Source: Polyangiaceae bacterium (lineage in GTDB: Bacteria > Myxococcota_A > Polyangia > Polyangiales > Polyangiaceae). From it: a DNA stretch of 64,000 nucleotides. Positions 1 to 64,000 of this stretch are shown here, piece by piece. Location: NCBI GenBank assembly GCA_947475525.1, contig CANJMI010000018.1:1-64000 (forward strand), in the 5' to 3' direction. Every line of letters starts with the position of its first letter. Position 1 is the first letter of the stretch. The notes beneath the pieces were generated by a model. That model saw only the letters and a list, made by a program, of their open reading frames with translations, did no database searches and was not told the origin of the DNA. A program made the position numbers and the translations under genes.

Positions 1-306
1 CTCGCTTGCCCGGCCGGTTTTGACTGCCAGGTCCAATGCAAATCGGCGGGGGCCTGCAGCAACGCGACGATCGAGTGTCCAGAGTCGCTTTAGTGCGCGC
101 TTGACTGCGAAGCAAGCAATTCGTGCACCGGAGCCACGCTCGCGTGCTCGAGCGACGGGCCGTGTTCGGTGAAGTGTTTGTCGTCCTCGGCTAGCTGCGC
201 GGACACGAACGTCGCGTGCGGCAAAAATTCGTGCTCGGCGAAATGCGGCAAGAACACAAAGCCTGAAGTTGACTGTGGAAACGCGTGCAGTTGCAACGAC
301 TGCTGA
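1..306 (+). pseudogene. 3' end of a Cys-rich (lipo)protein gene interrupted by an in-frame TAG
   Basis: Frame 1 is open from the left edge and reads CPAGFDCQVQC...CSNATIECPESL, then meets TAG at 91-93. The same frame continues with a matching Cys-rich pattern (CALDCEASNSCTGATLAC) down to TGA at 304-306. The protein at 8814-10409 has the same layout across this point (CPNTYDCSIEC aligns with CPESL*CALDC), so both halves belong to one ancestral gene and the TAG replaces a residue next to a conserved Cys. It is either a nonsense mutation or a sequencing error. The N-terminal part lies outside the window. Function unknown; the relative is a predicted secreted lipoprotein. Confidence 0.7.
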
Positions 307-330
307 GAGCCGCAAAACTGCGAGTTTTCA

Positions 331-1275
331 TCAGAAGCAACCGCTCACCAGCACGCCGTTCGCCGACACGTGAATACGCACCTCCTTGTGCTCGAAGGTC
401 GGCAACGCGGAGAGGGAGACGAGGGCCGCGACTGCGCCGGAACCCGCCGCTAGGAACGCCGTATTCGAGACCGACGCGAGGTCGTACGCGCGATCGTACT
501 GCGGCTTGACGGAGGGGTCGCACACGGCCCCGGTACACCTCGCCAACACGTCACTCGCGTCCGCGGCGGAGAGCGCCCCGGCGATCACACCCGCTAATGC
601 CGCAACGCCGGCCGTTCCCGCGGCGACCCAAGTCGCAGTCGGCACATCGGCGAGTCGGAGGATCCGCGGCAGCTCGACGGAGATGCGCTTGCGATCGAAG
701 TCTGCGACCGAAAACCGCTGCTCGGCCGACCCGTAGCCCGGCGCGGCCACACGGAGGACATGCGCGCCCGGATCGAGGCGGAGCACCGCCACGCTGCCAG
801 CCACCAGAACCGGGGCGCCGTCGACGGTGACTTCACTCCGCGCCGTCGAAGGCGACACCGCGATCTCAACCTCCGGCAAGCGTGGCTCGAGCTCGCGCAC
901 GAGCGACGCCGCAGCCGCCCGCGCCTCGCTAAACGCCTCAGGCTCGGCGTCAGCCACCGGATAGCGGACCGCACGCAGCAAGGCGTCATCGGCCTCGACG
1001 AGGTGCCCGAGCGTGACCTCGACACGACCGACAGCGTACGCGGTTGTCGGCACCCGCATCACGCGATCAGCCGCACGGTACGCCTCCAGCGCCTCAGCGA
1101 GCCGACCGTCGGCGTAGGCCGCATCGCCGCGGACCATCGACGCTCGTGCACTTGCGCGCTCCGCCGAAGAGGTCGCATCGCGTCGCGACTGGCCGAAGAG
1201 CGGCGCGCTCACGGTCAACGCAGCGGCAAGCACCGCGCGAAGAGTCCAGCGAGAGGAGGTACGCACGGCAAACAT
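331..1275 (-). CDS. TPR-PEGA domain membrane protein (copy 1)
   Basis: 314 aa. An N-terminal signal peptide (RAVLAAALTVSAPLFG) is followed by a TPR-like helical part (about residues 35-125) and a PEGA domain (VTVDGAPVLV...RLDPGAHVLRVAAPGY). The C-terminal half has two hydrophobic helices separated by a loop with a Cys pair, C-x4-CDPS. The ATG at 1275 is preferred over TTG at 1278; it lies 4 bases after the stop of the upstream kinase gene, so translational coupling is likely. PEGA domains are usually surface-associated. The same two-gene arrangement recurs at 10517-13766, and the paralogue also has the C-x4-CDPS loop between two C-terminal helices. Probably an envelope partner of the kinase; the exact role is unknown. 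Confidence 0.8.
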   Translation of the reverse strand: MFAVRTSSRWTLRAVLAAALTVSAPLFGQSRRDATSSAERASARASMVRGDAAYADGRLAEALEAYRAADRVMRVPTTAYAVGRVEVTLGHLVEADDALLRAVRYPVADAEPEAFSEARAAAASLVRELEPRLPEVEIAVSPSTARSEVTVDGAPVLVAGSVAVLRLDPGAHVLRVAAPGYGSAEQRFSVADFDRKRISVELPRILRLADVPTATWVAAGTAGVAALAGVIAGALSAADASDVLARCTGAVCDPSVKPQYDRAYDLASVSNTAFLAAGSGAVAALVSLSALPTFEHKEVRIHVSANGVLVSGCF

Positions 1276-1279
1276 CAAG

Positions 1280-2896
1280 TCAGAAACCGTAATCAGTTAC
1301 GCCGTTGATGACTACGCTTCCCGCGCGGCCTTTCTTTGGTTTCGCTCTCGACGGGGCGGGCGGGTCCGTGGGCACCGAAGTGCCAGCAGCCGCGACCTGA
1401 GGAGCGCCACTCGCGGAAGGCGAAGTCGGCGTGGCTGGCCCTTTGGTGATGCCGTCGTCGCCGAGACGTTCGCCGACATGCTCAATCGGCACCGCAGTCC
1501 CCGAAGGTCGAGCAGCTTCGACACGCTCGGAGGCCGCGCCGTACGCGCCAAGCGGTGATGCGCCACCCTGAGACCGTTCGACCGCACGAGCGCGCGTGGT
1601 CGCCCGAAGCGGCAACGGCACATCCGGTGTTGGACTATCCGGTGTTGCCGCGGCGAGCGCCGGAGCCGGGGTGAGCCGGCGAGCGAGCGGCTCCTCATCG
1701 GGGTTCGACGACGAATCGCTGGCCGTCACGAGAGAATCGACCGCGGCATCCCGAACGACAGTCGAAGCCGTGCTCGAACGTGCGACCCACGCGATCACGA
1801 GCGCGGCCGCAACGGCGACGCCAAACCACGCGCGCCGCCTACGCAAACGCTCGCCATCTTCACGCGAGGGCGTCGACGGCGTTCGGACGACGGCCGCATG
1901 GCTGGTCTGCGTGCCTTCGCCTCGAGCATCCTCGAATCGCACGCGCTCCGGCCCGAAGTGCTCCGCCGTGCCGACACTCCGCGGAAATGCACTCGAGCTC
2001 GCCGGCACCTCATCGCCGCGCCGCCAGTCGGCCGACTCGGCCGCCGCTTCCGCATCCGCGCCCGCAGCCGTGGCAAACTCCGCACCCAACGAAACCGCAT
2101 TCTCGAACCGGTCCGCGAGGTCCCGCGCGAACGCCCGCGCCATGAACGCGTCGAGCGCACAAGGCAACGCCGGCACGCGCTCGGTCGGCCGCAGGACCTC
2201 TCCCCGCGCAATCGCGACAGCCACCGCGCCGGGCGTCGCTCCGAAAAATGGCGGCGCACCCGTCAGCGCCTCGTAAACGACCGCGGCGAGCGCCCACAGG
2301 TCCGAGCGATGATCGACGGCATGGCCCATCGTCTGCTCCGGGCTCATGTAGCGCGGCGTCCCGAGCGCGACGCCCGTCTGCGTCATCGCGGTTTCGTCGT
2401 TGACGAGCTTCGCCACGCCGAAATCGAGGACCTTGAGCAACGGCGAGCCGTTGGCGTCCGCGGTCAAGAACAAGTTGCCGGCCGACACGTCACGATGGTG
2501 GATGCCTGCGCCGTGAGCGACGACGAGGGCGCGTACCGCCTGACGCACGATGCAGGCGACCTCGGCTAACGGGAGCGCTCCGAGTCGCGCGACGCGCTGA
2601 GCCACGGTCTCACCGCGAAGGTGTTCCATAACGAGGTACGGCGCGCCGTCAGCGGTGACCCCCGCATCAAAGACGCGCACAACGTGCCGACAATCGAGCT
2701 TCGCGGTCGCGCGGGCCTCGCGCTGAAACCGAATCAACGCCGTCGCATCGAGCTCGTCCACCGAGCGATTGAGGAGCTTCACCGCAACGATGGCGTCGAG
2801 CACGTCGTGCCGCGCACTCCACACTCGTCCCATGCCCCCTTGGCCAATGGGCTCGAGCAACGTGATGCTCGGGGTGATGGCGAATCCGGGACGCAC
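1280..2896 (-). CDS. Ser/Thr protein kinase with single TM and long Pro/Ala-rich tail
   Basis: 538 aa, GTG start. The kinase domain covers residues ~13-275: Gly loop IGQGGMG at 17-23, ATP-binding Lys40 in VAVK, catalytic loop HRDVSAGN with Asp136 and Asn141, DFG at 158-160, and activation segment GTPRYMSPEQ. The usual Lys two residues after the catalytic Asp is Ser138, a substitution I recall as common in myxobacterial kinases, so activity is still likely. A hydrophobic helix near residues 352-373 (AWFGVAVAAALVIAWV) probably anchors it in the inner membrane, followed by a low-complexity tail. It is followed immediately by a TPR-PEGA gene and diverges from the FHA-AAA+ gene across 115 bp. Substrates unknown. 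Confidence 0.92.
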   Translation of the reverse strand: MRPGFAITPSITLLEPIGQGGMGRVWSARHDVLDAIVAVKLLNRSVDELDATALIRFQREARATAKLDCRHVVRVFDAGVTADGAPYLVMEHLRGETVAQRVARLGALPLAEVACIVRQAVRALVVAHGAGIHHRDVSAGNLFLTADANGSPLLKVLDFGVAKLVNDETAMTQTGVALGTPRYMSPEQTMGHAVDHRSDLWALAAVVYEALTGAPPFFGATPGAVAVAIARGEVLRPTERVPALPCALDAFMARAFARDLADRFENAVSLGAEFATAAGADAEAAAESADWRRGDEVPASSSAFPRSVGTAEHFGPERVRFEDARGEGTQTSHAAVVRTPSTPSREDGERLRRRRAWFGVAVAAALVIAWVARSSTASTVVRDAAVDSLVTASDSSSNPDEEPLARRLTPAPALAAATPDSPTPDVPLPLRATTRARAVERSQGGASPLGAYGAASERVEAARPSGTAVPIEHVGERLGDDGITKGPATPTSPSASGAPQVAAAGTSVPTDPPAPSRAKPKKGRAGSVVINGVTDYGF

Positions 2897-3011
2897 GGCC
2901 GCTATCGTGCCTCTGCCTCTTCGATTAAAGCAATGACGCTATTGAGCTAAACGTAAAGGGTAGGCAGTTCTTCGCGCAACTTGACCGATTGCAGGGTAGC
3001 CTTCGCCCCGA

Positions 3012-4298
3012 ATGGGGACGAACGAAGGAGTAGCCCGAACCTTGGACCATGCGGGTCCAGAGGCGGGCGAGGGGACCGCTTGGCTGCCTGCGCTCGTGGC
3101 GGCGTTTCCATCGCCGATCGCCATCACAATTGCCGCCTTGCGAGGCATTCTCGGTCGCCGCACGCTGCGCGAGCAGGGCTTGCAAGACCTTGAGATTTCA
3201 TCCGAGCACGCGCGCCTCGAGCTGCGTGGCTCCGTCGCCACACTGACGGATCTCGGCTCGCGCAATGGCACGCACGTCGATGGACGCCGCCTCGCCGCGA
3301 ATGAATCGGTCGTGCTGGTCGACGGCGCGCTCGTACGAGTAGGCCGTAGCCTATTTGTGTACCGCGAGCGCTTCAAGGGCGGCCTCACCGCGTCCGCGCC
3401 GCTAGGCCAGCTCGTCTCGCCTTTTGGCCTACGCGACGTCGCGCAAGCCCTCAGCGGAATCGCCCTCAGGCCAACGCCGTTCGTACTGATTGAAGGTGAC
3501 ACCGGCACCGGCAAGGAATTGCTCGCGCGGCACGTCGTCGCCACGCTCGGTCGCGAGACACCGTACGCTGCGGTCAATGTCGCGGGGATCGCCGAAGGCG
3601 TATTCGAGTCGCAGCTCTTCGGCCACGTCGCCGGCGCTTTTTCGGACGCTCGCACCGCCTCGCTCGGCGTGCTCTCGGCTCACGAAGGCGGCGCGGTTTT
3701 CCTCGACGAGGTCGGCTCGTTACCGCTCGCGCTGCAGAGCAAGCTCTTGCGGCTGCTCGACCAGCGCGAAGTGTTGCCCGTCGGAGCCACGCGCCCGCAC
3801 TTTGTCGATGTGTTGCTCGTCGCCGCGACCAACGAATGCCTCGAAGACGCGGTCGCACAGGGTCGTTTTCGGGGAGATTTGCTGGCGCGTCTCGCCATCG
3901 CTCGGCTCGAGTTGCCGCCGCTCCGTGAGCGCGTCGAAGACGTCTTCGCCATCGCGCAACACCTCGCGGCGCGTCACCGGATCGACCTCGACCCGGCGTA
4001 CGTCGAGGTCGAGGCGATGGAGCGCCTCCTCTTGCACGCCTGGCCCCGAAACATCCGTGAGCTCGAAGGCATCCTCCGACAGGCCGCGACTCTCGACCCG
4101 CGACCGGGACTCCGCCTGTGGTGCATGGAGCGCCTCCTCGGCGAGGACACCGCGGCGCGCTCGGGGCTCCTCAGCGAGGACGTGGTGGCAAAGGCGCTCG
4201 ACCTCGAATCCGGAAATGAAACCGCGGCGGCTCGCCGAATCGGCGTGACCCGCGGAAAATTGCGACGTTTTCTCTCTAAAAAAGGCCCCTCGATATGA
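3012..4298 (+). CDS. FHA-AAA+ (NtrC-like) transcriptional activator with altered GAFTGA loop
   Basis: 428 aa. An N-terminal FHA domain (ISSEHARLEL...DLGSRNGTHVDGRRL) binds phosphothreonine. Then comes an NtrC-type AAA+ domain with Walker A GDTGTGKE, Walker B GGAVFLDEVG, sensor AATN and arginine-finger region FRGDLLARL. A Fis-like helix-turn-helix sits at the end (NETAAARRIGVTRGKLRRFL). The sigma-54 contact loop, normally GAFTGA, is GAFSDA. FHA-sigma-54 activators are typical myxobacterial targets of Ser/Thr kinases, and the divergent kinase is a natural candidate partner (inference). The stop overlaps the next start as ATGA, so this regulator is co-translated with the FG-GAP lipoprotein. Confidence 0.9.
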   Translation: MGTNEGVARTLDHAGPEAGEGTAWLPALVAAFPSPIAITIAALRGILGRRTLREQGLQDLEISSEHARLELRGSVATLTDLGSRNGTHVDGRRLAANESVVLVDGALVRVGRSLFVYRERFKGGLTASAPLGQLVSPFGLRDVAQALSGIALRPTPFVLIEGDTGTGKELLARHVVATLGRETPYAAVNVAGIAEGVFESQLFGHVAGAFSDARTASLGVLSAHEGGAVFLDEVGSLPLALQSKLLRLLDQREVLPVGATRPHFVDVLLVAATNECLEDAVAQGRFRGDLLARLAIARLELPPLRERVEDVFAIAQHLAARHRIDLDPAYVEVEAMERLLLHAWPRNIRELEGILRQAATLDPRPGLRLWCMERLLGEDTAARSGLLSEDVVAKALDLESGNETAAARRIGVTRGKLRRFLSKKGPSI

Positions 4299-5560
4299 AA
4301 CGACTGAACGCCCGCGTACCTGCACTCCTCACTCCCGTCGCGGTTTCCCTAGCGCTCTTCGGAACGCTGCTAGCAGGCACGGGTGGCGCCGGCTGCAACA
4401 AGGCGAGCGACCTCGACGGCAAGACCTTCGAAGCAACGAGCAGCACCAGCAGCACGGGCGGCACGGGCGGCACGGGCGGCACGGGCGGCGCGACCAATGG
4501 CGCGGGTGGCGCGGGCGGCGCAACGGGTGGCGCCGGCGGCACGGGCGGAAGCGCTTCTCCATGCGGCGTCTGTGACGGCGCGTGCGTACAGGGACACTGC
4601 TGCCGAACCGGCAGCGGCTTCGAGATCAATGCGTTCCCTGGCGGCGCCGAGGCGATCTGGGCCGGGTTCGCCCAACTCAACGCAGCGGGGCCCCTCGAAG
4701 CCCTGTTCGTCAACCAACTCGGTGAAGATATCCGCACCTTCAGCCTCGATCCCAAAGGCCCGAAAGCGACGATGCTGCAGAGCGTAACTACAGGCCGCGG
4801 AACAACCACGCCAGCGATTGGCGACGTCGACGGCGACGGCAAGGTGGACCTCGTCGTGAGCATCAGCGAGACGATGAAACTCGAAGCGCTCGACCTCATT
4901 CAAATCTACAAAGGCAAAGGCGATGGCACCTTCGAGCCGGTCCCCGTCACGCTCGCGCAGCCCGGTCGACCGACGGGCGCCGCCCTGCTCGACTTCGACG
5001 GCGACGGAGACCTCGACATTTACGTCAAAACGGAAATGTGCCGTGTCATTCGCTGGGGCAATGGCGCCGGCGTCTTCGACGCTCCGACGTGCATCGATGA
5101 AGGCAACGGCTACAGTCCCGTCGTCGTCGTCCACGGTGGTTTCGGCAAGCGAGACGCCTTCATTGCACACAATAACTCGAGCCTTTACCTCGTGAGCTGG
5201 GAAGGCGGCATCAAGACCAAGTCGACGCCACTCGACATCGGCGTCGAGCTCGCGGCGGGTTCGGGCGTGGTCGACCTCGACGGTGACGGTGACGACGACA
5301 TCCTCGTCTACACGAACGCGACGAGCACGCACCCGAACACCGTCTACACGTTCCTCCGCACCGGCGAGGCGGACCTCGCGCAATGCGACACGTACCCAAC
5401 CCCACCGGGCGTGGACACACTCCAGCGCCCGATGCTCGGCGACTTCGACGGCGACCTCGTTCCGGACCTCTTGGCGATCGACCTACACGACGAGACAAAG
5501 TCGCCGAACACGCCCGAGTTCTACCGGAGCGTCAACTACGTCTTTCACGGTATTCCGTGA
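4295..5560 (+). CDS. FG-GAP/VCBS repeat lipoprotein (copy 1)
   Basis: 421 aa, start overlapping the upstream regulator stop (ATGA). A signal sequence ends in a lipobox-like GGAGC (near residues 30-34). A Ser/Thr and Gly-Gly-Thr/Ala linker follows, then a Cys cluster CGVCDGACVQGHCC. The body has at least four Asp-rich FG-GAP-type calcium loops (VDGDGKVDLVV, FDGDGDLDIYV, LDGDGDDDILV, FDGDLVPDLLA), which suggests a beta-propeller on the outer surface. The next gene encodes a paralogue with the same Cys cluster and four loops. Ligand unknown. Coupling to the FHA-AAA+ gene suggests it is itself a product of that regulatory unit. Confidence 0.85.
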   Translation: MKRLNARVPALLTPVAVSLALFGTLLAGTGGAGCNKASDLDGKTFEATSSTSSTGGTGGTGGTGGATNGAGGAGGATGGAGGTGGSASPCGVCDGACVQGHCCRTGSGFEINAFPGGAEAIWAGFAQLNAAGPLEALFVNQLGEDIRTFSLDPKGPKATMLQSVTTGRGTTTPAIGDVDGDGKVDLVVSISETMKLEALDLIQIYKGKGDGTFEPVPVTLAQPGRPTGAALLDFDGDGDLDIYVKTEMCRVIRWGNGAGVFDAPTCIDEGNGYSPVVVVHGGFGKRDAFIAHNNSSLYLVSWEGGIKTKSTPLDIGVELAAGSGVVDLDGDGDDDILVYTNATSTHPNTVYTFLRTGEADLAQCDTYPTPPGVDTLQRPMLGDFDGDLVPDLLAIDLHDETKSPNTPEFYRSVNYVFHGIP

Positions 5561-5578
5561 CGAACGGGAGCAAGTTGA

Positions 5579-6811
5579 ATGACGGCGGCACGGTCGAGCG
5601 CTCGACGTAGGTTGAATGGAGTTCGCGGGTTCGCGCGCGCCTCGCTGATGCTCACCGCGGTGGCGTGCCAGCACGTCACCGGCCTCGACGCCGTGACGTT
5701 CAAGCCGTTGCAGACGAGCCCGGCCGCATCCAGCGGAGCCGGCGGAGACACGTCGACGGGCGGAGGCGGAGGAGGCGGAGGAGGCGGAGCGAGTGCGTGC
5801 GGCACGTGCGACGGTCACTGCGTCGGCACCCACTGCTGCCGCGCGGGCGGCTCGCTCGAGGTGTGGTCGTTTCGGGGCGGCAAAGACACGGGGACCGTGC
5901 GTTTCGTCCAGTTCGACGGAAAAGACAACCTCGAGGCCGCGTTTGCGAACACGGGCGGTTCCGACATTTGGGTGCACGATCTGACGTCGACAGGTCCCGT
6001 CGAGAGCCCCCGTTTCGCGGTCAAGGTTCCCCCCAATTTTCGCGGGAGCTTCGCCTTCGGCGACCTCGACAAAGACGGGCACCTCGATCTCGCGACGAAC
6101 CACTACATCGGCAAGGCTGCGCTGATACACGACATCGCCCTCCATCGCGGGCGCAAAGGTGGCTTCGATGCTCCCGTGTTGTACCCGACCACGCGCTGTC
6201 CCTCCGGCCTCGGCCTCTACGATTTCGACGGCGACGGGGACCTCGACCTGCGCTTCGTCTACAACCCCGGCGCCGAGCCGGCTACGGCGGCGATTCGCTA
6301 CAACCTCGGCAACCTCGAGCTTGGAGCAACCACCCTGATCGCCAACGGCCGCGCCGCCGCGGGACACTACGGCGCCGTCCGAGGTGCGTTCCCCCTCGGC
6401 GGAGACGCCAGCATCCTCGTCGGAGAGAAGGGCGTGCTCGAGGTGCCGACCGGAGTCACGCAAGTGCAGTCGCTCGACCTCGACCTCGGAGGTATAAAAC
6501 CCCTCGCCGGCGGGTCAGCCGATCTCGACGGCGACGGTGACGACGACATCGTGATTGTCTCGGCTGCGGCAGGTGTTAAGCCGAATCGCGTGCTTTCTTA
6601 CTTAAGGAGCGGCAAGGCCACGCTCGAACTCTGTGAAGAATTTCCCCTGCCGTTCCCGACGGACGACCTGAACGAGTTCGCGGCAGGTGATTACGACGGG
6701 GACGGCCACGCGGACCTGATTGCAGTCGATCCCCACAACGAGATTTACACGCCGTCGCAGGCTGAATACTTCGACTCGAAGTACTACGTGCTGCACGGCA
6801 CGTTCCCGTAG
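5579..6811 (+). CDS. FG-GAP/VCBS repeat secreted protein (copy 2)
   Basis: 410 aa; ATG preceded by GGGAG at good spacing, 18 bp after the previous stop. Paralogue of the preceding gene: hydrophobic N-terminus ending ASLMLTAVAC (likely lipobox, about residue 30), poly-Gly linker, Cys cluster CGTCDGHCVGTHCC, then four Asp-rich loops (LDKDGHLDLAT, FDGDGDLDLRF, LDGDGDDDIVI, YDGDGHADLIA). Predicted calcium-binding beta-propeller lipoprotein on the surface. Tandem duplication followed by divergence is the simplest origin. Function unknown. Confidence 0.85.
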   Translation: MTAARSSARRRLNGVRGFARASLMLTAVACQHVTGLDAVTFKPLQTSPAASSGAGGDTSTGGGGGGGGGGASACGTCDGHCVGTHCCRAGGSLEVWSFRGGKDTGTVRFVQFDGKDNLEAAFANTGGSDIWVHDLTSTGPVESPRFAVKVPPNFRGSFAFGDLDKDGHLDLATNHYIGKAALIHDIALHRGRKGGFDAPVLYPTTRCPSGLGLYDFDGDGDLDLRFVYNPGAEPATAAIRYNLGNLELGATTLIANGRAAAGHYGAVRGAFPLGGDASILVGEKGVLEVPTGVTQVQSLDLDLGGIKPLAGGSADLDGDGDDDIVIVSAAAGVKPNRVLSYLRSGKATLELCEEFPLPFPTDDLNEFAAGDYDGDGHADLIAVDPHNEIYTPSQAEYFDSKYYVLHGTFP

Positions 6812-6849
6812 TCCTCGCACCCCCACTTCGGTGTACGATTGAGCCGTTC

Positions 6850-8160
6850 ATGACGCGTTTTCTCGCTCCCGTCACCATCGCCGGACTTCTCCTCACGGCA
6901 GCGTGCAGCCGCAGCAATTTGTTCGCGCTCCCGAACGGCCACTTCGGTACCGGTGGCGCGGGTGGCGCGGGTGGCGCGGGTGGCGCGGGTGGCGCGGGTG
7001 GCGCGGGTGGCGCGGGTGGCGCGGGTGGCGCGGCCGACGGTTGGCCGTGTCCGCTCACGCTCGATGGCCCCGTCGGGGTGGCCGGCGGCGGCAACTTCGC
7101 GCAGCGCCAACCGCGTCTCGCGTACTCGAGTGACACGCGACTGACGGTGACCCTGGCGATGGAATGGACGGTGGGCGCATCATCGCCCTCCGAGCTTCGC
7201 CACACGACCTTCAACCCGTGGGGTACGTGGCCCACGTCGCCGCTCGGTCTAAGCTTCCGCGCGAGTTTCGACAGCGGCGTTTCGTTCGCGATCGCCCAAG
7301 CGCCGATGAATCGTTTCGCGCTCGCGATGAGCGACGGTGGCAAGCCGGCGTCCCCCGACGGCATCCTCTTCGACCCGGCGGTCGTCCCCGGCAGCGGGGA
7401 TATCCCCGCGGTCCAGCCGATCGACGAAGGTGCGCGCGTCGCTTTCATGGCATCGAATGGCGACCGTTACCTCGTCGGCCTCGAAGACTCCGATTTTTCC
7501 ATGCCATCCAGTGTTCGGACGGTGACAAACCTCGGGAGTTCGCTCGTACTCGGCACCCGCTGGCCACTCGCGTGCGGAACGAATCCGAGCGCCGACGCGA
7601 CAGCAACCACCGATGGGTGGTGGGTCGTGACCAGCGCCGTCGAAGGCACATTCGGCAGCGTCGACTGCGCCGCGGTAGCCAATACGGCGCCCAATCGCGT
7701 GTACGTCGGGCGGGTCAATGTGGGCCTCGGGATCCCGGCGCTCGGCACGCTACTCGGAGCCACTGGCACGGTTCGACACGTCGTGATCGAATCGCTCGCA
7801 GATGGCGATCCTTGGTTCGGTTGGCTCGACGACGCCGGCGCGCACGTCGCTCGCCTCGATCGAACGACCGGTGCGGTCGCCGTCGGCCCGGTTGCAGTTC
7901 CCGCCGCGCCGTCCGATGACCGACTCGCCGTGATGCCTTTCCTCGGCGGGGCGCTCGTGGCCCGAGGAACGGATGGCTCCGTGACGTACGTCGGCCCCGA
8001 CGGCACCCTGTCGACGCCCCTTGCGCTCGAGGGACTCGCCGCGGCCAGCGTCGTCGACGCCCTCGCCTCCCCAACCGGCGACGCCGCACTTCTCACCCTC
8101 GCCATCAGCGACGCGCCCGACCGCGTTCAGGTCGCACGCCTGCGCTGCCGGACGCCCTGA
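6850..8160 (+). CDS. Lipoprotein with (Gly-Gly-Ala)9 linker, unknown body
   Basis: 436 aa. The signal peptide with lipobox LLLTAACS is near residues 14-21, then a linker made of nine Gly-Gly-Ala units encoded by a perfect 9-nt tandem repeat. The remaining ~370 residues form regular beta-rich segments (for example GDRYLVGLEDSDF, DGSVTYVGPDGTL) that suggest a beta-propeller. They lack the Asp loops seen in the two preceding proteins. Same strand as those genes with a short gap, so probably the same transcription unit. Likely surface-exposed; no family recognised. Confidence 0.75.
   Translation: MTRFLAPVTIAGLLLTAACSRSNLFALPNGHFGTGGAGGAGGAGGAGGAGGAGGAGGAGGAADGWPCPLTLDGPVGVAGGGNFAQRQPRLAYSSDTRLTVTLAMEWTVGASSPSELRHTTFNPWGTWPTSPLGLSFRASFDSGVSFAIAQAPMNRFALAMSDGGKPASPDGILFDPAVVPGSGDIPAVQPIDEGARVAFMASNGDRYLVGLEDSDFSMPSSVRTVTNLGSSLVLGTRWPLACGTNPSADATATTDGWWVVTSAVEGTFGSVDCAAVANTAPNRVYVGRVNVGLGIPALGTLLGATGTVRHVVIESLADGDPWFGWLDDAGAHVARLDRTTGAVAVGPVAVPAAPSDDRLAVMPFLGGALVARGTDGSVTYVGPDGTLSTPLALEGLAAASVVDALASPTGDAALLTLAISDAPDRVQVARLRCRTP
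6952..7032 (+). repeat. 9 perfect copies of a 9-nt tandem repeat (GGTGGCGCG)
   Basis: Nine uninterrupted identical copies encode (Gly-Gly-Ala)9, the linker that lifts the lipoprotein body off the membrane. Because the unit is 9 nt, slippage would change linker length without shifting the frame. The lack of synonymous drift suggests recent expansion or contraction. Confidence 0.95.
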
Positions 8161-8168
8161 GCCTCGTC

Positions 8169-8774
8169 ATGACGGACAGCTCGCCGCTGCTTCTCCACAC
8201 CGATCGCCTCGTTCTCCAGCTACCCGGGCCGGAGGGGGCGCCGCGCATGGTTCACTACTACGAGTCGAACCGTGCGCACCTCGGCCCCTGGGAGCCTCCA
8301 TTTCCGAAGGCGATGTTCACCAACGCGTTCTGGCAGAATCGACTCTCGCAGAACCAACAAGAATACGTTAGCGGTCAGTCCATGCGCCTCGTCGTGCGCA
8401 TGCGCAGCGACCCGACCGGCCCCATCGTAGGCCTCGCGAACTTCACCCAGTTCGTGCGAGGCGCCTTGATGGCCTGCACGGTCGGCTACAGCGTCGATGA
8501 AGACGCCCAAGGAAAAGGGCTGATGTCCGAAGCCTTGCCGCGCGCACTCGCCCACGTGTTCGACCACTTCAGCATGCACCGCGTGATGGCGAGCTACATC
8601 CCCGTCAACGAGCGGAGCGGGCGGCTCTTGAAGAAGCTCGGCTTCATCGTCGAAGGCTACGCGCGCGATTACATCTACATCAATGGAAGCTGGCGCGACC
8701 ACATCCTCACGTCGCTCGTCAACCCACGCGCAACGCTGCCGGAGTACCTGACCTCCGGCCGCGCCCGCTTCTAG
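8169..8774 (+). CDS. GNAT N-acetyltransferase, RimJ/RimL type
   Basis: 201 aa, the usual size for RimJ/RimL-like acetyltransferases, which transfer acetyl from acetyl-CoA to N-terminal amines of ribosomal proteins or other small amines. Seen: TDRLVLQLPGPEGA at the N-terminus, the core strand VGYSVDEDAQGKGLMSEAL (acetyl-CoA loop Q-G-K-G) and HRVMASYIPVNERSGRLLKKLGF, the typical N..S..L..KLGF end. It starts 8 bp after the preceding lipoprotein stop but is functionally unrelated. Exact substrate not inferable. Confidence 0.88.
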   Translation: MTDSSPLLLHTDRLVLQLPGPEGAPRMVHYYESNRAHLGPWEPPFPKAMFTNAFWQNRLSQNQQEYVSGQSMRLVVRMRSDPTGPIVGLANFTQFVRGALMACTVGYSVDEDAQGKGLMSEALPRALAHVFDHFSMHRVMASYIPVNERSGRLLKKLGFIVEGYARDYIYINGSWRDHILTSLVNPRATLPEYLTSGRARF

Positions 8775-8813
8775 CGCACCCCGACCTGCCCCGACGTCAG
8801 GCGAACCCGAACG

Positions 8814-10409
8814 TCACTGGCAGGTCGCCGTCGTGCATTTGCACGACTTGTCTGGTGTGTTGCCGCACCCCGTGATCGAGCTCGGCTTGGACATGCCGTC
8901 GCACGTCGCCTTGCACTCGTTCACGCCGCAGTTGACCTTGGTGTTCTTGCACGCATCACTCTGATTGCCGCAATGGACCCCCATGGTGCCCGTACCGCTC
9001 GCCTTGAGCGTCGCGCCCTCGCACGCGCCGGTGCTCGCGCACTCGATCGAACAGTCGTACGTGTTCGGGCACGTGATCGTGGCGTTTTTGCAGACATCGT
9101 TGGAGGCGCAGTTGACAAAACAATCGTAGCCGTCGGGGCAGACGAAGTTGTTGCACGCATTGCCCGTGCAGTTCTTGATGCAGAGATTATTGGCCGAGCA
9201 ACTCGAGCATTGCGAAGGGCATAGCGCCAATCCCGGCGGATTCGCATTCGGGCCGCAAGCCTTGCAGGTCGTCGTGTCGCAATAGCTGTCGAGGTTGCAG
9301 TTCGCTTCCTTGTTTGAGGTGCAATCCTTGAGGCAAGCCGTGTTCATTGCGTCGCAAACGTAGCTGCCGCAGCTGGTCTTCACCGGCATCGGGCACGCGC
9401 CTTTACCGTCGCAATTCGCTGCGGCGGTCTGCTCGTTTTTACCGGTGTCGCAGGATGCCGTGGTGCACGAGGTCATCGCGTCCCACACCTCGCACGAGCT
9501 CGTCGTGCCCGCCGGGTCGAGCGCCGCTCCGCTGCAGCCCTTGTCCAGCGCGGGGCCGCAGGCCGCAGGCTTCGAGTCGACGCACTCCATGTCGAGGTCG
9601 TCGCCTTGCTTGAAGACTGTGCACTCGCCGTCTTTGCCGCCGCTCTTGGCGTTCGAGCACGCGACGCACGTCCCGTCACAAGCGGTGTCGCAGCAGCGAC
9701 CGTCCACGCAGAAGCCGGAGGCGCATTCGTCCCCCGCGACGCACACGTCTCCCTGTGTCCCGTGGGGCGCGCACGCCTTCGTATCCGTGCAGTAAGCACC
9801 GGCACCGCAATCGGCCGAGGTCGCGCACGGCGCGCATACGCCGGGACCGGAAGCCATCCCGCCAGCGCCACCGGCACCGCCGCCGCCTGCATCGCCCTTG
9901 CAGAGGTTGGAATTGCAGTCAGCTGCAAGGAGGCAGATTTTACCATCGGCGCACCTGCCACAGCCTTGGTCGGTCCCGCCGCAGTCGACGTCGGTCTCCG
10001 CGCCGTCCTTGACCGTGTTCATGCACTGAACCGAGACGCACAGCTTCTTTTTCTTGTCGCAGAGAGGCTTCGCCGCGTTTCCGTCACAGTCGGAGTTTTT
10101 GTTGCATTCGACGCACGCGCCGAGCCCGTCACAAACCTGACCGCCGTCATCCGTGCACGCGGCGCCGGCCGTCTGAAGTTGGAAGTCACACTTGCCGTCG
10201 ATGCACGAAGCCCTGTTGCAGGAGTTCCCCTGCGGGCAGGTATCGGGTCCCGAGCACTCACCGGCCGAGCCCGTCGACGTCACGGTGGCGGAAGCCCCCG
10301 CGCCGCTCGGCTCTTGGAACTGGAAAACATTGAAGTCCTGGGTGCAGCTAACCGCCGCCGCCGAGACCAAAGCCATACCAAGGGCCCACTTGCGCCATGT
10401 GAAGCTCAT
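8814..10409 (-). CDS. Large Cys-rich secreted lipoprotein
   Basis: 531 aa; ATG with upstream AAGGAC. Signal peptide with lipobox AAVSC (Cys near residue 22). More than ten percent of the residues are Cys, arranged in short modules (CNRASCIDGKCDF, CVECNKNSDCDG, CATSADCGAGAYC, CDTACDGTCVACS). The last ~110 residues repeat a C-x2-G-Y-D-C-x3-C / CPNTYDCSIEC pattern also present in the interrupted gene at the left edge. Such proteins are disulfide-bonded surface proteins common in myxobacteria; the function is unknown. Convergent with the acetyltransferase gene. Confidence 0.85.
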   Translation of the reverse strand: MSFTWRKWALGMALVSAAAVSCTQDFNVFQFQEPSGAGASATVTSTGSAGECSGPDTCPQGNSCNRASCIDGKCDFQLQTAGAACTDDGGQVCDGLGACVECNKNSDCDGNAAKPLCDKKKKLCVSVQCMNTVKDGAETDVDCGGTDQGCGRCADGKICLLAADCNSNLCKGDAGGGGAGGAGGMASGPGVCAPCATSADCGAGAYCTDTKACAPHGTQGDVCVAGDECASGFCVDGRCCDTACDGTCVACSNAKSGGKDGECTVFKQGDDLDMECVDSKPAACGPALDKGCSGAALDPAGTTSSCEVWDAMTSCTTASCDTGKNEQTAAANCDGKGACPMPVKTSCGSYVCDAMNTACLKDCTSNKEANCNLDSYCDTTTCKACGPNANPPGLALCPSQCSSCSANNLCIKNCTGNACNNFVCPDGYDCFVNCASNDVCKNATITCPNTYDCSIECASTGACEGATLKASGTGTMGVHCGNQSDACKNTKVNCGVNECKATCDGMSKPSSITGCGNTPDKSCKCTTATCQ

Positions 10410-10516
10410 GTCGTCCTTACCTCGTCATCCAATCAAGTTCAGTTGAAGCAGAAAAGCCGAAAAATAGGGCCGCGCGAGACGGGGTGCCCTGTGCGCCGAC
10501 GCTTGTACGAAGCCGT

Positions 10517-11791
10517 CTAGAAGCTGCCACTCACGGTGATCTCACCCGGTCCGACCGCCAGCCGAGGCCGCTCGATGCCCGCGTTTTCCCAGGGCCATCC
10601 ACCACCGTCGTTCGCATCCCAGACGATGAAGGTCGCGCCGGTAGCGACGCCAAGGAGCCCGATCACGAGAGTCGTGTTCGCTGCCGCCTGATACGCTTTG
10701 CCACGATCCGCCACGTCCGCGAGCGAGGGGTCGCAGTTGAGACGGGACGGGCAGCCGCTGTCGAGGCGGCTGTATTGACCACCCGAGAGCGCTCCGAAGG
10801 TACCGAAGAGGAGCATGCCGACCCCGCCAACGCCGGAGGCCACGTAGCCGATCATCTTGCGATCCGGGCCCGTCCACGAGCTCGCGACCTTCGAGACCTT
10901 TTCGCCGCCATCGCCGGGAACCGGAGGATCGAGCGGCAGGGTGATCTTCGCACCCGCGAGCAGCTCGAGCACCTCGCGGGACTTGCCGTCGGGAGTGACG
11001 AGCGCAACCTCGACGCGACCAGGAGCCAGCGGGATTGGCGTGCCCCAGAGCTTTCGGTCAAGCGTCGTCTTGCCGACAGTCAGGGTCGCGCCCTCTGGCT
11101 CTCCCATGACGTTCACGGTCACGAATGCCAGCTTTTTCTCTAGGTCCGCGATGTCTTCGCGCACGCTGTCCGCGGTGGGTTTGTACTTCGGATTGGAGGC
11201 GGCAGCGGCATTCGCTTCGCCGGCCACGACCTTCGCCTCGTGGTAGGCGTCGACAAGTCGCCCGAGCTTGGCGAGCGTTCGGGCGAGCATCATGCGCGAG
11301 TTTGGGCTCGCGACCACGCCGTACGAGTGGCGAAATTTTCCGAGCGCCTCTTCGTAGTTCGACGCGTCGAACGCCACACGGCCCGCCTTCATCGCGGCGG
11401 CCGCTTCCGCCTTTTGCGGGTCGGAGGCCTTCGCGAGCGAAGCGCCTGGAGTCGCGTTCGCCGTTGCGATCGGCTGGTATTCCGCCGGAGGGGTTGCAGC
11501 CGGCGTTGCCACCTTCGCGGGCGCTTCGGGCTTCGGGACGGGCGCCGCCGCTGGCTTCGCTGTCGTCGGGACCGCTGGCTTCGCCGCCGTCGGGGCCGCC
11601 GCTGGCTTCGCTGTCGTCGGGGCCGCTGGCTTCGCCGCCGTCGGGGCCGCTGGCTTCGCCGCCGTCGGGGCCGCTGGCTTCGCCGCCGCCGCCGGGGCCG
11701 CTGTCGCCGGCGGGCTGGCTTTTTGGGCAAGCGCCGACGGCGTGAGCAGCGCGAGCACGACGAGTGCGTTCAGGGTGAGCGATGTCCTCAT
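10517..11791 (-). CDS. TPR-PEGA-like membrane protein (copy 2) with (AAKPAAPT)n linker
   Basis: 424 aa from ATG at 11791; a GTG at 11803 would add four residues and overlap the upstream gene. Signal peptide (LNALVVLALLTPSALA), then a repetitive Ala/Pro/Lys/Thr linker (AAKPAAPT units, residues ~35-100), then TPR-like helices (KAGRVAFDASNYEEALGKFRHSY). A PEGA-like beta domain follows (GEPEGATLTVGKTTLD...PLAPGRVEVALV). Two C-terminal hydrophobic helices flank a C-x4-CDPS loop as in the protein at 331-1275. It lies one base downstream of the pseudokinase stop, so coupled translation is expected. Probably links the periplasm or cell wall to the membrane kinase-like partner. Confidence 0.8.
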   Translation of the reverse strand: MRTSLTLNALVVLALLTPSALAQKASPPATAAPAAAAKPAAPTAAKPAAPTAAKPAAPTTAKPAAAPTAAKPAVPTTAKPAAAPVPKPEAPAKVATPAATPPAEYQPIATANATPGASLAKASDPQKAEAAAAMKAGRVAFDASNYEEALGKFRHSYGVVASPNSRMMLARTLAKLGRLVDAYHEAKVVAGEANAAAASNPKYKPTADSVREDIADLEKKLAFVTVNVMGEPEGATLTVGKTTLDRKLWGTPIPLAPGRVEVALVTPDGKSREVLELLAGAKITLPLDPPVPGDGGEKVSKVASSWTGPDRKMIGYVASGVGGVGMLLFGTFGALSGGQYSRLDSGCPSRLNCDPSLADVADRGKAYQAAANTTLVIGLLGVATGATFIVWDANDGGGWPWENAGIERPRLAVGPGEITVSGSF

Positions 11792-11792
11792 G

Positions 11793-13766
11793 TCAAATGT
11801 CACTCGGGTTGTACTTGGGCGCCGGTCGGGAGGGGGCTTGGCGAGGCGGTAGGGGTGGCGCCGTCACTCTCGGCACAGCTCCCTGAGCTTGGCGTTGCGG
11901 AGCGAGAGCGGGGGTTGGCGGAATGGGCGTCGCGGCAGGAGTCGTCGTTGGTTCGGAGGTCGGCGCGGGCGCGGCTTCAGCGGTCGCGACGGCAAGCGTC
12001 GGCACCGCTGTCTCCACTGGAGCTGCGGTTGCGGTGGCCGTGGCGGTGGCCGCTGGAGTTGCCGCAACGGCAGCCGACGGTGCCGCAGCGCCTACGGGGG
12101 CCTCGGTACTGGAGCCTCGGAACGCGAAATACGCGCCGAACGCGAGCACAGCAGCAGCGACGAGTGCGAGCGCGATGGTGCGCGTCGCGCCCGAAGAGGC
12201 GGGGCGTCCGTCCTCGACGACGGTGAATGCAGGCTTCGCCGGCGCTCGGGCAATCGGATTGGAGTTCGCTTGGCGCGAAGCCGCGGACCGCGCGAGCGAT
12301 GCCGCAACTTCGCCGGACGGGTCGTCCGGATCCGATGGGTCGTCGGCAATGGAGAGAACACCGAAGCCTTCGGCGGGCGACGAATCACCAACGCCCGCCC
12401 CTGCGGCGAAGTCGTCGGCCTCCTCGTCGAGCGGCGGTTCGGGATCGCTGTCAGGAAGAACACTTGCCCGCGACGCCGGCTCGGGGTCGACATCGAGGTC
12501 CTCGTCCGCCATACGCGGCGGCGGAAATTTCGGTTTGGTCGCGCCAGTGACGGCACGCGCAGCCGCCGGAGCGGCCATGCCCATCAAGGTCTGCTGCGCC
12601 TGTCGCCGCTTAGCCGGCTGAGGCGCCCGAGCGGGGGCCGCGGGCACCTCCTCCTCGGTCGCAGCCTCCTCGGTCGCTACCGCCTCGGTCGCAGCCTCCT
12701 CGGTCGCTACCGCCTCGGTCGCAGCCGCCTCGGTCGCAGCCGCCTCGTTCGCTGCCTCCTCGGTCGCAGCCTCCTCGGTCGCCTTCACCGCAGCGGGAAG
12801 TGTAACGGGCACCGCACCGTTGAGACCGCCGCGCTTACGCCGCTGCGCGCTGAAGGCTTCCGCGAGCAACTCCGTTGCGAAGTGTGCGACCTCAGCGTGG
12901 TCTGCGGGGTGGCAGGCATCGAGCGCCTCCAACATTTCCGTCGCCGTTGCGAAGCGCTGCTCCGGTGCGCGTGACAGCGCCCGCTCCACCACATCCGCCA
13001 AAGCTTTCGGGATGACTTCACCGCCAGCCGGTTTCAGCGCATCCGCGCGACCAATCGCTGCCGAGCGAACCCGGTCCGCGATTTGAGCGAAGTTTGCGCC
13101 GCCAAAAAGCGGCCGATTTCGAAGCATTTCCCAGGCGAGAACACCGACCGCGAACATATCGGAGCGCTCGTCGCCGGGCTCGTCACCGAGTTGCTCGGGG
13201 GCCGAATACGTCGCGCGTTTCGGCTGCTCCTTCCACACCGTGACCCTCGCGGCGACCTGCGACGCGACGGGCTCGAGAATGCGCGTCACGCCATCGCTGC
13301 CAACGAGCACGTTGTCCGGCGTGAGCGCACCCAACACGTCGTGCTCATGGAGATGCAGGCACGCCTCGAGCGCGTCGATCGCGATGCGGGCGACGACCGC
13401 GGGCGGGACAGGCTTGCGCCCAATACCAGCGAGCCGAAGCACGGTGCGGAGCGGCTCCGCCTCCTCGTACTCGCTCACGAGCGCGAGCTCAGACCCTGCT
13501 CGGACGACGTCGAGCGTTCCCGCAATCGATGGGTGCCGGATCCCCTTCGCGCGCTCAGCAGCCTTGAAGACGAGGCCCGCCGTAGCTTCGTCGACATCGC
13601 CCGAGACGTCGATGCGACGAACCAGCACAACGTGGCCGGCATCGTCACCGCTCGTCGCCTTCGCCAACCATACGGCTCCGAAGAAGCCTTTGTGCAGCTC
13701 GCTCAGCAGCTCGAATGAGCCAATCGATTTTGGTTCTGCGCCCCCGAGCGCCGAGTCGGATGCCAT
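11793..13766 (-). CDS. Membrane pseudokinase (Ser/Thr kinase fold, catalytic residues lost)
   Basis: 657 aa from ATG at 13766, which has AAGGAA upstream; a longer open frame runs into the recA region but lacks support. The kinase fold is recognisable (HPSIAGTLDVV, YSAPEQLGDEPGDERSDMFAVGVLAWEML), but the key motifs are gone. The Gly loop is LHKGFFGAV, the VAIK Lys is Arg50, HRD is Leu145-Gly146-Ala147, and DFG is Glu165-Pro166-Val167; Asn152 remains. A long Thr/Glu/Ala repeat region (about residues 328-370) and an acidic stretch precede a transmembrane helix near residues 526-547. It is followed after 1 bp by a TPR-PEGA gene, mirroring the active-kinase pair at 331-2896. Likely a scaffold or allosteric partner. 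Confidence 0.88.
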   Translation of the reverse strand: MASDSALGGAEPKSIGSFELLSELHKGFFGAVWLAKATSGDDAGHVVLVRRIDVSGDVDEATAGLVFKAAERAKGIRHPSIAGTLDVVRAGSELALVSEYEEAEPLRTVLRLAGIGRKPVPPAVVARIAIDALEACLHLHEHDVLGALTPDNVLVGSDGVTRILEPVASQVAARVTVWKEQPKRATYSAPEQLGDEPGDERSDMFAVGVLAWEMLRNRPLFGGANFAQIADRVRSAAIGRADALKPAGGEVIPKALADVVERALSRAPEQRFATATEMLEALDACHPADHAEVAHFATELLAEAFSAQRRKRGGLNGAVPVTLPAAVKATEEAATEEAANEAAATEAAATEAVATEEAATEAVATEEAATEEEVPAAPARAPQPAKRRQAQQTLMGMAAPAAARAVTGATKPKFPPPRMADEDLDVDPEPASRASVLPDSDPEPPLDEEADDFAAGAGVGDSSPAEGFGVLSIADDPSDPDDPSGEVAASLARSAASRQANSNPIARAPAKPAFTVVEDGRPASSGATRTIALALVAAAVLAFGAYFAFRGSSTEAPVGAAAPSAAVAATPAATATATATAAPVETAVPTLAVATAEAAPAPTSEPTTTPAATPIPPTPALAPQRQAQGAVPRVTAPPLPPRQAPSRPAPKYNPSDI

Positions 13767-13868
13767 CTCGTTCGTTCCTTTTGCGCCTCCCTCGATACCC
13801 GTCGTCGAGGCCAAGGGGCGAAACCATAACATGCCCTGCCCTCGCGACGAGACCCTATCGGCCTTTCT

Positions 13869-13910
13869 CCCGCTAGCGGCCGCCACCCTCCCGTTAACGG
13901 CCGCCACCCC
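13869..13910. promoter_or_regulatory. Two 21-bp tandem units each with a 10-bp palindrome, upstream of recA
   Basis: Units 13869-13889 and 13890-13910 differ at three positions. Each contains a perfect palindrome (CCGCTAGCGG at 13870-13879, CCGTTAACGG at 13891-13900) followed by the same GC-rich tail. The differences in the palindromes are paired, so dyad symmetry is kept while sequence changes, and the centres are 21 bp (about two helical turns) apart. The element sits ~100 bp before the recA start and ~100 bp before the divergent pseudokinase start. This fits a cooperative operator, but no protein is identified. Confidence 0.55.
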
Positions 13911-14010
13911 GATAGCAGTCCAATTCGACGTGAAATCACGGGCCTCCGCGTTGGCACGCGCCTCGCAATGAAGGACCTCGTGGCGCAACGCCACCCGCCG
14001 CGAGGAACAC

Positions 14011-15021
14011 ATGAAAAAAGAGACTGTCAAGATCGTACGCGCCCTCATCGAAGGCATCGAAAAACGCTTTGGTAAAGGCTCCATCATGGCGCTCGGCGAC
14101 ACCCCGCCCGACTCGGTGATCGAGGTCATCCCGTCAGGCTCGATGGCCCTGAACGCGGCGCTCGGAATCGGGGGCTACCCCCGGGGACGCATCATCGAAA
14201 TTTTCGGCCCTGAGTCCTCGGGCAAGACAACGCTTTGCCTGCACGCGATCTGCGAGGCGCAGCGCGCCGGAGGAGTCGCGGCATTCATCGACGCCGAGCA
14301 CGCGTTCGACCCGACCTACGCGCAGGCCATCGGCGTCGACGTACGGTCACTCCTCCTGTCCCAGCCGGACAGCGGCGAGCAAGCCCTCGACATCGCGGAG
14401 ACGCTAACCCGCTCGGGCGCGGTGGACATCATCGTCATCGACTCGGTGGCCGCCCTCGTTCCCCAGGCCGAGATCGACGGCGAGATGGGCGACAAACACA
14501 TGGGGCTTCAGGCGCGGCTGATGAGCCAGGCGCTCCGCAAGCTTACCGCCGTGACCCACAAGACCGGCACGACGATCGTCTTCATCAACCAGCTTCGACA
14601 GAAGATCGGCGTGGTGTTTGGCAACCCCGAAACGACCACGGGGGGTAACGCCCTCAAGTTCTACGCCAGCGTGCGGATCGACGTGCGTCGCACCGGTCAT
14701 GTGACCGCCGGCGAAGAAGCCGTCGGGTCGCGAACCCGCGCAAAAGTCATCAAAAACAAGTGCGCGGCGCCGTTTCAGAAGGCGGAATTCGACATTCGCT
14801 GGGGCAAAGGGATCGACCACGCGACCGAGCTCATCGATCGGGGAATCGAGCTCGGCGTCGTCGATAAGAACGGCGCGAGTCTGGTGTTTGACGGGCAGCG
14901 TCTCGGCGCGGGCCGCGAGCGCGCTCGTGAAGCCATCCTCGGCTCGGAAACACTCGCCTTAGCCATTCGCAACGCGCTCGTGCTCGAGCGTCCGCCCGCA
15001 CCGGCAGAGCTTCAATCCTGA
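14011..15021 (+). CDS. recA: RecA recombinase
   Basis: 336 aa, close to the usual RecA length. It polymerises on single-stranded DNA, drives strand exchange and promotes LexA autocleavage. Walker [10 protein letters not shown] at 66-74, Walker [11 protein letters not shown], the L1 region ([24 protein letters not shown], partly) and the L2/Q-loop [21 protein letters not shown] are intact. ATG with AGGA upstream. ssb follows after 42 bp on the same strand. Many myxobacteria carry two recA genes; which copy this is cannot be told from the window. No obvious LexA box was recognised upstream; instead there is the palindromic tandem element. Confidence 0.97.
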
Positions 15022-15063
15022 ACGAAACCAACCTGCGAACCGAACGAGAAGAATAGAAACACC

Positions 15064-15492
15064 ATGAGCCATTGTCTCAACCGCGTCATGTTGATGGGTA
15101 ACCTCGGCGCCAACCCCGAGCTTGCCTTCGCCGATACTGAAAATCCGTGCCTGAAGTTGTCGCTCGCGACGACCGACACCTGGCGCGACAAGAACCAGGA
15201 AAAGCAAGAACGAACCGAGTGGCACAACGTCGAGATGTGGGGCCCGCGAGCGAAGAGCCTCTCGGGGTTTTTAAGCAAGGGCATGCGCATCTGGATCGAC
15301 GGTTCGATCCGCTCGCGCACGGTCGACGGGCAAAACGGCACGAAACGGCGCTTCACCGACATTCGTGCTCGGGACCTCATCGTCGTCGAATCCCGACAAG
15401 CACGCAGCGCGCGTGAACTCGCGGGCGCGGCGGAGGGGTTGCCATTCGGAATGGCGCAAGCTCCGCACGCGGACCTCGACATGATCGCATGA
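15064..15492 (+). CDS. ssb: Single-stranded DNA-binding protein with atypical C-terminus
   Basis: 142 aa. The OB fold is clear: NRVMLMGNLGANPELAF, SLATTDTWRDK, ERTEWHNVEMWGPRAKSL, KGMRIWIDGSIRSR. The protein is shorter than standard SSB, with almost no flexible linker. It ends HADLDMIA instead of the conserved acidic DDDIPF-like tip that recruits repair and replication partners. It lies 42 bp downstream of recA and is probably co-transcribed. Either an accessory SSB specialised for work with this RecA, or one that has lost partner recruitment. Confidence 0.9.
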   Translation: MSHCLNRVMLMGNLGANPELAFADTENPCLKLSLATTDTWRDKNQEKQERTEWHNVEMWGPRAKSLSGFLSKGMRIWIDGSIRSRTVDGQNGTKRRFTDIRARDLIVVESRQARSARELAGAAEGLPFGMAQAPHADLDMIA

Positions 15493-15501
15493 GCGCGTGA
15501 C

Positions 15502-15545
15502 AAAAACCGGAACGCCCCGCTCGAGAGAACCTCGACGGGGCGTTC
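15502..15545 (-). terminator. Strong hairpin with minus-strand T-run
   Basis: 15510-15519 pairs perfectly with 15536-15545 (10 bp). After a one-base bulge (15520), 15521-15525 pairs with 15531-15535, leaving a 5-base loop. On the minus strand the stem is followed by TTTTT (15502-15506), a classical intrinsic terminator for the gene at 15570-17624. The stem may also stop ssb transcripts from the other side. Confidence 0.85.
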
Positions 15546-15569
15546 AACTCAATCCGCGAATCGAAGGCG

Positions 15570-17624
15570 CTACTTCTTCGGTTTTTTGCCGTCGCTCTTC
15601 TTGTCCGCTTTTTTTGCGTCGGACTTCTTGTCGCTCTTCGGCGACTCGCTTGCGAGCTTGGCGTTCTTGGAGTCGTGCTTCTTGCCCTTATCCGCGCCCT
15701 TCGACTTTTCGCGCGGCGAGCTTTTTACCGCATTTTTGCCCTTTTTCTTGCTCGAAGCGGCGTCATCAGCGTGGTCGCCTTTGCCTCCGTCGATGTCGAT
15801 CGAGACGCGGTTGCCGCTCGCCTTCACCGCGTAGGACGGCACCTCACCTTTGAAGTGGACGGTGATCTCCGCGCGATCGGGGTAGTTGATGACGTTGAGC
15901 GATTCGATCCGCTTGTCTTTGCGGGCGAGCCCAGAGGCGGACGAGACCGACTTGCGGCCTGGGACAACGAGCGTAAAGCCCGTTGCGCCCTCGGACCCAG
16001 TGAAGCCCGTCACGTCGCCGTCCATGGTGAGCTTGAGCGAAACGGGGTCGTGCACCTGCCCGATGCCCCAGTCCTTGCGCAGTGCCGTATTCGATGAGGG
16101 TGCGGGCCCCGCGGCCTCCGCCCCTGGCTCCTCGGGTGAGCCCGCAGCCGGCGCCTCACCAGGAGGCGCGTCGCCTGGCTCGGCGGCGGCAGCGAGCGCC
16201 TCGAGATTCGGCGGCGTCGGGACAGGCTCGGTGGTCGAGAGCGGTGTCGCACCGAAAAGCGGCACGTTCGCGGTCGCCACGCCTCCACCCGGCACGGGCG
16301 CCTCGGCAGCTGCGACGTCGTTTTGCGGTGCGCTGCTCAAGGCTGCCGCCACGGCGGTCGGGTCCCCTGCGGTCTTGCCACTCGCGTGTGTCGCGAAGAC
16401 ATACACGGCGAGCACCGCAAGCACGCCGAGTACCGACGCCACAATGGCCTTCCGCTTCGCGTTGGTCGGAGGCACATCCGCGCCGAACCCTTCCGCTTCC
16501 GGCTCCACCGTGCGCGTCTGTCGGAAAAGCCGACGGCCGTCACTCATCAGCGCCCCGGACGGAGGCGGAGCGGTCGTGCGCTTCACCTTGCTGCTTGGGC
16601 CTGCAACACGTTCATCCCGCTTCTTTTTCACGGTCTCGAGAAGCGAGCCGAGAACCTTTCGGGCGCTAGAGCTCGCGGACGCAAGCTTCGGTCCCACGGT
16701 CTTGGCCAACGCGCCAAGGGTGCCGGCCGCGGTCTCCACGGTCACGGCGCGCGCGACGGGGGCCTTCGCTTCGAGGGCCGGGCGGTGCCGTGGCGTTGCC
16801 AACGTAGGTGGCTGATCTTGGGAAAAGTCGTCCGCCGCCATCTCGTCGTTGTCGATGACGCTCGGCTCGGGAGTGCGCTCCTTCGCGACCGCCTCGGTAC
16901 CACGGGCCACGCGTGCTCGCGCGGGGGGGCGTTCCGCGGAGGGAGCCTTGTCGCCTGCGTCCATCGGCTCGGCGTCTTCGTAGCGAAGCGCGACAACGAG
17001 CTGCGGGATGTTGTTCATCCGGTCAATTTCGACACCGACATGCTCAATCAGCGCCGTGCGACGCCCGCCCTTCTCGACGTCCTCGAGCTCGATGCCGCGA
17101 CCCACGCGCAAGAACTCGAGACTCGAACCGACGAGTATTTCGCCTCGCGCACTGTCCTTGACGCGCGCGCGCATCGGCGAGCCGAGTCCTTCGATGTGCA
17201 GCTTCACGCGGGAGCCAACGAACGCACTGTCCGCTTCGGCGGCAGCATCCGCGTCGTCGCTCACAGGCGGCGGGCACATCTCGTGGAGCAACTTCGCGCC
17301 GTGAGAATCGAGGTCGATGAAACGGATCCCGAACTCGCCACCGCGGCCCTGGTCTCGGCGCCACGTAACCTCGCCTTCGGCGACGACTTCGCCCCCGAAG
17401 CCGTCGAAGCGGCACACCAACCGCTCGCCCAACTCAGGCAAATAAGCGGTTCGCAGACGCATTCCATCGGGCGAGACGTCCACCGATTCGGCCTCGAATC
17501 CCCCTGAGGGGCCGGCCCCTACCTCGACTAGCGCCTCGAAATGGACGCGCGTCGCGGCCACGTCTCGGCGATCCACTTGCGTGGTCGTACGCTTCGGTTC
17601 GACACTCTTATTTGCCCGACTCAT
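15570..17624 (-). CDS. PilZ-TM-AMIN domain membrane protein
   Basis: 684 aa; ATG at 17624 has GGGAGGAA upstream. The N-terminal PilZ-type domain (residues ~20-115, DVSPDGMRLRT) is followed by a second PilZ-like segment (~130-215). PilZ domains often bind cyclic-di-GMP. After a disordered, Lys/Ala-rich stretch there is a transmembrane helix near residues 390-410 (IVASVLGVLAVLAVYVFAT). The periplasmic part has an AMIN-like domain (~520-605, LKLTMDGDVTGF...YPDRAEITVHFKGE) and a very Lys/Ser-rich tail. AMIN domains in PilQ-like proteins bind peptidoglycan. The architecture would connect a cytoplasmic second messenger to the cell wall. It ends at the hairpin 15502-15545. Confidence 0.82.
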   Translation of the reverse strand: MSRANKSVEPKRTTTQVDRRDVAATRVHFEALVEVGAGPSGGFEAESVDVSPDGMRLRTAYLPELGERLVCRFDGFGGEVVAEGEVTWRRDQGRGGEFGIRFIDLDSHGAKLLHEMCPPPVSDDADAAAEADSAFVGSRVKLHIEGLGSPMRARVKDSARGEILVGSSLEFLRVGRGIELEDVEKGGRRTALIEHVGVEIDRMNNIPQLVVALRYEDAEPMDAGDKAPSAERPPARARVARGTEAVAKERTPEPSVIDNDEMAADDFSQDQPPTLATPRHRPALEAKAPVARAVTVETAAGTLGALAKTVGPKLASASSSARKVLGSLLETVKKKRDERVAGPSSKVKRTTAPPPSGALMSDGRRLFRQTRTVEPEAEGFGADVPPTNAKRKAIVASVLGVLAVLAVYVFATHASGKTAGDPTAVAAALSSAPQNDVAAAEAPVPGGGVATANVPLFGATPLSTTEPVPTPPNLEALAAAAEPGDAPPGEAPAAGSPEEPGAEAAGPAPSSNTALRKDWGIGQVHDPVSLKLTMDGDVTGFTGSEGATGFTLVVPGRKSVSSASGLARKDKRIESLNVINYPDRAEITVHFKGEVPSYAVKASGNRVSIDIDGGKGDHADDAASSKKKGKNAVKSSPREKSKGADKGKKHDSKNAKLASESPKSDKKSDAKKADKKSDGKKPKK

Positions 17625-17805
17625 CAACGTTCCTCCCAGAGTTCCATGCGGCCGTAGACGACCGCGGATCTAGGCGTCGGTACGTGCTTGCGAACGATCA
17701 GGCCAAGTTTGTGCGCATTGACTACCGCCGCGGTTTCGCGGTTTGAGCCGGCACCGAACACAGTCGGGAGCTGACTTTTTCGAGAACTCGGTCACAATGG
17801 GGGGG

Positions 17806-18204
17806 ATGTCGAAGCGGGATCCCCATGCCGCCCCCCGGGACGCAGCGTTGCCGGCGCCCGAAGCCGCGCGCGACGTCGTCTTCGTCTACGGCCAGGAAGA
17901 ATCCGGAGATTACGGAGTCATTCGCAAACGCGACGATCGCGTGGAGCTCGGACGGATTCGCCCGGTCCGGGACGGCGAGCCGATTCACAGCGAGCTTGTG
18001 CGCTTGAGCCCGCGCTCCGAACACGGTCAGCTCTTCGACGTCGAAGTCCTCCACGACGCGAGCTCCGCCGAGTCACGAGAGCGAGCCCGAAGCGAGGCGG
18101 CGGTCTCCGGACCGTCACGCGTCGCGACCCGCGCCTACCGTGACAGCTGGGATCGAATCTTCACGGCGCCGGGACCGGGAGACGGAACGCGATTCGAGAA
18201 TTGA
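17806..18204 (+). CDS. Small hypothetical protein upstream of mfd
   Basis: 132 aa from ATG at 17806 (an in-frame ATG at 17797 is the alternative; a G-rich stretch lies before both). The core DVVFVYGQEESGDYGVIRKRDDRVELGRIRPVRDGEP reads like a compact beta-rich domain; the C-terminal ~40 residues are charged. No signal peptide or membrane segment. Same strand as mfd and 43 bp before its likely start. Family not recognised. Confidence 0.6.
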   Translation: MSKRDPHAAPRDAALPAPEAARDVVFVYGQEESGDYGVIRKRDDRVELGRIRPVRDGEPIHSELVRLSPRSEHGQLFDVEVLHDASSAESRERARSEAAVSGPSRVATRAYRDSWDRIFTAPGPGDGTRFEN

Positions 18205-18247
18205 CGGCACGCTCAGGCCGTCGGACCGGACCCGCGAAGCACCGTCC

Positions 18248-21200
18248 GTGAAGTCTTTCGACATCGAATTACCATCCGAGGGCCGCGTTGCCGGCTCGAC
18301 GGAACTCGCGCGGCTCCTCCGTTCCGGCGCGGAAGGACCACGCATCGCCGTGGCCGGTGCGGCCGGCTCGATTTCTGCTCGGATCGTGAGCGCGCTGCGA
18401 GCCACATGGGACCGCCCCATCGCGTTGCTCGTCGAAGACGGCGGGCGCGCCGAAGCCGCGGCTGACGACCTTCGGTTTGCACTCGGCCGGGCCGAGGTGC
18501 TGACGTTCGACGGCCCGGAAAGCAGCCCGTATTCGGACGCCGTCCCCGACCGAGCCGCGGCCGCACGGCGACTCGCCGCGCTGCACGCCCTCACGCGGAC
18601 CGGGCCTCCGCGTGTCTTCGTCATCAGCGCGAGCGCCCTCATTCGGCGCGTGGTCGGTCGAAGCCGCGTGATCGCGCACGGCCTGCAGCTCACCCTCGGA
18701 GATGAGATCGATCGAGGAGAACTCCTCTCGCGACTGACGGCCTCCGGCTACCTCCGAGCACCACTGGTCGAAGATCCGGGAACGTTCTCGGTGCGAGGCG
18801 CCCTGCTCGACGTGTGGGCCCCAGCCACGCGCGCGCCCGTCCGACTCGAGTTCGACGGCGACGAGTTGCTCGCCATGAAATCGTTCGATCCAGCCGACCA
18901 GCGAACCCGCGAGGTGATGGAGTCCGTCCACCTTCCGCCGGCTCGCGAAACGCTGCTCGATGCGGACGCCGTCGCACGTGCGCGAACCGAACTGCGCGCC
19001 CTCTGCGACGGCGTCAACTGGCCGTCGAGCAAGACGCGGCAGCTCGCCGACGAAGTCGCAACCGGCCAGGCATTTTTTGGCGCCGAAGGGTTTTTACCAG
19101 CGTTTTCTCAGCTCGAACCGCTCATGGCTCAGTTCCCCGAGGACACCGTCATCGTCGTAGAGGAACCGAGCGCCGTCGCGAGCGCGATAGCAGCGCTGCT
19201 CGATCGCGCCGCCGCGGACGAGGTCGGAAAATACGGTGTGCCCCACTTCCCACTCGACGCGCTCATGACGGACAGCGCCACCATCGAAGCCTGGCTCGAG
19301 ACGCGCACGGGCATCGGACTCAACGCCCTACCGATCGCCGGGGAGCACGGCGTCTGGGCGGACTTCGCCACACCGCGCGCCGACGGACTGACGCTCGCAG
19401 CGCGCACACCCGACGACCTCGCTCGGGCACTCGCCGAAGCCCGCAGCGACCGCGGTCACGGCACGGGCCTCACTCCCCTCGTGTCGCGTATCGAGGCATG
19501 GCAGGCCTCGGGACTCCGCGTGACCCTCGCGGCGCGCTCGAGGGTGCAGGCCGAGCGCATCGCCACCATGCTGCAGCAACGCAAGCTCGCGGTGTTGGTG
19601 GTTGACACGCCGGAGGAACGCGCCGCGGCCTCTCTCGCTCCGCGTGACACCGTCACCGTGGCGATAGGACCCCTTCGCCGCGGACTGCTCGCCCCTGCCG
19701 ATGGCGTTGCGTGGGTGACCGAGGAAGAGATCTTTGGCAGTCGGCCACGCGGCAACAAATCGCCCCCAGCGACCTCGGAGAAAAAGACCAAAAAACTCCT
19801 GGAAGACCTGAGAAACCTCGCGATTGGCGATTTTGTCGTCCACGTGGAGCATGGCATCGGTCGGTACGAGGGGCTCATCGTGCGCGACGTCGCGGGGCAG
19901 AAAGTCGACCTGCTCGTGGTCGAATACGCCGGCGGCGATCGCCTCTACTTGCCGGCCTACCGCCTGAGCCTCGTGCAGCGCTACCGCGGTTCCGACGCGA
20001 CGCCGAAACTCGACCGCCTCGGTGGCCAGTCGTTCGGCCGGACGAAATCGAAAGCGAAAGCGCGCATTCGCATCATCGCCGACTCGTTGCTGAAGCTCTA
20101 TGCAGAACGCCGCGAGATCGCGGGGGTAAGCACGCCCCCCATCGACGATGATTACCGAGCATTCGAAGCCGCGTTCCCTTACGAGGAGACCGGCGACCAG
20201 GCGCGCGCGATCGCGGAAGTGGCAAGCGACATCGAAGCACCTCGGCCAATGGACCGCCTCGTGTGCGGCGACGTTGGCTTCGGCAAGACCGAGATTGCGA
20301 TTCGCGCGGCGTTTCGCGTCGCGATGTCGGGTCGTCAGGTCGCCCTCCTCTGCCCGACGACCATCCTCGCGCAACAACACAAAAACACCTTCGAGCAACG
20401 CATGTCGGGTTACCCGATACGCATCGAAGCGTTGAGCCGCTTCCAATCGGCAAAGGTTCAGCGAGAAGCCGTGCTCGGCCTACGGAGCGGCACCGTCGAC
20501 ATCGTGATCGGCACACACCGCCTGCTCTCGAAAGACGTCCACTTCAAGAACCTCGGCCTCTTGGTCATCGATGAAGAGCAGCGCTTCGGCGTCACCTCGA
20601 AAGAGCGAATCAAGGCGCTTAAAACCGACGTCGACGTGCTGACGTTGTCGGCCACGCCGATCCCGCGAACATTGCAAATGGCCGTTGCTGGTGTGCGTGA
20701 CCTCTCCGTTATCGCGACGCCTCCAGTCGATCGCCGCGCCGTTCGTACCATCGCGACCCGCTGGGATCCGGTCGTCGTTCGAGATGCCGTCACGCGCGAG
20801 CTCGCTCGTGGCGGGCAGGTGTTCTTCGTCTTCAACCGCATCGGTGGACTCGGAGAGCGCGCACAACTTCTCGCCGAGCTCGTCCCCGAGGCCCGCATCG
20901 CGATTGCCCATGGCCAAATGTCCGAAGATGCCCTCGAGCGCGTGATGCTCGAATTCATCGCCGGCGAGTACGACGTCCTCTGCGCCACGGCGATCATCGA
21001 GAACGGGCTCGACATCCCGAGGTGCAACACGATCATCATCGATCGCGCGGACCTATTCGGGATGTCCCAGCTCTACCAGCTGCGCGGTCGGGTCGGCCGG
21101 TCGCGAGAACGCGGCTACTGTTACCTCGTCGTACCGGGCGATCTCTCGGGCGATGCGCGCGTGCGGATCGACGCCTTGCAGCGCTACACCGAACTCGGCT

Positions 21201-21817
21201 CGGGCTTCCAGCTCGCGTCGCTCGACCTCGACCTGCGTGGCGGCGGTGATCTTTTGGGCGCCGAGCAGAGCGGCACCATCGAGTCGGTAGGCCTCGAGAT
21301 GTTTTGCTCGATGCTCGACGAAGCCGTCGCGGAACTCAAAGGCGAGCCCGTCGCGAGCGACATCGATCCGGAGCTCTCCTTCGACGTCGAAGCGCTGCTC
21401 GCCGACGACTTCATCGAAGACGTGGGGGTTCGCCTCTCGCTCTACAAACGCTTCGCCTGCGCGCACGACAGGGACGAGGTTCTGCGCTTGGCCGAGGAGA
21501 TGGAGGATCGCTTCGGTCGCCCCCCCGTGGCGGCTCAGCGTCTCGTCGAGCTGATGGCGCTGAAGACCGACCTTCGTCGCCTACGCGTCCTCGGGTGCGA
21601 AGCCTCGGCGGCAGGCGCGAAGCTGCACTTGCGTGACGACACGCCATTCGACCCAGCGAAGCTCACGACCTTGATTCGAGGCTCGCGCGGCCAATGGCGG
21701 CTCACCCCGGACATGCGCCTCTCGCGACGGACCTTGCCGGGCGAACACATCGCGAACGGGATCGATGCGGTCGAGAAGCTCCTCGACGAAGCCCGCCACG
21801 CGCTCACATCCGGATGA
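18248..21817 (+). CDS. mfd: Transcription-repair coupling factor (Mfd)
   Basis: 1189 aa from GTG at 18248; an upstream in-frame GTG at 18140 would overlap the preceding gene by 65 bp. Mfd removes RNA polymerase stalled at lesions and recruits UvrAB. Seen in order: a UvrB-like N-terminal region, the RNA-polymerase-interacting domain (FVVHVEHGIGRYEGL...VEYAGGDRLYLP), and helicase motifs (GDVGFGKTE Walker A, LLVIDEEQRFG, TLSATPIPRTL, ENGLDIPRCNTIIID, QLRGRVGRSRERGYCY). The C-terminal D7 region follows. Length and motifs are normal. It ends inside a 14-bp convergent overlap with the FabH-like gene. Confidence 0.96.
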   Translation: MKSFDIELPSEGRVAGSTELARLLRSGAEGPRIAVAGAAGSISARIVSALRATWDRPIALLVEDGGRAEAAADDLRFALGRAEVLTFDGPESSPYSDAVPDRAAAARRLAALHALTRTGPPRVFVISASALIRRVVGRSRVIAHGLQLTLGDEIDRGELLSRLTASGYLRAPLVEDPGTFSVRGALLDVWAPATRAPVRLEFDGDELLAMKSFDPADQRTREVMESVHLPPARETLLDADAVARARTELRALCDGVNWPSSKTRQLADEVATGQAFFGAEGFLPAFSQLEPLMAQFPEDTVIVVEEPSAVASAIAALLDRAAADEVGKYGVPHFPLDALMTDSATIEAWLETRTGIGLNALPIAGEHGVWADFATPRADGLTLAARTPDDLARALAEARSDRGHGTGLTPLVSRIEAWQASGLRVTLAARSRVQAERIATMLQQRKLAVLVVDTPEERAAASLAPRDTVTVAIGPLRRGLLAPADGVAWVTEEEIFGSRPRGNKSPPATSEKKTKKLLEDLRNLAIGDFVVHVEHGIGRYEGLIVRDVAGQKVDLLVVEYAGGDRLYLPAYRLSLVQRYRGSDATPKLDRLGGQSFGRTKSKAKARIRIIADSLLKLYAERREIAGVSTPPIDDDYRAFEAAFPYEETGDQARAIAEVASDIEAPRPMDRLVCGDVGFGKTEIAIRAAFRVAMSGRQVALLCPTTILAQQHKNTFEQRMSGYPIRIEALSRFQSAKVQREAVLGLRSGTVDIVIGTHRLLSKDVHFKNLGLLVIDEEQRFGVTSKERIKALKTDVDVLTLSATPIPRTLQMAVAGVRDLSVIATPPVDRRAVRTIATRWDPVVVRDAVTRELARGGQVFFVFNRIGGLGERAQLLAELVPEARIAIAHGQMSEDALERVMLEFIAGEYDVLCATAIIENGLDIPRCNTIIIDRADLFGMSQLYQLRGRVGRSRERGYCYLVVPGDLSGDARVRIDALQRYTELGSGFQLASLDLDLRGGGDLLGAEQSGTIESVGLEMFCSMLDEAVAELKGEPVASDIDPELSFDVEALLADDFIEDVGVRLSLYKRFACAHDRDEVLRLAEEMEDRFGRPPVAAQRLVELMALKTDLRRLRVLGCEASAAGAKLHLRDDTPFDPAKLTTLIRGSRGQWRLTPDMRLSRRTLPGEHIANGIDAVEKLLDEARHALTSG

Positions 21818-22802
21818 TCGCCGTACCCCACGTGATGCCAGCGCCGAGCGCACACATCAACACGCTCTGCCCCGGACGGATCGTCCCGGCCCGAACCGCG
21901 CGGTCGAGGGCAATGGGGATCGACGCCGCAAGCGCATTTCCGACGGTCTCGGTATCGAGCACGAAGCGCGACAACGGAAAACCAAGCCGCTCGGAGATCA
22001 CCTCGACGATCCGCAAGTTGCCCTGCTGAGGCACTACCCAGTCGAGCTCGGCGCTCGTCAGTCGCGCAGCCTTCAAGGCCTGCATCGAGTACGAGGTCAA
22101 ATGGCGCACCGTGAGCTCCCGTAGCCGTGGGCCCTCGACGCGCAGAAACTGCCTCCCACGCAGCAGCCCCTCGGCATCGAGCGGCTCGGCCGAGCCACCG
22201 CCGGGGATCCCCATCAGCTCGGAGAATGAACCGTCTGCGTGGATCGACGAGCACAAAATACCGGCCTCGCCTGCGCTCCGCCCGAGCACGACAGCTCCCG
22301 CACCATCACCAAACAACGCGCGGGTCGTGCGGTCATCGGGGGCGACGAAGCGCGACGGAACATCGGCCGCGACGACGAGCACCGTGCTGAACGTACCGGC
22401 CGAGATAAACTGATCCGCTATCGTGAGTGCGTAAATAAAACCGGCCGATGACGCGTTCACATCGAAAGATGGAATCCTGTCGGCACCGAGCTTTTGTTGC
22501 AAGTGAGCAGCGGTCGCAGGCAGCGGCGAGTCACCGGTGCTGGTCGCCAGGATGATCATGTCGAGGTCGGCGACGGTGAGGCCCGCGGCATCAACCGCCG
22601 CACGGGCAGCAATCAACGCCAAGTCGCTCGTGGTCTCGCCTTCGCCGACGACGTGACGAGAGCCGATGCCGGTGTGTTCGCGAATCCAGCCGTCCGTCGT
22701 CTCGAGCACCGCCGCGAGCTCATCGTTCGGGACCACCCTTTCGGGCAGTGCGCTGCCCGTTCCAAGGATTCGCGCACGCGGCGTCACATGGTCACGGTGC
22801 AT
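21804..22802 (-). CDS. FabH (KAS III)-like thiolase-fold protein with substituted active site
   Basis: 332 aa from ATG at 22802 (GTG at 22811 possible). End-to-end match to beta-ketoacyl-ACP synthase III: TDGWIREHTGIGSRH, FGDGAGAVVLG, VGNALAASIP and the terminal ALGAGITWGTAIIRM. FabH uses a Cys-His-Asn triad. Here the Cys position in FDVNASSAGF is Ser119, the His position in WVVPQQGN is Gln259, and only Asn289 remains. Canonical condensation is therefore unlikely. Ser-for-Cys variants of the fold act as acyltransferases or starter-unit selectors in some biosynthetic pathways (e.g. DpsC), but those keep the His. The neighbours give no pathway. Convergent with mfd. Confidence 0.88.
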   Translation of the reverse strand: MHRDHVTPRARILGTGSALPERVVPNDELAAVLETTDGWIREHTGIGSRHVVGEGETTSDLALIAARAAVDAAGLTVADLDMIILATSTGDSPLPATAAHLQQKLGADRIPSFDVNASSAGFIYALTIADQFISAGTFSTVLVVAADVPSRFVAPDDRTTRALFGDGAGAVVLGRSAGEAGILCSSIHADGSFSELMGIPGGGSAEPLDAEGLLRGRQFLRVEGPRLRELTVRHLTSYSMQALKAARLTSAELDWVVPQQGNLRIVEVISERLGFPLSRFVLDTETVGNALAASIPIALDRAVRAGTIRPGQSVLMCALGAGITWGTAIIRM

Positions 22803-22910
22803 GAAAGCCACTTACACCGAAAACGGAGCTACTTGGCCCGCGTTTTTCTGCAACCTCCGAACCGGCAAAGGCTGGCGCCGTCCGCAACCCTTGGCTATGG
22901 TCCGGCCGCC

Positions 22911-23696
22911 ATGGCAAGCGACGTTGGAGAATCGACCGAGAAAGAGTCCGAAGTTGTGAGCACAACGGAGGCCGCCCAAGACGTTGCACCCGCAGCGGAG
23001 GCCGCCCAAGACGTTGCACCCGCAGCGGAGGCCGCCCAAGACGTTGCACCCGCAGCGGAGGTCGCCGCCAAGGTGAAGCCCGCCGTCACTTCCAAGGGTC
23101 CCACGCCCGCCGCGAAGACCAGGGCGGTTCCCGCGAAGGGCAAGCGCCCGGCACCGAAAAAATCAGGATTTTCATTGCGGAACGTACTCGTATTTGGCGG
23201 CCTCGTGGCACTGCTGCTTGCGGCGTTCGGTGTCCTCGGAAACCGCGACCAGGGTGGGCCGAACAACGCGCCCAAGTGGAAACTGAACGAGCCGGTCGAC
23301 GTGGAGATCACGCTCGTTGCGAGCGACGCGAACGATCTTGGCTGCGCGATGGAGGGCGACGTCAAAGGCCTCCACTGCGCCTTCAGTACGGTGAACGCCA
23401 AGCACCCCGCAGCTGGAACCGCGCGTGATGACGAGAAGCTCCTTCAGCCGTACTCGACGACGAACAAGCAAAATTTTCTCGCCGCCGGCGTGTGGCAGCA
23501 AGTCGATACGAAAGACCCCGCCGCCCTCGACGCGAAGGTGAAAGCGCTGGCGAACCCGCGCTTCAGCCTGACGTGCAAATTCACGCCACGCGAGCGCGCG
23601 AAGACCGCAAAGGTGCAATGGAAGCCGGGCTTGGACTGGGGTCCCGGCGACGGCTGGTACGTCGGTGACGTTAAGGACTGCAAGCTCGCGAAGTAA
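22911..23696 (+). CDS. Single-TM protein with Ala-rich repeat linker, unknown
   Basis: 261 aa from ATG at 22911. The N-terminus is acidic, with three near-identical 10-residue units (EAAQDVAPAA) from a 30-nt DNA repeat (about 22967-23056). A basic Pro/Lys region and a transmembrane helix (NVLVFGGLVALLLAAFGVLG, near residues 90-110) follow. The outer domain of ~145 residues contains paired Cys (DLGCAMEGDVKGLHCAF; LTCKF...VKDCKLAK). Probably anchored in the inner membrane with a disulfide-bonded periplasmic domain. The next gene is a TlpA-like thioredoxin 20 bp downstream, a plausible partner for those Cys residues (inference). Confidence 0.72.
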   Translation: MASDVGESTEKESEVVSTTEAAQDVAPAAEAAQDVAPAAEAAQDVAPAAEVAAKVKPAVTSKGPTPAAKTRAVPAKGKRPAPKKSGFSLRNVLVFGGLVALLLAAFGVLGNRDQGGPNNAPKWKLNEPVDVEITLVASDANDLGCAMEGDVKGLHCAFSTVNAKHPAAGTARDDEKLLQPYSTTNKQNFLAAGVWQQVDTKDPAALDAKVKALANPRFSLTCKFTPRERAKTAKVQWKPGLDWGPGDGWYVGDVKDCKLAK

Positions 23697-23716
23697 CGCG
23701 GAGCTTACGTTTTTCA

Positions 23717-24268
23717 ATGGCCCAGCCCGAGTTCTTCTCCGGCAAGATTCTGTACCCTTTCATTGGGGCGCTGCTCGCCATCTCGGCGTTGTTCGGCCTG
23801 CTCATCATGCCGCGCCTCGGTCAAGGGAGCGCGTTCATCGACCGTCCGGCGCCCGACTTCGAGCTGCCCGTCGTCGCCAATGGCGCGAGCGGCAACGCGC
23901 GCATTCGCCTGTCGCAGCTAAAGGACAAAGTCGTCATTCTCGACTTTTGGGCCACGTGGTGCGGCCCGTGCGCACAACAAGCGCCGATCCTCGACCGCAT
24001 CGCCCGAAAATACGAGTCTGACGTCGTCGTACTCGGCATCAACGTCGGTGAGGCGCCTCAATCCGCTGCCAACTATGCGCGGGCGAAGGGCCTCTCCTAC
24101 CCAATCCTGATCGATCCCGAAGGCGCCGCACAGGCCGCCTACGACGCATCGGCGTTGCCCACCGTGGTCGTGATCGACACCCGCGGGAACATCGCCACGT
24201 TCAACCGCGGGGTCGTCCGCCAAGCGGAGCTCGAACGCGTGCTGAAAGACCTCCGCGAACGCCGCTGA
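23717..24268 (+). CDS. TlpA/ResA-like membrane-anchored thioredoxin
   Basis: 183 aa. An N-terminal anchor helix (FIGALLAISALFGLLIM, residues ~15-31) is followed by a thioredoxin fold with WATWCGPC (Cys82, Cys85), the family insertion, and cis-Pro in ALPTVVVID. Members of this AhpC/TSA-Redoxin group act on periplasmic thiols, for example in cytochrome c maturation or general disulfide reduction. It lies 20 bp after the Cys-containing membrane protein gene, suggesting an operon. Substrate not determinable. Confidence 0.9.
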   Translation: MAQPEFFSGKILYPFIGALLAISALFGLLIMPRLGQGSAFIDRPAPDFELPVVANGASGNARIRLSQLKDKVVILDFWATWCGPCAQQAPILDRIARKYESDVVVLGINVGEAPQSAANYARAKGLSYPILIDPEGAAQAAYDASALPTVVVIDTRGNIATFNRGVVRQAELERVLKDLRERR

Positions 24269-24270
24269 AC

Positions 24271-24310
24271 CGAACGCTTCGCAACGCTCAACGACGCTTC
24301 GCAATGCTCA
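24271..24310. repeat. Two 20-bp tandem near-repeats between convergent genes
   Basis: 24271-24290 and 24291-24310 share CGCTTCGCAAYGCTCA, and a third shortened copy is suggested just after. They lie in the 79-bp gap between the convergent thioredoxin and nuoD genes. No good hairpin with a T-run was seen, so this is reported only as a repeat. Confidence 0.6.
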
Positions 24311-24347
24311 GCAGCGCTCGCCAACGGCCACCCTCGGCGGCGTGTGG

Positions 24348-25487
24348 TCAGCGGTCGATTTCAGGCGCGACGACGTCGAAGCTCGCGATCAAAGCGACGA
24401 GATCCGCCAAAAATAGTCCCGGGCTCTTCGCTTCGATGATCCCCATCGCCGTGAAGCTGCCGGTGCGGAACCGGACGCGGTAAGGCTCGGCCGCGCCTCG
24501 ACCGACCACGTAGCAACCCATGTCGCCACGCGCGCTCTCGATGCGGGCGTACGCTTCCCCGTCCGGCTTGATCTTCTTCGGGAGCTTCCCGAGGATGTCA
24601 TCCTCCGGGTAGTCGTTGATTTTCGCTAGCGCCTGACGGACGATCTTGGCGGACTCGCGGCACTCCTTGACCCGAACATTGAAGCGGTCCCAGCAGTCCC
24701 CTACCGCGCCCGCCTCACCCGTTCCGATCGGAATGTCGAAGTCGAAGTCGTCGTAGACCGAGTAGTGGTCCTCGCGGCGAAGGTCCCAACGAACGCCGCT
24801 CGCCCGGAGGTTGGGACCGACCAGCCCCCAGTCCTTCGCTTCTTCGGCGCTGATCACCGCCACGTTGCCGAGGCGCTTGACGAAGATTTCGTTCAGCGTG
24901 ATCAAGCGGTCGAACTCGCGCATTGCCGGCTCGAAATTGTCGAGAAAATGCAGCGCTTTGTCGCTCCAGCCTGTGGGGATGTCGAACGAAACCCCACCGA
25001 TGCGGTGGTAGTTGTACGTGAGGCGCGCTCCGCAGAGCTCCTCCACCAGATCGTTGACATACTCGCGCTCACGGAGTGCCCACGGGAACGGCGTGATGGC
25101 GCCGATGTCCATCGCCATCGCGCCGAGCGCAACCATGTGGCTCGAAATTCGATTCAGCTCGCAGCTGATGACGCGCAGGTACTGGGCGCGCTTCGGCACC
25201 TCGATGCCCATCAACTTTTCGCACGCGCTCGCCCAGCACTCGTTGGCGAACATCGCCGCGACGTAATCGACGCGGTCGGTGTACGGCATGTAGCCCTGGT
25301 AGGTGCAGCGTTCGCCGATCTTTTCGATCGAGCGATGCAAGTAACCAACGTCGGGGATCGCCTTGCGGATGATCTCGCCGTCGCTCTTGATGATGAAGCG
25401 CAGCACGCCGTGGGTCGACGGGTGATGCGGCCCCATGTTGAGGGTCATCTCCTCGTCCATCTCGTTTGCGAAAACGACTTCAGACAT
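24348..25487 (-). CDS. nuoD: NADH-quinone oxidoreductase subunit D
   Basis: 379 aa. The 49-kDa subunit of respiratory complex I forms the quinone-binding cavity with NuoB. Recognised by [38 protein letters not shown], the region around [13 protein letters not shown], and the typical C-terminus [17 protein letters not shown]...VVAPEIDR. Length normal for a stand-alone NuoD. It starts 3 bp after nuoC, and no nuo gene follows: the next gene is convergent. Confidence 0.96.
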
Positions 25488-25490
25488 GAT

Positions 25491-26033
25491 TCAGGCCTGC
25501 GCCTTCTTCTCGGGGAGCTTGATGGAGAACAACTCGATTGGGTTCGCTCGAATCGTCGGGATGCCGTGATAATCGGAAGCTTCTTCGTAGTCCTTGCGGA
25601 GCGGGTGCCCCTCCCAGTCATCGGGCAAAAGGAGCCGACGCAAATCGGGATGGCCGTCGAAGAGCACTCCGAGGAGATCGAAACATTCCCGCTCCTGCCA
25701 GTTGGCGGTCGGCCACACGTTCGACAGCGTAGGCACCACCGGATCTTCGCGGTCGAGCAAGGCCTTTATGACGACCCGATGCTTCTTTGCGTAGGAGTAG
25801 ACATGGTAGACGACGTGGATCTGCTTATCGTCGGGAAAGTCGATGCCCGTGATGCACTCGAGGTAGTCAAAGTGCAACGCCGCGTCGGTCTTCAGCTTGA
25901 CGGCAACTTGCTCGATGCTGAACGGATCGACCTGAAACCAGGGGTCCTTGTTCTTGCCCACTTCGTGGAAGTCGAAGACGACATTCTCCCCGAGTTCGGC
26001 TTGGAGCTGCTTGAAAATGTCGTCGGCGTTCAC
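25491..26033 (-). CDS. nuoC: NADH-quinone oxidoreductase subunit C
   Basis: 180 aa, GTG start. The 30-kDa subunit of complex I, on the peripheral arm next to NuoD. Family signature ERECFDLLGVLFDGHPDLRRLLLPDDWEGHPLRKDY is complete. Separate from NuoD here (fused in some bacteria). Part of the nuoABCD run on the minus strand. Confidence 0.96.
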   Translation of the reverse strand: MNADDIFKQLQAELGENVVFDFHEVGKNKDPWFQVDPFSIEQVAVKLKTDAALHFDYLECITGIDFPDDKQIHVVYHVYSYAKKHRVVIKALLDREDPVVPTLSNVWPTANWQERECFDLLGVLFDGHPDLRRLLLPDDWEGHPLRKDYEEASDYHGIPTIRANPIELFSIKLPEKKAQA

Positions 26034-26111
26034 GGTCAGTCGCGTCCGTTCATCAGGGAAGATTGGGGGGTCTTCGTTCGTTCAGTTCAGCGTCGGCGAG
26101 CGGGCGTGGAC

Positions 26112-26702
26112 TCAGTCGGAGCTCGAGTCCAGCGCGACGAGCTCGTCAGCCGGGATGCCTACACCGTAGCGGTATTGGAGGTAGCGCTCGTTTTTGATGC
26201 GCTCCTGAATCTTCAGCAAGCCCTCGAGCAGCGCTTCGGGGCGGGGCGGGCAACCCGGAACGTAGACGTCAACCGGGATGATCTGGTCGACGCCTTTGCA
26301 CACCGAGTACGCATACTGGAAGAGACCGCCGCAATTCGAGCAGCTGCCCATCGAGATGACGTAGCGCGGCTCGCTCATCTGGTCGTAGAGGCGCTTCACA
26401 CGCAGCGCCATCTTGTAGGTGAGCGTCCCGGCGATGATGAACAAATCGCTCGAACGCGGGCTCGGGCGCGGCGCCGCACCAAAGCGCTCGAGGTCACCGC
26501 GCGGACCACCGGTCTGCATCAACTCGATCGCGCAGCATGCGAGGCCGAAGAGCATGTACCAGACGCTGTTCGAGCGGCCCCAGTTGATCAGCCAGTTGAC
26601 GGCCTGATCGACACGCGTGGTGATCACGCCGCCACCGTCGTCGGAGTAACGGGAGTCGTAGCCCAGGGAGGGCGCCATCAGGTTCAGCTTCGGACCATCC
26701 AT
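26112..26702 (-). CDS. nuoB: NADH-quinone oxidoreductase subunit B
   Basis: 196 aa. Carries the terminal iron-sulfur cluster N2 that hands electrons to quinone. Ligand motifs are present: GLACCAIE (adjacent Cys pair), GSCSNCGG and VPGCPPRPE. The C-terminal ~25 residues extend past the usual core. Lies 78 bp upstream of nuoC, the largest gap in the run. Confidence 0.96.
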
Positions 26703-26740
26703 CGTGCAGCCTCGCTCTCGGAAAAAATTCAGCGACTTCG

Positions 26741-27217
26741 TCAGGCGGCTTCGTCGAAGGAGGCCGTCTCGTCGCCTGTCGGCGCGTCGGGAGCCTTGAT
26801 CGCGCTCGAGGTGTCGAGTGCGCCGCGGGGGTCACCTTTGATCGAGCGGATCCACTCGAGGTCGCCCTTCACCCAGACGTAGACCAGGCCAAGCAGGAGG
26901 ACCGCCACGAACAAGAAAATCTCGACGAAGGCGAACCAGCCTTGCCCTTGATCGACCCAGCGCCGGAACACCCGCGCCACCGGATAGATGAACGCGATCT
27001 CGACGTCGAACACGATGAAGATCAGGGCGATGATGTAAAAGCGCGGATTGAAGTTGAACCAAGCTGGGCCAACCGGTGCCTCACCGCACTCGTAGGTGTC
27101 GACCTTCTCCGTGTACATGTTGTTGGGGCGGATAAACTTCCCAAGCACCATCGATACAAAGATGAAGCCACCGGCGACGAGAAAGAACGCCGCCACGCTT
27201 GCGTAGGCCATCAACAT
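26741..27217 (-). CDS. nuoA: NADH-quinone oxidoreductase subunit A
   Basis: 158 aa from ATG at 27217, with AGGAG ~10 bases upstream; a much longer open frame through the neighbouring gene is not real. Three transmembrane helices (residues ~5-27, ~70-92, ~97-119) with the conserved loop [11 protein letters not shown] and [19 protein letters not shown] between the first two. NuoA is ~120 aa in most bacteria; this one has a ~40-residue hydrophilic tail. First gene of nuoABCD. Confidence 0.95.
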
Positions 27218-27329
27218 GACGTTGGAACTCCTAGCCTTTCGGTGCCCGACAGTAAAGCGAACCTGACGAAAAGGCTCACATAATTCCGGTACGTACCGAG
27301 CCGCACCGTCGACCGGCTGCGCGAGCCCG

Positions 27330-29159
27330 TCAGCGCGGCCCGCCGTAACCCGGGCCCATGCCGGGGCCCATGCCGGGGCCCATGCCGGGGCCCATGCCGG
27401 GGCCCATGCCGGGGCCCATGCCGCCACCGGGTGGCATCGGTCGTGCCTGAGGGCCGCCGCGTCGTCCGCCGCCTCCGCGCAGGAGGTTGACGAGCAAGAG
27501 GAGAAGCACCACACCCCCGAAGGTCGCTCCACCAATCAGTAGGAAATTCAGCGGTTTTTTCTTCGCGGCAAGGGTGAGCACTCGGTCCGCGGTCACCGCG
27601 CTCGTGCGGCTCAACTTCGAGTCGTAGACGACCAGACGCGCCGAGTAGGTCTTCTTCGACTTGTCGACCACCTGCAGGTACTTCTCGCTCTCGGGGAGCT
27701 CGAACTCCGCGTAGGTCAGGCCCGCATCGACCGCGCGGCCGATAAGCTTGAGCGCAACGAGCTCCTGTTGGGCCTTCTTCGCTTCCTCGAGGCTCTTGCC
27801 TTTAAGCGACGCGGGCAGCTCTTGGTCGGCGGGCAAAAGGTAGAGCTTCGCGCGCTGCGAGTCGCTCGCCCAGCAGAAGTTGCCGAAGATCCGAACCCGG
27901 CCGCCCGGGTAGAGTTTGTCCTTCTGCGCCGCCGCCTCGGTCTGCTCGTAGTTGACGTCGAGCGGCCAGGCAGTCGGATCGATCCCGACCGGAACGTCGA
28001 TGAAGTTGTCGCCACCGATCGGCGGGTCCGTGCTCTTGAACACGAGCTTGAAGGTCTGCTGAATGGTCGGCGCGACGCAGGGCACGCGCCACTTCACGAT
28101 GTGTTGCTGATCGAAACGGCGTCGCACGGCGTCGACGATGCGGACACCCTTTCCCGCCTGGCCCTCGCGGACGATGTTGTAAAATCCGCCGATTTCGGGG
28201 TTCGCGAGCTCCGTCATGAATTGACGGGCGTTCGAGCGGAGCTCTTCGGTCTCGGCGTAAGGGAACCAAACCGAGATGATCGGCACGGGCGCCTTCGGGA
28301 GCGTTTTGTTCTCCTCCGGGAAGCGACCGCTCGTCATGTAGCTCTTCAGGAAGCTCGCCGCCGGCGCGGCCGAAGCCGCATCCGTACCGCCCGAGCCGTT
28401 GGAGAGAACGACCATGGCTTGATGCATCGGTCCCAAGACGCCGCCCGCATTGCCGAGCTCGGAGAAGGCGTCGGTCGCGCCCGTCTTGATAATGCTCATC
28501 AGCTGGCGGGTGCGCCCTTGGTCGGGGTAGGTGCGCGCCACGCTGTCGATGTGCGCCGTACCCGCGGCCTTCTTCGTCAACCAACCGCTCGGCTTCACGA
28601 CGCTGTTGTCGTTGAAGAACATAATGTTGACGACGTCATTTGGCGTCATCGCGTTCACGAAGGCTCGCGCGACATCCTTCGCCTCGCGGAAGCGGGATCC
28701 CATGCTGTTGCCAGCGTCGACCATCAGCAGCCAGGCGGTGCCAACCCCATCTTGTGCTTTGCTGTCGCCCCACTTCGTCCGTGAAACGAACGAGGTCGGC
28801 ATGTCTTGCCCGTCGACCGCCACGGTGAAATACGCGTTGTCCTCGAGCCATTTCAGCGGCGTGTAGAGCGCTTCCGGGCGCAGCAATGCCTCGGAGATGC
28901 AATCGAGGTTCGCGTCGCCGGTGAGTTCGGCGCAAGGGCTCGTCACCTGGCTATAGGGTTTGGTCTGGACGAGCTCGATCACCGTCGTCAAGAGCGGAGC
29001 GCCGTCCGCCATGCTGGCCCGCGGGTCGATGCGCAGGATGTGTGCCTGCGGTGCTGCGCTGACCACCGAAGTGGCAAGAACGACGGAGAACCCGAGCGTC
29101 GCCGCCCAGGTTCGTGGATGGGAATACGGGCGAGCCCGATGCTGAATGCCGTTGCTCAT
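27330..29159 (-). CDS. von Willebrand factor A-domain membrane protein
   Basis: 609 aa. Signal peptide (ATLGFSVVLATSVVSA), then a vWA domain starting around residue 140 (TAWLLMVDAGNSMGSRF). The MIDAS metal motif DxSxS is DAGNS, so one ligand is changed. A beta-rich C-terminal part, a transmembrane helix near residues 550-572 (FLLIGGATFGGVVLLLLLVNLL) and a cytoplasmic tail of six Gly-Pro-Gly-Met units follow. It resembles secreted vWA proteins that bind host, matrix or regulatory partners. Upstream of nuoA on the same strand with a 112-bp gap; no functional link visible. Confidence 0.83.
   Translation of the reverse strand: MSNGIQHRARPYSHPRTWAATLGFSVVLATSVVSAAPQAHILRIDPRASMADGAPLLTTVIELVQTKPYSQVTSPCAELTGDANLDCISEALLRPEALYTPLKWLEDNAYFTVAVDGQDMPTSFVSRTKWGDSKAQDGVGTAWLLMVDAGNSMGSRFREAKDVARAFVNAMTPNDVVNIMFFNDNSVVKPSGWLTKKAAGTAHIDSVARTYPDQGRTRQLMSIIKTGATDAFSELGNAGGVLGPMHQAMVVLSNGSGGTDAASAAPAASFLKSYMTSGRFPEENKTLPKAPVPIISVWFPYAETEELRSNARQFMTELANPEIGGFYNIVREGQAGKGVRIVDAVRRRFDQQHIVKWRVPCVAPTIQQTFKLVFKSTDPPIGGDNFIDVPVGIDPTAWPLDVNYEQTEAAAQKDKLYPGGRVRIFGNFCWASDSQRAKLYLLPADQELPASLKGKSLEEAKKAQQELVALKLIGRAVDAGLTYAEFELPESEKYLQVVDKSKKTYSARLVVYDSKLSRTSAVTADRVLTLAAKKKPLNFLLIGGATFGGVVLLLLLVNLLRGGGGRRGGPQARPMPPGGGMGPGMGPGMGPGMGPGMGPGMGPGYGGPR
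27352..27423 (-). repeat. 6 perfect copies of a 12-nt tandem repeat
   Basis: Six identical 12-nt units (GGGCCCATGCCG on the plus strand) encode (Gly-Pro-Gly-Met)6 at the C-terminus of the vWA protein. Unit size keeps the frame, so copy-number change only alters tail length. Confidence 0.93.
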
Positions 29160-29247
29160 CGAGTGACGGTTCTAGACGATCGCCATTCGGGTCGCAAATG
29201 AAGGCGCCGTTCCGTCGCGAGCAGGCCTCGGCCAACGAGCCAAAGCT

Positions 29248-30084
29248 TCAGAAGTCGAGGAGCTTCTTTATCAGGGTCGCGCCGAGCCCATGGGCCGCCG
29301 CAAGCGCCGCCGAGCCAGCCTCGATCAGCACCTGGTAGCGCGCAACGTGCGAGGCTTCTTCGGCGAGGTCCGCGTCGCGTATCGCCGACACGGAGGCGTC
29401 GAGATTCGAGCGCATTCCCTGGCTGTGCGAGAGCGCGAATCCCAATCGATTCACGGCGGAACCCAGCCGCGTTCGCGTGGTCCCGAGGTCGACTATCGCA
29501 AGATCGATGGCGGTCAGCGCGGTGGTCGCATTGGTCGCAGCCGACCCCGTCACCGAGGTCGCAGCCAGGCCCAAATTCGATGCGCTGACGCCACCGAAAC
29601 CGACCGAAATGAGGTCGTTCACAGTGCTGCCGATGCCGACCTGGAAGGCGATGGTCGTGTTGCTACCCGAGAGCAGCTGCGTACCGTTGAACGTCGTCGC
29701 GCCAGCCAAACGGTCGATCTCGGCGCGGAGTTCCTGGTACTCGACGTCGAGGGCGGCGCGCTCGGTCAACGTGAGCACACCATCTTTCGCTTCGACGGCG
29801 AGCTCGCGCATCCGAGTGAGCACATCGCCTATTTCGGCGGCGCCGTCGTCGGCCGTCGACGCCATCGAGATCGCCGTCGAGGTGTTACGCTCGGCGACGG
29901 AGTGGCTCCTCGACTGCCCATCCATCCTCGCGCTGAACGCCACGCCGGCTGCGTCATCGGCCGCGGAGTTGATTCGAAAGCCGCTCGAAATTCGCAACAG
30001 CGAGCGCTCGAGCCCAGCTTGGTTGCGATGCATCGCCTGCTGAATGAGCAGCGACGGCACGTTGGTGTATATCGAAAACGGCAC
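29248..30084 (-). CDS. fliC: Flagellin
   Basis: 278 aa from GTG at 30084 (TTG at 30102 possible). The conserved N-terminal D0/D1 helices (LERSLLRISSGFRINSAADDAAGVAFSARM...MRELAVEAKDG) and C-terminal D1/D0 helices (NRLGFALSHSQGMRSNLDASVSAIRDADLAEEAS) are clear, joined by a short variable centre. Flagellin is the filament subunit. No other flagellar, chaperone or cap gene is in the window, and gliding myxobacteria usually lack flagella. The terminus (AAAHGLGATLIKKLLDF) departs from the usual ANQ...LSLL ending. Convergently placed relative to nothing related. Confidence 0.87.
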   Translation of the reverse strand: MPFSIYTNVPSLLIQQAMHRNQAGLERSLLRISSGFRINSAADDAAGVAFSARMDGQSRSHSVAERNTSTAISMASTADDGAAEIGDVLTRMRELAVEAKDGVLTLTERAALDVEYQELRAEIDRLAGATTFNGTQLLSGSNTTIAFQVGIGSTVNDLISVGFGGVSASNLGLAATSVTGSAATNATTALTAIDLAIVDLGTTRTRLGSAVNRLGFALSHSQGMRSNLDASVSAIRDADLAEEASHVARYQVLIEAGSAALAAAHGLGATLIKKLLDF

Positions 30085-30162
30085 GACGGATCTCGAGCTC
30101 AACCAGCTGAACGGTCCAAAGCTTGAGAACTTGAGCGCCCGCCATCAATTCTCGAGATGACC

Positions 30163-31068
30163 TCAGACGCGCCGAAGAAAGGCGAGGAGGCGCGCGGCGA
30201 GTTCATCTGCGTGATGCAAGAATGGAGTGTGCCCAAAGTGGGCAGGCGTTTCGATCGTGGCGCCTTCGGGAAGGTGCGCGCGGTAATAGGCCAACTGAGA
30301 CGGCGGCAGGATGTGGTCGCGACAGCCCCAAACGAGGTAGACCGGCATCGCAAGAGCACCGAGTTCATGCGGCTCGAGGAAGCGCATTCGAGGCACGTCG
30401 TCGAGCAGCAAAGCGAAGTGCTTGCGCTTGAACTTGCGACGTACCCCCCACGCGTACACATGGCGCGTCGCCGCCTCGCGCGCGGTTTCGGGCCATCCCC
30501 GCGCCGCTCGCTCGGCCGTCGGGGACAGGCGGTCGATGAACCTGAGGGCTTCACCGTGCGTCCGCACGTCGAACGTTTTCCTGAAGGCATCGAACTCATT
30601 GGGCGCAAACGGGGCGCCGCTCGGCGAGCAGAGCGCGAGCGCGCGAACTTTATTTGGACGCCGCAGCGCCGCCTGAACGGCAAGCCCACCCGCCATCGAG
30701 CTTGCGAAGATCACGGTCGGCTCGTCCACCACCGCGTCGAGCGCGGCGAGCAACGCCTCGAGCATCGCCGCCGGAAAGAGGCCACCGGCCGGCACAGTGC
30801 TGAGCCCGTGCCCTGGCAGATCGGGGAGCACGATGCGCTGTACATGAGGGAGCAGCCGCTTCGAGAATTCGCCGTATTGCGAAGCGCCCGACGCGCTGAA
30901 GCCATGAAGCATCATCAGCGGCGGGAGCGTCCCTTTGCCTCGCATGTCGAGCAGATGGAGCGAGTCCGCCGGGCCAGTTCGAATGCGCCTCGCCTGCGCA
31001 CCGCGCGCCCGGTAGTAGGCCGCGAGGGCGACTTCGTAGAATTCGATTCCTTCGGAGGAGGCAGGCAC
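30163..31068 (-). CDS. Alpha/beta hydrolase
   Basis: 301 aa, GTG start. Typical alpha/beta hydrolase: oxyanion-hole HGFSASG, PDLPGHGLS, nucleophile elbow ASSMAG (Ser), catalytic Asp in WGCRDHILP, catalytic His in HFGHTPFL. A helical cap lies between (RRKFKRKHFALLLDDVPR). No signal peptide, so probably cytosolic. Could be an esterase, haloalkane- or C-C-bond hydrolase; the substrate is not predictable. Confidence 0.88.
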   Translation of the reverse strand: MPASSEGIEFYEVALAAYYRARGAQARRIRTGPADSLHLLDMRGKGTLPPLMMLHGFSASGASQYGEFSKRLLPHVQRIVLPDLPGHGLSTVPAGGLFPAAMLEALLAALDAVVDEPTVIFASSMAGGLAVQAALRRPNKVRALALCSPSGAPFAPNEFDAFRKTFDVRTHGEALRFIDRLSPTAERAARGWPETAREAATRHVYAWGVRRKFKRKHFALLLDDVPRMRFLEPHELGALAMPVYLVWGCRDHILPPSQLAYYRAHLPEGATIETPAHFGHTPFLHHADELAARLLAFLRRV

Positions 31069-31141
31069 GCAGCTTCACGATGGCAAACGTGCGCGCCGCT
31101 GTCCAATGGCGACGCAAAGCTACGTGGCACAGCGCCCGTCC

Positions 31142-32647
31142 CTAGACGATGCGCAACCCAGGCGCGGCAACGTGGGTGCGCCCGCCACGAAATCGGCATT
31201 GAACGTGGACGTCCGCCGCGACCGCCTGGGCGAGTTCTTCGTCGGTCGTCGACACGACGAGCATCGCGCGACGGGACGCGGCCTGGAGCGCTTCGATGAC
31301 GAGTGCGAGACTCGCCGAGTCGAGAGCGAGTTCGTCGAGCTCCACGACCATCACTTCCTCCGCGGCGAGCTGCTGCGCCGCAACGAGAACGACCAACGCT
31401 TGCCGCGTGCCACGGGACCACAGGCTCGACGGCAGACGCGCCTCGAGACCTGGGCCGAGTGTCTGCGAAATCGCAAGCGACACGCGCCCGTCGGCATCAC
31501 GGATGACGATCAGATCGTCGAGACCGGGCACGATGTTGCGCAGCGTCTCGAGAAGCCCGGCGTACGAGCGCGAACCCTTCAGGCGCAAAATGGCAGCGGC
31601 GACGTTGCTTCCATCGGGACGCATTCTCCCGTCATCGGCGGCGCACGGCGCCAGCATTTGCGAGGCATCGAGGCTGAGACGAAACACGTTCCGCGTTACG
31701 ACGTGGCGGCCGAGCGCTCGCTGTCCGAGGGGCGACGCGAGCATCGACTCGTCGTGCGAAAGGAGCGCCGTCGCATCAGCAAATTGCGCGGCCACGTCGG
31801 CTCGGCGCGCGTGCACGAGGCTTACGCCCTGGTGCAGAACATCCCATTGTTCCTCGACGATCGCCCAAGCGTCGTCGGCCGTCGTTTCGAGCACGATGCG
31901 GTGACGCCGATAGCTGTGCTCGAGCGCTTCGCGCGTGGCGGCCACCCGTTGCTCGAGGGTGACGGGGCCGCGGCCATGGCCCATCAACGTCGCGAATCCG
32001 CCGCGGCGCGCAACCGCCCCCTTGGCATCGGTCGCCAGCTCGTGGGCGAGAACAAGCGTGTCGACCACGTTGCTCTTGCCGCTCGCGGTAGGACCGTAGA
32101 GCACCGTGAATGGGCCAAAATCGAGCGAAAGTTGCTCGAGGCTCGTGAGGTTTGCGACCTCGATGCGCCGCCACCGGCCGCCGAGCAGCCGCTCTTTCAC
32201 GTCCCGAGGGTCGGGCGCTTGAAGCAGTCGCTTGCGCCAGCCGAACAGCATGCCGGCGCGGTGCGCGGCGGTGTTCGCGGAGAGCCCTGCGACGTCACGG
32301 AACCACGCAATCACCTGGTCGCGAGAAGGCGGCTCGGCGGACACGATTCCAGGCGCGAGCGCCGTAAGGCTCGGGCTCTCCGTTACCGCGCGGCAGAGCA
32401 ACTCGCGCTCCGCCGTACTGCCTGCTTCGCAGGCTGCCACTTCACGCCCGAGCGCCGTAAGCACGAACGGCTCGTCACCCTCGAGCAGGCCGAGAATGCG
32501 CGCCGACGCGACGCCGTACGACACCTGTCGCAGCGCGACGCCGCTCGTCGCCGCTATCTCTGCCCGATCGCTCGCGCCTTGTGCGAGGGCATCGACGATC
32601 TCGCGCGTCCGCTCGAGCGTCGCTTGCGGCACCCAGGCTCGCGTCAC
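31142..32647 (-). CDS. AAA/ABC-type ATPase with N-terminal winged-helix-like region
   Basis: 501 aa, GTG start overlapping the preceding stop by 4 bases (GTGA). The first ~150 residues have two helical segments that look like winged-helix units (ERTREIVDALAQG...QVSYGVASARILGLLEG; VIAWFRDVAGLSANTAAHRAG). The ATPase resembles RecF/SMC/OLD-type P-loop proteins: Walker A GPTASGKSN (near residue 190), a signature-like SRGTRQALV and Walker B VMVVELDELALD. Members of this broad group occur in DNA repair, plasmid maintenance and phage defence. No nuclease domain is visible. Its tight coupling to a CAP lipoprotein gene is unexpected. Confidence 0.72.
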   Translation of the reverse strand: MTRAWVPQATLERTREIVDALAQGASDRAEIAATSGVALRQVSYGVASARILGLLEGDEPFVLTALGREVAACEAGSTAERELLCRAVTESPSLTALAPGIVSAEPPSRDQVIAWFRDVAGLSANTAAHRAGMLFGWRKRLLQAPDPRDVKERLLGGRWRRIEVANLTSLEQLSLDFGPFTVLYGPTASGKSNVVDTLVLAHELATDAKGAVARRGGFATLMGHGRGPVTLEQRVAATREALEHSYRRHRIVLETTADDAWAIVEEQWDVLHQGVSLVHARRADVAAQFADATALLSHDESMLASPLGQRALGRHVVTRNVFRLSLDASQMLAPCAADDGRMRPDGSNVAAAILRLKGSRSYAGLLETLRNIVPGLDDLIVIRDADGRVSLAISQTLGPGLEARLPSSLWSRGTRQALVVLVAAQQLAAEEVMVVELDELALDSASLALVIEALQAASRRAMLVVSTTDEELAQAVAADVHVQCRFRGGRTHVAAPGLRIV

Positions 32648-33651
32648 GGACAGTCGACCACCGTGACCGAGTAATTGACCGCCTTGGAGGCCCCGGTCAC
32701 CGAGACGTCGTAGGTGTGACCCGGGGCCGCTGTCCAGCCTTTCGGGTTGAAGCGTAGCGCGGTCGCCGAGCCGTAATTCGGCAAGAGCTCAACGGTTCCC
32801 ACGGGCATGTCTTTGCCACCGTCAGCGACGGAGACCTTGCCTCCCGCGAGGTTGATGCCGTCGCTTTGAATCGTCCACCCCGTCGAGTCGAGCGATTCGA
32901 ACGTGACGTTCCACGCCTCGAAAGGCACCTCGCCCGCGGGAGGCCACGCCGCGTAGGCTTGACCCGCGTTGCCGTTGCCGCCGAGCACGGACATGCACGA
33001 GTACGCGTTTGTCGAGCCCAAACCGATCGGACCGAGCGAATTGGACAGGATCCAGCGGCGGTGCCCGATGGTCGTGGGGTTTCCAGGATCCGTCATGTAC
33101 AAGTCCACCGCTTGCACGCCCGCGGTGGTCGCGATGTTGCTCTCGCCAGCGGTCGCCGCGCCGAGGTCGGAAAAACACTTCCACGAATTGGGGGGAAAGT
33201 GCGAGAGCTGTTTGTTCGCGTCCATCATCAGCGAGCAGGCTTGCGCGCCGTTGTTGCGTGCGGCGTCGAGCAGGACGGGCGGCAAGCCCGCAAGCGCACG
33301 GTAGAGATTCACGAGTGCGAGCGCACGCACGCGCCCCTCGGCCGCCACGTCGCCCGCGCTGCAGCTTGCGAGCGCGCCACTCCAAGCGCCTTCCGCCAAG
33401 TTGGCTCGCGCCGACTTCCACTGTTCGCAGGCCGTGGGCATCCCGCCGCTCGACGAGGAGACGCTCGTGGTCACCGAGGACGAGGTGTCGGCAACGCTCA
33501 TCGACGCGCCTCCACTCCCTGTGTTCGCCATCGACGACGACGTGGACGCGCCTCCGCCCCCAGAGGCTGCCGAACTGCCGCCACTCTCGCCTCCGCTGCA
33601 CGCCGCCAGCGAAAGTCCGAGAGCCGCCGCTGCCATGTAAACGCGAGTCAT
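32644..33651 (-). CDS. CAP/SCP-domain lipoprotein
   Basis: 335 aa. Lipoprotein signal with LSLAAC, long Ser/Gly linker, then a CAP (SCP/PR-1) domain: ALVNLYRALAGLPPV at the start, SLMMDANKQLSHF, GESNIA, and GHRRWILSNSLGPIGLG. CAP proteins are secreted and often bind small lipids or act in defence or adhesion; bacterial roles are poorly known. A second beta domain closes the protein (GWTIQSDGINLAGG...YDVSVTGASKAVNYSV). Its stop overlaps the ATPase start. Confidence 0.85.
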   Translation of the reverse strand: MTRVYMAAAALGLSLAACSGGESGGSSAASGGGGASTSSSMANTGSGGASMSVADTSSSVTTSVSSSSGGMPTACEQWKSARANLAEGAWSGALASCSAGDVAAEGRVRALALVNLYRALAGLPPVLLDAARNNGAQACSLMMDANKQLSHFPPNSWKCFSDLGAATAGESNIATTAGVQAVDLYMTDPGNPTTIGHRRWILSNSLGPIGLGSTNAYSCMSVLGGNGNAGQAYAAWPPAGEVPFEAWNVTFESLDSTGWTIQSDGINLAGGKVSVADGGKDMPVGTVELLPNYGSATALRFNPKGWTAAPGHTYDVSVTGASKAVNYSVTVVDCP

Positions 33652-33743
33652 CGCTCGATTGTAGCGACCCGTTCACAAACACGCGATAGCCAACGCAGCA
33701 CCCCAATCGGACCTCGAGCGACGAGCCCGAAGCTCAGGCGAAT

Positions 33744-34832
33744 TCAACGTCGAAGGACGAACGAGACGGTGATGAGCCCAATCAGCAACGCGACCATGAG
33801 AAGCGCAACCCACTGCGGCGGCGGCTGGCGTTTGCGCAACACCGAGGCGAGCTCGCGCGCAAGCTCCGCTGGGATTCGAGGCTGCCAACGGTCGCATTCA
33901 CCAATGAAAAAGCGCACTTCACGCGGTAGCGCAAGCACGTCGAGTTCCGTCCCATTCGACGAGTAGCTCGCGTTTGCAGCGCGCAGGTCGAGCGTGCGCT
34001 CGGCATCCCAGACACGTTGAACCTCGCCATAAATCGGCAACGTCGGCGAGGTTTTCTCCTCCCCCCTCGCCATCGAAAGCTCGGCGACAATCGCGTCCGC
34101 GTAGGCCACCTGCCCCTCGGCCCGCCGGTCGACCTGAGCGAACACCGCTTCGACCGCACGCGCTCCAAATTGCACTTCTTCAATCGTCGCCGGGACGCCA
34201 TCGGTAGCGCCGCGATAACCGCATCCGGGTTCGACCAGCGTGACCGCTTGCAGCGCCGCGACGAGCGACTCTTCGTCGAGCACGCCACCGCTGAGATGAC
34301 GCAGCAGCCTATCGACCATCGAGGAGGGTGGCTCCAAGCCGAGCCGTGACTCGCACTCCTCCCCGCCCATCCCGCCTGCTTCGAGCTCCGCGGCGCGAGC
34401 CCCGAACGACCACGGAGACTTGCCCCCGCCTGCCGCATCGACCTCGAACATGAGCACGCCACGGCGTTCATCGACGGCCACGCGGTACACACGCAGCCGC
34501 TCCTCGCGCACGATTCGCTCGGACTTGATTCCCGAGATGCAGACGAGCGGCAGGTGGGCGAGCCAACGGTGGGCGTGAGGCTGTACGTCGGCATCGATCA
34601 GACGTTCGGGAAGGACGAGCGCGTAATCTTCGATGAGCTTTTCATCGAGCGCCTGGCGTTCCACAACCCAGAGCGTGTGCCGCGCGTCGAGGAGGCGCTG
34701 CCGGCGTCCTATCGTTCCGACGGGCAACCCAGGAAGGTCGAAGAGTTGGCCTGCGCCACGGCCGAGTTTCAGCTCACCGTCGTCCGAAACGTACAAGCGA
34801 CGAGGGACCCAGACGCGCTCGGGGATCGGCAT
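33744..34832 (-). CDS. Tail-anchored hypothetical protein
   Basis: 362 aa. Soluble N-terminal domain of ~330 residues with no motif I recognise, ending in a single hydrophobic helix (WVALLMVALLIGLITVSFVLRR), so predicted to be tail-anchored facing the cytoplasm. Central segment PSSMVDRLLRHLSGGVLDEESLVAALQAV is helical. The start at 34832 has no competitor nearby. Function unknown. Confidence 0.7.
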   Translation of the reverse strand: MPIPERVWVPRRLYVSDDGELKLGRGAGQLFDLPGLPVGTIGRRQRLLDARHTLWVVERQALDEKLIEDYALVLPERLIDADVQPHAHRWLAHLPLVCISGIKSERIVREERLRVYRVAVDERRGVLMFEVDAAGGGKSPWSFGARAAELEAGGMGGEECESRLGLEPPSSMVDRLLRHLSGGVLDEESLVAALQAVTLVEPGCGYRGATDGVPATIEEVQFGARAVEAVFAQVDRRAEGQVAYADAIVAELSMARGEEKTSPTLPIYGEVQRVWDAERTLDLRAANASYSSNGTELDVLALPREVRFFIGECDRWQPRIPAELARELASVLRKRQPPPQWVALLMVALLIGLITVSFVLRR

Positions 34833-34989
34833 CGCCCGGGAAGGTAGGCAGGTCCGTCGCCGAGGGCAATGGCGGGAACTGTCACGAGCCCCCGCCGCCA
34901 GCTCCGCCGCCAGGCCCCGTCGTCACGATGGACGTCGCGATGCACGTCGCCCGCTAGGCGCATGGCCGTTATTCGAGCTATAAAGACCC

Positions 34990-35754
34990 ATGCTTTTATG
35001 CCGACTCACGCACCGAGTAGCCTTCGTCGCATTGGTTTCCATTGGAGGCGCCAGCGCGTGCAGCGCGTCGGGCGATGCGACGAACCCTGGCCAAAGCTCG
35101 GTCGCGACCACCGCGACGGGAACCGTCACCTCAGGCTCGGGTGGGGCCGCGTCATCGGGGGGCAATGGCGGCACGGGCGGGGCCGCGAGCACCACGACGA
35201 GCAGCGGCCAAGGCGGCCAAGGCGGCGCGGCTACGCAGCCTAAGCCGGAGTGCACCGACCCTTCGCAGTGCAAGCTCGTCAACGACTGCTGCGCATGCGC
35301 CTCGGTGTCGGCGGCCGTAAAGCCCCCCAAATGCGGAATCGACGCCTGCCTTATCGCGACGTGCGAGTCACTCGGAGAGATCGCCCCGGAGGCCGCTTGC
35401 TCGGCGGGTCGCTGCACGATGTTCGACTGTGACGCGACCAAAGTGATGTGCAAAAAAGCGACGCCCAACTGCCCGGCCGGTCAGGTCCCGCTCGTTGAAG
35501 GCGAGTGCTGGGGCGGCTGCGTACCGATTCAACAGTGCAGCAACATCGACGATTGCGCGAAGTGCAACCTCGAGACCCAAGTTTGCGTGACCGAGGTGTT
35601 CAAGGGCGGCCCGAAACGCCACTGCGTCGATGTCGCCCCGGGCTGCAACGGCAAGCCGTCGTGCGAGTGCATGGGCCAATCGGTCTGCACGGAGCCATTC
35701 GACACGTGCTCGAATGACAACGGCGCGATCATCTGCGGCTGCACGAAGTGTTGA
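34990..35754 (+). CDS. Cys-rich lipoprotein
   Basis: 254 aa. N-terminal signal with a lipobox-like GGASAC, a Ser/Gly/Thr linker with GGTGG and GQGGQGG, then a body with more than 20 Cys (LVNDCCACASVSAAV, CWGGCVPIQQCSNIDDCAKC, CECMGQSVC). Extracellular and disulfide-rich. Part of the window's large family of linker-borne surface lipoproteins; function unknown. Confidence 0.8.
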   Translation: MLLCRLTHRVAFVALVSIGGASACSASGDATNPGQSSVATTATGTVTSGSGGAASSGGNGGTGGAASTTTSSGQGGQGGAATQPKPECTDPSQCKLVNDCCACASVSAAVKPPKCGIDACLIATCESLGEIAPEAACSAGRCTMFDCDATKVMCKKATPNCPAGQVPLVEGECWGGCVPIQQCSNIDDCAKCNLETQVCVTEVFKGGPKRHCVDVAPGCNGKPSCECMGQSVCTEPFDTCSNDNGAIICGCTKC

Positions 35755-35881
35755 TCGACCGCGCGTCGTGCACGGCCTCAAACTCGATGGCGCCTTCGTC
35801 CTACACCCTTACGAAGACGCCCCTTGCAACCTATCGCCGCGCCGCGAGCGGCCGTGATACGTTCCGCGCGAGGCCAAACAC

Positions 35882-36397
35882 ATGATTACCAATACGTTAA
35901 GCAAGTTGATTTTCGCAGGCGCAAGCGTGTGCGCGTTGGCGCTGGGCTGTAGCAGCGAAACCGACACGGGCACAACATCGACCACGTCGACCACGTCGAC
36001 CACGTCGACCACGTCGACCACCGCGACCACGTCGACCAGCGGGACCACGTCGAGCGGCGGCAACGCGGGGACCTGCGCCCAAGCTGTCGACACCGAGTGC
36101 GAGAAGTGCGGCGCCGCGAAGTGCAAAGCCGAAGCTCTCGCGTGCGCGGAGCTCTCAACCTGCGACGCCAGCGGCGAGGCGACCGGCGGTTGCCTTGCGC
36201 TCGTCAACTGCGCCGCAACGAAGTGCGCAGCCGAGTTGGCTTGCGTCCTCAACGAGTGCGCAGCCGAGCTCGAGAGCGCCGGCGGCCTCGCAGGTGCGGC
36301 CACGACGGCAGCGCAAGGTCTCGGCACGTGCGCCCAAACGAACTGCTTGGCGGAATGCCTGGCGGGTGGCGCGGGTGGCGCGGGTGGCGCGAAGTAA
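35882..36397 (+). CDS. Small Cys-rich lipoprotein with Thr/Ser repeat linker
   Basis: 171 aa. Signal and lipobox ALALGC (near residue 23), a TSTTSTTSTT linker from a 9-nt tandem repeat (ACCACGTCG, about 35980-36031), and a Cys-rich core with C-x2-C and C-x3-C pairs (CEKCGAAKCKAEALAC). It ends in a short Gly-Gly-Ala run. Predicted surface lipoprotein; function unknown. Confidence 0.75.
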   Translation: MITNTLSKLIFAGASVCALALGCSSETDTGTTSTTSTTSTTSTTSTTATTSTSGTTSSGGNAGTCAQAVDTECEKCGAAKCKAEALACAELSTCDASGEATGGCLALVNCAATKCAAELACVLNECAAELESAGGLAGAATTAAQGLGTCAQTNCLAECLAGGAGGAGGAK

Positions 36398-36422
36398 GCG
36401 CGAAGGCTAACGTCTCGCTGCG

Positions 36423-36914
36423 ATGAGCGAGAACGCCGCCAACGAAGACACCGTCTGGTTTCACTCCAAGAAGAGTGTCGGGCTCGTGGCCCTCTTGTTC
36501 GTTCCGCCGATCGGCGCCAGTTTGACGCTGGTCGGCGTGATTCGAGAGGGTCGCCCACTCCTTGGGCTCCTGGTCGTTGCAATCACGCTCGCGGTGTTTA
36601 CGCTCTTTCTCCTCCCGACGAGGTACGGCATCGGCGCGCACTCGCTCGTCGTGCGCACCGGGGTTCTCCGAGCGCGCGTGCCGCTGACGCGAATCCGTTC
36701 AGTCCAGAGCAACCGCGCCTGGAGTTCACCCGTGCTTTCGCAGGACGGGCTCTTGGTGAGCTGGGGCGACGGCCGGTTCGAACGGACGCGGCTCGCACCG
36801 AAGGACCGCGACGCTTTTCTCGAGTGCCTCGCGGCAAAGACCGGGCTCGTGCGCGACGGAGACGACCTCAGCAAACGATCGGTCGTTTCAACGGACTCCG
36901 TGCTCTCGGTTTGA
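36423..36914 (+). CDS. PH-like domain membrane protein
   Basis: 163 aa. Two transmembrane helices (VGLVALLFVPPIGASLTLVG and LLGLLVVAITLAVFTLFLLP) are followed by a bacterial PH-like domain (YGIGAHSLVVRTGVLRARVPLTRIRSVQSNR...LLVSWGDGRFERTRLAPKDRDAFL). This is the layout of the YdbS/PH_11-type membrane proteins of unknown role. Ends 2 bp from the convergent permease gene. Confidence 0.75.
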   Translation: MSENAANEDTVWFHSKKSVGLVALLFVPPIGASLTLVGVIREGRPLLGLLVVAITLAVFTLFLLPTRYGIGAHSLVVRTGVLRARVPLTRIRSVQSNRAWSSPVLSQDGLLVSWGDGRFERTRLAPKDRDAFLECLAAKTGLVRDGDDLSKRSVVSTDSVLSV

Positions 36915-36916
36915 AT

Positions 36917-38083
36917 CTAGCCCCGCAGCGCCTCCAAAGGAGAGACGCGCGCCGCCCGTACCGCCGGCAAAAACCCACCGAGGATACCGACGACCGCCGC
37001 TGCGACGAGCGAGCCTAAAATGATCGAGGGCGTCGGCTGAAAGCTGAACACCATCTCCGACCAGGTGGACTGATTGAGCACCGAGAACTTGAGCGACCCC
37101 GTCCCAAGCGCCGCGACGACGCCGATGACCCCGCCGAGGAGCGCGAGCAGCACCGACTCGAAGAGAAACGAGATCAGGATCCCGATTCGCGAGAAGCCGA
37201 GCGCCCGAAGCACACCGATTTCGCGGCGTCGATTCGCGACCGATGCGTACATCGTGTTCGACGCACCGATCATCGCACCAAGCGCAAAGCACATGGCGAT
37301 AAGCGTCCCGAGAATGCGGATGAACTTGCCCGTCCCTTCGGACGCCTTCTCGTAGTAGTCGGTCTCGCGCATCGCGAGCAGCCCGAGTCGCTTGTCTTGT
37401 TCAACGTGGGTCTTGAACGTGTCGAAGGACTCGAGCGCATCGAGTTTGACCCGCACGCTCGAGACCGTAGCGCCTCGTCCGAAAGACGACCGCACGATGT
37501 CACCGTCCACCCACACCTCGGATTCATGCGCGGAGCCGCCGTCTTCGAAGACGCCGACGATCGCAATCGGCCGGTTTTTCTTGATATCGAAGCTCTGTCC
37601 GAGCTCAATTCCCTTGAAGCGGCCCCGGATCTTGGAGCCAATCATGGCTTCGTCCGCACCGGGCGTCGGGCGGCGTCCATCTTGCAACTTCACCGTCGGC
37701 CGCAGCTTCTCTCCGGTCTCGGTGATGCCACGGAGCTGAAGGTTGCTGACCCCGGCCGAGCCGACCTTCTCAGCCGCGATGATCACGACCGTCTCGCCCG
37801 CCCCGATAGGCTGCCCTCCTTCGCGACGCACACCCGGCATCGCCAGCACCAAGCCAACTTGCTGCTCTTCAACCGTGCTTCCGAGTTCGGCATCGCTCCC
37901 ATTGCGCAAGACGATCGCCACATCGGCGCGACCCGCCGAGCCGAGCGTGCGCCTGACACCTTCGGCCAGCATCATCGCGCTGGCGAGGACCCAAACGACC
38001 AGCGATATGCCAAGCGCAGTAGCGAGCGTCGTCGCGCGACGCACGACCAGGCTCCGCAGGTTGTAGCGAATGGGGATGAGCAT
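36917..38083 (-). CDS. ABC transporter permease, MacB/FtsX family (2)
   Basis: 388 aa from ATG at 38083 (GGAACGG upstream; an ATG at 38119 is less likely). FtsX-type permease: N-terminal transmembrane helix after RYNLRSLVVRRATTLATALG, a large periplasmic domain, and three C-terminal helices with NRRREIGVLRALGFSRIGI. Such permeases work with an ATPase and an adaptor to move lipoproteins, lipids or peptides from the inner membrane. Last gene of the four-gene run adaptor-ATPase-permease-permease. Confidence 0.9.
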   Translation of the reverse strand: MLIPIRYNLRSLVVRRATTLATALGISLVVWVLASAMMLAEGVRRTLGSAGRADVAIVLRNGSDAELGSTVEEQQVGLVLAMPGVRREGGQPIGAGETVVIIAAEKVGSAGVSNLQLRGITETGEKLRPTVKLQDGRRPTPGADEAMIGSKIRGRFKGIELGQSFDIKKNRPIAIVGVFEDGGSAHESEVWVDGDIVRSSFGRGATVSSVRVKLDALESFDTFKTHVEQDKRLGLLAMRETDYYEKASEGTGKFIRILGTLIAMCFALGAMIGASNTMYASVANRRREIGVLRALGFSRIGILISFLFESVLLALLGGVIGVVAALGTGSLKFSVLNQSTWSEMVFSFQPTPSIILGSLVAAAVVGILGGFLPAVRAARVSPLEALRG

Positions 38084-38125
38084 CGTTGTTCCGTTCCGGC
38101 CGCCAGGTCGACGACCCATCGAGCC

Positions 38126-39295
38126 TCAAGCAAGCTTGCGGAGTGCGTCGGTGACTTTCACGCGCGCGGCCGTACGCGCGGGCAGCAGTGCAGCGGCGAC
38201 ACCGAGCGCGACGGCGAGTCCGAGGGCGGCCACGGTCGCGCCGAAAGGCAGACGGAACACAGGAAAGATGTTGCCCATGTTCTCTTCGAGAAAGCGCCCG
38301 AGCATCCCCTGGATCAGCGGAAAGGCGATCGCCACGCCCAGCGCACCACCGAAGAGACCGAGCACGCCGGCCTCTCCGACGACGAACCAGCGGAGATGGG
38401 CGGGCATGAAACCGATCGCGCGCATCGTGGCAAATTCTTGCGTTCGCTCCCGCACACCCATCGCGATGGTGTTGCCAAGAATCAGCGTCATGATGAGCAA
38501 AATCGCTAGCGAAATGGCGTCGAACGCGTGAAGCACCGCCGAGAACCCCGCGAGAAAACTGGCCTGAAACGTGTGCTCGTCCTGGCTCAGCGTTTGGGTA
38601 TCCTTGTCGTCGAAGGCGCGATCGATCGCGACCCCGATTTCGGCTGTGCGAGCAGGATCGTCAACGCGGCTAATGGTCCAACCTATCGTGTCGCGCCGAG
38701 CCTCAGGCAGCGCCTGATTCAGATAATCCCAATGGAAGAAGAACGACGACTTGTCGACGTTGCGTGACGTCGCGCGGTAAGTCCCGCGGATGGTGAAGGT
38801 CCACGGCGTGTCGGCGGGGTAGATGCCCGTCTCCAAGTTGACGACCTCGCCGACCTTCCAACCCATCACGTGCGCGAGGGACTCACCGATGATGGCCCCC
38901 GTGCGGTCCGCTTTGTAAGCGGCCAGCTCCTCCGGCGAGACCTGTTGCTCGCTCATCACATCGAAGTAGCCATCGTCGCAGGCGAACTGCCCGAAGAACT
39001 CACGCTCGTGCTTGGGGTCCTTGCCGCCGAACCAGTTGCAGTAGGTGGACGCCTTGACTCCGGGCATCGCACGAATGTCCTCGATGTAACGCTTCGGGAG
39101 CGGCATCACGAAGGTGACCTTGTGGCGTGTGACGAGGCGATCTTTGGCGGCGAACTCGGCGCCCCCGGTCCATGCGGCCACGACCGTGCGCAGCAGCAGA
39201 AAGGTGACGACCGCAACGGCGACACCGAGCAGGGTGAGCGAGGTCCGAACCTTGTTGCGAAGCAGGTTCCGCGCGGCGAGCGAGGCGAGCGTCAC
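38126..39295 (-). CDS. ABC transporter permease, MacB/FtsX family (1)
   Basis: 389 aa, GTG start overlapping the ATPase stop by 4 bases. Same topology as the following permease: AARNLLRNKVRTSLTLLGVAVAVV, a periplasmic domain of ~200 residues, then helices around GVRERTQEFATMRAIGFMPAHLR. Two different FtsX permeases with one ATPase point to a heterodimeric LolCDE-like transporter. Confidence 0.92.
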   Translation of the reverse strand: MTLASLAARNLLRNKVRTSLTLLGVAVAVVTFLLLRTVVAAWTGGAEFAAKDRLVTRHKVTFVMPLPKRYIEDIRAMPGVKASTYCNWFGGKDPKHEREFFGQFACDDGYFDVMSEQQVSPEELAAYKADRTGAIIGESLAHVMGWKVGEVVNLETGIYPADTPWTFTIRGTYRATSRNVDKSSFFFHWDYLNQALPEARRDTIGWTISRVDDPARTAEIGVAIDRAFDDKDTQTLSQDEHTFQASFLAGFSAVLHAFDAISLAILLIMTLILGNTIAMGVRERTQEFATMRAIGFMPAHLRWFVVGEAGVLGLFGGALGVAIAFPLIQGMLGRFLEENMGNIFPVFRLPFGATVAALGLAVALGVAAALLPARTAARVKVTDALRKLA

Positions 39296-40002
39296 GCGTG
39301 CACTTCCCCGTGGGCCTCGACGCTGAGGCGTCCCTTATCGAGGTGGTGGATGACGCCCGCGCGAGCCGCCGCAGCGGGGTCATGGGTCACCATGATGATG
39401 GTCTTGCCGAGCTTCTCGTTCAACGTCTCGAGGAGCGTGAGGATCTCGTCGGCGCTCTTGCGATCGAGGTCGCCTGTCGGCTCGTCCGCGACGAGCAAGA
39501 GGGGATCATTGACGATGGCACGCGCGATCGCGACGCGCTGCTCTTGGCCGCCCGATAGCTGCCGCGGAAAGTGGTCCATGCGGTCTTCGAGCCCGACCAC
39601 GCGGAGCGCCGTCTGTGCTCGACGACGTCGCTCGCTCGCGGCGACGGGCGCGAGCAAGAGCGGCAGCTCAACGTTCTCGGCGGCCGTGAGGACCGGCAGG
39701 AGGTTGTACGATTGGAAAATGAAACCGACGCTCGAAGCTCGAAACTTCGCGAGCCTGGCTTCACTGAGTTTGTCGATGCGCTCACCGCCGATATCGATCG
39801 TTCCAGCCGTGGGCTTGTCGAGTCCCGCGATCAAGTTGAGCAACGTGCTCTTACCGCTTCCACTCGGACCCATCAGCGCAGCGAACGAGCCCCGCGGGAC
39901 ATCGAGGTCCAAGCTCTCGAGGATGCAAAGGCTCTCGCCTCCGCGCTCGTAGGTCTTCGTGATTCCACGGAGACGGATGAGGATGTCATCTGGCTTGTTC
40001 AT
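39292..40002 (-). CDS. ABC transporter ATP-binding protein (LolD/MacB-like)
   Basis: 236 aa from ATG at 40002, which overlaps the adaptor stop as ATGA. Walker A GPSGSGKST, Q-loop IFQSYNLLP, signature LSGGQEQRVAIARA, Walker B LLLVADEPTGDLD and H-loop MVTHD are all intact. Belongs to the LolD/MacB/FtsE group that drives FtsX-type permeases. Expected to energise the two permeases encoded downstream. Confidence 0.95.
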   Translation of the reverse strand: MNKPDDILIRLRGITKTYERGGESLCILESLDLDVPRGSFAALMGPSGSGKSTLLNLIAGLDKPTAGTIDIGGERIDKLSEARLAKFRASSVGFIFQSYNLLPVLTAAENVELPLLLAPVAASERRRRAQTALRVVGLEDRMDHFPRQLSGGQEQRVAIARAIVNDPLLLVADEPTGDLDRKSADEILTLLETLNEKLGKTIIMVTHDPAAAARAGVIHHLDKGRLSVEAHGEVHA

Positions 40003-41216
40003 GTCGCGCCCTTCTCTTTCACAGGCATGCCGTCGGCCAACTCCGGCCGCGGATCTTTGACGATTCGTGTCTTTGGCGGCGGCCCCGACTCGAGAATGAA
40101 GCCGTTTCCGAAGGCCTCTCCAACGCTCACCGGAGTCAATCGAATGCTCCCGTCGACGATCACCCAAACGGCCTTCGCTCCGCCGCGAGAGACGAGCGCC
40201 GACGCCGGCACGACGATCTTGTCGGGCTCTCGGAGTGCCGCTTGGTCGAGCGCCTTTTGAAGAAAGCTTACGCGCGCGCTCATCTCCGGACGCAACGCGG
40301 ACGGCGGCGTGATGAAACGAACTTTAACGAGCGCGGTGGCCTTCGCGCGGTTGAGGCGCGGCCCGATCTCGACGACCTGACCTTGGAAGCGTTCACTCGC
40401 AAACGCGTCGAGCACGATCTCGCACGGAGCCTCCGCTTTGACCTTGGCGAGACGCCCCTCGGGCACGTCGACCTCGACGAGCAGCGTGGCAAAGTCCGCA
40501 AGTTCGACGAGAATTTTCGCCGGGCTCGCGACGTCGCCGACGCTCGCGGGCTTGGTCATCGCGGTGCCGTCAATCGGCGCCACGATGCGAAGGTTTTTCG
40601 ACCCGACAGCGAGGCTCGCCACTTCCGCGACGGACGCGCGACTGTCAGCCTCGGCGGCCGCGATGGTCGCGGCGAGGGCCTTCAGACGCGCGGCGAGCGT
40701 CTCGACTTCAGCACGTGTCCCAGCTCCGCTATCCGCGAGCTTTTTCTGCCGCTGGTACTCGAGATCGATTTCGGCGCTGTTCGCACGGGCCGTCGCGACC
40801 CGAGCCGTGTCCGCCGCCGCCCTGGCTTGCCCGACCGCTATCGACGAGTTTTGTTCGTCCGGATCGAGCTCGAACAGCACGTCGCCCGCTTTCACGCGGC
40901 CGCCCTCTTGGACGTTCACCTTGCTGACGCGACCGACGACCTTCGCGGCAACGTTCGCCGTCGCTTGCGGAATCACGTAACCCGTCGCGGTGATGTCCAC
41001 GTCCGCGTGCACCGGTGAAACACTCGCAATTTCAGTGACGAGCACCTCGGACTTGAAAAACCGCAACTCGAGGTAAGGCTTGGACACGGCCACGACGCCG
41101 GCCAGCGCTCCGAGCACGAGCACCGTCCCAAGCACACCACGCAAGCCTCGATTCGGCCCCTTCGGTGTGCGGTCGATTCGCAGGGACGCAAGGTCGTCGG
41201 CAAGCGTTTGGTTCAT
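39999..41216 (-). CDS. Membrane fusion (HlyD/MacA-like) adaptor protein
   Basis: 405 aa from ATG at 41216. N-terminal helix (VLGTVLVLGALAGVVAVS), then biotinyl-lipoyl-like halves (ATGYVIPQATANVAAKVVGRVSKVNVQEGGRVKAGDVLFEL; LRIVAPIDGTAMTKPASVGD), a helical hairpin between them, and a beta-barrel (MSARVSFLQKALDQ). Adaptor linking the ABC core to the outer membrane or to a substrate. No outer-membrane TolC-type gene is adjacent. Confidence 0.9.
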   Translation of the reverse strand: MNQTLADDLASLRIDRTPKGPNRGLRGVLGTVLVLGALAGVVAVSKPYLELRFFKSEVLVTEIASVSPVHADVDITATGYVIPQATANVAAKVVGRVSKVNVQEGGRVKAGDVLFELDPDEQNSSIAVGQARAAADTARVATARANSAEIDLEYQRQKKLADSGAGTRAEVETLAARLKALAATIAAAEADSRASVAEVASLAVGSKNLRIVAPIDGTAMTKPASVGDVASPAKILVELADFATLLVEVDVPEGRLAKVKAEAPCEIVLDAFASERFQGQVVEIGPRLNRAKATALVKVRFITPPSALRPEMSARVSFLQKALDQAALREPDKIVVPASALVSRGGAKAVWVIVDGSIRLTPVSVGEAFGNGFILESGPPPKTRIVKDPRPELADGMPVKEKGAT

Positions 41217-41275
41217 GGCAGGAATGGGGCGGTGTAGCGCGCTTCTTCGCCCTGCGAAAGGGCGAGGTCGACGAT

Positions 41276-42052
41276 TCAGAGCGCATCCACGCGAACGCGC
41301 CACAGCCAGCCGGGCTCGGGCCAGTCAGGATAGAGGTACCGCTGCTCACCGATGCGAAGTTCTGGCGGTTCGAGAATGGTCACGTCGAGGCCGCGCTCGT
41401 CTTTGGTTTGCGCGTAAAACAAAAGCGCAGACCACGTGTCGGGATGGAGCACCGGGTTCGAGAGAGACATGACACTGGCGCGAAAACGGCGGCTCGGTAA
41501 GTGAGCCGCAGGCACCGCGACCTCGACGGTTTCGCCTCCGAAAACGAGACGGACACGGCGCGGCGCGGCCACGTTCGAGTCGGCCGCGTCGCCGGCGAAA
41601 ATCGAGAGGGCGCCCGATGTGGTTTCTTTTCCGGCGATCACGCGAAGCCGAAGGATCCGATGGGCGTCGTCGGCATCCGCACCCGTTGCCACGCGATCGA
41701 CGAGCTCGAGCGTCACTGCCTGACCCGGGTAGGCCAGCGCGACCCGAACGACGAAGGTCGACACGTGCCGATAACCGACAGGCAAGTCCGTAGGGGCGGC
41801 GGCCGCGCTACCGTTCACGCTCGCCGACCCAACCTTGTTACGAGCCCCGTGCGCGACGCCAGACTCCTCGGCAGGACTCGTGACCGCGACCGCAGGAATG
41901 CTGGCCACCGACGCGCTCACGCTAGCGAGGGGTGAGCCCGGCGACGTCTCGGAGTTTCGATTCGCACGGCAACCGTCACAGCCCGCGAGCAGCGTCGCAA
42001 ACACGAGCAGCGTAGCGACGCGGTGGTAGCGGAGCCCAGTCACGCACAGCAT
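41276..42052 (-). CDS. Lipoprotein, unknown
   Basis: 258 aa from ATG at 42052. Signal peptide with lipobox LLAGC (VATLLVFATLLAGCDGC), an Ala/Ser/Val linker, then a beta-rich domain of ~150 residues (VSTFVVRVALAYPGQAVTLELVDRV...) ending YLYPDWPEPGWLWRVRVDAL. Lies 59 bp upstream of the ABC adaptor on the same strand and could be co-transcribed. A longer frame reaching into the tRNA is not real. Confidence 0.7.
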   Translation of the reverse strand: MLCVTGLRYHRVATLLVFATLLAGCDGCRANRNSETSPGSPLASVSASVASIPAVAVTSPAEESGVAHGARNKVGSASVNGSAAAAPTDLPVGYRHVSTFVVRVALAYPGQAVTLELVDRVATGADADDAHRILRLRVIAGKETTSGALSIFAGDAADSNVAAPRRVRLVFGGETVEVAVPAAHLPSRRFRASVMSLSNPVLHPDTWSALLFYAQTKDERGLDVTILEPPELRIGEQRYLYPDWPEPGWLWRVRVDAL

Positions 42053-42100
42053 GGTGCCACAACGGCGCAACATCGGCACAGCCGAACAAGCACCGCAACG

Positions 42101-42150
42101 AGGCATCAGCCGAAGAGCCAAACAGCGATGAGGCGTCAGCCGAAGAGCCA
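42101..42150. repeat. 30-bp direct repeat beside tRNA-Lys
   Basis: AGGCATCAGCCGAAGAGCCA at 42101-42120 recurs with one change at 42131-42150, inside a GC-rich, CCGCA-punctuated stretch (42053-42192) between the lipoprotein gene and the tRNA. No hairpin with a T-run. Nature unknown. Confidence 0.65.
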
Positions 42151-42192
42151 ATAAGCACCGCAGCCCCGCAGCACCGCAGCATCGAAACGTAG

Positions 42193-42265
42193 TGGGCCAT
42201 GATGGACTTGAACCATCAGCCAATGGATTAAGAATCCACTGCTCTACCAATTGAGCTAATGACCC
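42193..42265 (-). tRNA. tRNA-Lys (anticodon CTT)
   Basis: Cloverleaf read on the minus strand: acceptor GGGTCAT/ATGGCCC with discriminator A, D-arm GCTCAATTGGTAGAGC, anticodon stem GTGGA/TCCAT with loop TTCTTAA, T-arm GATGG-TTCAAGT-CCATC. 73 nt; CCA is not encoded. Confidence 0.95.
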
Positions 42266-42341
42266 AGCGCGGTCGTTTCGTAGTCAAATCGCCGCGGCAG
42301 CGCAACGGATTTTTCGCGTGCGTGTGGTAAGCGAAAGCCCC

Positions 42342-44384
42342 ATGTCGAAGAAGAGCCTGCTCGTTTTGCTTGCGCTACCGGCCTTCGTCTCTGCCTGCAC
42401 GCCCTCGGCGGCGGCTCCTTTGATTGACGCGACCCATCCTACGAAGGACGCGCCGTCGGCCACGACCGTGCCCTTGAACCTACTCGCGCGCGCGGAGTTC
42501 AACCGGCTCGCCGTCGAGCTCGGCACGCCGATCTTTTGGGACAGCGACGCGAACGCGAACGGCGCCATCGATCCGAGTGAGCTCGCCGTGTTGTGGCTCG
42601 GCGTCGACCCCACGGACCGTACTCAGTGGGTCGAAGGAGGCGCGTTCACCAAGCGATTCTTCGACGACTATCAGCGCGTGCGGCAGTTGCGGGCTCACGA
42701 TGCAGGGCCGCTCGCTCCGACTCCGCAAGACGCCACGCGCGCCGCGCTCCTCAGGCGCGAGCTCGACCAAGGCCGCCCCTCGCTGATTCGCACGAGCCTC
42801 GTGTCGGCGACGCCTGCCGAGCGTGCACTCGTGCAGCACGTTCTCGCGGCGTCGCGTCACATCGAACGGATTTTTCACCAGCAAGTCGGCAGCGAGCCGT
42901 TGCGCGCACGCTTGCCCGCTGGCGAAGGACCCGAGCGAATGGTGTTCTACCGAAACCAGGGCCCCTGGTGCGTCGCGCCGGAAACCGAGGGAAATCCCGC
43001 ATGCAACGCACTTCCAGGCCAACCGAAGAAAGTGTCGGGCCTGTATCCAGAAGTTCTGCAAGCGAACGGCGCCTTCTGCGACGGCCTCAAAGCCGAGCCC
43101 AACGCAGCCGAGCTACGCAGTCCGTTTACAGTCGTCCGCGGGCTGCCTGGAAAGCTCACGGCAGTCCCCTACCACCTCGCTTACGCCGAACCGATGGCTG
43201 CCATCAGCGGCGAGCTGCGCGCAGCATCGGCCGGCCTCGGTGCCGACGAGGCGGCGCTGAAGTCGTACCTCGAGGCCGCGGCGAAGGCGTTCACCGACGA
43301 CAGTTGGGAGCAAGCCGACGAAGCCTGGGCGAAGATGAGCGTCAGCAACTCGAAGTGGTACCTGCGCATCGCCCCAGATGAGGTCTACTTCGAGCCGTGC
43401 AGCTTGAAAGCGGGCTTCCACACGAGCTTCGCGCGAATCAATCAAGACTCGCTCAGGTGGCAGAGTTTGCTCGAGCCCCTGAAAGCCGACATGGAGCGTG
43501 CTCTCGCCGCGGCGGCAGGTGCGCCTTACGCCGCGCGCGCGGTCTCCTTCCACCTGCCGGACTTCATCGACCTCGTTCTCAACGCCGGTGACTCACGCGA
43601 TCCGCACGGCGGCACGGTTGGGCAGAGCCTGCCAAACTGGGGGCCGGTCGCGAACGAAGGCCGCGGTCGCACGGTCGCGATGACGAACCTCGGAACCGAC
43701 GCCGACAGCCGCGCCGACCTCGAGAAGCTCGCGCGCTCGGTGCTCTGCACGGCAACGATGAGCGCGTTCACGTCGGACCCGGAGCCGCAGCTGATGGGCA
43801 CGGTGCTGCACGAAGCGACGCACAACCTCGGGCCCGCACACGAGTACCGCGTCGGGAACAAAACCGACCGCGAGATCTTCGGCGGTCCCCTCGCCAGCAT
43901 GCTGGAAGAACTGAAAGCGCAGACCGGGGCGCTCTACTTCACCGACTGGCTGGCTGCGCGCCACGCCATCGGGCCGAAGCTCGTCCAAGAGGCACATGTT
44001 CGAAGCATCACCTGGGCGTTTGGGCACATCTCGCGCGGAATGGCCGCGGCCGATGGGCAAGCGCGCCCGTACAGCCAGCTCGCGGCGATTCAAGTCGGGT
44101 GGTTGCTCAAGGACGGCGCGCTCGCGTGGCGCGCAACGGAGCCCGCGGCGAACGGCGAAGACCAAGGCTGCATGGAGATTCGCACCGACGCGTTTCCGAA
44201 AGCCATCGACGCTCTGATGAGACAAGCCGCGGGCATCAAATCCCGCGGGGATGTCGACGGCGCAAAGAAGCTCATCGCCGAGTTCGTCAACGTCACAGGC
44301 GACGCGCTATCGCTTCGTGAAACCCTGCAAAAACGTTGGCTTCGCGCTCCAAAGGCGAGCTACGTTTACGCGATCGACGGCTGA
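42342..44384 (+). CDS. Secreted M49-like (dipeptidyl peptidase III-type) metallopeptidase with EF-hand
   Basis: 680 aa from ATG at 42342. Lipoprotein signal (LLVLLALPAFVSAC). An EF-hand loop DANANGAIDPSE lies near residues 68-82. The centre resembles peptidase family M49: zinc site HEATH (His490-His494) in LHEATHNLGPAHEY, then a downstream Glu-rich helix MLEELKAQTGALYF matching the EE.KA..GLY helix of bacterial M49-like proteins. M49 enzymes normally have HExxxH; here the spacing is HExxH, as in some bacterial relatives. Likely cleaves small peptides outside the cytoplasm. Convergent with the PilZ gene 4 bp away. Confidence 0.75.
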   Translation: MSKKSLLVLLALPAFVSACTPSAAAPLIDATHPTKDAPSATTVPLNLLARAEFNRLAVELGTPIFWDSDANANGAIDPSELAVLWLGVDPTDRTQWVEGGAFTKRFFDDYQRVRQLRAHDAGPLAPTPQDATRAALLRRELDQGRPSLIRTSLVSATPAERALVQHVLAASRHIERIFHQQVGSEPLRARLPAGEGPERMVFYRNQGPWCVAPETEGNPACNALPGQPKKVSGLYPEVLQANGAFCDGLKAEPNAAELRSPFTVVRGLPGKLTAVPYHLAYAEPMAAISGELRAASAGLGADEAALKSYLEAAAKAFTDDSWEQADEAWAKMSVSNSKWYLRIAPDEVYFEPCSLKAGFHTSFARINQDSLRWQSLLEPLKADMERALAAAAGAPYAARAVSFHLPDFIDLVLNAGDSRDPHGGTVGQSLPNWGPVANEGRGRTVAMTNLGTDADSRADLEKLARSVLCTATMSAFTSDPEPQLMGTVLHEATHNLGPAHEYRVGNKTDREIFGGPLASMLEELKAQTGALYFTDWLAARHAIGPKLVQEAHVRSITWAFGHISRGMAAADGQARPYSQLAAIQVGWLLKDGALAWRATEPAANGEDQGCMEIRTDAFPKAIDALMRQAAGIKSRGDVDGAKKLIAEFVNVTGDALSLRETLQKRWLRAPKASYVYAIDG

Positions 44385-44388
44385 GACA

Positions 44389-44859
44389 TCACGAGACGCG
44401 ACGCGCGAACGGATGCTCGCTGAGCGGGCTCGCGAGGCCACGCGGCGGCACGATGGGCGCTCGGAATGTCGCGCTCCGTCGAGGCCCCGCCGCAATCCGA
44501 CTGCGAGGCCGCAACCACCGCGAGAGCTCCCGGCGCTCGGGGCGGCTGAGATCGAGAAACGCGAGACCGAGCCCGGTGCCACCTTCGCCTTGGCGGCGGC
44601 CGTGCGCTGCGCGAGCGACGTGCGCAAACACGGTGAGCTCACTCAAGCCCCAACCAAACGCCGGATGAAACGCGACGACCACGTCCTCGCCCGTATCGAC
44701 GGGCAGCGCGGTCTCCAAAAAAATGCCGCCCTCCGAGAGGTCCGTCCCCCACGCGAGCCGGGGAGCATCATCGTCGCGCGTGTAAAGCTCGCAAGGCAGC
44801 TCGACCAAACGGCGAGCATATCCGCGACCAGCGAGAAGGTGTTGGCAAGGGGCTTTCAT
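44389..44859 (-). CDS. PilZ-domain protein
   Basis: 156 aa from ATG at 44859. Single PilZ domain: YARRLVELPCELYT (arginine-containing start), WGTDLSEGGIFLETALPVDTGEDVVVAFHP, and GTGLGLAFLDLSRPERREL. PilZ domains commonly bind cyclic-di-GMP, but the RxxxR arm is only partly matched. The C-terminal ~35 residues are basic and Pro-rich. Stand-alone adaptor-type PilZ protein. Confidence 0.75.
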   Translation of the reverse strand: MKAPCQHLLAGRGYARRLVELPCELYTRDDDAPRLAWGTDLSEGGIFLETALPVDTGEDVVVAFHPAFGWGLSELTVFAHVARAAHGRRQGEGGTGLGLAFLDLSRPERRELSRWLRPRSRIAAGPRRSATFRAPIVPPRGLASPLSEHPFARRVS

Positions 44860-44993
44860 GCGTGTGCCGGATCGTTGCTGAGACGAGGAGCCGGGGCCAA
44901 CTCTCGGTGCGCGGGCCTTCCACGCGCAGCCGCCCTGGCCGAGCGCCTCGGGCTGGTTGACGCGACCCGCGATGCGCTGCACAGGCGTTGGCC

Positions 44994-46010
44994 ATGACGA
45001 TGCTCCCCGAGCGATTCGAGGCGAAGGTCCTGCTCACTGGTGCGAGCGGCTTCGTTGGTGGACGACTTCGTGATGCGCTCCTCGAGGCTGGCGCGGAGGT
45101 GCTCGCTCTACGGCGCGGAAGCTCACCCGAGCCGAAGTCAGCGTCCGCCATTCGCGCCCGTTCGGTGGTCGCCGAGTACGACGACACCGACGCGCTCGCG
45201 GCCCTTATCTCGACAGAGAAACCCGACTTCATCTTCCATGTCGCGGGGGCAACGAAGGGTGTCCACTACAGCGATTTTCAGCGCGCCAACGTGATGCCCA
45301 CTCGCAACTTGTTACGCGCGGTCCGTGAGCATCACCCCGCGGTCTCGCGCTTCGTGCTCGTGTCATCCCTCGCGGCGTTCGGACCCTCGTCGCCCGCAAA
45401 GCCGCACCACGAGACGCACGCACCTTCGCCCATCGAACACTACGGGCGGAGCAAGCTCGAGGCCGAACAGGTGCTCGCCGCGGAGGCGGGCGGCGTGCCC
45501 TGGACGGTGCTCCGACCGAGCGGAGTGTACGGCCCCGGCGATGCCGATTATTTCAATCTTTTTCGGGAAATTTCGAGCGGTCGCAACGTCTTCTTCGGCA
45601 ACCGTCATCGATGGTTCAGCGCGGTGTACGTCGATGATTGCGTGCGCGCCTTGGTGCTCGCGGCGAAGAGTGAACGCACGCGGCAAGAAGCTTATTTTCT
45701 ATGCGACGGGACGCCGATCACGTGGGAGACGTTCCAAGAGGCGATCGTCGGCGCGAACGGAAAAAAGGTGATGACCCTCAATCTCCCCGAAGTTTTAGTC
45801 GACATTGCAGCGGTCGGCGGGGAGTTGCTCACGCGTATCGACGGCAAGCCACGGCTGTTCAATCGCCAGAAGGCCATGATGAGCTCGCAGGCCGCCTGGA
45901 CCTGCGGACACGCCTTGGCCAAAGAGCATTTCGGTTACGTGCCCGAGGTGCAAGTCGCGGAAGGCGTGCGCCGCGCACTCGACTGGTACCGCGCCGAACG
46001 CTGGCTGTGA
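44994..46010 (+). CDS. NAD-dependent epimerase/dehydratase (extended SDR)
   Basis: 338 aa from ATG at 44994. Extended short-chain dehydrogenase fold: nucleotide motif TGASGFVGGRL, VAGATKG, catalytic SSLAAFG and YGRSK (Tyr-x3-Lys), then LRPSGVYGPGD. The family modifies nucleotide sugars or reduces sterol-like or other carbonyls; substrate unclear. The stop is 124 bp from tRNA-Arg. Confidence 0.9.
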   Translation: MTMLPERFEAKVLLTGASGFVGGRLRDALLEAGAEVLALRRGSSPEPKSASAIRARSVVAEYDDTDALAALISTEKPDFIFHVAGATKGVHYSDFQRANVMPTRNLLRAVREHHPAVSRFVLVSSLAAFGPSSPAKPHHETHAPSPIEHYGRSKLEAEQVLAAEAGGVPWTVLRPSGVYGPGDADYFNLFREISSGRNVFFGNRHRWFSAVYVDDCVRALVLAAKSERTRQEAYFLCDGTPITWETFQEAIVGANGKKVMTLNLPEVLVDIAAVGGELLTRIDGKPRLFNRQKAMMSSQAAWTCGHALAKEHFGYVPEVQVAEGVRRALDWYRAERWL

Positions 46011-46134
46011 CCCGGTGCCGCCACGGCTCACGCGCCAGGGCAAGCAGACACGCCGCGACGCACTCGCACCCCGGAAAGGCGCCCGGTTTCGGCGCTGGAC
46101 TCGGCCGCGCGAAACCGCTATCCCTTCGCTATCC

Positions 46135-46211
46135 GCGCCTGTAGCTCAGCTGGATAGAGCGTCAGACTTCGAATCTGGGGGTCGGGGGTTCGAATCCCTC
46201 CGGGCGCGCCA
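46135..46211 (+). tRNA. tRNA-Arg (anticodon TCG), CCA encoded
   Basis: Acceptor GCGCCTG/CGGGCGC with discriminator G and encoded CCA (46209-46211). D-arm GCTCAGCTGGATAGAGC, anticodon stem TCAGA/TCTGG with loop CTTCGAA, T-arm GGGGG-TTCGAAT-CCCTC. It marks the left end of the gene-poor, remnant-rich stretch that follows. Confidence 0.96.
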
Positions 46212-46216
46212 AGCAA

Positions 46217-46438
46217 ATGACCGAGGATCCTGCGATCCCGACGCTTGAGGTCGTGGGCCGACGTGGGCAGAAGACGGCCCCCTGCGAAGACCTCGTGACG
46301 GAGGCGCGGAGGATCCTCCTCGACGTGGCCGGTGGCCGTGTGCCCGAGGTCGAGGCCACCCATCGACTGGCTCGCGGCTGGCTGGAGCGGCAGCGGGGCG
46401 GCGGTGGCGGTGGCGAGAACGTGCCACTCACTCCATGA
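46217..46438 (+). CDS. Possible small ORF after tRNA-Arg
   Basis: 73 aa, ATG 5 bp after the tRNA CCA. Reads MTEDPAIPTLEVVGRRGQKT...EVEATHRLARGWLERQR and ends in a Gly run. No ribosome binding site independent of the tRNA and no recognised family. It fills most of the 275-bp gap before the NERD remnant; otherwise nothing is seen there. Confidence 0.3.
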   Translation: MTEDPAIPTLEVVGRRGQKTAPCEDLVTEARRILLDVAGGRVPEVEATHRLARGWLERQRGGGGGGENVPLTP

Positions 46439-46486
46439 CGCGAATCGTGTGCTCACGTAGGCCGCGTCAGGTTAAAACCGTACACC

Positions 46487-47010
46487 GTGACCATCGTCGG
46501 CCTCTACCCTCGCGACGAACCTCGTCCAACATCGAGTGGGGCCGAGAGGCGGCTGTGGAAGGCGCTCAAGACCGGCCTGCCCGATGGCTGGGTCGCCTGG
46601 CACTCGATGAAGGTGCGCGCCCCCCTCGGGCAAGACGGTGAGAGCGACTTCGTGCTCGCGATCCCCGACCGCGGCCCGCTGGTGCTCGAGGTCAAAGGCG
46701 GCACGATCAAAGTCGACGACGGTCGCTGGTTCCAAGACGGGCGCACGACCTGCCCTGCTTGCGCGACCAACCACCTCGGGTCGAAGGCTGGATCGAAGCG
46801 TTGCACGACGTGTGGGGCGAGACGTGGCGCCCGAAGCTGTCGCTGGGCACGCGCACGCAGCTTGCCGAAGCGCGTCGCATCCAACTCGATGGTGAGCAAC
46901 TCGACGCGCTCGCCGTCATGGGCTTCGGCGGCCACGTGTTTCCCGGCCCGTGTAACACGTTGGATACAGATCGGCTTTTGCTTGCGGGGCCGCCGGTTTG
47001 GTTCGTGCAA
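46487..47010 (+). pseudogene. Remnant of a NERD-domain helicase gene
   Basis: The frame from GTG at 46487 encodes the start of a NERD (nuclease-related) domain: SSGAERRLWKALKTGLPDGW, ESDFVLAIPDRGPLVLEVKGG. Homology is lost after about 46745. From 46759 a different frame reads VEGWIEALHDVWGETWRPKLSLGTRTQLAEARRIQLDGEQLDAL (partial quote of a longer run), typical of the segment just before the helicase core in NERD-UvrD proteins. Then nothing helicase-like follows. So the gene has an internal deletion with frameshift and has lost its helicase part. Confidence 0.55.
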
Positions 47011-47020
47011 GACGTCCGCC

Positions 47021-48352
47021 ATGAACGTGAGAAGCGGCGTTTTCTTCGGAGTCCTCGCCGGAGCACTGGCGGCGGGCGAGACCGTTGCGTCGGAGGCGTT
47101 CGCGCTCGATTGCAGCACGCTCCCGAACCCTGTCTACATCCAGAACGGCGACACCCAAGAGCCGCTCTTGAAGGCGCTCGGGCAAAAGCTGCGGAACGCG
47201 CAAGCGAACCCCGTCACGCTCATCTACAAGAACGCCGGCTCGTGCACGAACATCGACGCGATGTACAAGGGCACGAAGCTCACGACGAACCCGTCGTACA
47301 TTCCTTCGCAGACGGAAGACCCGACCTGGGACTCCACGAAGCCGTCTCCACAGTGCACGATCTCGCCCAACGGGCAGGCGCTCGATCTCGCGATCTCCGC
47401 GCTCTTCGTCTCGAGCTGCGACCCGTCGAAGCCGCCCGCGAACATCGGCCTCTTCCAAGGCCCCGTGCAGCCCTACCTGTTCGTGGTGCCCGAGGCGAGC
47501 TCGCAGAAGGCGATCACGGCGGAAGAGGCGTACTTCACCTTCGGGTTCGGCGCGGCCGGCAACGTCGAGCCCTGGACCGACGAGTCGCTGCTCTTCATTC
47601 GTCCGACGACGAAGAGCACGCTGCTCACGATGGCCGCGTCGATCGGTGTGCCAGCCGCGAAGTGGAAGGGCGTCTCGAAGGACACCTCGAGCGCGGTCGT
47701 GACCTCGGTCGCGACTTCGCCGACGCCCGAGAAAACGCTCGGTATCCTCGGCGCGGAGCTCTACGACGCGCAGCGCGCCACGCTGAACGCGCTTGCGTTC
47801 CAGGCGTACAAGCAGAAGCACGCCTACTTCCCCGACTCGACGGCGACCTCGTTCGACAAGCGGAACGTGCGCGACGGCCACTACACGATCTGGTCGCCCA
47901 CGGTGTACCTCGCGCCCGTCGATGGAAACGGCACGATCGTGAACCCGCGCACGCGCTACGTCGTCGACCTGATCCTCTCGAAGACGGTGTCTCCTGCGCC
48001 CGACTTCGACCCGCTCGCTACCGTGATTGCGAAGGGTCTCGTGCCCGACTGCGCGATGAAGGTGACACGCTCCTTCGAGGCGGGCGACCTCTCCAACGAG
48101 GACGGCCTCTACGACCGCGACCCGAAGAAGCACGCGGACGCGAAGCTCATCTCGAAAATCACGCTCCGGGAGCTTCTCGCGAACATGCCCGAGGAGCTCA
48201 TCCTCGACCGCCAGCTCTTCTCGTGCTGGAAGGATTCACGCCACGTCGAGGAAGTTCAGATCGTGAACGGCTGCAAGCCCGGCAACCTCCTCCGCGCACT
48301 CGCGGGAGAGCACGTCGGCACCGTCATCACCAAGGAGTCCCGCCATGCATGA
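47021..48352 (+). CDS. Chimera: periplasmic binding protein fused to C-terminal part of a molybdenum-storage subunit
   Basis: 443 aa, ATG at 47021. Residues 1-~357 have a signal peptide (FFGVLAGALAAGETVASEAFA) and read like a PstS-type substrate-binding protein (PVYIQNGDTQEPLLKALGQ, ITAEEAYFTFGFG). After CAMKVTRSFEAGDLS the sequence changes abruptly (about 48092-48100) to NEDGLYDRDPKKHADAKLI...SRHVEEVQIVNG...LRALAGEHVGTVI. This last part aligns with the end of the amino-acid-kinase-fold storage protein encoded next. The ATP-binding and molybdate-binding parts of that subunit are missing. The join is in frame; a deletion between two neighbouring genes, or an assembly misjoin, would explain it. 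The stop overlaps the next start by 8 bp. Confidence 0.75.
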   Translation: MNVRSGVFFGVLAGALAAGETVASEAFALDCSTLPNPVYIQNGDTQEPLLKALGQKLRNAQANPVTLIYKNAGSCTNIDAMYKGTKLTTNPSYIPSQTEDPTWDSTKPSPQCTISPNGQALDLAISALFVSSCDPSKPPANIGLFQGPVQPYLFVVPEASSQKAITAEEAYFTFGFGAAGNVEPWTDESLLFIRPTTKSTLLTMAASIGVPAAKWKGVSKDTSSAVVTSVATSPTPEKTLGILGAELYDAQRATLNALAFQAYKQKHAYFPDSTATSFDKRNVRDGHYTIWSPTVYLAPVDGNGTIVNPRTRYVVDLILSKTVSPAPDFDPLATVIAKGLVPDCAMKVTRSFEAGDLSNEDGLYDRDPKKHADAKLISKITLRELLANMPEELILDRQLFSCWKDSRHVEEVQIVNGCKPGNLLRALAGEHVGTVITKESRHA

Positions 48353-49142
48353 GCGTAACGTCATCCCCAGTACCCTCGCGGACAGCCCGCTAACTGGCAA
48401 CGACCGAGTCAAGTACGAGGGCGTCGCGATGATGCCTAGCGTCAAGGTCGTGAAGATCGGCGGGCAGTCCATCATGGATCGCGGACGCAGCGCGCTGTTC
48501 CCGCTGATCGAGGAGATCGGTCGCATCAAAGACCAGCACCGCCTCCTGCTCACTGCGGGCGGCGGTACCCGTGCGCGTCACGTCTACTCAATCGCCTCCG
48601 ACCTCGAGCTTCCGACCGGGCTGCTCGCGGCACTCGGCGGCTACGTGCCGCGCCAGAACGCGCGCATGCTGCAGATGCTGATGGCCGAGCAGGGCGGCAT
48701 CTACATCATGACCGATGACTTCGAGAAGCTGCCGCTCTACTTCCGCCTCGGGTGCATCCCGATCATGACCGGCATGCCACCGTTCGGTTACTGGGAAAAG
48801 CCGTCGGCAGAGGGGCGCATCCCCGCGAACCGAACCGACGCAGGAACGTTCCTGTCGGCCGAAGCCCTCGGCTCAACGCGCGTCTGGTTCGCCAAAGACG
48901 AAGAGGGCCTCTACGAGGATGACCCGAAGAAGAACCCAGACGCGAAGCTCATCCGCCGCATCGGCGCAAAAGAGCTCATCGCCCGCGGACTCAAAGACCT
49001 CGTGATCGAGCGCTCCGTGCTCGAGTACCTGACGCGCGCCCGCTACGTGCGCGAGCTCCAAATCTTCAACGCCCTGGTGCCCGGCAACCTCACCCGTGCA
49101 CTCGCCGGCGAAGACGTCGGCACGATCATCTACAAGGACTGA
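48345..49142 (+). CDS. mosB: Molybdenum storage protein subunit (MosB-like)
   Basis: 265 aa; ATG with strong AAGGAG upstream. Amino-acid-kinase (UMP-kinase-like) fold: VKVVKIGGQSIMDRGR, GGGTRARHVYSIA, IPIMTGMPPFGYWEKP, RTDAGTFLSAEALG, FAKDEEGLYEDDPKK, and NLTRALAGEDVGTIIYKD. In Azotobacter an alpha3-beta3 cage built from MosA and MosB stores molybdate or tungstate as polyoxo clusters using ATP. The sequence looks closer to the beta subunit as I remember the pair. Followed after 3 bp by modA, so storage and import are one operon. Its partner subunit seems to survive only as the fragment fused to the previous gene. Confidence 0.88.
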   Translation: MHERNVIPSTLADSPLTGNDRVKYEGVAMMPSVKVVKIGGQSIMDRGRSALFPLIEEIGRIKDQHRLLLTAGGGTRARHVYSIASDLELPTGLLAALGGYVPRQNARMLQMLMAEQGGIYIMTDDFEKLPLYFRLGCIPIMTGMPPFGYWEKPSAEGRIPANRTDAGTFLSAEALGSTRVWFAKDEEGLYEDDPKKNPDAKLIRRIGAKELIARGLKDLVIERSVLEYLTRARYVRELQIFNALVPGNLTRALAGEDVGTIIYKD

Positions 49143-49145
49143 ACG

Positions 49146-49952
49146 ATGCGGCTTCACGGCGGCCCCTCCGCGCTTCGGCGGGTTGTCGCCCGGTGCCTCT
49201 TGGCGTTGGGCGTCCTCGGCGGCTTTCCGTCGTGCGGTCGAGGCCAAAACGACGGCAACCACGTCGAGGTGACGGTGGCCGCCGCGGCGAGCCTGCGTTC
49301 GGTGCTGCCCGAACTGATCGCCGCGTTCAACGCGGAACACGGTCGCCCGACGATCGCAACGGTCTACGGGGCATCCGGGGACTTGCGCAAGCGAGTTCAA
49401 GACGGCGCACCGATCGATGCGGTCCTCTTCGCCGCCTCCGACCCGGTCGACCAACTCATCAAGACGGGCCATGTCCTTGCCGACAGCCGGCGCGTCATCG
49501 CACACAACCGGTTGGTGCTCATTGGTCCGAAAGGAGGGCGCCGCATCGAGTGGAACTCGCTCGATGCGATCCCCGAAGGTGAGAAGCTCGCGATCGGGGA
49601 GCCCGAGGCTGTTCCCGCAGGTGCGTACGCGAAGAAAGCGCTTCAAGCGTTGGGCAAGTGGGACGCTCTCTCAGGGCGGATGGTCTTCGGAGGCGACGTC
49701 GCGGCAGTGCTTGCGTACGCTCGCCGAGGCGAGGTGATCGGTGCCATCGTCTATGCGACCGAGGTCGTCGGCATCGATGACGTGGTCGTGTTCGACGAAG
49801 CCACGGGCGCTTGGGCGCCGAAAGCCGATGTCGTCGTCGGTGCGGTCAAAGACGCGTCGCACGCACGACAGGCGTCAAGCTTCCTTGATTTTCTCTCAAG
49901 CCCGAAGGCCCGCGGTATTCTCAAGGCCCGCGGCTTCGAACTGGACGGCTGA
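49146..49952 (+). CDS. modA: Molybdate ABC transporter substrate-binding protein
   Basis: 268 aa. Export signal with possible lipobox (GVLGGFPSC). ModA features: TVAAAASLRSVLPELIAAF, YGASGDLRKRVQDGAPIDAVLFAA, EPEAVPAGAYAKKALQ, and a C-terminal SSFLDFLSSPKARGILKARGF. Binds molybdate or tungstate in the periplasm and delivers it to ModBC. Starts 3 bp after mosB. Confidence 0.95.
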   Translation: MRLHGGPSALRRVVARCLLALGVLGGFPSCGRGQNDGNHVEVTVAAAASLRSVLPELIAAFNAEHGRPTIATVYGASGDLRKRVQDGAPIDAVLFAASDPVDQLIKTGHVLADSRRVIAHNRLVLIGPKGGRRIEWNSLDAIPEGEKLAIGEPEAVPAGAYAKKALQALGKWDALSGRMVFGGDVAAVLAYARRGEVIGAIVYATEVVGIDDVVVFDEATGAWAPKADVVVGAVKDASHARQASSFLDFLSSPKARGILKARGFELDG

Positions 49953-49969
49953 GCCTCGATACGACCACG

Positions 49970-50638
49970 GTGGAAGATCCCTTTTTTCCGGTCTTTCTCT
50001 CGCTCCGTGTCGCCCTCACGGCGATGGTTTTCGTTGTGCCGGCGGGCATCGCGCTCGCTTGGTTGCAGGCGTCGCGCGCGCACCGCTTCCGCGGCTTCGT
50101 CGATGGGCTCATCCTCCTGCCCATGGTGCTGCCACCGAGTGTGATCGGCTTCTTTCTCGTCTGGCTTTTTGGGCGGCGCGGGCTCTTCGGGCACGCGCTC
50201 AACGGGCTGGGCGTGCGTCTCATCTTTACGCCTTGGGCGGCCGTGTTGGCGTCCGCGACCGTCGCCTTGCCCGTGCTCGTAAAGGCGGCACAGCCGGCGA
50301 TGGAAACCGTACCCCGTGAGCTCCTCGTCATTGGACGCTCGCTCGGTTTGGCGCCCGTTGAGGTGTTCTTTCGGGTGGTCCTTCGCGGAGCGTGGCGCGG
50401 TGTCGCAACCGGCATCGTCCTCGCGTTCGTGCGCGCGATCGGCGAGTTCGGAGCGACGCTGATGTTCGCCGGAAACATACCGGGTCGTACGAACACGATG
50501 ACCATCGAGATCTGGAGCGCGTACCAGGGCGGCGATGAGTCGCGTGCCTTGAGTTATGTCGTCGTGCTCACCGCGCTCGGGTTGGCGACGGTGTTCCTCT
50601 CGGCGCGCATTGCTCCTTCGCCGTCGAGGCCCCGATGA
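49970..50638 (+). CDS. modB: Molybdate ABC transporter permease
   Basis: 222 aa, GTG start, 17 bp after modA. Five or six membrane helices and the ABC permease EAA-like loop VPRELLVIGRSLGLAPVEVF followed by AFVRAIGEFGATLMFAGNIPG, the characteristic ModB/CysW signature. Works with ModA and ModC. Confidence 0.95.
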   Translation: MEDPFFPVFLSLRVALTAMVFVVPAGIALAWLQASRAHRFRGFVDGLILLPMVLPPSVIGFFLVWLFGRRGLFGHALNGLGVRLIFTPWAAVLASATVALPVLVKAAQPAMETVPRELLVIGRSLGLAPVEVFFRVVLRGAWRGVATGIVLAFVRAIGEFGATLMFAGNIPGRTNTMTIEIWSAYQGGDESRALSYVVVLTALGLATVFLSARIAPSPSRPR

Positions 50639-51327
50639 CCGCCGCGGTGGATGCACGATTTCGTGCTTCGGTCGGCGAGGGAGAGGGGGCCTTCTCGGTC
50701 GAGGTGGAGTTCACCCTAGAGCGCGGCGTCCTTGTGCTTTTCGGTCCGTCGGGCAGCGGAAAATCCCTGACGCTGCAGGCGATCGTGGGGGCCGCGCGCG
50801 CCGACCGCGGGAGCCTCGCGGTCCTCGGCCAGACGGTCTTCGACGTGGAGCGTGCCATTGACGTCCCATCGCATCGACGCCGGATTGGCTACGTTCCCCA
50901 GCATCACTCCCTGTTCCCATTCTGCAGTGTCTTCGAGAACGTGGTCTTCGGGTTGCCGCGTGCCCAGCGCCGTACAGTCTCTCGCGAGACACACGACCTC
51001 ATCGAGGAACTCGGCATCGGGCATCTCCGCAGCGCGATGCCCGGCACCCTCTCGGGCGGCGAGCGCCAGCGCGTTGCCCTCGCGCGGGCACTCGCAGTCG
51101 GGCCGCGCCTGCTGGTCCTGGACGAGCCCTTCGCCTCAATCGATCGGCAAGGGAAAACCGAGCTTCTTGGAATGTTGAAGGCGCTGCTTACCCGAAGGAA
51201 CTTGCCTGCGTTGCTCGTCACTCACGACCCGAGCGAGGCTCGCGCGGTCGGCGACACGGTCGTGACGTTCGAGCGCGGTCGCTCCCTCCGTCAGACTTCG
51301 GTAGATGCGCTCGCCGACGCGCCCTGA
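50635..51327 (+). CDS. modC: Molybdate ABC transporter ATP-binding protein, short form
   Basis: 230 aa, ATGA overlap with modB. Walker A GPSGSGKS (37-44), Q-loop YVPQHHSLFP, signature LSGGERQRVALARA, Walker B LLVLDEPFASID, H-loop LVTHD. Classical ModC is ~350 aa with a C-terminal TOBE/Mop domain that senses molybdate; that domain is absent. Import may thus lack this feedback, and no modE regulator is in the window. Confidence 0.93.
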   Translation: MTAAVDARFRASVGEGEGAFSVEVEFTLERGVLVLFGPSGSGKSLTLQAIVGAARADRGSLAVLGQTVFDVERAIDVPSHRRRIGYVPQHHSLFPFCSVFENVVFGLPRAQRRTVSRETHDLIEELGIGHLRSAMPGTLSGGERQRVALARALAVGPRLLVLDEPFASIDRQGKTELLGMLKALLTRRNLPALLVTHDPSEARAVGDTVVTFERGRSLRQTSVDALADAP

Positions 51328-51594
51328 CGATGGGCGCGATTCATCGACGTGGATTGCGCTGGTCCCCAATTTCCCTGGCCCTGCGCGACGCCCGATGACC
51401 ACCGCCTGAATGAGCTCGGCGCGCGCCTTCGGTGCCAGATCGCCGGGCGCCAGGAACAGCCCCTCGCCGGTCGCAAGGCCTGCCCACACGAGCGCCACGG
51501 AGAGCACAAGCGCAGCGGTCTTCTTTGCGCGGAGGCGAGTTGCGTTTTGGGGTGACGACGCCTCTTGCTCTGGGGCCTTGCGCGGGGCAGCCAC
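51136..51594 (-). CDS. Doubtful antisense ORF covering the 286-bp gap after modC
   Basis: The gap 51328-51613 has no plus-strand gene. On the minus strand a GTG at 51594 opens a 152-aa frame with a hydrophobic stretch (TAALVLSVALVWAGLATGEG), but it has no ribosome binding site and its last third runs antisense to modC. Reported mainly to describe the gap; more likely non-coding. Confidence 0.18.
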   Translation of the reverse strand: MAAPRKAPEQEASSPQNATRLRAKKTAALVLSVALVWAGLATGEGLFLAPGDLAPKARAELIQAVVIGRRAGPGKLGTSAIHVDESRPSSGRVGERIYRSLTEGATALERHDRVADRASLARVVSDEQRRQVPSGKQRLQHSKKLGFPLPID

Positions 51595-51613
51595 GTCGGC
51601 AAGAGTCGAGCAC

Positions 51614-52561
51614 GTGAACCTCTCTCGACTCTTGGGTTGGTCGCTCCTGTCCGGTGTCGTACTGCTCGGCGTCGGTTGCGGGGACGGCTGCTCCGGGTCG
51701 ACGAAGGCGAAGACGACGGCGAGCGCCTCGGCTTCGCCGGCTCCCGAGTTGGCTTCGCCACCCGTCGTTCTGGCGCTCGACAACGTCGCCGTGACGAAGG
51801 TCGGACCGGCCGAGCTCGACAAGCCCATCCCGGTACTCGAGTTGCTCCCGGGGAAAGGGCGCCCCGAGCTTGCGAAGGTGCTCAGCATCGTCTTGGTGTC
51901 GCGCGACGGACGACGCGAGCGTGTCGTCGAGAATCCGCTCGAGCAGTTTCCTAAAGGAGTTCCCGTTCTTTACCGTCACAACCGCGACGTTTCGTTCGGT
52001 GTGACGCGTCCGGACGGTGGTTACGACGCGACGCTCGACGCGCTTGCGACGGTCGAGGTGCGCACCAAAGAACCCGGCGAAGCGGAGGCAAAGAAGCGCA
52101 CGTTTGTCCTCCCCGGAAAAGAGCCGGTACCGATCACCGATGATTTCCTGCAAGCCGTGCCGCGTGATGGCAGCGCGCTCGAAACGCCGGGGAAAACGCA
52201 AGGCGACGGCAAAGGCAGCGGCCGCAGGCACGGTGCCGGCTCCGGGTCCGAAGAACACGCGGGCGAAGGCGCGGGAGACGGCGGAGGAGGCGGGAAAAAG
52301 GAAGGCGATGCTCGCGCGGGCGTGCGCCTCGCGAAGCTCATTGCGCATTACGCAAAAGGAATCACCGTGAAGGAGGTCGTCCTCACGGACGGCAGCGAGA
52401 CGTTCGTCGCGGACGCGAAGCTCCTCGCCGACAGGGACTACGATATGCGGATCAAGTTCAACGGTGAAGGCCAGTTACGCTTCCGGCAGTACGAGGGCAA
52501 AGCGGTCGATCGCGTGACCAAGCTCCAGCTCGATGACGTCGAGCGCATCGAAGTGCGCTGA
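51614..52561 (+). CDS. Lipoprotein, unknown
   Basis: 315 aa from GTG at 51614. Signal with lipobox (SGVVLLGVGC), Thr/Ser/Ala linker, a beta-rich domain (residues ~50-190), a Gly/Lys/Ser-rich disordered insert (~200-235), and a final segment ITVKEVVLTDGSETFVADAKLL...DDVERIEVR. No metal-binding motif that would tie it to the molybdate genes upstream. Confidence 0.68.
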   Translation: MNLSRLLGWSLLSGVVLLGVGCGDGCSGSTKAKTTASASASPAPELASPPVVLALDNVAVTKVGPAELDKPIPVLELLPGKGRPELAKVLSIVLVSRDGRRERVVENPLEQFPKGVPVLYRHNRDVSFGVTRPDGGYDATLDALATVEVRTKEPGEAEAKKRTFVLPGKEPVPITDDFLQAVPRDGSALETPGKTQGDGKGSGRRHGAGSGSEEHAGEGAGDGGGGGKKEGDARAGVRLAKLIAHYAKGITVKEVVLTDGSETFVADAKLLADRDYDMRIKFNGEGQLRFRQYEGKAVDRVTKLQLDDVERIEVR

Positions 52562-52628
52562 CGGCGCGGCGCACGCGGCGCACGCGCTTGACGGTGGCGC
52601 CCTCACTCGATTGGGGCAATGCTGCGTC

Positions 52629-53099
52629 ATGCCGCGTGACCAATCGATCGACGCCTTTGGGATGCTGAGGAACTCGCACCGTCGCCTCCGCGAACGCCTC
52701 GACGACCTCACCCGCGCAACGATGGGGCCGCTCAACGACGAGGCGCGCGCGGTGGTTGATGACGTCCTGCATTTCTTCGGTCGCGCCGTCGCCCGACACG
52801 AGGCCGACGAGGAGGCGACGCTGTTCCCTCGTCTCGCGGGGGAACCGTCGCTCGCGCCCATCTGCGAGCGCCTCGCGAAGGAGCACGCGCGGCAAGCAGA
52901 CCTAACCGAGGCACTCGGCTACGCGTTCGACGGCCACGACGACGACACCGTGCGGAAGCTCGCCGAGGATCTGCGAGCTAGCTACGAGCGGCACATCGCC
53001 TGCGAAGAAGAAGAGCTTTTCCCGGCCGCAGAAAAGCTCCTCGATGGCGAAGCGCGCACGGCGATGCTCGAGGAGATGGACCGGCGGCGCGGCCGGTAA
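52629..53099 (+). CDS. Hemerythrin-like (HHE) domain protein
   Basis: 156 aa from ATG at 52629. Four-helix hemerythrin-like fold with metal-ligand pattern: HRRLRERLDDL, HEADEEATLFPRL, KEHARQADL, HIACEEEELFPAAEKL. Members bind a di-iron centre and sense or carry oxygen or nitric oxide, or help repair iron-sulfur clusters. Last intact gene before the decayed stretch. Confidence 0.88.
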   Translation: MPRDQSIDAFGMLRNSHRRLRERLDDLTRATMGPLNDEARAVVDDVLHFFGRAVARHEADEEATLFPRLAGEPSLAPICERLAKEHARQADLTEALGYAFDGHDDDTVRKLAEDLRASYERHIACEEEELFPAAEKLLDGEARTAMLEEMDRRRGR

Positions 53100-53567
53100 G
53101 GCGCTCGCATCGACGCGAGCTGGGAGGCTGACATCAAGCGCGTAGGCGTCGCCTACGGTGAACCCAGTTCTCACATCGGCACACTCTCCAAGCCGACCAC
53201 CACGGCCCTCGACGTGGTCCCGCTCGCCGGCGAGAGTGCCGACGACCTTGACGATCGCGGGCGCGAAGCGGGCGACGTAGTCGACCTGGTTCTCACCGAC
53301 ACCGGCGGCGGAACGTGTCAACGCGAATGAGACAGCGTGCACGGGTAATCTATGGAGCGAAGGCGGGTGAAACCGCATCGCCGAGATGAACATCTCGGGC
53401 AATCACCTGGAGCTCTAAAAGCGCATTATCGCCATAAACAACGATCCATTCATTCCCTCGGCCTCCCGAACGCCGACGCTCGTCTTCGACGGCATCCAGC
53501 TCGCCGGAACGTAAACCCACCCGCAGCGCATGAGTCCCAAGAGCCGGATGTCGAAGCGTTTTTGCGT
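53100..53567. other. 468-bp stretch without an intact gene
   Basis: No convincing ORF on either strand. On the minus strand, 53217-53333 reads VSFALTRSAAGVGENQVDYV..., weakly like the C-terminal end of a cysteine-desulfurase/class V aminotransferase, which would make it a remnant; this is a guess. Short plus-strand frames (such as NISGNHLEL then a stop) show nothing recognisable. Confidence 0.4.
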
Positions 53568-54296
53568 TCACTTCGAGCTGTTGTTCACTGGGATCACATC
53601 CAAGTCCGATAGCAGCTCACGCACGCCCCGGAGCACGTCGTCGGTGCGTTCGACTTCAAGCCCTGTGAAGCATCGCTCCTGGTAGTTCGGCTCGCCGAGG
53701 AACCGCTCCGCGGCCTTGCGAAGATCCTGGACGGGGGCCGAGCGATAAGCGGCTTCCACCGCGATCCATGCGGCCTCCGGTATCGGACCATGCGAAACGC
53801 GCAATATGGCCAGATCGACGAGATCGCGTGCGAGTTCGTCCCGATCCGCCCAACGATCGGAGTTTGCGAGGAGCTTCTCGGCGAATGCATCATTAACCGA
53901 TAAGATTGGGAGGGTTGTCCAGGTGGCTCGCTCTGCGGGGCCGAGCTCGATGCGCCCCTCGCGGATCAGCTCGACGCGGATCGACGTACCCTCCACCAGC
54001 ACCGGGAAGCGGAGGCCGTACTGATCGGAGCGGATCTCCCGGGGAAAACGCAGACCTTCCGTCCCGGCTGCGGGGAACAACGCGTCGTAGCCGCGCTCCC
54101 GCACAGACAGACGGAGCTCTCCGTACCCGCGAGCGTCCGAGCATACAAAATCAAGATCGCGTGATACTCGATACTCGCCGTGGCCGAGGGCGAGGCACGT
54201 CCCGCCGCCGAAGCGAAACGACGTCCGCTCGAGCGCCTCGGCATCAAGGGCGGAGAGCACTCGCCCCATTGCACGATAGAGCTCACGTCGGAACAT
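53568..54296 (-). CDS. AbiEii-like nucleotidyltransferase toxin
   Basis: 242 aa. Nucleotidyltransferase of the AbiEii/AbiGii group: FRFGGGTCLAL, then YRVSRDLDFVC with the Asp-x-Asp pair (D47, D49), and the late motif DAFAEKLLANSDRWADRDELARDLVDLAIL (quoted in part elsewhere as K..A..DR..RD..D). AbiE toxins transfer nucleotides to tRNA or other targets and cause growth arrest upon phage infection. The start overlaps the stop of the small upstream gene by 14 bp. Confidence 0.85.
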   Translation of the reverse strand: MFRRELYRAMGRVLSALDAEALERTSFRFGGGTCLALGHGEYRVSRDLDFVCSDARGYGELRLSVRERGYDALFPAAGTEGLRFPREIRSDQYGLRFPVLVEGTSIRVELIREGRIELGPAERATWTTLPILSVNDAFAEKLLANSDRWADRDELARDLVDLAILRVSHGPIPEAAWIAVEAAYRSAPVQDLRKAAERFLGEPNYQERCFTGLEVERTDDVLRGVRELLSDLDVIPVNNSSK

Positions 54297-54540
54297 CGAT
54301 CACGCTCCCGAAGCGATGGGCAAGCGCGCGCACGAACGCCGCCTCGTCAGCGGATAGATCCGCCGTCACCCCGCGGTGCCTCCAGCCACGCTCATAGCGC
54401 TGGAGCATTTCGAAAAGTGACAACTCGCGCCACCGCGCGTCGAACCACGAGAGGCTCTCGAGAAAGGGGAGCTGCTCCGGCGCGGCCGGGGACGTGTCAA
54501 CGCTGGCAGCGGGGTTCGAGGGGCTCATTGCGCAGAGCAT
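54283..54540 (-). CDS. Small protein coupled to the AbiEii-like toxin, putative antitoxin
   Basis: 85 aa (ATG at 54540; 54528 is an alternative). It ends inside the toxin gene. Sequence features: SWFDARWRELSLFEMLQRYERGWRHRGVTADLSADEAAFVRALAHRFGSVIDV, a short helical protein without the winged-helix of the classical AbiEi antitoxin. Position and overlap suggest an antitoxin or a regulatory partner. No family recognised. Confidence 0.62.
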   Translation of the reverse strand: MLCAMSPSNPAASVDTSPAAPEQLPFLESLSWFDARWRELSLFEMLQRYERGWRHRGVTADLSADEAAFVRALAHRFGSVIDVPT

Positions 54541-54650
54541 ACCAGTACGGACGGCGCCTGCGGTTTTGGAGCGCGCCGAGGCCCATCACCATGGCGAGGG
54601 CACTCCAGAGCCAGCTCTCTCTCGAAGGCGAAGCTGAGGTCATCAATTAG

Positions 54651-55214
54651 TCTGCGTCGAGAGGCGGTGGTTCCTCCGATGAGTCCGGCGGCAGCGCCGG
54701 TTCTACGGGACGCATTCCCGCCGAGCATCGTCCGGCGAGCGCCACCTATCCTTCGACCCGAGACCCGGGCTACATCGATTCCTTCTGTAAGGGCTCGGGG
54801 CCCGGTTACGAGCGCCAGAGCGATTCGGATTGCACGGCTGGCATCAACGGACGTTGCTTCGGGCGGATGGGCGGCGCCGGGTGCCTGGGGACGTCCTGCT
54901 CCTACGATGCGTGCTCGCAGGACGGCGACTGCGCGAGCGGCGTTCCTTGCCAGTGCCGGTCGAGCTCCGCCAAAGGGGCGAACACGTGCGTGACGGGGAG
55001 TGGTTGCCGTACCGACACAGACTGCGGCGACAACGGATTCTGCTCTCCGAGCGGCGCATCGAACGGCTCAATGGGTTGGTTCTGCCACACGGCCGTCGAC
55101 ACGTGCGTCGAGGACGCCGACTGTGTTGGTGCGGGCAATCAGAGCGAATGCAGCTTCGACCCGGCTGCGATGCGATGGCAGTGCGGCCAGTCCACGTGCT
55201 CTGCAGAGCCGTGA
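54651..55214 (+). pseudogene. 5'-truncated Cys-rich lipoprotein gene
   Basis: An open frame follows a TAG at 54648-54650 and has no plausible start before ATG at 54867. It begins with a typical lipoprotein linker (SRGGGSSDESGGSAGSTG) and continues RDPGYIDSFCKGSG, SDSDCTAGINGRCFGRMGG, then Cys-rich modules (CSQDGDCASGVPCQC, CRTDTDCGDNGFC, CVEDADC) to TGA at 55214. The signal peptide and promoter are missing, so the 5' end has been lost. If translation began at 54867 the product would be 115 aa and cytoplasmic, which makes no sense for such a Cys-rich protein. Confidence 0.65.
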
Positions 55215-55646
55215 CAGCAGCCAGGAACGGCGCGGAAGCCGCCCTGGCTGTCGACCACGGCGACGCCGATGCCACGAAGCCGCTGCTGGCTGCGAGCGCC
55301 CGGCTGAGTCCAACAACAAATTAAAGCTCCCCGCATGAAAGCGCGCGAAGCACGGTGTCGCGATCGGGCTCTGACGTTGGGAGCTGGGGATCGTCCGGGT
55401 GCAGCGGTCCTCTCGGTTTTCTCGCGGTAGCGAACACCGGATGAAGGCGCTTCAATTCGCGCAGTCGTGCCGCCGTGGTGGGCTCGAAGCTCACGAGATC
55501 CACGACAGAGTGTCGCCGCACGGACCGCAGTGGAACCTCGTCCGAATCTGGTGCGGCCGGCTTCGCGACACGAACGACAGGCTCTGATTGGCCGCAGCCT
55601 CAGCCGCTCACTCAAGAGGCGAGCCAAACGCAGGTTCGGTCTCGAC
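55215..55646. other. 432-bp stretch without a supported gene
   Basis: Lies between the truncated lipoprotein gene and the IS66 left end. A 66-aa minus-strand frame (55321-55521: VDLVSFEPTTAARLRELKRLHPVF...) has reasonable composition but no family or clear ribosome site. Nothing else seen. Confidence 0.35.
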
Positions 55647-55669
55647 GTAACCGTCCGGCCAGCGACGTC
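55647..55669 (+). repeat. IS66 left terminal inverted repeat
   Basis: Starts GTAACCGTCCGG and matches the reverse complement of 57602-57624 at 17 of 23 positions without gaps. Confidence 0.7.
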
Positions 55670-55704
55670 CTGACGACGCACGCAGACTCCGGCACGCTCA
55701 CGCC

Positions 55705-56007
55705 GTGGCGGGACATCCAAAGGAATTCTGGGCGAGACTCTGCGGTGAGGTCGAGCGCGGGACGGCGCTCAGCACCGTGGCGCAGCGCTACGGCGTGAAG
55801 TTATCGACGTTGCGCTGGTGGCGCTCAAGGCTGCGGCGCGGCGACCACTCTGTTGCGCTGCGGCTTTTGCCAGTCGTCGTCACGCGCGCTGCGATCGATG
55901 AAGTGATTCACATCGACGTCGCAGTGCGCAACCTCGTTGTGCGGGTGCCCGTCGGCGCGGACATCGAGTTTGCCGCGGCGTTCGTGCGCGCCCTCGAGCC
56001 ATGCTGA
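55705..56007 (+). CDS. tnpA: IS66 accessory protein TnpA-like
   Basis: 100 aa, GTG start. Helix-turn-helix N-terminus: EFWARLCGEVERGTALSTVAQRYGVKLSTLRWWRSRLRR, the DNA-binding region of IS66-type TnpA. The C-terminal half carries VRVPVGADIEFAAAFVRAL, resembling the end of IS66 accessory proteins. Its stop overlaps the first ATG of the transposase region (ATGCTGA at 56001-56007), the coupling usual in this family. Confidence 0.8.
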   Translation: MAGHPKEFWARLCGEVERGTALSTVAQRYGVKLSTLRWWRSRLRRGDHSVALRLLPVVVTRAAIDEVIHIDVAVRNLVVRVPVGADIEFAAAFVRALEPC

Positions 56008-57545
56008 CGCTCTCGTCGAGCGCGCGGCGACGCTGAAAACCTCGATCGTTTCGATCACTTACACGAATGGATGGACACGTGCTCGCTGGGATGATCAAAA
56101 CTTCTCGCTTATCACCGACGACGACCACGACCACGACTGCAACTTCCGGCGCGAAGCCGACGCGCTGCGCGTCGAGATGGCTGAGCTTCGAGAGCAGTTC
56201 GCGGCGCTTCAAAAACATCTCTTCGGCACGAAGAGCGAGAAGATGCCGCCGATGCGGAACGAGGTCCAAAAGGAGCGACCCCGTGATCCCGAACAGGCGA
56301 AAGAGCTACGCCGCAAGAACTCCGCTGCCCGCGACAAGCTCGACACCGAGGTCGTCACGGTGCCCGTACCCGAGTCCGCGCGCTCGTTGCACCGCGTGCG
56401 GCAGCGACGCCTTCAAGACCGTCGGCAACGGCACACCTTCGGTCATCTACGATTACGTCGCACCCCACTTTCGCCGCAGGATCTACCGCCGCGAAACCGT
56501 CGCGTGCCGTTGTGGCTCAAGCATCGTCACGGCTCCGTGCCCCGAGAAGGTTTTCGACCGCTCGCAGTACACGCCCGGTTTCGTCGCTTACCTCATCGTC
56601 GCTCAATGCGCCGACGCGATCCCCCTTTATCGCCTCGAGAAACAGTTCGCGCGCGTGGGAGTTTTCGTCGCTCGCAGCACGATGACCGATCTCTTTCATC
56701 GCGCCGCCGAGCTTCTCGCGCCGCTCTCCGAGCCCAGCATCGAGCAAAGCATCGAGCGCATCGGACAAAGCCCGATCGTCTCCGCCGACGAGACCCCTAT
56801 CAAGATGCAGTCGAGCACGAAGCGCGCCTTCATCTGGACGTTTCTCGGCGAGCAACTCGTGGGCTACGTCTTCAGCACCGGGCGCTCTGGTGACACGCCC
56901 GTACGCGTGCTCGGCGACTCTACAGGCGAGCTCGTCGCTGATCTCTACACCGGCTACAACAAGGTCACCGAGCCAGGGCGTCGCAACCGCGCGGGCTGCC
57001 TCGCACACGCTCGTCGCAAGATTTTCGACGCGAAAGAAAACAGCGACGCACTACCCGCGCTCGAGCTGATTCGCGACATCTACGTCGTCGAACACGACGC
57101 CGCGACACTCAATATCGTCGGCACCGAAGCGCACCTCGCCCTGCGACGCGAGCGAAGCCGACCGCTGTTCGCGCGGCTCCTTTTGTGGGCACGCGCGACC
57201 AGGCGCCGTCATTCACCGAAATCGCTGATGAGCAAAGCAGCCGGCTACCTGCTGCGCGGCCGAAAGCCGCTCTCGCGTTTCCTCCACGTGGCCGCTTTGC
57301 CGCCGGACAACAACCGATCCGAGGCGGCACTACGCCGTGTTGCCCTCGGCCGAAAAAACTACTTATTCGTCGGAAACGAAGACGCCGGAAAAAACGTCGC
57401 CGCCCTCTACTCTCTCGTCGCATCCTGCGAACTGAACGGAATCAATCCGACTGCGTACCTCACCGACGTGATGGCGAAGCTCTCGGTCGAGTCCGACATC
57501 GACGAGCTCCTTCCCGATCGCTGGCGACCGTCTCCAGACGGCTGA
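56001..57545 (+). pseudogene. tnpC: IS66 TnpC transposase with two compensating frameshifts
   Basis: The ATG at 56001 (frame of 56067) meets a stop at 56036. The N-terminal coding continues in the next frame (LREQFAALQKHLFGTKSEKM) until about 56380, then returns to the original frame at RCTACGSDAFKTVG, the zinc-binding CxxCG. The catalytic region follows: SPIVSADETPIKM, LADLYTGYNKV..., GCLAHARRKIFDA, and PDNNRSEAALRRVALGRKNYLF (shown in part), with DDE-type residues recognisable. It ends at TGA 57545. Two indels make the product non-functional unless frameshifting occurs. Confidence 0.82.
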
Positions 57546-57601
57546 CCGCGAAGCGTCGACAGCAGCGCCGACCCATTCAGCCGAGATGCAAGCGCGTCGG
57601 T

Positions 57602-57624
57602 GGCGTCGTTCGTCGTACGGCTAC
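57602..57624 (-). repeat. IS66 right terminal inverted repeat
   Basis: Read on the minus strand it begins GTAGCCGTACGA; partner of 55647-55669. Confidence 0.7.
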
Positions 57625-57833
57625 GTTGTCACGCCCATCACGGTAAAGGTGCGCACCGCCTCGCCGCTCCACGCAGCACCTGGCGATAGCATGACTGAAA
57701 ACGGCTCTTTCCCCCCGCGTAAGACAACCTGCAGAAACTCCATCGCACGCTCCACGCGAAAACGTCGCCGCACCTTGGTTCCGAGGCGCGTCGGGCGGTC
57801 TCGAAGCTCACGAGGTGCAGGCGCGCACCGGGC

Positions 57834-58685
57834 TTACTGTAGCGACTCGGGGTCGGGCGTTTCCCGCTCTTTGCAGCGCTTGACGAAGCGCTCGCGCCAC
57901 GCGGCGCTCGGATCGAGTTCTTCGGCGCGAAGCACCGACTGGCACGCGAGGTTGCGCGCCTCCTTGGCGTCGGCGGCCGTGTTCCCGATGAGCAGGAAGA
58001 AGCTTCCTGCGGCGTGAATCACGGATTTTACGTCTTTTTTCGAGTAGGCCGTCGCGATGCTGAGGCTCGTCTTCAGAGAGCCTCGAACGAAGTCGCGCCA
58101 GGCCGCTTCCTTGGCGCGCTTGGCATCGACGCGAAGAAGAAACGCGTCGAGTTTGTCCTCGCCCATCGCGCTAACCACCGCGGCGAGCTCGTCGCGCGCG
58201 TCGGAGACCTTCTCGATCCGGCCGTCGAGCTTGTTGCTGAGCTTCGAAAGCGTTTGAGGAGAAACGATCGCATAGCAGCCTCGGAACGCGTCGCTTTCGA
58301 CGAGGTTCGTGAGTGCCCTTTTTCCGTCCGCCTTGCCCATGGCCGTTGCAACGGCGACCTCGGCGGCCTTCACCAGGCACTTCATCGCGTCTTCGCGGCG
58401 TTCCTTCTTCGACTTGCCCTTGCCCTCTTCGGCGATGGCATCGACAAGTTTCGTCGCGCCGTCCTCACCGAGCAGCGCGAGCTCTCGCTGGAAATTTGCC
58501 ATCACGCCCACCACCTTGCGCTGGCACTTTTTGTCGTCGAATTCCTTCTCGCTGATTTTCCCATCGTCATTCTGGTCGCAGGCGCGATCGAGCTTGCGTG
58601 AGAGGCCATCACCGGCGAAAGCGGCAGGAGCGTGGCAGGCGACACCGAGTCCGAATGCGGCGGCGAACAGGAAGCGAGACTTCAT
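57834..58685 (-). CDS. Secreted helical protein with EF-hand-like motif, unknown
   Basis: 283 aa from ATG at 58685; a longer frame upstream lacks support. Signal peptide (FLFAAAFGLGVACHAPAAFA). An EF-hand-like loop DQNDDGKISEKEF lies near residues 38-50, then an almost entirely helical, Lys/Ala/Asp-rich body (AIAEEGKGKSKKERREDAMK, LDAFLLRVDAKRAKEAAWRDF). Probably periplasmic. No family recognised. Downstream of the truncated subtilase gene on the same strand. Confidence 0.7.
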   Translation of the reverse strand: MKSRFLFAAAFGLGVACHAPAAFAGDGLSRKLDRACDQNDDGKISEKEFDDKKCQRKVVGVMANFQRELALLGEDGATKLVDAIAEEGKGKSKKERREDAMKCLVKAAEVAVATAMGKADGKRALTNLVESDAFRGCYAIVSPQTLSKLSNKLDGRIEKVSDARDELAAVVSAMGEDKLDAFLLRVDAKRAKEAAWRDFVRGSLKTSLSIATAYSKKDVKSVIHAAGSFFLLIGNTAADAKEARNLACQSVLRAEELDPSAAWRERFVKRCKERETPDPESLQ

Positions 58686-58917
58686 TTTTTCGACTTTCTT
58701 TGAAGGCACGGAGGGTGGCGGAACAAAGCGCCTACGTGCGGCGGCTTCAGGAGCATCGCGCCTCCCATGGCCTTGAGACTGCCGCAACTCCAAATCACGC
58801 GTCGCACCCACAGATTCAGGCTCCGGACGACTCTCCCCGACCTCTGGCCCCGCGTCCGCACGCCTTCGGTCGAGCCTGCCAACCTCCCGGTGCGGCTGTT
58901 TTACAGCTTCGAGAGTC

Positions 58918-59538
58918 CTATGTGCTCGGATGGAACGGGTCGATGCCGCTATCCACGTCGCATACCGTCACGCCGCTGCCGTCAACTGGGATGCCGCCCG
59001 AGGTCGTGCGCCAGGCATCGGTCGCGCCGATCTCGGCGGCGGTGGCATCGAGCGTCGAGAGCACCCCGAACGGCGAACCATCGAGTTGCATGCGCTCGAC
59101 TCGGCCGATGAGCGCGGCCCCTGCGATTGCCCGAGGCGTCGCTTTCGCCAGCAAATAGCGGCCAAAACGCCACGGCGAGCCATCCGGCTTGCGGTTGACG
59201 TGCATGCCGGCACGCTCGACCGCGGCGACGTCAGCGTCGCTCGGCGTCTGCGGAAAGCGCACCGCCACGCTGGCGCGATCCTGCGCCTCGAGCAGGTGGC
59301 GGCGGCCTGGCTCGTGCGAGATGCTTGGCCGGCGTTCGAAGGCCACAATCAAGCCGAGCGCAATCTTGTCGCGGTGCGGTGAGCCACGCAGGAGCGCGAT
59401 GTCACGATGCGCGAGCGGTCTCGTCGGCGGCGCCGCGAACGCCGGTTCCGTCGAACCGAGGAGCACGCTGCCGCCCGTCAGCGCGCCGACGACCGCCGAA
59501 AGAATCCGTGAAGACGAAGAGCTGGAAACTTTACGCAT
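58918..59538 (-). pseudogene. Truncated subtilisin-like (S8) protease gene
   Basis: 206 aa. Signal peptide, an inhibitor-I9-like propeptide-type region (SVAVRFPQTPSDADVAAVERAGMHV), then the very beginning of a subtilase catalytic domain: VDGSGVTVCDVDSGIDPFHPS, with the catalytic Asp motif, and stop. The His and Ser blocks of the protease are absent downstream (58686-58917 shows none), so only the pro-region and ~25 residues of the enzyme remain. The propeptide alone could still act as an inhibitor, but a deletion remnant is more likely. Confidence 0.7.
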
Positions 59539-59755
59539 GATGATGGTGCTACCCCCAGGGTAACGGATTCGCTCATGCTACACGGGATAGCCTGTTCCCT
59601 GTTGCCGGCCAGGTGAGCTCGATCCGATAGCGGACAGTGCTCGCCCGAGCCACCCCCCGATAGCCGCACATCGGAGCGATCTCAGCCTCAGCTTCCACGT
59701 CTCGCCCGGGGCGTTTTCTGTCGACTCCGACCGTTGAAGAGGGCTTCAATCCCAC

Positions 59756-62700
59756 CTATTGGTGTGTTTCATTACAGCCGTTGTTTTTGGTGTTGCACCC
59801 AGTTGTACATTGCACGCTGCCGCTCACTTTGCCGCCCGCGCCACAACTGAACGTGCACGACGCGCCAATACCCCCGCGATCTTGGCAGACAGTCCCTCCG
59901 GTCCGGCCTTGACATTCATTACCATCGCCGGCCCAGGCGCAAGCCACTCGTATCTCACCTGTTGTAGCATCTGGACTGCCAAAGAACAAAAGCCACAAGC
60001 CCGATGGGTCGCGCTTGTTCCACGGATCGTGATTGACAAGGACTTCTCCGTTGCCAAAGTTATTCGAGTCGCCCCATTGACCAAGTGGATCGCGGCTGAT
60101 GTAGACGCCGACTTTCGGATCGTAGTAGCGGGCCTTGAAGTAGTAGTGACCCGTCTCGGCATCGTAGCGTTGACCCTGAAACAAGTAGGGGTTGCCTGAT
60201 GCGCTGCTCGGTACTTCAAGCATCGTGGCCGCATTCACGAAGCTAGGTGCCCCGTCGAAGGAATAGCCATAGAGTTCCTTGGCGTTTCCTTGCCTGTCGT
60301 AGAGTTGAGTTGTGTTGTTGTTGCGGTCGCGTAGGTAGTAGTAAAGCGTGTCCGTCGCGCCGTCGGCGTTGGTGTCCACGTCCATGGCGTAAAGTTCGTC
60401 GCTGCGATGGCTGTAAATGAACTGTCGTCGCACCTTGCCGCTCGCGTCTGTCTCCTCGATCGCGTTCGCGCCATCGTAATAAAAATGGGTCGCGCCATTC
60501 AGCGTGCCGCTGTCGCTCACGATCTTTTCAGTACGCCGGCCGCCGTGAATGGCGGCCGAAGCGTCGTAGCTGTACTGAGCGACGACCTTGGTCGGATCGG
60601 CGGCGCGTCTTACGACCCGCAAGCGGTTCAGCACATCCCATTGGTACACGAATGCTCCGTCCGCGATCCGGATGCCGGTGTGTGGCTTCGAGGGGTAGTC
60701 GAGTTCTTGCTGGCCATCCGTGGTCGGTGTGCCCATCGCGTTCGGCATGAAATCGGTATTGGCGCCGCCGCCGTCGTAAGAGCCGCCACCCTTTTTCTTT
60801 ACCGGGACCGTCTCGAGTTGAGGATTGCTTGCGAGGAGTAGCCCGCTTGTTGTGACGCCCATGCTCTCGACCTGGCGCAGCGAGTTGGCGAAGTTCAAAT
60901 GAAACAGCAGCTCAAACGCGTTGTTGCTTCCAGGAGTGGCGGTCTCGCTCCAATCGTCCACCGCGCCATCACTTGAGTGAGTGTACTCAAGGTAACCGGC
61001 CATGAAGCTTCCGCTCGGGGTCGTGATCGTTTGCTGGCTGGTTTCGACCAGGTCGTCGGCGGTGTAGGTGTGGGTGACTTCGAGTGGCCCGGCCACGACG
61101 CGCGGCGGTGGCTGGTGCGCGTCATACGGGCTCTCGGTGACGATGCCGAGGCGCGTGCTCTCTACCTTGCGAACGAGATGGCGAGGATCGTAGGTCGTGG
61201 TGATGGTCGTACTGGCGTTGGGGTACCGAAGCGCGACGCGGTCTGGACCGACGTAGCCGCCCGCGACGGAGCGACCATTCTGCGTCTCGCTCAACACGCG
61301 ACCGAGGGAGTCGTAGGCCGTGATGACGGTGGCGTCGTCGCTTGGATCGCCCGGTTCGTTCTCGTCGGTGCTCTCGATCACCTTCGACATTCCGTCGTAA
61401 GCAAACTTCTGAGTGGTGGTGCCAACCAGCACGGGAAGCATTGTCCCCGGAAGCGTCTCCCCGGCGGAGATGCTGATGACACGCTCCAAAAGGAGACCGC
61501 GCGCATCAAACGTTGAAGCGTGGGACGATCCGTTTTCGTCGACGTGAACGACGGCATTGCCGTCGGCGTCGTACTGCCAGGTTTGACTCCCGCCATCGGC
61601 ATTGGTCTGGCCGCTCATTCGGTCGAGCGAGTCGTAGGCCCAAGTTGTTTGGCGGTCCGCGTCGTCGGTTTTGGCGACCAAGCGACCGTTGGCGTCGTAT
61701 TCGCTCAAAACCGTTACGCTCGGATTCGCGGGGTCGAGTGACGCGCCGCCGATGCCGGAGACGGTCATCTCGCTCACCTCGAGCCAGCGGCGATTGTTGC
61801 CATCGTAAACGTATCGGGTGGCATTGCCGCGCCCGTTGATCTGTCCAATTGTGTAGAGGGCCAACGGATCCGCTAGCATCGGGCCGCGCATGTCGTAGCT
61901 TGAGACCACGTTGTTACGGCTATCGTACTCTGCATAGGATGTGCGGCCGGCAGCGTTCGTATCCCGTACGAGTCGGTTCACGGCATCGTAGACCCGCAGT
62001 TGGGTGAGGACTTTCGGTGGAAGCGTTCCCGTGTCGCTCACGATCGTTTCGGAGACGCGGATTGGATTGCCGTTGCCGTCGAAGTCCGTAACGATTTGCC
62101 CTGGGACCGGTGCGCCGTTCGTGGCATCGACCACCGGTTGGAGGGTGCGCCGAATGCGATCGGCTCCGTCGTACTGAAGCTCGACCACCGCGGCATTGTC
62201 CTCGATGCGAAAGGTCTGTCGTGAGTTCGCATCGTACTCGGTGCGCTCGGTGACGCGTTGATCACCAGGGGTGAGAGCGCCGTCGGCGAAGAGGACCCCG
62301 CCGGGGGCCAGGACACCGGTCGGCACAAATAATTCGTCATCTGTTTGGAAGCCTCGCCCACGCTCGTCAAAAAGCATGTGCTTCTTCCGAAGCAAAACCG
62401 TTGCTCCGTCCTTCACGGCGGGGCCATGCTCTTCGACGGTGCGAACGCGTCCTTCGGGATCACGCAGGTAATTCGTGGTTTTCTTGGTGACATCGGTGAC
62501 GGCGAGCAAACGATCGAAACCGTCGTAGCTCATACTCGTGAGCTCGCCCCCGGGCATCGCGTCGTTGTTGGCGGCATCGGTGTCGCTGACGCGATTGTCG
62601 TTGTCATCGTAACTTAGCGTGTGCGTCGCTGCGAGCGGGCCTGTTCCCCCGCGCGTCACGCTGATGAGGCGATCACGCTCATCATAGCTGTAGAGCACGA

Positions 62701-64000
62701 CATGATCTTTGTCGGTGCCGAGCGTCGCTAGCGGACTCTCCTCGCGCACCAGGTTGGAGCTGGCGTCGTAGGTCCTCGTCGTGGTCAAGAGCTCCGGTTG
62801 CAGACCGATAGCAGGAGCCACCGGAATAAGCGGGTCACGCCAGGCGTCGATGCGGGTGACGAGCAATTGATTCAGGAGGTCGTAGCTGAACGTATTCGTA
62901 AAATACTCGTGCGCCGTGACGAGCTTCGGCAGGTGGGTCACCGGGTCCGTGGTGACGTTCTGAATGGTCTTCTCGACCACATTCCCGTTGGCGTCGTAAC
63001 GGAAACGCCGCAAATACCCGCGTGCTTGAGAAGCATCGAGTTTTGGCGCTTCCTCCTCGAGCAATTCATCCACGGCCGAGTACGTCTTAAGGACGGTGAG
63101 TCCGCGCGGGTCGGTCTTGGCGATGACATTGCCGTGCGCGTCGCGCCCGTGTTTCGTCATCAACGCGAGCGCGGGACCCGCATCTTTGCGGTTCGGCCCC
63201 ATCACTGCATCGACGATGGTGCGCGCCAGATAGCCACCGGCCTCGTTGCTTTTACCCGGCGTGAGGTTCATGCCGTCTCCGTCTGGATCGGCCTCTGGGT
63301 AATATTCGTAGTGATCGATGTTGCCGCGTGCGTCTTCGAGCGAACGAAGTTGCCCGAATTCGTCGTACCCCAATCGGTTCACGCTCACCTGAAACTGGCT
63401 CTGCTCGGCGACGGCCTGGTGGCTGGTCGCAATCAACTGGACCTTCGGTTGCTCCGAGCGGATGGGATTGCCCAACGCCTGCGCGGTGGCGCCGTCGCCG
63501 TTGCGATCCCCGAGGTTGAGCAGCGCGGCCGGCACGTCGACCTGCCAGTCTGTCGCCACGCTTGGCGCGGTAGCGGCTTCTTGGTAATCGTACTCGTAGG
63601 TGGTGGTGTAGCGCGCGGCGGAAGTCTGCCCCCCGTTGTCCGGCACGTATTTCGGGTCGTTGCCCGATGGCGCTGTGATGCTGCGAACTTGATTGAAGAG
63701 TGGTTCGTAGCTGTAGGTCGTTTTCAGCGACGTCTGGTCACCACCGATGGCACCCGCGAACAGCTCCCGCGACAGCAAATTACCTCGCTGAAAGGGGTCG
63801 GCGTTCTGGTCGTCGTAGCCGTAGGTCGTGCTGTTGCCGAGGGGACGTGTCAGCTGAATGAGCTCCCCCTGGGCGCTATAGTCTTTGGATGTTCGTACGA
63901 TGGTCGCCCCGATGTGCTCGTCGACCGCCACGCAATGGCCCGCGACGTCATGATAATATTCGGTAACGAAACCCCGCCGATCCGTCACGGTGGTTTTACT
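59756..64000 (-). CDS. RHS/YD-repeat protein, 5' end beyond the window
   Basis: At least 1414 aa; the frame is open to the right edge and the true start is not in view. Dense YD repeats throughout (YDANGNVVEKT, YDDNDNRVSD, YDSLDRMSGQTNADGG), forming the RHS shell that encloses a C-terminal cargo. The core ends with the canonical GHYYFKARYYDPKVGVYISR and DPLGQWG, where RHS proteins are often self-cleaved. The tip is only ~80-100 residues with eight Cys (ACAWAGDGNEC, SCTFSCGAGG, QCTTGCNTKNNGC) and matches no toxin I know. No clear immunity gene follows; a 60-aa frame (59573-59755) directly after the stop is weak. Confidence 0.9.
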   Translation of the reverse strand, partial: SKTTVTDRRGFVTEYYHDVAGHCVAVDEHIGATIVRTSKDYSAQGELIQLTRPLGNSTTYGYDDQNADPFQRGNLLSRELFAGAIGGDQTSLKTTYSYEPLFNQVRSITAPSGNDPKYVPDNGGQTSAARYTTTYEYDYQEAATAPSVATDWQVDVPAALLNLGDRNGDGATAQALGNPIRSEQPKVQLIATSHQAVAEQSQFQVSVNRLGYDEFGQLRSLEDARGNIDHYEYYPEADPDGDGMNLTPGKSNEAGGYLARTIVDAVMGPNRKDAGPALALMTKHGRDAHGNVIAKTDPRGLTVLKTYSAVDELLEEEAPKLDASQARGYLRRFRYDANGNVVEKTIQNVTTDPVTHLPKLVTAHEYFTNTFSYDLLNQLLVTRIDAWRDPLIPVAPAIGLQPELLTTTRTYDASSNLVREESPLATLGTDKDHVVLYSYDERDRLISVTRGGTGPLAATHTLSYDDNDNRVSDTDAANNDAMPGGELTSMSYDGFDRLLAVTDVTKKTTNYLRDPEGRVRTVEEHGPAVKDGATVLLRKKHMLFDERGRGFQTDDELFVPTGVLAPGGVLFADGALTPGDQRVTERTEYDANSRQTFRIEDNAAVVELQYDGADRIRRTLQPVVDATNGAPVPGQIVTDFDGNGNPIRVSETIVSDTGTLPPKVLTQLRVYDAVNRLVRDTNAAGRTSYAEYDSRNNVVSSYDMRGPMLADPLALYTIGQINGRGNATRYVYDGNNRRWLEVSEMTVSGIGGASLDPANPSVTVLSEYDANGRLVAKTDDADRQTTWAYDSLDRMSGQTNADGGSQTWQYDADGNAVVHVDENGSSHASTFDARGLLLERVISISAGETLPGTMLPVLVGTTTQKFAYDGMSKVIESTDENEPGDPSDDATVITAYDSLGRVLSETQNGRSVAGGYVGPDRVALRYPNASTTITTTYDPRHLVRKVESTRLGIVTESPYDAHQPPPRVVAGPLEVTHTYTADDLVETSQQTITTPSGSFMAGYLEYTHSSDGAVDDWSETATPGSNNAFELLFHLNFANSLRQVESMGVTTSGLLLASNPQLETVPVKKKGGGSYDGGGANTDFMPNAMGTPTTDGQQELDYPSKPHTGIRIADGAFVYQWDVLNRLRVVRRAADPTKVVAQYSYDASAAIHGGRRTEKIVSDSGTLNGATHFYYDGANAIEETDASGKVRRQFIYSHRSDELYAMDVDTNADGATDTLYYYLRDRNNNTTQLYDRQGNAKELYGYSFDGAPSFVNAATMLEVPSSASGNPYLFQGQRYDAETGHYYFKARYYDPKVGVYISRDPLGQWGDSNNFGNGEVLVNHDPWNKRDPSGLWLLFFGSPDATTGEIRVACAWAGDGNECQGRTGGTVCQDRGGIGASCTFSCGAGGKVSGSVQCTTGCNTKNNGCNETHQ

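Follow-up and report, generated by a model that had tools for sequence, protein, structure and literature searches.

The open reading frame at 47021-48352 on the + strand of the DNA analysed here (a 64,000-nucleotide stretch of a Polyangiaceae genome, hereafter the window) raises the question of how a gene that begins as a secreted binding protein comes to end as a molybdenum-storage subunit, and of whether its product is a new protein or the remnant of lost DNA. The frame encodes 443 aa, is free of stops throughout and ends in TGA. A binding-protein N-terminal part followed in frame by a MosA-type tail of ~85 residues had been predicted from the letters of the sequence, and both the frame and the two homologies were confirmed as described. 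At the DNA level the two homologies abut within ~3 bp, at 48093-48096. In blastn comparisons, the binding-protein-side homology stops at 48093 against three Polyangium loci (L045, L046 and L049) and at 48094 against the genome G013, and homology to the mosA-mosB-modABC region of the congeners G001 (L032) and G003 (L033) extends from 48096 rightward. The junction (48092..48096, + strand) leaves room for possible microhomology of at most ~2 bp or for a tiny filler, and falls at S358/N359 in the protein. The exact junction sequence had no match in viral contigs, and an AlphaFold model of the chimera, built from a shallow alignment, had a mean pLDDT of 40.

The N-terminal part (residues 1-358; 47021..48094, + strand) corresponds to a secreted PBP-like binding protein. 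Residues 2-358 share 76-80% identity with binding proteins of Polyangium sp. (L045, L046 and L049), with more distant matches elsewhere in the family; the congeners have no close copy, and the close relatives of this protein are those of Polyangium. The Polyangium proteins run on into LYTPAEPCGCFYES...CRHGFCEAK, whereas the fusion ORF does not, and it lacks the conserved Cys-rich C-terminal ~45 aa. This Cys-rich end (PCGCYFE...C..C...CRxGYCE, with small variations) is present in 13 of 13 other aligned binding proteins and is missing only here. Searches with complete binding proteins did not recover the lost C-terminus elsewhere in the genome, which is 98.9% complete. By inspection, the fusion ORF has a signal-peptide-like N-terminus. 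Pfam returned no match for its binding-protein part, PBP_like_2 matched 1 of 14 binding-protein members (E 1.5e-5), and the comparison with a PstS chain gave an E of 0.28, so that profile support for the predicted PstS-like identity is weak. Among the Polyangium loci, the binding-protein frame of Polyangium sp. y55x31 (L046, 5980-7434) lacks its sisters' stop and continues beyond the Cys-rich end, and in Polyangium sp. 15x6 the next ORF after the binding-protein gene (L045, 7423-8757) appears, from inspection alone, to be porin-like and of the outer-membrane type.

The remainder of the fusion ORF is the C-terminal 85 codons of a mosA-type gene (48095..48352, + strand), in frame to the stop TGA, and the encoded tail (residues 359-443) is ~77-78% identical to the MosA-type proteins of congeners. 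MosA of G001 has 280 aa, of which the fusion retains residue 196 onward; the N-terminal 195 residues (~70% of the gene) are lost, and searches with complete proteins found them nowhere else in the 98.9%-complete genome. Against PDB chains of the Azotobacter-type storage protein MoSto, the tail matches beta (E 1e-16) and alpha (E 1.6e-10) from query residue 357/358. It aligns to beta-chain residues 188-267 of A. vinelandii MosA/MosB (PDB 2ogx, 6gu5 and 4f6t), but the fusion lacks the first ~195 residues, including most of the amino-acid-kinase domain. On the AA_kinase profile it covers positions 172-202 of 234 only, with a score below the cut-off, and the complete amino-acid-kinase fold of a storage subunit is absent from the fusion ORF. 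Judged from these alignments, MosA is lost as a complete nucleotide-binding subunit. The next gene, which had been called an intact homologue of the same family, proved to be just that: the mosB-type gene (48345..49142, + strand, 265 aa) aligns over residues 28-262 of 265 to the MoSto beta chain at E 1.7e-69, as a full-length homologue. It is followed on the + strand by modA, for a molybdate-binding protein (49146..49952), modB, for an ABC permease (49970..50638), and modC, for an ABC ATPase (50635..51327). While the A. vinelandii storage protein is built from alpha plus beta, both storage paralogues in this genome are nearer to the beta than to the alpha subunit, and "MosA" is therefore a positional name here.

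The original prediction had allowed that the fusion might be conserved in many genomes, as an old functional protein would be. It was found in 0 of 107 other Polyangiaceae family genomes and in 0 of 58 relatives sampled across the family and order, and an old functional fusion was rejected on these counts. The MosA part was strongly matched in 25 of the 107 family genomes, and in 25 of 25 the best match starts at the junction and never crosses it. A mosB gene accompanies the mosA-type gene in all 25, with two matches in 24 genomes and, in G095, a mosB that was recognised in translated frames and runs off the contig end. Neighbourhoods of mosA were surveyed at 16 loci, which include three overlapping pairs (L071/L032, L072/L033 and L079/L034) and many of which show ~1.5 kb upstream only. 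At the 13 distinct mosA places these represent, in 13 genomes, no binding-protein gene adjoins mosA, and G013 and G023 have the two genes far from each other, on separate contigs or at a distance of megabases. The predicted ancestral order of binding protein, mosA, mosB and modABC was thus sought in relatives and found at none of the 13 places. Two congeners, G002 and G004, both with incomplete genomes, carry modABC with no mosAB in front of it, which suggests that the genus can do without mosAB, and loss of MosA is probably tolerable there, as far as these gene arrangements indicate.

The surroundings of the fusion ORF carry further cut genes. Up to 46401, gene order in the window follows that of the congeners, through an epimerase gene and tRNA-Arg(TCG) (46135..46211, + strand), which is the last gene landmark held in common with them on the left side. 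Farther left, between tRNA-Lys and the epimerase gene, the window has a 688-aa gene (42318-44384) that is missing from the corresponding position of G001 but has a match in G002. After the tRNA come the first ~50 codons of a small gene (46253..46402, + strand) that also follows the tRNA in G003 and G004, with homology ending at 46401/46402. Next is an N-terminal fragment of a NERD-helicase-type gene (46487..46747, + strand), and then a second fragment of it (46789..46905, + strand) in another frame, with ~88 residues skipped and the C-terminal helicase part absent. On the far side of modC lies an N-terminal fragment (51346..51534, - strand) of the gene located after modC in G003, with ~65 residues left and ~250 aa missing. 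Genes are cut on both sides of mosB-modABC, which therefore stands as an intact block between truncated genes. Read from its homologies, the interval 46401-48096 is pieced together from truncated genes next to tRNA-Arg and forms a decayed junction zone. The tRNA-Arg with ~190 bp of flank (46134-46401) is 98% identical over 268 bp to G004, while genes elsewhere are ~70% alike, and contig C12 of the same genome (179738-179853) carries a copy of the 3' half of the tRNA with ~75 bp of flank. In these features the tRNA-Arg flank looks like the attachment site of an integrative or mobile element. An Rfam scan returned tRNAs only.

The tail itself bears on the age of the event. Over 82 codons, its dN is 0.15-0.16 against congeners, compared with 0.14 between congeners, and relative-rate counts are 6:4 and 7:4. 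These values give no sign of long relaxation and would fit either a recent event or continued constraint, a recent event being the simplest reading of the divergence.

Given these observations, we think it probable that the fusion ORF is a recent, lineage-specific scar, left when illegitimate recombination acted on a variable zone next to tRNA-Arg. Chromosomal deletions are known to leave chimeric ORFs as a general kind, and the present one resembles these in joining two truncated, unrelated genes in one frame, in one lineage, with gene fragments nearby; it differs in that it is in frame and keeps the translational-coupling signal of the downstream gene. Because no relative searched has the fusion, the chimera most likely arose by accidental loss of DNA and not as a new protein design. 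The small ORF ending at 46402, the NERD gene and the gene after modC, all likewise truncated, support a scar, and the open frame across the join, the unrelaxed divergence of the tail, the failure to find the ancestral arrangement and a sigma-70 consensus scan that showed no promoter-like site upstream count against it. The prediction of a deletion accordingly survives in part: the end of the binding protein and ~70% of the first storage gene have been lost, leaving an in-frame chimera in this genome only, but a single simple deletion from the binding protein-mosA-mosB-modABC order is not supported and was set aside in that form, the order being absent from the loci examined. Several illegitimate events would be needed to account for the mosaic of several truncated genes that flanks the fusion at tRNA-Arg. 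Starting from the observed join, the missing parts and the absence of the fusion in relatives, we infer a mechanism and an order of events in which illegitimate recombination would have joined the binding-protein gene, cut ~45 codons before its end, to about codon 196 of mosA, with the frame kept across the join by chance or by selection.

We also weighed other explanations for this arrangement. One that overlaps with recombination at the tRNA, differing only in the order of events, so that our confidence in the two also overlaps, is insertion or translocation: cargo of a tRNA-Arg element (the NERD fragments and the binding protein) would have come to lie against a mosA truncated either beforehand or by the insertion itself. 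The attachment-site-like flank, with its 98% identity over 268 bp and the half-tRNA copy on C12, and the close relatives of the binding protein in Polyangium, with none in the congeners, speak for such a course, but neither a recognisable integrase in the interval nor a right-hand attachment site came to light, and we regard it as a tentative and rather unlikely alternative. More doubtful is an assembly misjoin, in which gene ends were wrongly connected and the true genome has complete genes. There is one assembly only, with no second genome of the species among those compared, and several truncated genes lie close together, as might be expected of an error. Nevertheless, the longest exact word common to the binding-protein part and 48096-51400 is 13 bp and lies 3 kb off the join; with almost no sequence in common at the join, k-mer or overlap assembly would not be expected to connect the two parts. 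Moreover, the missing pieces are on no other contig of the 98.9%-complete genome and the outer flanks on either side match the same genus, which makes a misjoin improbable.

The original prediction had also offered a functional alternative, a new exported protein, in which the kinase-fold C-terminal fragment would replace the Cys-rich tail as a module for folding, binding or oligomerisation. The open frame, the conservative substitutions in the tail and the signal-peptide-like N-terminus would all suit this idea, and nothing positive emerged for it beyond the open frame and the unrelaxed tail substitutions. Set against these are its occurrence in one genome only, the loss of a Cys-rich end that 13 of 13 compared relatives keep, a fragment confined to so short a part of the AA_kinase profile, and the other gene fragments all around, and we consider such a protein very unlikely. 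Least probable of all, and put forward as little more than speculation, is that the chimera is a working exported protein with the MosA fragment in place of the Cys-rich tail, while a MosB homomer alone stores Mo under a new promoter and a chimeric leader.

Whatever the order of events behind the proposed scar, its consequences for storage can be considered in light of the A. vinelandii protein, an ATP-binding, Mo-storing (alpha-beta)3 hexamer of the cytoplasm, with metal loading requiring ATP (PMC6448029). Because that protein is an (alpha-beta)3 assembly with ATP-dependent metal loading, the chimera should not replace MosA, and from what is known of the family the usual two-subunit storage protein is not expected to assemble in its familiar form. 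Export of the chimera by way of the binding protein's signal peptide is probable, its signal-peptide-like N-terminus argues against a role in a cytoplasmic storage hexamer, and it would have no storage function.

The 3' end of mosA, on the other hand, is also part of the start of mosB. A Shine-Dalgarno-like AAGGAG (48332-48337, + strand) lies in the last mosA codons, and the mosB start overlaps the mosA stop by 8 bp (ATGCATGA; 48345-48352, + strand), both as in congeners. G001, G003, G013 and several further relatives share these two conserved elements, and the fusion retains both. As the MosA tail carries them, the chimera has probably persisted as a translated leader of mosB-modABC, and on sequence grounds this is probably its simplest role. 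Selection may keep this DNA for the ribosome-binding site and overlapping start codon of mosB that lie in the mosA 3' end, and an in-frame chimera would still bring ribosomes to mosB. The promoter of the binding-protein gene may now drive mosB-modABC; a scan for the sigma-70 consensus alone found no promoter-like site upstream of the fusion ORF.

For annotation the locus is a trap, as automated pipelines may name the fusion ORF after either of its halves, and the genome may then be scored as storing molybdenum through MosAB although the MosA-type subunit is lost. For biology it offers a natural case in which to ask if MosB can function in the absence of MosA, and if a need to keep translational coupling to the next gene shapes a deletion scar.
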